From positions 1-21,097 of the IMG/VR virus record IMGVR_UViG_3300030061_000852: a DNA stretch of 21,097 nucleotides; one strand, written 5' to 3'. A model generated the notes under the pieces. The model was given only the letters and a program-made list of their open reading frames with translations. It searched no databases and was not told the origin of the DNA. The position numbers and the translations under genes are program-made. Below, one piece after another: positions 1-21,097 of this stretch. The DNA comes from a virus. Every line of letters begins with the position of its first letter. The stretch's first letter is position 1.

Positions 1-1195
1 TTGTACCGACAGTATCTCTGATAAAGGTACTTAGTGCTACACCTGCAACTGTGATTGCATCTGCTTCAAGTGTACCATCAATGTCTGCATCACCTGATAT
101 GTCAAGGGATACTGCATCAACTTCACCTGCTACAGTTAAGACACCACTTGCGACTGTCATTAAGTCTGTATCGTCTGTGTGTCCAATAGTTGTTCCGTTT
201 ATAACAACATCATCTATATCTAAAGAACCACCTGTAATTAAACCTGTAGTTGTTATTGTAGATGACCCTGTATCAATAGTTCCAAAACCACTTGTAATGC
301 TACCAGAATTTAACGCACCCACTGTTGTCGCTGCAGTAGTTACAAGATTAGGCATTGCAGTTATTTCATCATCAAAGTAAGCAGACAAGTCAGTGACTGC
401 TACTTGCTTCATTGTACCACCATCGTTGAGCACAACTCTGTCTGCATCTGCTACTGTTGTTGATGTGGCACTTGTATCACCATCAAGTATGTTTATTTCA
501 GCACCAGTAGATGTAATTGATGTGCCATTAAAATCTATTGCATCTAGATATGCAACACCATCAATATATATATCTTTCCACTCTTGACTAGAAGAACCTA
601 AGTCATATGTATTATCATCGTCAGGTATAATGTTAGAATCTACATCTGCACCAAACACAACATTGTCTGTGGCAGCATCACCCATTGTGATTGTACCACC
701 ATTAAATGTAGTTGTACCTGTAACAGTTAAGTTACCACCTATACCTAAGTTACCTGATATGTCAGCATTACCATTTATATCTACTGTGGTTGCAGCTATC
801 TGTATTTCTGTATCAGCTACAAGGTCAAGTTGTCCATCGGCACTTGAATTGATGTATATAGCTGTGTCTCTGAATTGTAGCTTCTCTGTAGAAGCAATAA
901 GTATGTCATCACTAAATTCAAAATAATCCTCGTCTTCTTTCCATGTCAATACACCATCTGATGTTTCACCATCAAATGTTATTGTTATATCTGTTCCTGC
1001 AGTTCCTGCACCAAAGGTAAGTGTGTTACCTAATAGTTTGGTAATAGGACCACCTTCTGCAGTTGTACCATCGTGTGTATGTCCTGTACTTGACGCAAAT
1101 GCTGCAAGTAGTTGGTCAAACTCATTATTAGTATCGGCTGCTTGTATTACGTCACCATCAGTGTATGATGATTGTCTTGTGTACGTTGCTCCCAT
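1..1195 (-). CDS. Tail fibre or spike protein, N-terminal part (cut by window edge)
   Basis: An open minus-strand frame of 398 codons runs from the ATG at 1195 to the window edge without a stop, so the C-terminus is missing. The start shares a base with the stop of the upstream tail gene (TAATG). The N-terminus has a GDVIQAADTNNEFDQLL stretch and a GHTHDG motif, as in many marine phage fibres. After about residue 100 the protein becomes a Gly/Thr/Asp-rich beta-repeat (for example GNLTVTGTTTFNGG and YDLGSSSQEWKDIYIDG), typical of trimeric fibre shafts. It is the last visible gene of the tail block, which suits a receptor-binding fibre. The receptor-binding tip would lie beyond the edge. The class is inferred from composition, motifs and position. 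Confidence 0.8.
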   Translation of the reverse strand, partial: MGATYTRQSSYTDGDVIQAADTNNEFDQLLAAFASSTGHTHDGTTAEGGPITKLLGNTLTFGAGTAGTDITITFDGETSDGVLTWKEDEDYFEFSDDILIASTEKLQFRDTAIYINSSADGQLDLVADTEIQIAATTVDINGNADISGNLGIGGNLTVTGTTTFNGGTITMGDAATDNVVFGADVDSNIIPDDDNTYDLGSSSQEWKDIYIDGVAYLDAIDFNGTSITSTGAEINILDGDTSATSTTVADADRVVLNDGGTMKQVAVTDLSAYFDDEITAMPNLVTTAATTVGALNSGSITSGFGTIDTGSSTITTTGLITGGSLDIDDVVINGTTIGHTDDTDLMTVASGVLTVAGEVDAVSLDISGDADIDGTLEADAITVAGVALSTFIRDTVGT

Positions 1196-2958
1196 TAACG
1201 TCTAGCTCCTAATTGATATTCTAACTGAAACCCTTTAAGTGAGTAAGGGTCAGTTGTGCCTCCATCGTTTACTCTTAATGCTACTGCAAATCCTGAACCC
1301 TCTACAGACTGTCTTACTAGTGGTTGTGAAGGACCTCCATAAGTAGGTGTTCCATAAGTTGATGAACCATATACCCCTGCTATATCTGTTGAGTCTAGTG
1401 GGTAAGCAGCAGGTCTAACTGAATCGGCAGATTCATAATCATATCTTACAAATAAGTCTGCATCTATAATGGATTCAGGTTTATAGTTTACGATAACTCT
1501 TTGCATATGTTTACGTATTCCCGGGTCTCCAAATGTCATGTCAGGACTACGATATTTACCATTAATAGCAGTGCCATCAAATGTAGAGCCTTCTTCTTGT
1601 CTGTATACATAACCATCGAAGCCTCCGTGTATAATAAGGACATCACCTACACTTATAAAAGTATCAGTGCAAGCAGGTTTAATGCCTTTTAACCTAGAAA
1701 ACTCATAGGCTTCTCTACCACTTTGTTGCCCTTTTAACACACATATAAGTCCTTCTGTTCTACTTTCAAGCAAACCTGTTTTACTAAAAAATAAACGATA
1801 TTGTGTCTTTTGAGGTATTACTACGGATTCAAAAACAGAGGCATCAATTATTTCATCATCAAATACTGATTGAACATTAGAGCTTATAGTTCCTAATTCA
1901 ACGTCACCAATTCTTGCTGTACCTGCAACTGTTCTTAATCCATCAGGTCCTAAGAATATTAAGTCACCTGCAAATTCTTGAATAGTCTTGCCGTTTATAC
2001 AACCTATATCTCTTGTTACTGCTGACACTGCAAAGTTAGCACTAGAGCTACCTGATAATTTAAATATTCTATTTTCACAAAATATAAATAAATTATCTCG
2101 GAATACTTTAAGTCCTACAACAGTGTCATCGACTTTGAAACTACCTGCACCTGAACCACTACTAAACGCATCTTCATCAAAAGGTTGACTAAAGACAACT
2201 TCTTGTGGTGTGCTTGACATACCTGCATAAAACATATGCTCTCTGAATGATGCAACAATACTTGCACCTTCAACAGCACTAGCTGTTACATCTGTTGCAC
2301 TTAGAGATGAATTAAAAACTGTGGGGTCATTAACACCATCTACAACAACTATTTTTTCATTGCCATCAAAATTAAATCTTTCAAAAGAATATTTACCTGC
2401 ACTAGTTCTTCCTGTGTCTCTTTCAGTCCAACTCTCTGATATTACAGTTCTTGATGAATCTGAAGTTGCAGTATGTGCGGCAGCAGATGTGCTGTTAACT
2501 GCTCTTGTTACACCTGTGAACGTAGTAGAAGTAATACCTGTATAAGTAAATTGTTCATTATCAATTTGTAATGTACCACTTGAGCTAAAACCTGTAGTGC
2601 TTTTTACTGTTATAGTTCCTGAACCTGTCATTGCAGTGTTTGCAGCTATAGCATTAACAGACCCTTTACCTAAGTCTGTAGTGGCAGAACTAAATATCTT
2701 TTCACCTCTTGCAGCTAATATCTTATTAGCAAAGGTAGTAACCATAAGAACTAATTCATCAGACGAACTAGTGTGAGGTACAATTTGTCTTATGTGTCTT
2801 TGATATCCACTTATACGTCTATAACCACCTTCTATATCAGGTTCAAAGTTTTCAAGCTGTATCGCTTGACCCGGTTGCATTATAAAAGTAGAACGATTAG
2901 CTATCAATCCACCTTCACATATAAATGCACTAGGACTTACTTGTGAAGCATCAGGCAT
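1195..2958 (-). CDS. Tail tubular protein B-like / tail stabilisation protein
   Basis: This 587-aa protein starts with ATG directly after the stop of the upstream tail gene. The N-terminus contains GGLIANRSTFIMQPGQAIQL and NFEPDIEGGYRRISGYQRH, a signature I recognise from podovirus tail-nozzle proteins that sit between the adaptor ring and the fibres. The rest is rich in beta-strands with repeated F-x-D-G patterns (VVVDGVNDPTVF, FLGPDGLRTV, GGFDGYVYRQ), consistent with a propeller-like body. Residues about 113-165 form a small insert (TITVKSTTGF through TFTGVTR) closely matching one in the neighbouring 313-aa protein. Order after the gp11-like gene and before the fibre supports the role. The family name is an inference from motifs and gene order. 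Confidence 0.75.
   Translation of the reverse strand: MPDASQVSPSAFICEGGLIANRSTFIMQPGQAIQLENFEPDIEGGYRRISGYQRHIRQIVPHTSSSDELVLMVTTFANKILAARGEKIFSSATTDLGKGSVNAIAANTAMTGSGTITVKSTTGFSSSGTLQIDNEQFTYTGITSTTFTGVTRAVNSTSAAAHTATSDSSRTVISESWTERDTGRTSAGKYSFERFNFDGNEKIVVVDGVNDPTVFNSSLSATDVTASAVEGASIVASFREHMFYAGMSSTPQEVVFSQPFDEDAFSSGSGAGSFKVDDTVVGLKVFRDNLFIFCENRIFKLSGSSSANFAVSAVTRDIGCINGKTIQEFAGDLIFLGPDGLRTVAGTARIGDVELGTISSNVQSVFDDEIIDASVFESVVIPQKTQYRLFFSKTGLLESRTEGLICVLKGQQSGREAYEFSRLKGIKPACTDTFISVGDVLIIHGGFDGYVYRQEEGSTFDGTAINGKYRSPDMTFGDPGIRKHMQRVIVNYKPESIIDADLFVRYDYESADSVRPAAYPLDSTDIAGVYGSSTYGTPTYGGPSQPLVRQSVEGSGFAVALRVNDGGTTDPYSLKGFQLEYQLGARR
2464..2622 (-). repeat. Shared insert module, copy in tail tubular B-like gene
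   Basis: Codons about 113-165 encode TITVKSTTGF, GTLQIDNEQFTYT and STTFTGVTRAVNSTSAA, the second copy of the module seen at 3337-3510. The flanking protein sequence is not similar between the two genes, so the module rather than the whole gene is shared. Confidence 0.75.
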
Positions 2959-3900
2959 TTAGTTCACCCTTATACTTAAATCTGCACTACTTGTATAGCC
3001 TACTTTTGGTATAAATGTAGACCTTACATATTCAAATCTATTAACGAGTAGTGTCTGCATATTTTTTATACCCTGCTCAAATCTTTGAAAGTTAAGTTGA
3101 TACTGTGCTGTTTCACCCCTATACTGATACACAAAAGCAGTAGCACCATCAACTATGATTGCTGCGAATCTATCAGGTATTGTAGTTGTATCACTGTGAG
3201 CAGACATATCTGTGGGGAAAGAAAAAAAGTCGTACTTTACACTAAAGCCTTTTGTTGGAAAAGGATATAGTAAAAAATTATTGTCAGGTGTTCTTGCTAC
3301 ATATTGTGGAACACCACCAGATTCAAACTGTGCTACTTGTACTCCACTCGCTATTGAAGCTGCAGTTGTGCTATTTGCACCCCTAGTGCATCCTGTGAAT
3401 GTAGTGCTTGAACCTATTGCAGTATATGTTATCTGCTCATTGCCTATAAACAAAGTGCCTGTAGTAGCAAATCCTGTTGTGCTTGTCACAGTAATTGTTG
3501 TTACACTATCTGTGTGTGTTGTGCTTGTAGTAGTTGTTTGTATTTCATCTTCTTGTGTTATGTAACTATTAACATAATCATTATAATTTATAACATATAA
3601 CCTACCACCACTAGCACCTAAATCTGAATCCTTTACTAATCTAAATGTATTGTAGTCAACAGTTTTTGCAGTTGTAGGTATGGAATACCTTACTGTTCCT
3701 GATACTAATGTTTCTGTTTTTGTTGAATGATTGAAAGGGTATTGAAATTCTTTTTGATTAATATATCTAACAGATTCATTGACTGCGTTTTGAGCCTGAG
3801 TCTGTATGCCTCTAGCACTAGTAAAGTTACTTGAAGTTAATTGAACCTCATTTAATCTAGCTAACACTTTGTTTGTTAAGGATAAGTAACTTTCTGCCAT
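2959..3900 (-). CDS. Tail tubular protein A-like (T7 gp11-type adaptor)
   Basis: This 313-aa protein has an N-terminal helical part (YLSLTNKVLARLNEVQL, then NAVNESVRYINQKEFQYPF) and a C-terminal part with LYPFPTKGFSVKYDFFSFP and a long final helix ending in RFEYVRSTFI. This is the pattern of podovirus tail tubular protein A, which forms a ring under the portal. Residues about 131-188 are a threonine-rich insert that also occurs in the next protein. The ribosome-binding site AGGA lies 6 nt before the ATG, after a rho-independent terminator that separates this gene from the capsid genes. Its transcription must come from terminator read-through or a promoter I cannot see. Confidence 0.77.
   Translation of the reverse strand: MAESYLSLTNKVLARLNEVQLTSSNFTSARGIQTQAQNAVNESVRYINQKEFQYPFNHSTKTETLVSGTVRYSIPTTAKTVDYNTFRLVKDSDLGASGGRLYVINYNDYVNSYITQEDEIQTTTTSTTHTDSVTTITVTSTTGFATTGTLFIGNEQITYTAIGSSTTFTGCTRGANSTTAASIASGVQVAQFESGGVPQYVARTPDNNFLLYPFPTKGFSVKYDFFSFPTDMSAHSDTTTIPDRFAAIIVDGATAFVYQYRGETAQYQLNFQRFEQGIKNMQTLLVNRFEYVRSTFIPKVGYTSSADLSIRVN
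3337..3510 (-). repeat. Shared insert module, copy in tail tubular A-like gene
   Basis: Codons 131-188 encode a Thr/Ser-rich module with TITVTSTTGF, GTLFIGNEQITYT and STTFTGCTRGANSTTAA. It matches, by eye at roughly two thirds identity over its core, the module encoded at 2464-2622 in the next gene. It looks like a surface beta domain inserted into an otherwise T7 gp11-like protein. Confidence 0.75.
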
Positions 3901-3912
3901 TGTAATTCCTAT

Positions 3913-3945
3913 AAAAATGAAAGAGCAAGTTGCCCTGCTCTCTCA
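3913..3945 (-). terminator. Rho-independent terminator after capsid and decoration genes
   Basis: Read on the minus strand, a TGAGAGAGCA arm pairs with TGCTCTTTCA (one G-U pair). Two more pairs close a GCAA tetraloop, giving about 12 bp, followed at once by five T residues. The stem starts a few bases after the stop of the 175-aa gene. It probably sets off the capsid and decoration genes as a separate, highly expressed transcript. Confidence 0.8.
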
Positions 3946-3952
3946 TATAAAT

Positions 3953-4480
3953 TTAAGCTAATTGGTCTCTATCGACTTCATCAGGCTTGTCTAGTAATCC
4001 ATGCCCATTACAATCAATGATTGTAGCATAGACTCTAATTCTACCTGCTGTAGCTGCCGCAACTAACTTGACATCAATAGTATCGGTAGTTCCGATAAAT
4101 TGAGTATAGGTAGGAGCAGAGCCTGTACCTATAATGTTAGTCTGACCATTAGTACCTTTTGCTAAGTAACCAGCAGAAGTAGTGTCACCACCATCGATGA
4201 TGTCATCACCTGCTGCAAAGTCAACGTCAATAGTTACACCTGAGTTAGTAACTTTCATTACTTCAACACCTGCGTTAAGGATTAAACTACCTGCCTGTAT
4301 TTCAAGAGCTTGTAGAATGTCACCATCTGCAAATGTTAAACCACCTGCAATCAGAGCATCAAAGTCAACGTAAGTTTCTAAAGTTTTAACTACGTTAGTA
4401 TTCTTAGCCGAAGGGTATGCAGCGATTACATCTGATTCTACACCAGTTGTATCTTTAGAAGTTAAATCATAAGTTGCCAT
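3953..4480 (-). CDS. Putative head decoration or minor structural protein
   Basis: This 175-aa acidic, Gly/Asp/Thr-rich protein lies just downstream of the major capsid gene and shares its transcript. The ATG is preceded by a very strong Shine-Dalgarno (GGGAGG). The sequence is predicted by composition to be nearly all beta (LEIQAGSLILNAGVEVMKV, VTIDVDFAAGDDIIDGGDT, DTIDVKLVAAATAGRIRVY), with no membrane segment. Such beta proteins next to the capsid gene are common in environmental phages and often decorate the head. The C-terminus (DKPDEVDRDQLA) is highly charged. I infer the function from position and fold type only; a head-fibre or other virion protein is also possible. Confidence 0.6.
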   Translation of the reverse strand: MATYDLTSKDTTGVESDVIAAYPSAKNTNVVKTLETYVDFDALIAGGLTFADGDILQALEIQAGSLILNAGVEVMKVTNSGVTIDVDFAAGDDIIDGGDTTSAGYLAKGTNGQTNIIGTGSAPTYTQFIGTTDTIDVKLVAAATAGRIRVYATIIDCNGHGLLDKPDEVDRDQLA

Positions 4481-4491
4481 TTATACCTCCC

Positions 4492-5565
4492 TTACCCTAC
4501 GTTATACTTGGCAGTAACGATTGCTTCAGGTCGAAGAATCTTTCTGCCATACAAATGCATACCACGAACAATATCAGCAAAAGAATCAGGGTCTCTGTAA
4601 GTCTCTGTCTTGTTGATTTGCTCGGCAGTAGCTACTGCTGAACTATGTCCTGCAACGATAACACCAAAGTTTGTATTTTGGTTAGCAGTTCCAGATGTTC
4701 CCGGACCTGTACCTGCTGCAGGTAGGTTATTGGACATATACACATCAAATCCGTGTATCTTTCCAACAGATAAACCTGACCTTAATCCACCTGATTCACC
4801 GAAGTCACCATTTAAAAGACGAGAATCTTCATCTTTTAGAACTTCAATAAATGTTGGATGTAGGACAAGCCATCTACCATCAGCATCTACAAACTGTGTA
4901 TCTAGCAATCTGCCCATTCTAGCTATAACCTGTAAAGGAGTAGCTGTAGCAGTTGCCTGTGCAGTTGCACCACCTAGTCTTGGAGCTATTGGGATAGAGT
5001 GGTCACCTGCACTACTTGTAGTGATGTTACCAAAGCTATCTTTTCTTAGCTTCATGCTTGTCAACAATTCGTCTGAACCTGCAGTTCCCACTGCCTTAGT
5101 TCCGTTAACTGTTGCGTTAGCTGAACTTGCTACAGCATTGTTAGATGCTTGTGCAAATCCTGACAAGTAACCAAGAACATCTTGGTCGAAGTTGTCTTTA
5201 AGTCTGTAACCTGCTCTGTCACTTGCTAGTTGAGAGAAGTTTACGTGACTGTGAGCCTCTTCAATATCATCTATCTTGAAAGCAAAGTAGTTTGCTTTGT
5301 CAATAGTTAATGTGAAGTCCTCATCGTCAAGGTCTTGAGGTTGCACGTTTGCACCCCTAGCGTATTCCTTGACAGTGATTTCTGGCTCTTTTATTATTTT
5401 TACGGAGTCACCCATGTTGCTAATCTCTCCGAAATAGTCGGAGTTTGTAATTGATTCAACAACGGAGTTCTTCCTAAAGGCTAACTGAACCTGCTTAGAG
5501 TAAATAACTGGGGAGAAATTACCATTAGGCAGATTTCCGTAACCTGCTGCAGTTTTAAATGCCAT
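4492..5565 (-). CDS. Major capsid protein
   Basis: This 357-aa protein begins MAFKTAAGYGNLPNG. Two further in-frame ATGs lie at 5577 and 5571, but GGAG sits 6 nt before the ATG at 5565, so I prefer that start. SNMGDSVKIIKEPEITVKEYARG, followed by an acidic linker and DKANYFAFKIDDIEEAHSH, is typical of the E-loop and P-domain region of HK97-fold coat proteins in T7-like and related podoviruses. GRWLVLHPTFIEVL and MHLYGRKILRPEAIVTA in the C-terminal half fit the A-domain. Scaffold upstream, decoration-like gene downstream and a private promoter and terminator all agree with the most abundant virion protein. Confidence 0.88.
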   Translation of the reverse strand: MAFKTAAGYGNLPNGNFSPVIYSKQVQLAFRKNSVVESITNSDYFGEISNMGDSVKIIKEPEITVKEYARGANVQPQDLDDEDFTLTIDKANYFAFKIDDIEEAHSHVNFSQLASDRAGYRLKDNFDQDVLGYLSGFAQASNNAVASSANATVNGTKAVGTAGSDELLTSMKLRKDSFGNITTSSAGDHSIPIAPRLGGATAQATATATPLQVIARMGRLLDTQFVDADGRWLVLHPTFIEVLKDEDSRLLNGDFGESGGLRSGLSVGKIHGFDVYMSNNLPAAGTGPGTSGTANQNTNFGVIVAGHSSAVATAEQINKTETYRDPDSFADIVRGMHLYGRKILRPEAIVTAKYNVG

Positions 5566-5661
5566 TTTCATCTCCATTTTGAAAATATAACAAATGCACG
5601 AATGTGCTAAATTTACTCGTCATCGGCTAATAGTATTTGAGGTTGTACGTTTGATAGCTAG

Positions 5662-5702
5662 TCAAGTGTAGGCTCATACCATCAGGTAGGCTTTCAAGTG
5701 TA
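5662..5702 (-). repeat. Direct repeats in the capsid-gene leader
   Basis: On the plus strand TCAAGTGTA occurs at 5662-5670 and 5694-5702, and GTAGGCT at 5668-5674 and 5686-5692, so the two elements appear in swapped order around a short spacer. They lie in the 5' untranslated leader downstream of the capsid promoter. Read on the transcribed strand the core octamer is ACACTTGA. Confidence 0.6.
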
Positions 5703-5719
5703 ATGTACTATGTGAGTTG

Positions 5720-5729
5720 TCCACGTGGA
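5720..5729. promoter_or_regulatory. Palindrome in the capsid-gene leader
   Basis: TCCACGTGGA is a perfect 10-bp palindrome located about 20-30 nt downstream of the predicted start of the capsid transcript. It could be an operator or a short RNA hairpin. No function is shown by the sequence. Confidence 0.4.
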
Positions 5730-5754
5730 GAGGTCACATTGATAGTTAACATTA

Positions 5755-5782
5755 GTTATACGTATAAATAACTGTTTGTCAA
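5755..5782 (-). promoter_or_regulatory. Sigma-70-type promoter for the capsid gene
   Basis: The minus strand has TTGACA (5782-5777), a 16-bp spacer and TATAAC (5760-5755). It begins a few bases after the scaffold stop codon, in the only sizeable gap of the capsid block. Transcription would start near 5748 and give a leader of about 180 nt before the capsid start. Confidence 0.75.
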
Positions 5783-5787
5783 CCTTT

Positions 5788-6666
5788 TTATCTAGCTGAA
5801 CCAGATAAATCGTATATAAAGTTACCTGAACGTATTGCTTCCATAATAACGTCTGCTTTCTTTTCGTATTGTTCTGCAGACATCTTCTGTACGTCAGACT
5901 CTAATATTCTTTTAGAATTTTCGCTAGTGCTAGGTGCAGTCTTACTACCTTTAGTGTTTACTGCCTTTGCAGCACTATCATTAGTCTTAGTTGATTTACT
6001 AATGTTCTTGTCAGCTTTATACAAGTCTATTGCTCTAGCTGCTGACTTTGCATCATTATCATTTTCATATAAGGCATCTTGTACCCACTTAGGCTGTTCG
6101 TCTGCCCATTCGTGGAACTCATCACTGTTCCTTATATCTGCAAAATCAGGATGTATGTTCATTAGTTCTGCTTCGGCTTTGTCTTTCTGTGCCTCTGCAG
6201 ACATCTCATCAATCTTTTTAATTCTTTCTTCTAGTTGAGAAGACTGTTCTCTAGCTTTTTTAATAGCTATAGTTTCTATTATTTGAGCAACATCAGGATA
6301 GTCTTTTGCCCAAACCTCTAACTCTTCTTCTGATTTAGGTAGCCTAATCTCTTTCTTTGTTGCCTTTTCTAGTTGACCCTTTAAGGCATCAAGCTGTTGT
6401 TGGAACTCTTTCTCTTTTTCTTGGGAGTGTCTTCGTAAGTCTCCATAACGCTTTTTGAAAGTTCTTTCTTCAGCATTCTTCGGTTCTTCCTCATTCTCTG
6501 CTTTCGTTTCTTCAACAGATTCGGTTTCACCCTTTGCTTCTTCCATCAACTGCTTTAGTTCTTCCTCATCCTTTTTAATTCTTTCTTCGTGAGTAGAACG
6601 TTTATCCATAAATGCTTTTTTCTTTGGTGTAGCATCTACCACCATCTCTTGAGCTTGTTCAGCCAT
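5788..6666 (-). CDS. Capsid scaffolding protein
   Basis: This 292-aa protein is highly charged and mostly helical, with a Glu/Lys-rich coiled coil from about residue 20 to 160 and no hydrophobic core segments. ERTFKKRYGDLRRHSQEKEKE, then LPKSEEELEVWAKDYPDV and HPDFADIRNSDEFHEWADEQP, are features I know from scaffold-like proteins placed just before the coat gene in environmental podoviruses. The ATG follows AAGGAG at a good distance. The order portal, ejected protein, scaffold, coat is the usual one for assembly of an empty procapsid. No protease motif is seen. Confidence 0.77.
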   Translation of the reverse strand: MAEQAQEMVVDATPKKKAFMDKRSTHEERIKKDEEELKQLMEEAKGETESVEETKAENEEEPKNAEERTFKKRYGDLRRHSQEKEKEFQQQLDALKGQLEKATKKEIRLPKSEEELEVWAKDYPDVAQIIETIAIKKAREQSSQLEERIKKIDEMSAEAQKDKAEAELMNIHPDFADIRNSDEFHEWADEQPKWVQDALYENDNDAKSAARAIDLYKADKNISKSTKTNDSAAKAVNTKGSKTAPSTSENSKRILESDVQKMSAEQYEKKADVIMEAIRSGNFIYDLSGSAR

Positions 6667-6733
6667 TTTTTACTCCTTGGGGTTATCGTAGCCAATTATT
6701 GTTGGGGGATAAGTAGCCATCTACTGTGGGTTA

Positions 6734-9700
6734 TTAACGTGAAGCTAACCCACCTCGCTTCTTTTTATTTGCTTTAGGCAAATTCTTTTTTTTAATAAAA
6801 CCACCTGATGCAGTAGAAAATCCCATATCAGAGGAATCTCCACCTGAAGCACTTCCTCCTCCCGGACTATCATCACTATCATTGTTATCATCATAATATG
6901 AACTATAGTCTACTTGAGGAGTTGTGGCTGAAAAATCATACTGTCCGGGTCTAGAACCTCCTGAACCTGAATATATATCATCTGTGACACCATAATCATC
7001 AGGTCCTGTAGGTATACTTGTATCAGCCTTACCTGACGCAATATCCTTTTTTACCTGTTGTTCTTGTAATAATTTCTCTCTTCTTTCTTTTGCTTCTCTA
7101 TCTCTTTTAGCTTTATCTGCTGCCTTTTTTTCTCTTTCATCAGCATCCCTTTGTAACTTGTCTTCAATAAGACCTGATGTTTTTTCTTTTTTTGTTTCTT
7201 TATTTAAATAATCTAAATAAGCCTGTGCTCTTGCTTTATCTTTTGGACTAGCAGAATCTTTAGTAGCCACTCTTTGTGCATCTTTCACACCACCCATAAA
7301 ACCTGAAGCTGCCATAGCTGCAAAACCATCACCTGCAGCAGAGAAACTACTGTAAGAAACCCCACCATCATCGCCCTGAGATTGACCATATATATCATAC
7401 GTTCCACCTGTTCTTGGGTCTATCTCTCCCGGCTTAAAACCCTTTTTAAAAGTAGGTGCTGTTCCTAAATATGTTGTAGCATCTTCATAGTTTTTACCAT
7501 ACACTGCTTGAGATAAAGAGTCTAACTTTGGATATTGGTCTTGGTCTCTTTCTTCACCTGACATTCCTTCATATTGTTGTTCAAACGTACTTATTATATT
7601 ATTAAATGCATCCGTTTGTGGTTGTCCTAAACCTAAACCTTCACCACCCATCATTCTACTACCTGCATCATAAGCACCTGCAACCATTCCAAGTGGACCT
7701 CCTGCTACTCCTAACATACCTGAAGCTAAGTTTCTAGCAAAAGCATTAGAACCTTTAGCCGAATCTATAGCATTTATTACAGCTAGTCCTCTCTGTGATT
7801 CTGACATTTTACTAAAACTGTCTTTTATTTTTTCAGTAGATTGACCACCGAACCTTGTATCTATTAAAGAATTATCTGTACCTCTAACTTGACTAGTGTC
7901 TGATAAAACATTAGAATCTCCACCATCATCTATAGGCTTTCTTACAGTAGCACTTTCCACTACAGGTTTTTCGACTTCAGCCTTTTCTTCTACATATTCT
8001 GTATAACCTTCAGGTATAGGATAGATAGGCTTGTCATTTATAAAAGGTATAAATAACTTCTGTCCTGCTGCATTTCTATATTCCTTTGTTACAGGTCTTT
8101 GACCCTGACTTGGTATAAGAGTTTGAAACGAAGGACCTGTTGTTTTAGGTGGTGTTACAGGTGCAACAGGTGGTATTGCTGTTTGGTTCTGTGGTACAAA
8201 AGGTTTGAAAGGTGCTGTTGTCTGTGCATAGTTTTGAAAGTAAGATGGTGTTGTCGCTATGTTAGTAGGAACTTGATATGTTCCTGTACCTGCCAATCCA
8301 CCTGTCTGCATTTCAATTTGTTCTCCTGCAATTCGTGGAGATGGCATAGATTGACCTGCGACATTCATAAAGCCACCTTCTGACATTTCTATATCGTTTA
8401 CATCAAAGGGTAAGTCATCAGGCATAGTAGCTTCTTCTGAATTACCTAGCTGACCCATCTTATCCATAGTGTTAATACCTTGTTTAGCCTGTTGTCGTAG
8501 GCTCATCAGTTTTTCTAAGCCATGATATCTTACGACATCTGCAGGTAGTACAAACTCACCTTCACTTAATTTAGCAGGTATGTCATCTCTCACTTCTTCT
8601 GCAGTAGATGCTTTAGGTATTTCGTTTCCTGATATAGGGTCTTTCTTGGCAGGAGACTTTGCCATGCCAATATCACCAAACATTTCTAACTGTTGTGCTT
8701 CTAAGTTCTTTTTAGGAGCACCTCCTATATTCATCTCCATACCTTCAGATTCTGTTTTAGCTACAACATAATCGTCTACACCTTGTTGCATATCATCTCC
8801 TTCTACTAATCCACCTTCAGCAAATTTTCTACCAAGAATATTCTCTACTTCATCTTTATATGGTAAATCTTTAACACCTTCTTGTTGTTGTATAGTTTTA
8901 ACCTCATCTTTTGATAAGACTCTATTTACTCTCATATTACCACCGACTACCCAATTATCACTGTCGGCTTGTCCATCTACGTAACTATAACTACCACCTA
9001 AAGGAACTTTATCATTTATATCTGTCTTACCTTCTTTGGCTAATATAGATTGATAATCAACGTCATCTGCCATATCAACTTCTGCAAATACTTGGTCTTC
9101 GGCTCGTCTTTTGACATATAGTTGCCCTTTTCTTTTTCTTATGGCTTCAGGTGCTATTCCTGCTTTTAATAACTTATCTGCTTCTTTACTAGTAACTTTT
9201 AAATCTTGAGGACCTATATGCGTTGCCACAGGTTTCTGACTAGCATGATATCCGGGTCTTGCTGCTACTGCTAATACTGTTCCGTGCTCTGCTCCTTCTT
9301 TTGGTTTAGATACGGAATATCCTGCATCCTGTAACATCTTTTTAGTTTTTTCATCAGGAACAATTATCGGAACACCTGTTCCTTTTTTCTTTTCTCCCTT
9401 TGTTCTTTTAGCACCTTTACTTGGAACATATAATCTACCATTAGGTGCTTCAAAGGATTCTTTAGGAAAGTTTGCTTCTGTAAATACTTTTTCAGGTATT
9501 CTTGTATCTGCGTCTACAAATAAAGGATACAGTCCACCATCATCTCTTTGTACAAATAATTTGTATGCTTTTCTTGTTTGTTTAAATTCTTGTTGTCCTG
9601 TGCCTTGAGGAGTTTGGTTTGGTTTTTGCAAAACCTCTTTAGTTTGCTTTCGCAAGTCTCTAGCTTCTTTAGCTAACTTTCTTAGTGCCTTTAAGCTCAT
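6734..9700 (-). CDS. Large internal or ejected virion protein with an N-terminal polyvalent-type module
   Basis: The 988-aa protein starts in a TAATG junction and ends with two TAA stops. Residues about 44-263 contain AYKLFVQRDDGGLYPLFVDAD, RPGYHASQKPVATHIG, QVFAEVDMADDVDYQ and NWVVGGNMRVNRVLS, a module I recall from very large phage proteins of the polyvalent type whose biochemical role is not settled. Residues 369-430 carry DDIPAKLSEGEFVLPADVV, frequent in marine phage virion proteins. A Pro-rich linker (about 500-530), a glycine-rich hydrophobic stretch (655-680) that could insert into membranes, a charged coiled coil (830-885) and a basic tail ending RGGLASR follow. GG followed by Leu or Phe occurs six times. 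Its place between portal and scaffold suits a protein packed in the head and ejected with DNA. No catalytic function can be assigned. Confidence 0.62.
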   Translation of the reverse strand: MSLKALRKLAKEARDLRKQTKEVLQKPNQTPQGTGQQEFKQTRKAYKLFVQRDDGGLYPLFVDADTRIPEKVFTEANFPKESFEAPNGRLYVPSKGAKRTKGEKKKGTGVPIIVPDEKTKKMLQDAGYSVSKPKEGAEHGTVLAVAARPGYHASQKPVATHIGPQDLKVTSKEADKLLKAGIAPEAIRKRKGQLYVKRRAEDQVFAEVDMADDVDYQSILAKEGKTDINDKVPLGGSYSYVDGQADSDNWVVGGNMRVNRVLSKDEVKTIQQQEGVKDLPYKDEVENILGRKFAEGGLVEGDDMQQGVDDYVVAKTESEGMEMNIGGAPKKNLEAQQLEMFGDIGMAKSPAKKDPISGNEIPKASTAEEVRDDIPAKLSEGEFVLPADVVRYHGLEKLMSLRQQAKQGINTMDKMGQLGNSEEATMPDDLPFDVNDIEMSEGGFMNVAGQSMPSPRIAGEQIEMQTGGLAGTGTYQVPTNIATTPSYFQNYAQTTAPFKPFVPQNQTAIPPVAPVTPPKTTGPSFQTLIPSQGQRPVTKEYRNAAGQKLFIPFINDKPIYPIPEGYTEYVEEKAEVEKPVVESATVRKPIDDGGDSNVLSDTSQVRGTDNSLIDTRFGGQSTEKIKDSFSKMSESQRGLAVINAIDSAKGSNAFARNLASGMLGVAGGPLGMVAGAYDAGSRMMGGEGLGLGQPQTDAFNNIISTFEQQYEGMSGEERDQDQYPKLDSLSQAVYGKNYEDATTYLGTAPTFKKGFKPGEIDPRTGGTYDIYGQSQGDDGGVSYSSFSAAGDGFAAMAASGFMGGVKDAQRVATKDSASPKDKARAQAYLDYLNKETKKEKTSGLIEDKLQRDADEREKKAADKAKRDREAKERREKLLQEQQVKKDIASGKADTSIPTGPDDYGVTDDIYSGSGGSRPGQYDFSATTPQVDYSSYYDDNNDSDDSPGGGSASGGDSSDMGFSTASGGFIKKKNLPKANKKKRGGLASR

Positions 9701-9906
9701 TACTTATCTTTACCAATAACTTCTTCTCTCAACAACTTTAATCTTTGTAAAGTTACAATACTACCTTGTGCTCTATGAACAGTAATCATATCACTAGCCT
9801 GTTCTAATACTTTATGTTGTCCACTTATAAGAGTATCTAAATACTTATTGAAGTGGTGCTGATGGCTGACCATCGGCTTGAGGTTGCCCAATATCTGCTT
9901 GTCCAC
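9700..9906 (-). CDS. Small protein between portal and internal protein genes
   Basis: This short helical protein ends ...TLQRLKLLREEVIGKDK, and its stop overlaps the start of the 988-aa gene (TAATG). The start is uncertain. A GTG at 9906 has AGGAG 9 nt upstream and would give 68 aa, overlapping the portal gene by 62 bp. An ATG at 9873 would give 57 aa but lacks a clear ribosome-binding site. The sequence is rich in His and Gln near the start and has no membrane segment. Small genes after the portal occur in many podoviruses. I do not recognise this family. Confidence 0.6.
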   Translation of the reverse strand: MDKQILGNLKPMVSHQHHFNKYLDTLISGQHKVLEQASDMITVHRAQGSIVTLQRLKLLREEVIGKDK

Positions 9907-11986
9907 CTTGATTATCTCCTGCGAAACCTTGCTCTCCCGGAATAGGTGCTTGTCCTGTTCCTATGTTTCCACCCCCTGCTCCTGTTGGGTCTAACGGATT
10001 AGCACCTGCAGGTGGTTGTTGCTGTGGTTGTTCTTGGGGTTGTTGTCCTCTAAACTCTTTTAATAGCTCTGCCTGTATCGCAGCTTCTCTCATATCGTTT
10101 GTAACTTTTTCAGGGTCTAAGTCCATAGCCTTTGCTATCTCTCTAATTATATAGTCAAACTTAGCGAAAGGTGCAAGTGCAGGATTAGATGCTACCTGTA
10201 AGAATCCCATCAATCTTTGTGACCTAACTTCATTAGCCATTAGACTTTCTGTTCCTCTAGCCTTAACTTCTAAGTCACCTTTTATATCAGGGTCAAAGTT
10301 AAACTGCATATTAAATCTAAACAATCCTTCGCCCAAAGGCTTCAGTAAGTAATCATCTACATTCTTGATGACAGTTTTAATACTACCACTTGCTGCATTC
10401 ATTAACATAGATATGCCTGAAGCAGTTCTACCTACACCTGATACACCTGTCTGTCCATGTGCAAACGATGGTAGTCCTGTGCTTTCATCTGCAAGTTGTC
10501 TAGCCTTATCAAATAGTTGTAGGTTTTCATTGGATACGTTAGGAAACTTAGTACCAAAGATTGCTTGTCCGGGAGCACCACCCTGTCTTCTAAACACTTT
10601 GCCGGGATATACAGATAAATCCTGCCCGGGAACTAAGTTAGTTTCATCTACCTCTATAAGTAAGTTACCTGATAGTACAGCATTATCCACAGCCATTCTC
10701 ATAAAGCCATTCATCAATGTCTGCGTATCATCCATGTTTTCTGCTAAACCCACACCAAAGAATGAGTATGGATTTAGTTCGTAGGGGGAAGCCATGTAAG
10801 GTATCTTAGCAGGTTTAAAAGGATTTAATACAACTCTTAATAATTTATTATTGCAAACCCAAATGTTTGCTTGTAGTTCTTCAAAGTCTTTTAATTCTTT
10901 AGGTATGTCTACTTCTTGGTCAAGGAGCATATCCACATCTATCATACCCCAATATTCAAGAACTTCAAATCTTTCTACGTAGTTTTCTTGATTGTAATCT
11001 GTTAGGTCATCTTCCCAATATTTCTTGACATAGTTCTCGCCATCTGATATTACTTCTTCTATAACTTGTTTACGAAAGAAAGGTCTCTTCTTTAGAGAAC
11101 GTAACTCTGTTCTAGACATCTTGTGTCTTTCAATAACAAACTGTGCTTGGTCTATGTTTGTAGAATCAGGGTCAGGATAAAAGTTCCACACAGATACGTT
11201 AGTCACTTGAGGAACAGTCTTAAATACAGGACTGTAAACTCCTTCGTCATTCCAATTAGGATATTCTTTATCTACAGCGAAAGGTCCTTTCATAACTCCT
11301 GTACCAAACAATGACATCTCAAAAGCTGTGCTTCTTAGATGTTTGTTAGCATTTGATTCTTGCAGTTGGTCCATGATTTGTTTTTCCATAGACTTTGCAG
11401 CAATCATAGCAGGACTAAATGTTATTGCTGTTGGTGTTTTCCCTGCTTCGCCTTTAAGGTTTTCAATACCTTCCAAGTCTTCTTGGATAGGACCAAGACC
11501 TTCCTGCAAGCTCTTCGCAGTCGCACCTTTCGGAAAATCCTTGCCATCTCCCATAAAACCATAAGGCGATGAAAACTCATCCAATCTATCACGTATTTCT
11601 TCAGGCTCTTTAGGGTCGAAACTAACATTCTTCAATACTCCTTCAGGTAACTCTGTTGGTTCTATACTTATAGGAAACTTATTTCCTGCGAATAGAACGT
11701 CTACTATTTGACCATAGGCAGCTAATGTTTTAGTTTTAGTTATCTTAATAAATACTCTTGACTTCTCTGCTTCAGTAAATTGAACATCAGGACCATACAA
11801 ACCTCTGTAGTTTCTATAGGCTCTAACCCATCTAAGCTCGTCTTCGTATCTGTAATCTTCAGACTTTTTAAATTTACCCATAACATAATCTACTATGTTA
11901 CTTACTTGGTAATCTGTCTCATCTGTCCTGTCAGAATCCTCTAAAGCTATTGCTTCGTCTTCTAACATCATTTCATCTTCTGCCAT
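9845..11986 (-). CDS. Portal protein
   Basis: From the ATG at 11986 this is a 713-aa protein. The start lies one base after the terminase stop and 6 nt after GGAT; a TTG further upstream is less likely. Residues 48-105 (EDELRWVRAYRNYRGLYG then KTLAAYGQIVDVLFAG) and 391-440 (PAKIPYMASPYELNPYSFFG, then GLAENMDDTQTLMNGFMR and MAVDNAVLSG) are characteristic of podovirus head-tail connectors. WNFYPDPDS near 268 is another portal hallmark. The last 70 or so residues are low-complexity Gln/Pro/Gly, probably disordered. The protein forms the dodecameric DNA channel to which the terminase docks, and its gene follows directly after terL. Confidence 0.9.
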   Translation of the reverse strand: MAEDEMMLEDEAIALEDSDRTDETDYQVSNIVDYVMGKFKKSEDYRYEDELRWVRAYRNYRGLYGPDVQFTEAEKSRVFIKITKTKTLAAYGQIVDVLFAGNKFPISIEPTELPEGVLKNVSFDPKEPEEIRDRLDEFSSPYGFMGDGKDFPKGATAKSLQEGLGPIQEDLEGIENLKGEAGKTPTAITFSPAMIAAKSMEKQIMDQLQESNANKHLRSTAFEMSLFGTGVMKGPFAVDKEYPNWNDEGVYSPVFKTVPQVTNVSVWNFYPDPDSTNIDQAQFVIERHKMSRTELRSLKKRPFFRKQVIEEVISDGENYVKKYWEDDLTDYNQENYVERFEVLEYWGMIDVDMLLDQEVDIPKELKDFEELQANIWVCNNKLLRVVLNPFKPAKIPYMASPYELNPYSFFGVGLAENMDDTQTLMNGFMRMAVDNAVLSGNLLIEVDETNLVPGQDLSVYPGKVFRRQGGAPGQAIFGTKFPNVSNENLQLFDKARQLADESTGLPSFAHGQTGVSGVGRTASGISMLMNAASGSIKTVIKNVDDYLLKPLGEGLFRFNMQFNFDPDIKGDLEVKARGTESLMANEVRSQRLMGFLQVASNPALAPFAKFDYIIREIAKAMDLDPEKVTNDMREAAIQAELLKEFRGQQPQEQPQQQPPAGANPLDPTGAGGGNIGTGQAPIPGEQGFAGDNQGGQADIGQPQADGQPSAPLQ

Positions 11987-11987
11987 A

Positions 11988-13535
11988 TTAATATCCAAAT
12001 GTTGAGTCTGCTACAGGCATATTACTTGTTGGTCTACCCATAGGTTCATAGTCAAATATACTAAATCTAGGTCTTGACATAATGCCATATCTTAGTGCGT
12101 CATATATATGGTCTTCGGCTCTTGTATCCACATCTTCAGGATTTCTTTTATCTAAAGGTATTGCAGGTAGTTGAGAGATTGTTTCTGTGCAAGTGTTAAA
12201 AAATACCATTCTTGGTTGTTCAGTAAATTCATCGATTTGCAATCTCCTATGTATTTCATTCTTACCTGATACCCTACTTCCTTTACTTCTATCTGATGGT
12301 CTAAACCTGCATCCCTTCATAATCATTTGTTCTGCTAGTGAAGGTCCTGTATCACCACGTTTGTGCCACAAGGAACTATCTAATACACCATACTTTATAT
12401 TGCCGTCTTCTGATTCTGCATCTAATATCATATCTGCCAAATCTGTGGCAAGGACTTTAGAAACATACAACTCTCTATATATAACAAGTTGCTCATCTGG
12501 AGAAACAGCAAACCACAACACAGCACTATAAGAACCATAACCATAGTCACAAGCACGAAACTTAACCCAATTTCTTGGAATTGAAAAAGGCTCAATAACG
12601 TGATTATCCCTATCAAACTCAGTGAAAGCAGCACCTTCTTTAATATCCCAATCACCTTCAAGCAACTGTCTCTTTTGGTGTTCTGGTAAGGATAGAAGCA
12701 TTGCTTCGTAATCCCCTTGAGATGATAGATATGGGTTGTCAGATAATCTAGCAGGTATGAATCTTCTTTTGAATAGTGCCTCACCTGCTTTACTATGCCC
12801 ATCAGGGTATTTGAGAACCTTCCCTGTTTCAATGTTTGTGGCATCAAATTTTCTTCCATAAGGTGCAGGGTCAATAAACATCTTCTTAACCCACTGATGA
12901 CCCGGACCTCCGGGGTTCGTTGTTGCTCTCATATACACTGGTAAATCAGAAGCAGTAGAACGTAATCTTGACCTCATGTAATTCCAAGCAAAGGGTGTTG
13001 CCCATTGCGTTAATTCGTCAAAGCCTATCCAACTAAAAGCTAAACCTTGATATCTTAGTACATCATCATCTCGGTCTAGGTAGGACATCCACAGTCTTGC
13101 ACCTGACGGAGCTACCCATTGCATCTTTCTTTCCGACCATTTTATCCCTTTGTATATAAGAGGATATAATTCTCTAGACTTCCAAACAAGTTCTCTTAGT
13201 TCTTCTGTCGTGTGTCGTAATAACAAGCCACTAAATTGTGGGTGATTCATATATCTTAGTGGGTCAGCCAACATAGCATACGACTTGCCACCCCCTGCAC
13301 TTCCCCCATATAACACTTCTCTTTCAGGAGAAGCAAGGAACTCTGTTTGAGGACCTTTATTGGGTTGGAACACTACGTTCTGTTCTTCTACAGGTACTTG
13401 TTCTACGTCTTTTAATACTTTAGGCTTTTGCTCCGATTCTACTTTCTTCGATGGCTTTCGCTTTCTCGATTGCTTTCTGGGCATACTCGGACCATCGTTT
13501 AAGAGTTCTAGCCTTGTTCTTACGTTGTCGTTCAT
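11988..13535 (-). CDS. terL: Terminase large subunit (packaging ATPase and nuclease)
   Basis: This 515-aa protein shows all expected motifs: Walker A GGSAGGGKS (77-85), Walker B SWIGFDE (168-174, catalytic E174), coupling motif ATTNPGG (204-210), and an RNase H-like nuclease with acidic residues at D330 (RACDYGYG), D386 (GVLDSS) and D475/D479 (EDHIYDALRYG). It pumps DNA into the procapsid and cuts the concatemer. The first ATG gives a 116-bp overlap with the upstream gene; a second ATG at 13484 would reduce this to 65 bp. Neither has a strong ribosome-binding site. The basic N-terminal 60 residues lie before the conserved ATPase core, so the start is uncertain but the function is not. Confidence 0.95.
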   Translation of the reverse strand: MNDNVRTRLELLNDGPSMPRKQSRKRKPSKKVESEQKPKVLKDVEQVPVEEQNVVFQPNKGPQTEFLASPEREVLYGGSAGGGKSYAMLADPLRYMNHPQFSGLLLRHTTEELRELVWKSRELYPLIYKGIKWSERKMQWVAPSGARLWMSYLDRDDDVLRYQGLAFSWIGFDELTQWATPFAWNYMRSRLRSTASDLPVYMRATTNPGGPGHQWVKKMFIDPAPYGRKFDATNIETGKVLKYPDGHSKAGEALFKRRFIPARLSDNPYLSSQGDYEAMLLSLPEHQKRQLLEGDWDIKEGAAFTEFDRDNHVIEPFSIPRNWVKFRACDYGYGSYSAVLWFAVSPDEQLVIYRELYVSKVLATDLADMILDAESEDGNIKYGVLDSSLWHKRGDTGPSLAEQMIMKGCRFRPSDRSKGSRVSGKNEIHRRLQIDEFTEQPRMVFFNTCTETISQLPAIPLDKRNPEDVDTRAEDHIYDALRYGIMSRPRFSIFDYEPMGRPTSNMPVADSTFGY

Positions 13536-13821
13536 GTAATAATCTTTTTCTCAAACCTATGTGGGATATCTGTCTTCCTGTTTTTGTGGTTAGCCAATTA
13601 GCAACTTGTCGTAGTGAATATTGTTTTATGTATCGTCTAGCTAATTGTAGTGCTTCTAACTCATAAGGTATAGGGTCAAGTAACTCGTTATCGTCTTCAT
13701 TAATCGCATATCCAAATGGAACAGTTCTTGCTATACGTGGTATCTGTATCCATTCCTTTTCATCTTCATCTTTTAAATCTGTGGGTTGTGGTAGCTTCCA
13801 CTTACCTAAACTTCTATCCAT
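13420..13821 (-). CDS. Helix-turn-helix protein upstream of terminase large subunit
   Basis: This 133-aa protein starts in a TAATG junction with the small-terminase gene and ends inside terL in another frame. Residues about 69-95 (SLRQVANWLTTKTGRQISH and IGLRKRL) look like a resolvase-type helix-turn-helix. They are followed by a long basic helix (RQRKNKARTLKRWSEYAQKA). An acidic linker lies around 15-23 and 41-50. It may be a second packaging-site recognition factor or a regulator. Proteins like this precede terL in several environmental phages, as far as I remember. DNA binding is inferred. Confidence 0.65.
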   Translation of the reverse strand: MDRSLGKWKLPQPTDLKDEDEKEWIQIPRIARTVPFGYAINEDDNELLDPIPYELEALQLARRYIKQYSLRQVANWLTTKTGRQISHIGLRKRLLHERQRKNKARTLKRWSEYAQKAIEKAKAIEESRIGAKA

Positions 13822-14183
13822 TATCCCTGTTTCGGTGGTAATATCATTACACCACCTGATGCCTCTACTTGTACTTTCTCAGTTTTAATTAAACCAACTC
13901 TGTCAAGTAATTCTTTTGATGCAGATAACTTATCTCTAATACCTAACTGTGTTGGGTCATCAACTCCACTAACCATAGCCACTGCTGCTTTTGGTGCGTT
14001 GCGACTCATGTATAATTGTGTAGCTTCCATTATCTCTTCTTTCATAGATGCTACTACAGAAGTTGTTGCAGACTTCCCTGAATAACCTGCTAGTAGTTTT
14101 GCTTGTACAACATCACCATTTGCCTCTTCAAAAAGAACGTCTAAAAACTTCTGTTGTCTTTCTGTTAGCTCCCTCTTTTTCAT
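13821..14183 (-). CDS. Terminase small subunit
   Basis: The preferred start is the ATG at 14183, which overlaps the lysozyme stop (ATGA) and gives 120 aa beginning MKKRELTERQQKFLDVL. A longer reading from 14252 would run 73 bp into the lysozyme gene. The pattern LTERQQKFLDVLF, AKLLAGYS (29-35) and a downstream helix is that of the Terminase_2-like helix-turn-helix that recognises the packaging site. KLSASKELLDRVGL (85-98) resembles the oligomerisation helix of these proteins. It lies two genes before terL and is translationally coupled to both neighbours. The family assignment rests on motif and position. Confidence 0.75.
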   Translation of the reverse strand: MKKRELTERQQKFLDVLFEEANGDVVQAKLLAGYSGKSATTSVVASMKEEIMEATQLYMSRNAPKAAVAMVSGVDDPTQLGIRDKLSASKELLDRVGLIKTEKVQVEASGGVMILPPKQG

Positions 14184-14635
14184 ATAGGCACTCCATATCT
14201 TATAACTCTCTCTATTAGTCTTTGTGCTCTGTTGGTTGTTTGTTTGTACCAACGTGAGTCTTCCATCTGCTCTGCCATTTCAGGATAGTCTTCATTCTGT
14301 ACAGCAGCAATCATCTTTTTAAATTTGGATAAACGAGGCTTCCCTAATTGGAATGACATATTTATTAATACGTGTTGTATATCTTCAGGCAGACTATCAA
14401 AGTTATTAAATAAAGATTGACAGTCTTTTATAGATACTTCTATATCCTTTTCAAACCATTCGTTAACTTGCTCGTTAGGTACTTTTGTTCCTATAGGCTT
14501 ATCGTAATATTCAGCATCCCATTCAGTAATCAAATGCCCTATTCCCCCAGTCAAATGGGATTCTGAGCAGAGGTACAATTCGTATTTTATTCCCTCATCA
14601 TCAGCTATCTCATTTTGTAATGTAACTAGATTCAT
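14180..14635 (-). CDS. Endolysin, T4-type lysozyme (GH24)
   Basis: This 151-aa protein is similar in length and order to T4 lysozyme (164 aa). The active-site region has E14, C23 and T29, the spacing E-8-x-T-type triad of GH24, followed by GGIGHLI. INMSFQLGKPRLSKFKKM and SRWYKQTTNRAQRLIERV match conserved T4 segments (INMVFQMG, SRWYNQTPNRA). The usual aspartate is replaced by cysteine. No signal peptide is seen, so release would need the holin encoded nearby. AAGGAAA precedes the ATG, and a consensus promoter lies 70-100 bp upstream. It cleaves the glycan strands of host peptidoglycan at lysis. Confidence 0.92.
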   Translation of the reverse strand: MNLVTLQNEIADDEGIKYELYLCSESHLTGGIGHLITEWDAEYYDKPIGTKVPNEQVNEWFEKDIEVSIKDCQSLFNNFDSLPEDIQHVLINMSFQLGKPRLSKFKKMIAAVQNEDYPEMAEQMEDSRWYKQTTNRAQRLIERVIRYGVPI

Positions 14636-14706
14636 TTACTTTCCTTGTCTGACCTCTTCTAATTTCTTTTACGTGTAGATGCCAAAAATAATTACTTATC
14701 TTATTA

Positions 14707-14735
14707 ATTATAACAAATATCTTTAAGAATGTCAA
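14707..14735 (-). promoter_or_regulatory. Perfect sigma-70 promoter before lysozyme and terminase genes
   Basis: The minus strand has TTGACA (14735-14730), a 17-bp spacer and TATAAT (14712-14707), with TGT directly before the -10 (extended -10). It lies in the 111-bp gap between the NFU and lysozyme genes. Transcription would start near 14700. Confidence 0.88.
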
Positions 14736-14746
14736 GGCTTTAATTT

Positions 14747-15013
14747 TCATTGGTAATATGGACTCGCTGTAGAATTAGGGTCTTCTATGCCTTCAACAGC
14801 TAATACTTCAGGTATATAATACTTTAACATATTCTCTATTCCCATCTTTAGTGTTTGTGTGGACATTGCACATCCACTACACGCACCACTTAAAAACACT
14901 GTTACTATACCATCATTAAAAGATTTTAACTCTACGTGTCCACCATGCATTTGAACACTAGGTAATATAGACTCTGTTATTATTTTATTAATTCTTTCCT
15001 CTACGTCAAGCAT
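14747..15013 (-). CDS. NFU-domain Fe-S cluster scaffold or carrier
   Basis: This 88-aa protein is a complete stand-alone NFU domain (NifU C-terminal type). ILPSVQMHGGHVELKSF (16-32) matches the family's HGG/DGG region, and SGACSGCAMSTQTLKMGIE (42-60) carries the CxxC pair C45 and C48 that bridges a 4Fe-4S cluster between two monomers. IPEVLAVEGI completes the domain. The start overlaps the holin stop (TAATG), so it is translated with the lysis genes. In cells NFU proteins carry Fe-S clusters to apoproteins. Here the target could be a host enzyme or a phage protein such as the nearby DUF1289 fusion. The family call is firm; the role in infection is unknown. Confidence 0.92.
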   Translation of the reverse strand: MLDVEERINKIITESILPSVQMHGGHVELKSFNDGIVTVFLSGACSGCAMSTQTLKMGIENMLKYYIPEVLAVEGIEDPNSTASPYYQ

Positions 15014-15405
15014 TACTTCTTTTTAAACATCTTTGCTGCTTGTCCGACACCCTTAATCCCAAATGATGCACTAATTGCGATATATAAGAGGTACTGATAC
15101 CATTCTGGTAAAGTTGCCAATATACTAAATCCATGTTCCACATACTCTGTCATCCCGGGAATGAAGACTAAAATTGCAGGAGTTAGTAGGACAACTAAGG
15201 CAAACTCGTCTTTCCAAGATTCGTTTGTGGCATCAGCCATTTTACCTTCCCACGCAATTTCACCTGCTGCAACTTTCTCTGCTACTGTTGCTCTTGCCTT
15301 TGCTTCGGCTACTTTAGCGAGTCCATCGGCTTTGGTTTTTTCTACTTTGTTTTGAAACCACGTTCCTGCGAGATTTGCGAGTGGTCCTATCAGTGCTTGT
15401 ATCAT
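15013..15405 (-). CDS. Holin, 3TM gene-transfer-agent type
   Basis: This 130-aa protein has an N-terminal amphipathic helix (IGPLANLAGTWFQ), a charged Ala-rich stretch (20-50), and the SWKDEFALVVLLTPAILVF segment (63-81). A second hydrophobic segment (LPEWYQYLLYIAISASFGIKG, 99-119) and a lysine tail follow. The SWKDE motif, a proline-containing membrane helix and the final ISASFGIKG are what I remember from the GTA_holin_3TM family. Holins open the inner membrane so that a signal-less lysozyme can reach the wall. The ATG is preceded by AGGAGA. The NFU gene separates it from the lysozyme. The family call is from memory of the motif. Confidence 0.78.
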   Translation of the reverse strand: MIQALIGPLANLAGTWFQNKVEKTKADGLAKVAEAKARATVAEKVAAGEIAWEGKMADATNESWKDEFALVVLLTPAILVFIPGMTEYVEHGFSILATLPEWYQYLLYIAISASFGIKGVGQAAKMFKKK

Positions 15406-15452
15406 TCTTTATTTTCTCCTGCATTCTAGCAAGTCTTAGTTGTTCTTTTACT

Positions 15453-15824
15453 TTAGCTGAATCTACGAAATCTTGATGTTTTTTTTGCAGTCTTGCTGGG
15501 TTGTTTAGAAAATTGTTTACCTCGTTTAGTCGCTTTTCGTTTAGCAGCCGAAGAGGCGGCGTATTCAGAGGAAGATAAAGCCTTAATCGCTTTTTCAGGT
15601 AAATAACGTTCACCAGTTGCTTTACTCCCTTGTGTACTAGGTTTACCAGACTTTGTTCGCCATTTTTGTTTTCCCCACGCAACTAGTGACCTCTGTGATT
15701 TTTTTAATGCCATACTATTTTCATATGCCTTTTTTATCTCATCTATTGTTCTATTGCATCCTATACACACATCGTCTTCTAATGTACATACTCCAATGCA
15801 AGGTGTTAAAGTTTGCCTGTCCAT
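15453..15824 (-). CDS. DUF1289 (four-cysteine) domain fused to a basic phage domain
   Basis: From the ATG at 15824 this is a 123-aa protein; a TTG at 15839 is less likely. Residues 8-38 are a DUF1289 domain, PCIGVC-x6-C-x2-C with C9, C13, C20 and C23, then NRTIDEI, a family thought to bind metal or an Fe-S cluster. From about residue 46 the protein changes to a basic domain (SLVAWGKQKWRTKSGKPS, RYLPEKAIKALSSSEYAA, RGKQFSKQPSKTAKK) that I recall as a separate small protein in aquatic phages. The fusion looks genuine: one frame, no repeat or frameshift. It overlaps the upstream membrane-protein gene by 19 bp. A nucleic-acid-binding, metal-containing protein is a reasonable guess. Confidence 0.8.
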   Translation of the reverse strand: MDRQTLTPCIGVCTLEDDVCIGCNRTIDEIKKAYENSMALKKSQRSLVAWGKQKWRTKSGKPSTQGSKATGERYLPEKAIKALSSSEYAASSAAKRKATKRGKQFSKQPSKTAKKTSRFRRFS

Positions 15825-16246
15825 TTGCCGACAATCCAAGCTAGTAATCCTGCAAAGAACAGTACGAATATAAAAGCTATTCCATAGCCAAAGTATTCTA
15901 CCATTTCTGCCTGACGTTTCTCTTTCATCTTTTCTTGATAACGTCTAGACTTTCTTGCCTCTGCTTGGAACTCTTGCCAATCCTGCCACAATCCGGGTCT
16001 ACCTAGATATATCATAATCTTCTTGAGTTCTTCTTCTTTTTCTCTTATCTGCTCAAGAGCCATGAACTCTTCTAAGTCTGCTCCACCACCTTTGGATTTT
16101 TGTTTCTTAGCTTTCTTTTCTAACTGTTCTTTTGAAAACACAAAGTCAGATATATGTTTAGCACAACCTGTAAGCTCTTTTCCGTTTGATACGAAACTTT
16201 TAATTACACTGAAAGCAGCATTAGCTGCAGCTAGTTCTGCTAACAT
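15806..16246 (-). CDS. Tail-anchored membrane protein of the lysis block
   Basis: This 146-aa protein has an Ala-rich N-terminal helix (1-20), a Lys-rich spacer, a long charged coiled coil (57-118) containing MIYLGRPGLWQDWQEFQAE, and a single membrane helix near the C-terminus (120-140, YGIAFIFVLFFAGLLAWIV). The ATG follows AAGGA. I recall similar proteins in marine phages without known function. Its place next to the holin suggests a lysis accessory or second holin-like protein, but the C-terminal anchor does not fit a classic inner-membrane spanin. The gene overlaps the DUF1289 fusion downstream. Confidence 0.7.
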   Translation of the reverse strand: MLAELAAANAAFSVIKSFVSNGKELTGCAKHISDFVFSKEQLEKKAKKQKSKGGGADLEEFMALEQIREKEEELKKIMIYLGRPGLWQDWQEFQAEARKSRRYQEKMKEKRQAEMVEYFGYGIAFIFVLFFAGLLAWIVGKWTGKL

Positions 16247-16247
16247 T

Positions 16248-16427
16248 TTATTTCCTTATAGGTTTACAATATGAAGTTATCTTTAGATTAGGTCCTTCTT
16301 TTTGTGGTATTGTAGGTTGGTTATGCAGACGTTCTGCAAAGTATCGACATCTGTCAATGTCATCGAATCTTTGTGTTTGGTCTATCACTCTTGTTCCCAT
16401 CATAAACACAAGCACAAATTCTATCAT
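16248..16427 (-). CDS. Small protein with hydrophobic N-terminus and two cysteines
   Basis: This 59-aa gene fits exactly between the stop of the 38-aa gene (3 nt away) and the start of the 146-aa gene (1 nt away). The protein begins MIEFVLVFMMGTRVI, a short hydrophobic segment, followed by RFDDIDRCRYFAERL and ends ITSYCKPIRK. The layout of hydrophobic start, GT, first Cys in a helix and second Cys in a final strand is shared with the 97-aa protein at 18845-19138, which suggests paralogy. A secreted or membrane-anchored, disulphide-bonded protein is plausible. I do not know its function. Confidence 0.75.
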   Translation of the reverse strand: MIEFVLVFMMGTRVIDQTQRFDDIDRCRYFAERLHNQPTIPQKEGPNLKITSYCKPIRK

Positions 16428-16430
16428 TAA

Positions 16431-16547
16431 TTAAACAGGTACTCCTTGTACCTCCTCTTCTTTTTCATCGTGGCAATCGCAGTTGCACTCATCGCAGTCA
16501 CAATCGTAGCATTCACAGGTCTCGCATCTATTTCTTTTTTCGTTCAT
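16431..16547 (-). CDS. 38-aa cysteine-rich microprotein (metallothionein-like pattern)
   Basis: A short open frame from ATG 16547 to TAA 16433 encodes 38 aa with eight cysteines at 8, 11, 13, 16, 18, 21, 23 and 25, followed by His 26. The spacing CxxCx is repeated three times, ending CxCH. The C-terminus is acidic (DEKEEE). There are no aromatic or hydrophobic residues to form a core, so metal or Fe-S binding would be what folds it. It overlaps the upstream gene by 20 bp and is followed 3 nt later by the next gene, so it fills a gap that is otherwise empty in a fully packed operon. Metal binding is inferred from the pattern alone. Confidence 0.72.
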   Translation of the reverse strand: MNEKRNRCETCECYDCDCDECNCDCHDEKEEEVQGVPV

Positions 16548-16824
16548 GTTCTGCTTTCAATTTTGCTTTGGCTGCTTTGGCTATCTTCACAACCTCTGTC
16601 TTGCCCATTACCTTTGCACGTTGCTCCATAACTGTTAGGATTTGTATCTTTCGTGCATAAGGTTTATTAACTTTTCTAACTTTTGCGACTGTTTCTCTAG
16701 CATCTTTTGCAGTAGCAAATTTAATTCTAACTGTGTCTTTAGGGTTTTCGTCAGTATATAAACGTCTATCCGACCCTTTGGGTTTTTTACCTGTGCCAAC
16801 TTTAGGGTCTTTCTTCTTAGCCAT
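16528..16824 (-). CDS. Small basic protein, probable nucleic-acid binding
   Basis: This 98-aa protein is very rich in Lys and Arg at both ends (MAKKKDPKVGTGKKPKG and KLKAEHERKKK), with a central alpha/beta part (DTVRIKFATAKDARETVAKV, YARKIQILTVMEQRAKVMGK). It starts in a TAATG junction. I remember close relatives in marine phages, always without a known function. Its charge suggests DNA or RNA binding, perhaps inside the virion. It is one of five small basic proteins in a row here. Confidence 0.72.
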   Translation of the reverse strand: MAKKKDPKVGTGKKPKGSDRRLYTDENPKDTVRIKFATAKDARETVAKVRKVNKPYARKIQILTVMEQRAKVMGKTEVVKIAKAAKAKLKAEHERKKK

Positions 16825-17114
16825 TATCCTCTGTATCCACCACCTGCTTTTTTATAAGCCTTTGCCATCATCTGTGCTTTACGTGCAGACCATTGACCGG
16901 GAGAACCACCCTTGCCACCTGCTTTTATTCTATTGAATATATTCTTACGTAGAGTTGGCTTTGTGTAGTTACCTGCCTTGTTTACTGTGCTACCACCTTT
17001 GTTTAGTTTTATTGTAGACAAAGACTTGGCTTGACCTGCGTGTAGTTTAGATGCTTTCTTTAATCCTTTAACTACCTTTTTTATTGTCTTTTTTGCTTGG
17101 GGTTTTTTTAACAT
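16824..17114 (-). CDS. Small basic protein with PGQWSARKAQ motif
   Basis: I choose the ATG at 17114 (96 aa) because GAGG lies 6 nt before it; the ATG at 17126 is possible. The N-terminus is a Lys-rich helix, followed by NKGGSTVNKAGNYTKPTLRK (38-57) and IKAGGKGGSPGQWSARKAQ (63-81), ending KKAGGGYRG. This combination recurs in small basic proteins of aquatic phages and giant viruses as I remember them, where the function is unknown. It overlaps the upstream gene by 47 bp. Likely nucleic-acid binding. Confidence 0.75.
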   Translation of the reverse strand: MLKKPQAKKTIKKVVKGLKKASKLHAGQAKSLSTIKLNKGGSTVNKAGNYTKPTLRKNIFNRIKAGGKGGSPGQWSARKAQMMAKAYKKAGGGYRG

Positions 17115-17772
17115 CTCTATCCTCATATAGATTGTTGAATGTAGTGAATGGGTCTAGATAAGATTCATGTGCCTCTGCAGAATGTGTCCATTGTGATGGT
17201 GCAAAATCAGGAGCACCTTCTCCTGTAACCCATAGTGCAGGACTTGTGGCTCTTACTCTATTGTTTGGTAAAGCTACAATATTACCTGTCCACTTACCTG
17301 CATCTAACAAATACATTACGTGTGACTGTTTATGTTGTGCAGGGTCATCTGCTATATCATGGTCTGTATAATCTACAGTAAACATATATCTAGCAGTAAA
17401 GAACTCATTAGCTATCTTGCATATCCACGGAGAGGAGCTTACTCTATCCATGACTATAACACTGTGGTTTCTAGATTCGCAATCCCAAGGTTGACACAAA
17501 TGGTCTTCCATTGGCTCTGCCCACTCATCTACAGGTATGTCGGCTACTAATGCTTGTATTGGCATTCTTGCCCACATTGCACCACCATGTACGTTATTCT
17601 CTTCTGTACATCCTGTAAAGACTACCTGAAAACTTAACGACCTATCAGGTATGGTATTAACTGCGAAAGCTAGTGCGTGTAGGTATTCACCATGATAATC
17701 CTGATGATTACAGGTGAACTCCTTACGTACCCAACATTTGAAATGTGGTACGTTACTTATAAGATAGGACAT
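17068..17772 (-). CDS. Conserved marine phage protein of unknown function
   Basis: This 234-aa protein begins MSYLISNVPHFKCWVRKEF, a start I recognise from a protein widespread in cyanophages and pelagic phages. It contains many aromatic, His and Cys residues, a HGEYLHALAFAV helix (28-39), a MWARMPIQALV segment, PWDCESRNHSVIVMD, and NNRVRATSPALW, and ends in a basic, probably disordered tail (KKTPSKKDNKKGS). No membrane segment or catalytic motif is clear. It starts in a TAATG junction with the 43-aa gene. Its late position suggests a virion or assembly role, which is inference. Confidence 0.75.
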   Translation of the reverse strand: MSYLISNVPHFKCWVRKEFTCNHQDYHGEYLHALAFAVNTIPDRSLSFQVVFTGCTEENNVHGGAMWARMPIQALVADIPVDEWAEPMEDHLCQPWDCESRNHSVIVMDRVSSSPWICKIANEFFTARYMFTVDYTDHDIADDPAQHKQSHVMYLLDAGKWTGNIVALPNNRVRATSPALWVTGEGAPDFAPSQWTHSAEAHESYLDPFTTFNNLYEDRDVKKTPSKKDNKKGS

Positions 17773-17903
17773 TACTTACGTCTAGCAGCTCCACCACGAG
17801 ACATCATCTTTGTTTTCTTCATGCCACCTTTAGCCATGTATTTAGTTTTCTTCATTCCACCTTTATTCATCATCTTTGATTTCTTTTTTCCGTTCATAGG
17901 CAT
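17772..17903 (-). CDS. 43-aa Lys/Met/Gly repeat peptide
   Basis: A 43-codon frame starts at ATG 17903 with a strong Shine-Dalgarno (AAGGAGA) 8 nt upstream, and its stop overlaps the start of the next gene (TAATG). The peptide is a threefold repeat: NKGGMKKTK, AKGGMKKTK, then SRGGAARRK. It has 16 Lys or Arg and eight Met in 43 residues and no acidic residue. The DNA coding for the repeats is also near-identical, as shown by the twice-seen GGTGGMATGAAGAAAAC pattern. It may condense DNA or coat an internal surface. I know similar KGGM peptides from aquatic phages, without function. Confidence 0.82.
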   Translation of the reverse strand: MPMNGKKKSKMMNKGGMKKTKYMAKGGMKKTKMMSRGGAARRK

Positions 17904-17906
17904 AGT

Positions 17907-18620
17907 TTATTTCTCCTTAGATTTTTTCTTGTTCTTCATCATGTCTACAGAGATGACCAATAAGCCACCCTTCCTGTAATCCATGCTGCTCATGCGTGGC
18001 TTCTTATTCATCATGCCACCACCATACATATATCCCATTTTATTACGGACAGGTGTAGGTAATTTCTTTAGTCCTGTTTGGTCGGCAGTAGGCATCTTCA
18101 ATCCTGTTGCCACACCCTGACTACCTTTGACAAGTTTCTTTTGCTTGGCTGCTAACTTCTCTTTTTGTATTTCATTTAATCTTTCTTTGGCACTTCCTTT
18201 ACCACCTGTTTTAAGATTAAACTTTTTCTCTTTTTTAGTATCTTTAGGTGGGTCTTCTTTCCTGTTTTTATTTTTAGGAGACATAGGTATTGGTAGCTTT
18301 CTATATTCACCTACTCCACCATCAGCACTTAATGTGCCTCTACCTGTTTTTTTAATCCCTAATAAATCATTTATAAAATCACCTGCACTATAAGCTGCAA
18401 TACCTGCTGCTCCTACTCCTACAGTTTTAATAGAACCTGTTATTTGGTCTCTAATTTCTTTTCTTTTAACTCTCTCTTTGCCTACGTTAATACCTGCACC
18501 TTTACTAGTTCTGCCGGGTAAGTCATCCATAGACAAACCTAATTTTTTCATAACCTTTTTTTGTAAAGGCTCAGATAACTTATTTATAGCTTTAAGTACA
18601 CCTGTTACTGATACTGCCAT
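17907..18620 (-). CDS. Basic protein with central hydrophobic segment and KGG tail
   Basis: This 237-aa protein begins with a helical domain (VTGVLKAINKLSEPLQKKVMKK), followed by a weakly hydrophobic segment (TVGVGAAGIAAYSAGDFINDLL, about 66-87) and a long Lys-rich disordered region. Its tail has MGYMYGGGMMNKKPRMSSM and DYRKGGLLVI. The tail resembles the 43-aa peptide encoded next and the end of the 988-aa protein. GGAG lies 8 nt before the ATG, and only one base separates the gene from the preceding one. A virion-associated role is possible; function unknown. Confidence 0.68.
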   Translation of the reverse strand: MAVSVTGVLKAINKLSEPLQKKVMKKLGLSMDDLPGRTSKGAGINVGKERVKRKEIRDQITGSIKTVGVGAAGIAAYSAGDFINDLLGIKKTGRGTLSADGGVGEYRKLPIPMSPKNKNRKEDPPKDTKKEKKFNLKTGGKGSAKERLNEIQKEKLAAKQKKLVKGSQGVATGLKMPTADQTGLKKLPTPVRNKMGYMYGGGMMNKKPRMSSMDYRKGGLLVISVDMMKNKKKSKEK

Positions 18621-18621
18621 G

Positions 18622-18921
18622 TTAACATCTCCATCTTCTTCGTGCTTGTCGTAAACGACTATTAGGATTCTTGGCTGCTTTAGGAAACTTCTTCATCTGT
18701 CCTGCACTCCTAGCACAAAATGATTTACGTCTAGCTGCTCTTTTACCTGTAGGCTTCTTCTCTGTTACTGCTGTTTGTAGTTTACTGCCGGGATTCTGCT
18801 TACGATACTTACGTACCCCCTTGGCAGTCATTCCTGCACCCTGTTTAGTGGGTCTCTTGTCTCCACTCCTGATGGTAAAGCCTGTCAGACTTCCCTTGCG
18901 TGTTCTCTTTCTCTGTGTCAT
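18622..18921 (-). CDS. DUF6321-like small basic protein
   Basis: This 99-aa protein is strongly basic. GAGMTAKGVRKYRKQNPGSK (28-47), TAVTEKKPTGKRAARRKSFC (50-69) and the SFCARS motif, then NPNSRLRQARRRW, match a domain I remember as DUF6321, found in T4-like cyanophages and other aquatic viruses. The start at 18921 overlaps the upstream gene by 77 bp; an internal ATG at 18831 would remove the overlap, but the residues before it look like part of the domain. The two conserved Cys and the Arg-rich end suggest nucleic-acid binding. The DUF number is from memory. Confidence 0.72.
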   Translation of the reverse strand: MTQRKRTRKGSLTGFTIRSGDKRPTKQGAGMTAKGVRKYRKQNPGSKLQTAVTEKKPTGKRAARRKSFCARSAGQMKKFPKAAKNPNSRLRQARRRWRC

Positions 18922-19138
18922 AGCTCGTTTTTATTTTACCTTCTAGGTCTTCTTTACTTTTTATGCACTTATACTTTACAGCTACATAATTCGGCATATG
19001 TTCTGGTAAATCTACTGCTATTTCATAAGCACGTGCTACGCATTCTTTCTTAGTTTCGTATGGTCCGTGTAAATCGGACAGTGTATGGCATATATTTTGT
19101 GTACCAATAAGACATACGAGTACCCATGTCTCAAACAT
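18845..19138 (-). CDS. Small protein with hydrophobic N-terminus, paralogue-like to the 59-aa protein
   Basis: This 97-aa protein begins MFETWVLVCLIGTQNIC, a short hydrophobic segment, followed by HGPYETKKECVARAYEIAV and YVAVKYKCIKS. These features parallel those of the 59-aa protein at 16248-16427. The last 35 residues are polar and overlap the next gene by 77 bp, so they may be poorly constrained. It overlaps the upstream gene by 8 bp. A secreted or membrane-tethered protein with a disulphide is plausible. No lipobox is evident. Function unknown. Confidence 0.62.
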   Translation of the reverse strand: MFETWVLVCLIGTQNICHTLSDLHGPYETKKECVARAYEIAVDLPEHMPNYVAVKYKCIKSKEDLEGKIKTSYDTEKENTQGKSDRLYHQEWRQETH

Positions 19139-19343
19139 CGTCTAACATTCCCTCTGCTTTCATTGCATTCTCTACGTGCTTCAGTGTATATCGGTTGCCA
19201 GTCTTAGATTCTATTGCAGCACGTACATAAAACACGGAACTGTGGGGGATGTGTAGACTATTTAACTTATTATTACGGATAGCATCATAAAATGCTTCTA
19301 ACATATTCTCTGGTGTATATAGTTTTACTGATTTTTTACTCAT
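19131..19343 (-). CDS. First gene of the leftward unit, unknown function
   Basis: From the ATG at 19343 the protein has 70 aa (a TTG lies two codons further upstream). It looks like a small helical domain: YTPENMLEAFYDAIRNNKL, IPHSSVFYVRAAIESKTG, then YTLKHVENAMKAEGML. No Shine-Dalgarno is seen before the ATG; the next ATG at 19304 has only weak GAGA upstream. It is the first gene downstream of a perfect sigma-70 promoter, after a leader of about 140 nt. A small DNA-binding regulator is conceivable from the helical pattern and place, but I do not recognise the family. Confidence 0.6.
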   Translation of the reverse strand: MSKKSVKLYTPENMLEAFYDAIRNNKLNSLHIPHSSVFYVRAAIESKTGNRYTLKHVENAMKAEGMLDDV

Positions 19344-19389
19344 TGTCAAGGACTTTTATTTATGTACGAGAATTATATTCATAATAAAC

Positions 19390-19412
19390 CACTTAATTGT
19401 TACATTTAAGTG
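19390..19412. repeat. Inverted repeat in the leftward leader
   Basis: CACTTAA (19390-19396) and TTAAGTG (19406-19412) are perfect inverted arms around a 9-nt spacer, within the untranslated leader of the leftward transcript. Each arm carries the CACT/AGTG half-site that recurs across this region. Confidence 0.5.
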
Positions 19413-19447
19413 TTTTTATATTAAATGTATTTATATTATATATGTAT

Positions 19448-19473
19448 ACACTTATAGTGTACACTCTCAGTGT
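19448..19473. promoter_or_regulatory. Two adjacent ACACT-N3-AGTGT dyads, candidate operator
   Basis: The dyad ACACT-TAT-AGTGT (19448-19460) is followed without a gap by ACACT-CTC-AGTGT (19461-19473). Both have perfect 5-bp arms. They occupy roughly +9 to +34 of the leftward transcript, directly downstream of the perfect promoter, a common place for a repressor. As RNA they could instead form two small hairpins or one larger one. Confidence 0.6.
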
Positions 19474-19487
19474 GGCTGTTATACATA

Positions 19488-19516
19488 ATTATACCGGTTT
19501 TGCAATAGGTTGTCAA
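19488..19516 (-). promoter_or_regulatory. Perfect sigma-70 promoter for the leftward gene unit
   Basis: The minus strand has TTGACA (19516-19511), a 17-bp spacer and TATAAT (19493-19488), an exact match to the consensus. The start of transcription would be near 19481, leading into the gene at 19343. Confidence 0.9.
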
Positions 19517-19553
19517 TACATATTTTACTATGGCAGTTGTTTGTTAAGTGAGT

Positions 19554-19569
19554 GTGACATTTATGTCAC
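19554..19569. promoter_or_regulatory. Inverted repeat upstream of the leftward promoter
   Basis: GTGACAT and ATGTCAC are perfect 7-bp arms around TT. The site lies about 40-55 bp upstream of the -35 element of the leftward promoter, a position suited to an activator or to a partner of the downstream dyads. Confidence 0.5.
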
Positions 19570-19655
19570 TATATACGTGATATTCGTCAGTTTACTTAGT
19601 GGTTAACACTTGATTTTTCACTTCTGTGTAGATATCCATGCATACTACGCACACC

Positions 19656-19672
19656 GGGGTGGGTGGCACAGG
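19656..19672 (+). other. G-rich island
   Basis: G runs of 4, 3, 2 and 2 lie within 17 bases in an otherwise AT-rich region. A two-layer G-quadruplex is possible but weak. The surrounding 40 bp are clearly richer in G+C than the rest of the control region. Confidence 0.3.
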
Positions 19673-19922
19673 CACTATCTGCCATTATTTCCTGTTGTTT
19701 TACCTGTTTTTCTTTTAATCATTCTATTTTATAAAAAAATATAGCCTAAAAATAATCTATTTAAATAATATTTAGCTATTATCTAATATAAGTTATTGAT
19801 TTTACTCTATTGTTAAACTGTTTTATTATCAGTTATTCATAATATAATGAAACAAGTATGTATTATTTCAAATAAAGATAAGTTTGTTTAGTTGATGCAT
19901 AAAAAAAAATAATCAATACCTG

Positions 19923-19951
19923 TTGACATTGTTTTTAATATATGTTTTAGT
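19923..19951 (+). promoter_or_regulatory. Promoter for the rightward (early) unit
   Basis: TTGACA (19923-19928) is followed after 17 bp by TTTAGT (19946-19951), a 4 of 6 match to the -10 element. An A-rich tract lies upstream and could act as an UP element. Transcription would start near 19958 and give a leader of under 30 nt before the first plus-strand gene. Confidence 0.6.
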
Positions 19952-19961
19952 TATACAAATA

Positions 19962-19985
19962 AACAACAACAAAGGATAAAATAAA
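19962..19985 (+). repeat. Repeated translation leader before the early genes
   Basis: Each of the four plus-strand genes is preceded by a close variant of AACAACAAAAGGATAAA followed by an A/T-rich spacer and ATG. The other copies end at 20395, 20721 and 20965. The Shine-Dalgarno core is AAAGGAT in all four, whereas late genes mostly use AAGGAG or AAGGAA. The A/C-rich stretch may act as a translation enhancer. Confidence 0.7.
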
Positions 19986-20375
19986 ATGACTGTTAACATA
20001 AAAGATTATTATTCTAATACAGGTATTAAACCAAAATATAATATTAATGGAGAAGAGTTACTTTATAATGATAAAATGAATTTAATTAATTGGAATGGTG
20101 GAATATCACAACAACATAATATCCACGTTTATGGAGTTCATTATATACCTAAAACAAAAAATGAAATAATTAAAATAGCTATTCAAAAAAAGTTATCTAA
20201 TAAAATTGATTCATTTATTAAACAACATGAATATTTATATAACGAATTAAATAAAATTAGAAATTGGAATCAATTCGCAGATTCATTATTAATCAATTTA
20301 AATAAATATGGTAGTTTAACAATTAAACAAATTGAATCTGCAAAAAAAATGATTAATAAATTAAACAATAAATAA
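19986..20375 (+). CDS. First rightward early protein, unknown function
   Basis: This 129-aa protein is rich in Asn, Lys and Ile, reflecting a G+C content near 20%. The C-terminal part (FADSLLINLNKYGSLTIKQ, then SAKKMINKL) resembles a short helical motif (LL-x-YG-x-LT-x-KQ) seen at the ends of various phage early proteins. The N-terminal half has no motif I know. The ATG is placed 9 nt after AAAGGA, and a promoter lies just upstream. A host-takeover or replication accessory role is possible from its place only. Confidence 0.72.
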   Translation: MTVNIKDYYSNTGIKPKYNINGEELLYNDKMNLINWNGGISQQHNIHVYGVHYIPKTKNEIIKIAIQKKLSNKIDSFIKQHEYLYNELNKIRNWNQFADSLLINLNKYGSLTIKQIESAKKMINKLNNK

Positions 20376-20395
20376 CAACAAAAGGATTTAATACA

Positions 20396-20629
20396 ATGAA
20401 TTATTTTAATAATTATACTAATGCGTTAGATTATGCATTTAATCATATTGCTGACAATCATGTAATTAAAAATGATAATTTCCATAGTCAAGTAACATTT
20501 ACAAAAAAACCTAGTTTAAATAATACTAATATATTAACCTTAGATTTATTAGATGATAATTATAAATTACATATACAAGTTTTTAGAATGTCATTAAATA
20601 CTTTTGAATTAAATTATTATATTGGATAA
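20396..20629 (+). CDS. Early protein, unknown function
   Basis: This 77-aa protein follows the first early gene by 20 bp, almost all of it the repeated leader. It starts with an aromatic and Asn-rich segment (MNYFNNYTNALDYAFNHIA), and the second half looks beta-rich (ILTLDLLDDNYKLHIQVFRM, FELNYYIG). It is small, soluble and without Cys or membrane segments. I do not recognise it. The shared leader and base composition support it as a real gene. Confidence 0.65.
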   Translation: MNYFNNYTNALDYAFNHIADNHVIKNDNFHSQVTFTKKPSLNNTNILTLDLLDDNYKLHIQVFRMSLNTFELNYYIG

Positions 20630-20633
20630 AAAC

Positions 20634-20689
20634 TTTTAATACTCTTATGTTACAGGATATAAAAAACCTGTAACATGGGAGTTTTAAAA
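20634..20689 (+). promoter_or_regulatory. Long hairpin between early genes
   Basis: The arm ACTCTTATGTTACAGG (20641-20656) pairs with CCTGTAACATGGGAGT (20667-20682) over 16 positions, with two G-U pairs in RNA, around a 10-nt A-rich loop. After one mismatch six more pairs (TTTTAA with TTAAAA) extend it to 23 positions. No T run follows on the plus strand, so it is not a classic terminator there. An RNase III processing site or mRNA stabiliser fits better. Confidence 0.72.
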
Positions 20690-20721
20690 ACTCATAACAA
20701 CAACATAAAGGATAAAAAACA

Positions 20722-20919
20722 ATGTTAAACATTTTAATAAACATAGCTAAAATATTAATAATATTCTCTTATTTAATAGTAGGTTTATATATTATAGATA
20801 TGACTGAAACACGTTTTGAATACATGACATATATTGATTATGTTATTTGTTCTATTGGAACGGTCTTTATTATTGCGTCAATGCTAACTTTACATTTTTT
20901 TACTTGCATTAATAAATAA
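20722..20919 (+). CDS. Small early membrane protein with two membrane helices
   Basis: This 65-aa protein has two hydrophobic helices, about 3-25 (NILINIAKILIIFSYLIVGLY) and 40-60 (VICSIGTVFIIASMLTLHFF), separated by a short polar loop with acidic and basic residues. The shared leader with AAAGGAT precedes its ATG. Small two-helix proteins among early phage genes can alter the host membrane, act in superinfection exclusion or be antiholins, but no motif decides this. It follows a large hairpin. Confidence 0.7.
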   Translation: MLNILINIAKILIIFSYLIVGLYIIDMTETRFEYMTYIDYVICSIGTVFIIASMLTLHFFTCINK

Positions 20920-20965
20920 TATACTTTAATAATTAATTATATAACTAACAAAAGGATAAAATAAA

Positions 20966-21097
20966 ATGCATACAGTATTTAAAGCACAATTAAAAAACGC
21001 AAATTTAAAATTAAAAGAGTATTATAATAATGATGAATTGATTAAACAATGCAGGATATACGCAAGAGAAAAAATAAACAATGCATTAAATAAAGAT
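20966..21097 (+). CDS. Early protein, N-terminal 44 codons (cut by window edge)
   Basis: The frame starts at an ATG preceded by the same leader as the other early genes and stays open to the window edge. The visible part begins MHTVFKAQLKNANLKLKEYY and continues as a charged helical sequence. No family can be named from this piece. Confidence 0.68.
   Translation, partial: MHTVFKAQLKNANLKLKEYYNNDELIKQCRIYAREKINNALNKD

Follow-up and report, generated by a model that had tools for sequence, protein, structure and literature searches.

A conserved array of short dyads at the late promoter of HMO-2011-type phages

Just downstream of a strong late promoter, a phage genome fragment carries four short dyads in two abutting pairs, and in its relatives several dyad copies lie at the same promoter beyond chance and at a conserved position relative to it. 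On the strength of this promoter-anchored conservation, we consider it likely that the dyads are operators at which a phage protein represses or times a late promoter served by host RNA polymerase. An initial annotation of this DNA had envisaged a repressor acting from sites on both sides of the promoter; the conserved array upholds the operator part of that proposal, and the two-sided layout was not borne out.

The window denotes the whole stretch analyzed, 21,097 nucleotides of IMG/VR record IMGVR_UViG_3300030061_000852. Judging by its sequence, the window is part of the genome of an HMO-2011-type podovirus, and its large terminase shares 78% identity with that of HMO-2011 and 77–84% with those of CRP-1 and CRP-345. 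HMO-2011-type phages have been described as a dominant, widespread marine viral group (PMC9038755). The late promoter is directed into a long leftward operon whose genes are of structural, packaging, and lysis type, and the opposite side consists of very AT-rich rightward genes. This early side (19700–21097) has ~19% GC vs ~38% in the late operon; since independent relatives show the same jump (L085, L086, L088–L090, L128, L130, and L150; absent in others, at 28–35%), an assembly chimera is unlikely. No phage RNA polymerase is found among the annotated genes of HMO-2011 or CRP-345, and late transcription is therefore presumably carried out by the host enzyme. Positions 17068–17772 and 14747–15013 hold probable auxiliary genes; one product is a member of a PHROG family labeled ferredoxin, and the other, of 88 aa, appears from its sequence to resemble the NifU C-terminal domain.

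Half-sites and dyads in the window

AGTG or CACT starts 12 times inside 19390–19622. The initial annotation had reported these 12 copies in 233 bp as exceeding what base composition predicts, and its count and positions proved right: mononucleotide shuffles of the interval contain 1.15 copies, and dinucleotide shuffles, the significance check it had proposed, contain 2.56 on average (sd 1.4, maximum 9), with 0 of 5000 reaching 12. Elsewhere in the window the densest 233-bp stretch has 6 copies, and AGTG/CACT is the most over-represented 4-mer pair of 19350–19640. Because the pair is depleted over the whole window (139 observed vs 196 expected), the excess is a local feature. Only half of the 12 copies make up the real feature, i.e., four short dyads in two abutting pairs.

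The perfect leftward promoter described at the outset is real: TTGACA-N17-TATAAT on the minus strand (19488–19516) matches the consensus at 12/12 positions, read from 19516 to 19488, and would place the transcription start near 19481. All four dyads lie downstream on the same strand. The first, CACTGAGAGTG (19462–19472), spans about +10 to +20 from this putative start, and the second, CACTATAAGTG (19449–19459), follows at a distance of 13 bp, at about +23 to +33. The second pair opens with CACTTAAATG (19403–19412; about +70 to +79), which has the clade consensus form and the highest motif score in the window, and closes 13 bp further on with CAATTAAGTG (19390–19399; about +83 to +92). The dyads claimed earlier need one correction, in that the wide CACTTAA...TTAAGTG dyad is not a unit of its own: judged against relatives, it is made of the outer halves of the abutting CATTTAAGTG (19403–19412) and CACTTAATTG (19390–19399).

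Conservation across relatives and clades

We fetched 80 loci with the first gene of the late operon, a homologue of HMO-2011 gp71 (19131–19349, minus strand; 72 aa as a TTG ORF, or 70 aa with the ATG at 19343 as start), and their sequences upstream of this gene were compared. In clade A, which includes the window, TTGACA-N16-18-TATAAT/C was present in 34/34 dereplicated relatives. An expectation-maximization motif search seeded with CACTTAAGTG gave the clade A motif CAYTTAARTG, which had 110 sites across 32 dereplicated sequences. As we had chosen this seed ourselves, we tested independently by counting the strict pattern against shuffled sequence: across 37 dereplicated relatives, the strict dyad was observed 91 times downstream of −10 vs 0.6 expected, and 3 times upstream of −35 vs 1.0 expected. 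The search for the same dyads in relatives, as suggested initially, was thus positive, and a spacing of 12–13 bp recurs in both clade A (39/78 neighbor distances) and clade C. The strict pattern is not universal, 13 of the 37 clade A representatives having one strict site or none, and several representatives poor in strict sites have variant repeats at the same place.

The distribution of 91 vs 3 leaves relatives with dyads only downstream of −10, against the proposal of sites on both sides. The upstream AGTG/CACT copies of the window (19547–19622) were rejected as array members, there being no dyad enrichment upstream in relatives and the copies lying in or beside other conserved boxes, within which AGTG itself is often not conserved. 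One of these elements is a separate palindrome, GTGACATTTATGTCAC (GTGACA...TGTCAC; 19554–19569), ~40 bp upstream of −35, which touches the half-sites at 19551 and 19567 and has related GTTGCATAAATGTCAC and GTTGCATAAATATCAC forms in relatives. Another, also outside the array, is the conserved box GTGGTTAAC (19599–19607; GTTAACCAC on the minus strand), found in 32/34 clade A and 13/27 clade C regions, with AGT attached (AGTGTTAACCAC) in 21 and 1 of these regions, respectively; this box may serve another regulator, act as an early promoter, or mark an origin. An inverted TGGTTWAC follows GTTAACCAC in 8 clade C cases, and in 33/34 clade A regions the box has an ACACAGA motif nearby. With the upstream half-sites assigned to unrelated elements, the two-sided claim lacks its basis.

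Measured from −35, the clade A pairs recur at ~42–46/55–59 and 89–93/102–106 bases. The distance from the first to the second pair is about 47 bp in most relatives and about 60 in the window; the helical phase between pairs is therefore not kept, and looping gains no special support. Asymmetric clade A sites are strongly oriented (40 as CACTTAAATG, 2 in reverse), and the dyad center can be N2 or N3 inside one genome. In six close relatives, which are not independent and whose figures are descriptive, the outer CA/TG positions are 92% identical to the window, the spacers 75%, and the promoter hexamers 100% conserved. Dyads in close relatives survive changes of center length while the leader sequence drifts. 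Specifically, in L090 and L113 the first dyad reads CACTTAAGTG, its N3 center having become N2 and the site one base shorter with the dyad kept, and the fourth reads CACTTTAAGTG.

Cultured phages share the arrangement. Ahead of gp71, HMO-2011 carries the late promoter of the window together with CACTTAAGTG/CACTTAAATG sites clustered at 53216–53340; one further CACTTAAGTG lies elsewhere, at 22568. CRP-1 and CRP-345, which infect roseobacters, also have promoter and array. Across 10 long relative contigs, CACTTAARTG was found at the late promoter only or was absent. Overall, the conserved array sits at one locus, or at two in clade C. No such array was seen in the stretches examined of pelagiphages HTVC103P and HTVC104P, nor in CRP-3 and HTVC033P by an exact 4-bp-arm scan, a weak scan that misses most clade A arrays, including those of HMO-2011 and the window.

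In clades B and C, promoter and layout are kept and the dyad letters differ from clade A. Clade B (CRP-2, CRP-603, and related loci; 69 regions) has TAGTTAAACTA- and AACATTAATGTT-type dyads; in L179–L258 of this clade a second promoter, TTGACA...TATACT, also appears to be present and to hold a dyad within the spacer. Clade C (CRP-9, CRP-13, and related loci; 65 regions) has TACT-N3-AGTA, observed 63 times vs 2.1 expected, with no dyad of any kind above 12 in its shuffles, and the commonest neighbor distances are 12 bp (17 cases) and 13 bp (20 cases; 37 together). Genomes of clade C (L338–L349) repeat this dyad in a second array ~4–5 kb away on the early side, downstream of another promoter-like site; the CRP-13 record (L378) provides isolate confirmation at 3430–3524. 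This second array lies mostly upstream of a 66–70 aa acidic protein, near a tRNA-like sequence. A swap of dyads between clades gained no support, the L096/L101/L109 subclade being without the exact clade B dyad, contrary to expectation.

FZCC0023 is the listed host of CRP-1 (clade A), CRP-2 (clade B), and CRP-9 and CRP-13 (clade C), i.e., of phages with three dyad types, and HMO-2011, a SAR116 phage with another host, has the type A dyad of CRP-1. Dyad type thus follows phage clade rather than host, which makes it probable that the reader of the dyads is encoded by the phage, as the initial annotation had supposed.

Modes of action and candidate reader

Under the operator reading, a phage-encoded DNA-binding protein would bind the tandem sites at 19390–19472 and thereby control the one strong promoter from which host RNA polymerase would transcribe the late operon, with its structural, packaging, and lysis genes. 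With dyad pairs in the first ~90 transcribed bases, the bound protein could block open-complex formation, promoter escape, or early elongation: at +10 to +33 it would collide with promoter-bound RNA polymerase, and at +70 to +92 it may form a roadblock or raise occupancy. Given these positions, repression is the simplest reading; moreover, with no phage RNA polymerase annotated, a consensus promoter ought to be active immediately if nothing held it back. Late expression could then be timed by relief of repression, whether the protein is lost, outcompeted by another regulator, or diluted as the DNA replicates, and in integrase-bearing members the array could also silence late genes in the lysogen. 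As a counterpoint, N2 and N3 centers in one genome would be unusual for a rigid dimer. Nor does a symmetric dimer require the 40 vs 2 orientation bias, which common descent and duplication could explain.

Alternatively, the dyads may act in the transcript, as hairpins or single-stranded motifs bound by an antiterminator, a translational regulator, or a stability factor. Every site lies in the putative leader, the strong orientation bias keeps this reading open, the leader in the window is somewhat more stably folded than its shuffled versions (z −2.1), and the regions ahead of the first gene are clearly structured in clades B (mean z −3.7, in a pyrimidine-rich stretch) and C (−2.9). However, 63/86 clade A sites are unable to form even a 4-bp stem, clade A folding is near background (mean z −1.2), and conserved stems formed by the repeats were not found in this clade. 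Neither a tRNA nor an Rfam RNA match was found in the region, and dyad symmetry together with 12–13 bp spacing fits duplex DNA better, so that we regard a role in the transcript as unlikely.

We give somewhat less credence still to operators that serve an activator instead of a repressor, or a host regulator. Activation is common at late promoters, and in GIL01 the P3 promoter depends on phage gp6, while host LexA and gp7 together repress it (PMC6182141). Against an activator, the sites are downstream of the start, a poor place for activation, and the promoter already matches the consensus at 12/12 positions; against a host regulator, dyad type does not follow the host. An iteron-like replication origin for a phage initiator, with an adjoining AT-rich unwinding region, is very unlikely: tandem spaced repeats do adjoin the ~19% GC stretch and cumulative GC skew turns nearby, but across relatives the promoter −10 sets the position of the sites, which are confined to its downstream side, the second clade C array sits at another promoter-like site, and a junction of divergent operons predicts a skew turn equally well. 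Least probable are arm-type or excisionase sites belonging to a phage attachment site, even though HMO-2011-type subgroups I and III mostly have an integrase and CRP-3 integrates at tRNA-Met (PMC9038755, PMC6918029), and excisionases, e.g., 186 Apl, recognize repeats that are about one turn apart, besides acting as promoter regulators (PMC7498355), because array presence is not tied to integrase (clade C lacks the HMO-2011 integrase homologue and keeps the array; CRP-3 has an integrase and no such array in weak scans) and the spacing is 12–13 rather than 10–11 bp.

Within the operator reading, the gp71 family is a weak candidate for the reader and, on our own estimate, rather improbable. In nearly all members it is a close neighbor of the array, and all clade A–C genomes examined have it. 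The 72-aa protein is predicted to form a three-helix domain (pLDDT 88.6 using 51 sequences; 63 in a first model), for which no significant PDB match was found, TEA-domain matches falling below significance; the matches were limited to distant viral homologues lacking any known function, and Pfam and PHROGs gave no useful family. No DNA-binding or HTH Pfam domain was found in the 20 HMO-2011 proteins tested. Three observations led us to reject this protein as the certain regulator: L160 and L163 have other small genes between array and gene; distant homologues occur in CRP-3 and CRP-212, where no array is visible; and in L109 the protein is 83% identical with nearly unchanged helices, yet the CACT dyads are lost and replaced by ACT-N3-AGT/TAGTTAAAC-like dyads.

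Known systems and significance

Operator arrays are a known kind of element. In lac- and lambda-type control, several dyads overlap or lie just downstream of a strong promoter; compared with such multi-operator control, the units here are shorter and closer, and there is no recognized repressor gene. The tandem LexA boxes of GIL01 P3 are likewise dyad operators that restrain a late promoter, in a phage relying on host RNA polymerase (PMC6182141); those boxes lie inside the promoter and bind host LexA plus gp7, whereas the array here is downstream of the start, has another sequence, and is apparently read by a phage factor. Operators and stoperators of Cluster A mycobacteriophages resemble the array in their diverse specificities among related phages and in having oriented asymmetric sites within transcribed DNA (PMC9283540, PMC6550527). 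They are scattered over the whole genome, in contrast to the array, for which a genome-wide distribution of this kind was not found, the clusters being at one locus, or two in clade C. The operators of 186 Apl, a small, cooperative phage protein acting between divergent promoters, also comprise multiple adjacent sites (PMC7498355), although as direct repeats one turn apart rather than dyads 12–13 bp apart. We found no description of this array in the papers searched, which include few subscription journals, nor one of late-gene timing in HMO-2011-type phages, three of whose main papers never use the word “promoter”.

For HMO-2011-type phages, the array gives a concrete switch site plus a consensus per clade, and phages with different operator types on one cultured host strain make specificity and cross-talk directly testable. 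More speculatively, and with considerable doubt, the array may be the readout of an undescribed, fast-diversifying late-gene switch, in which a protein of unknown fold, possibly of the gp71 family or a clade-specific early protein, would read a clade-specific dyad code and phages sharing a host would keep separate late control. If true, this code would keep late control non-cross-reacting, similar to immunity groups.
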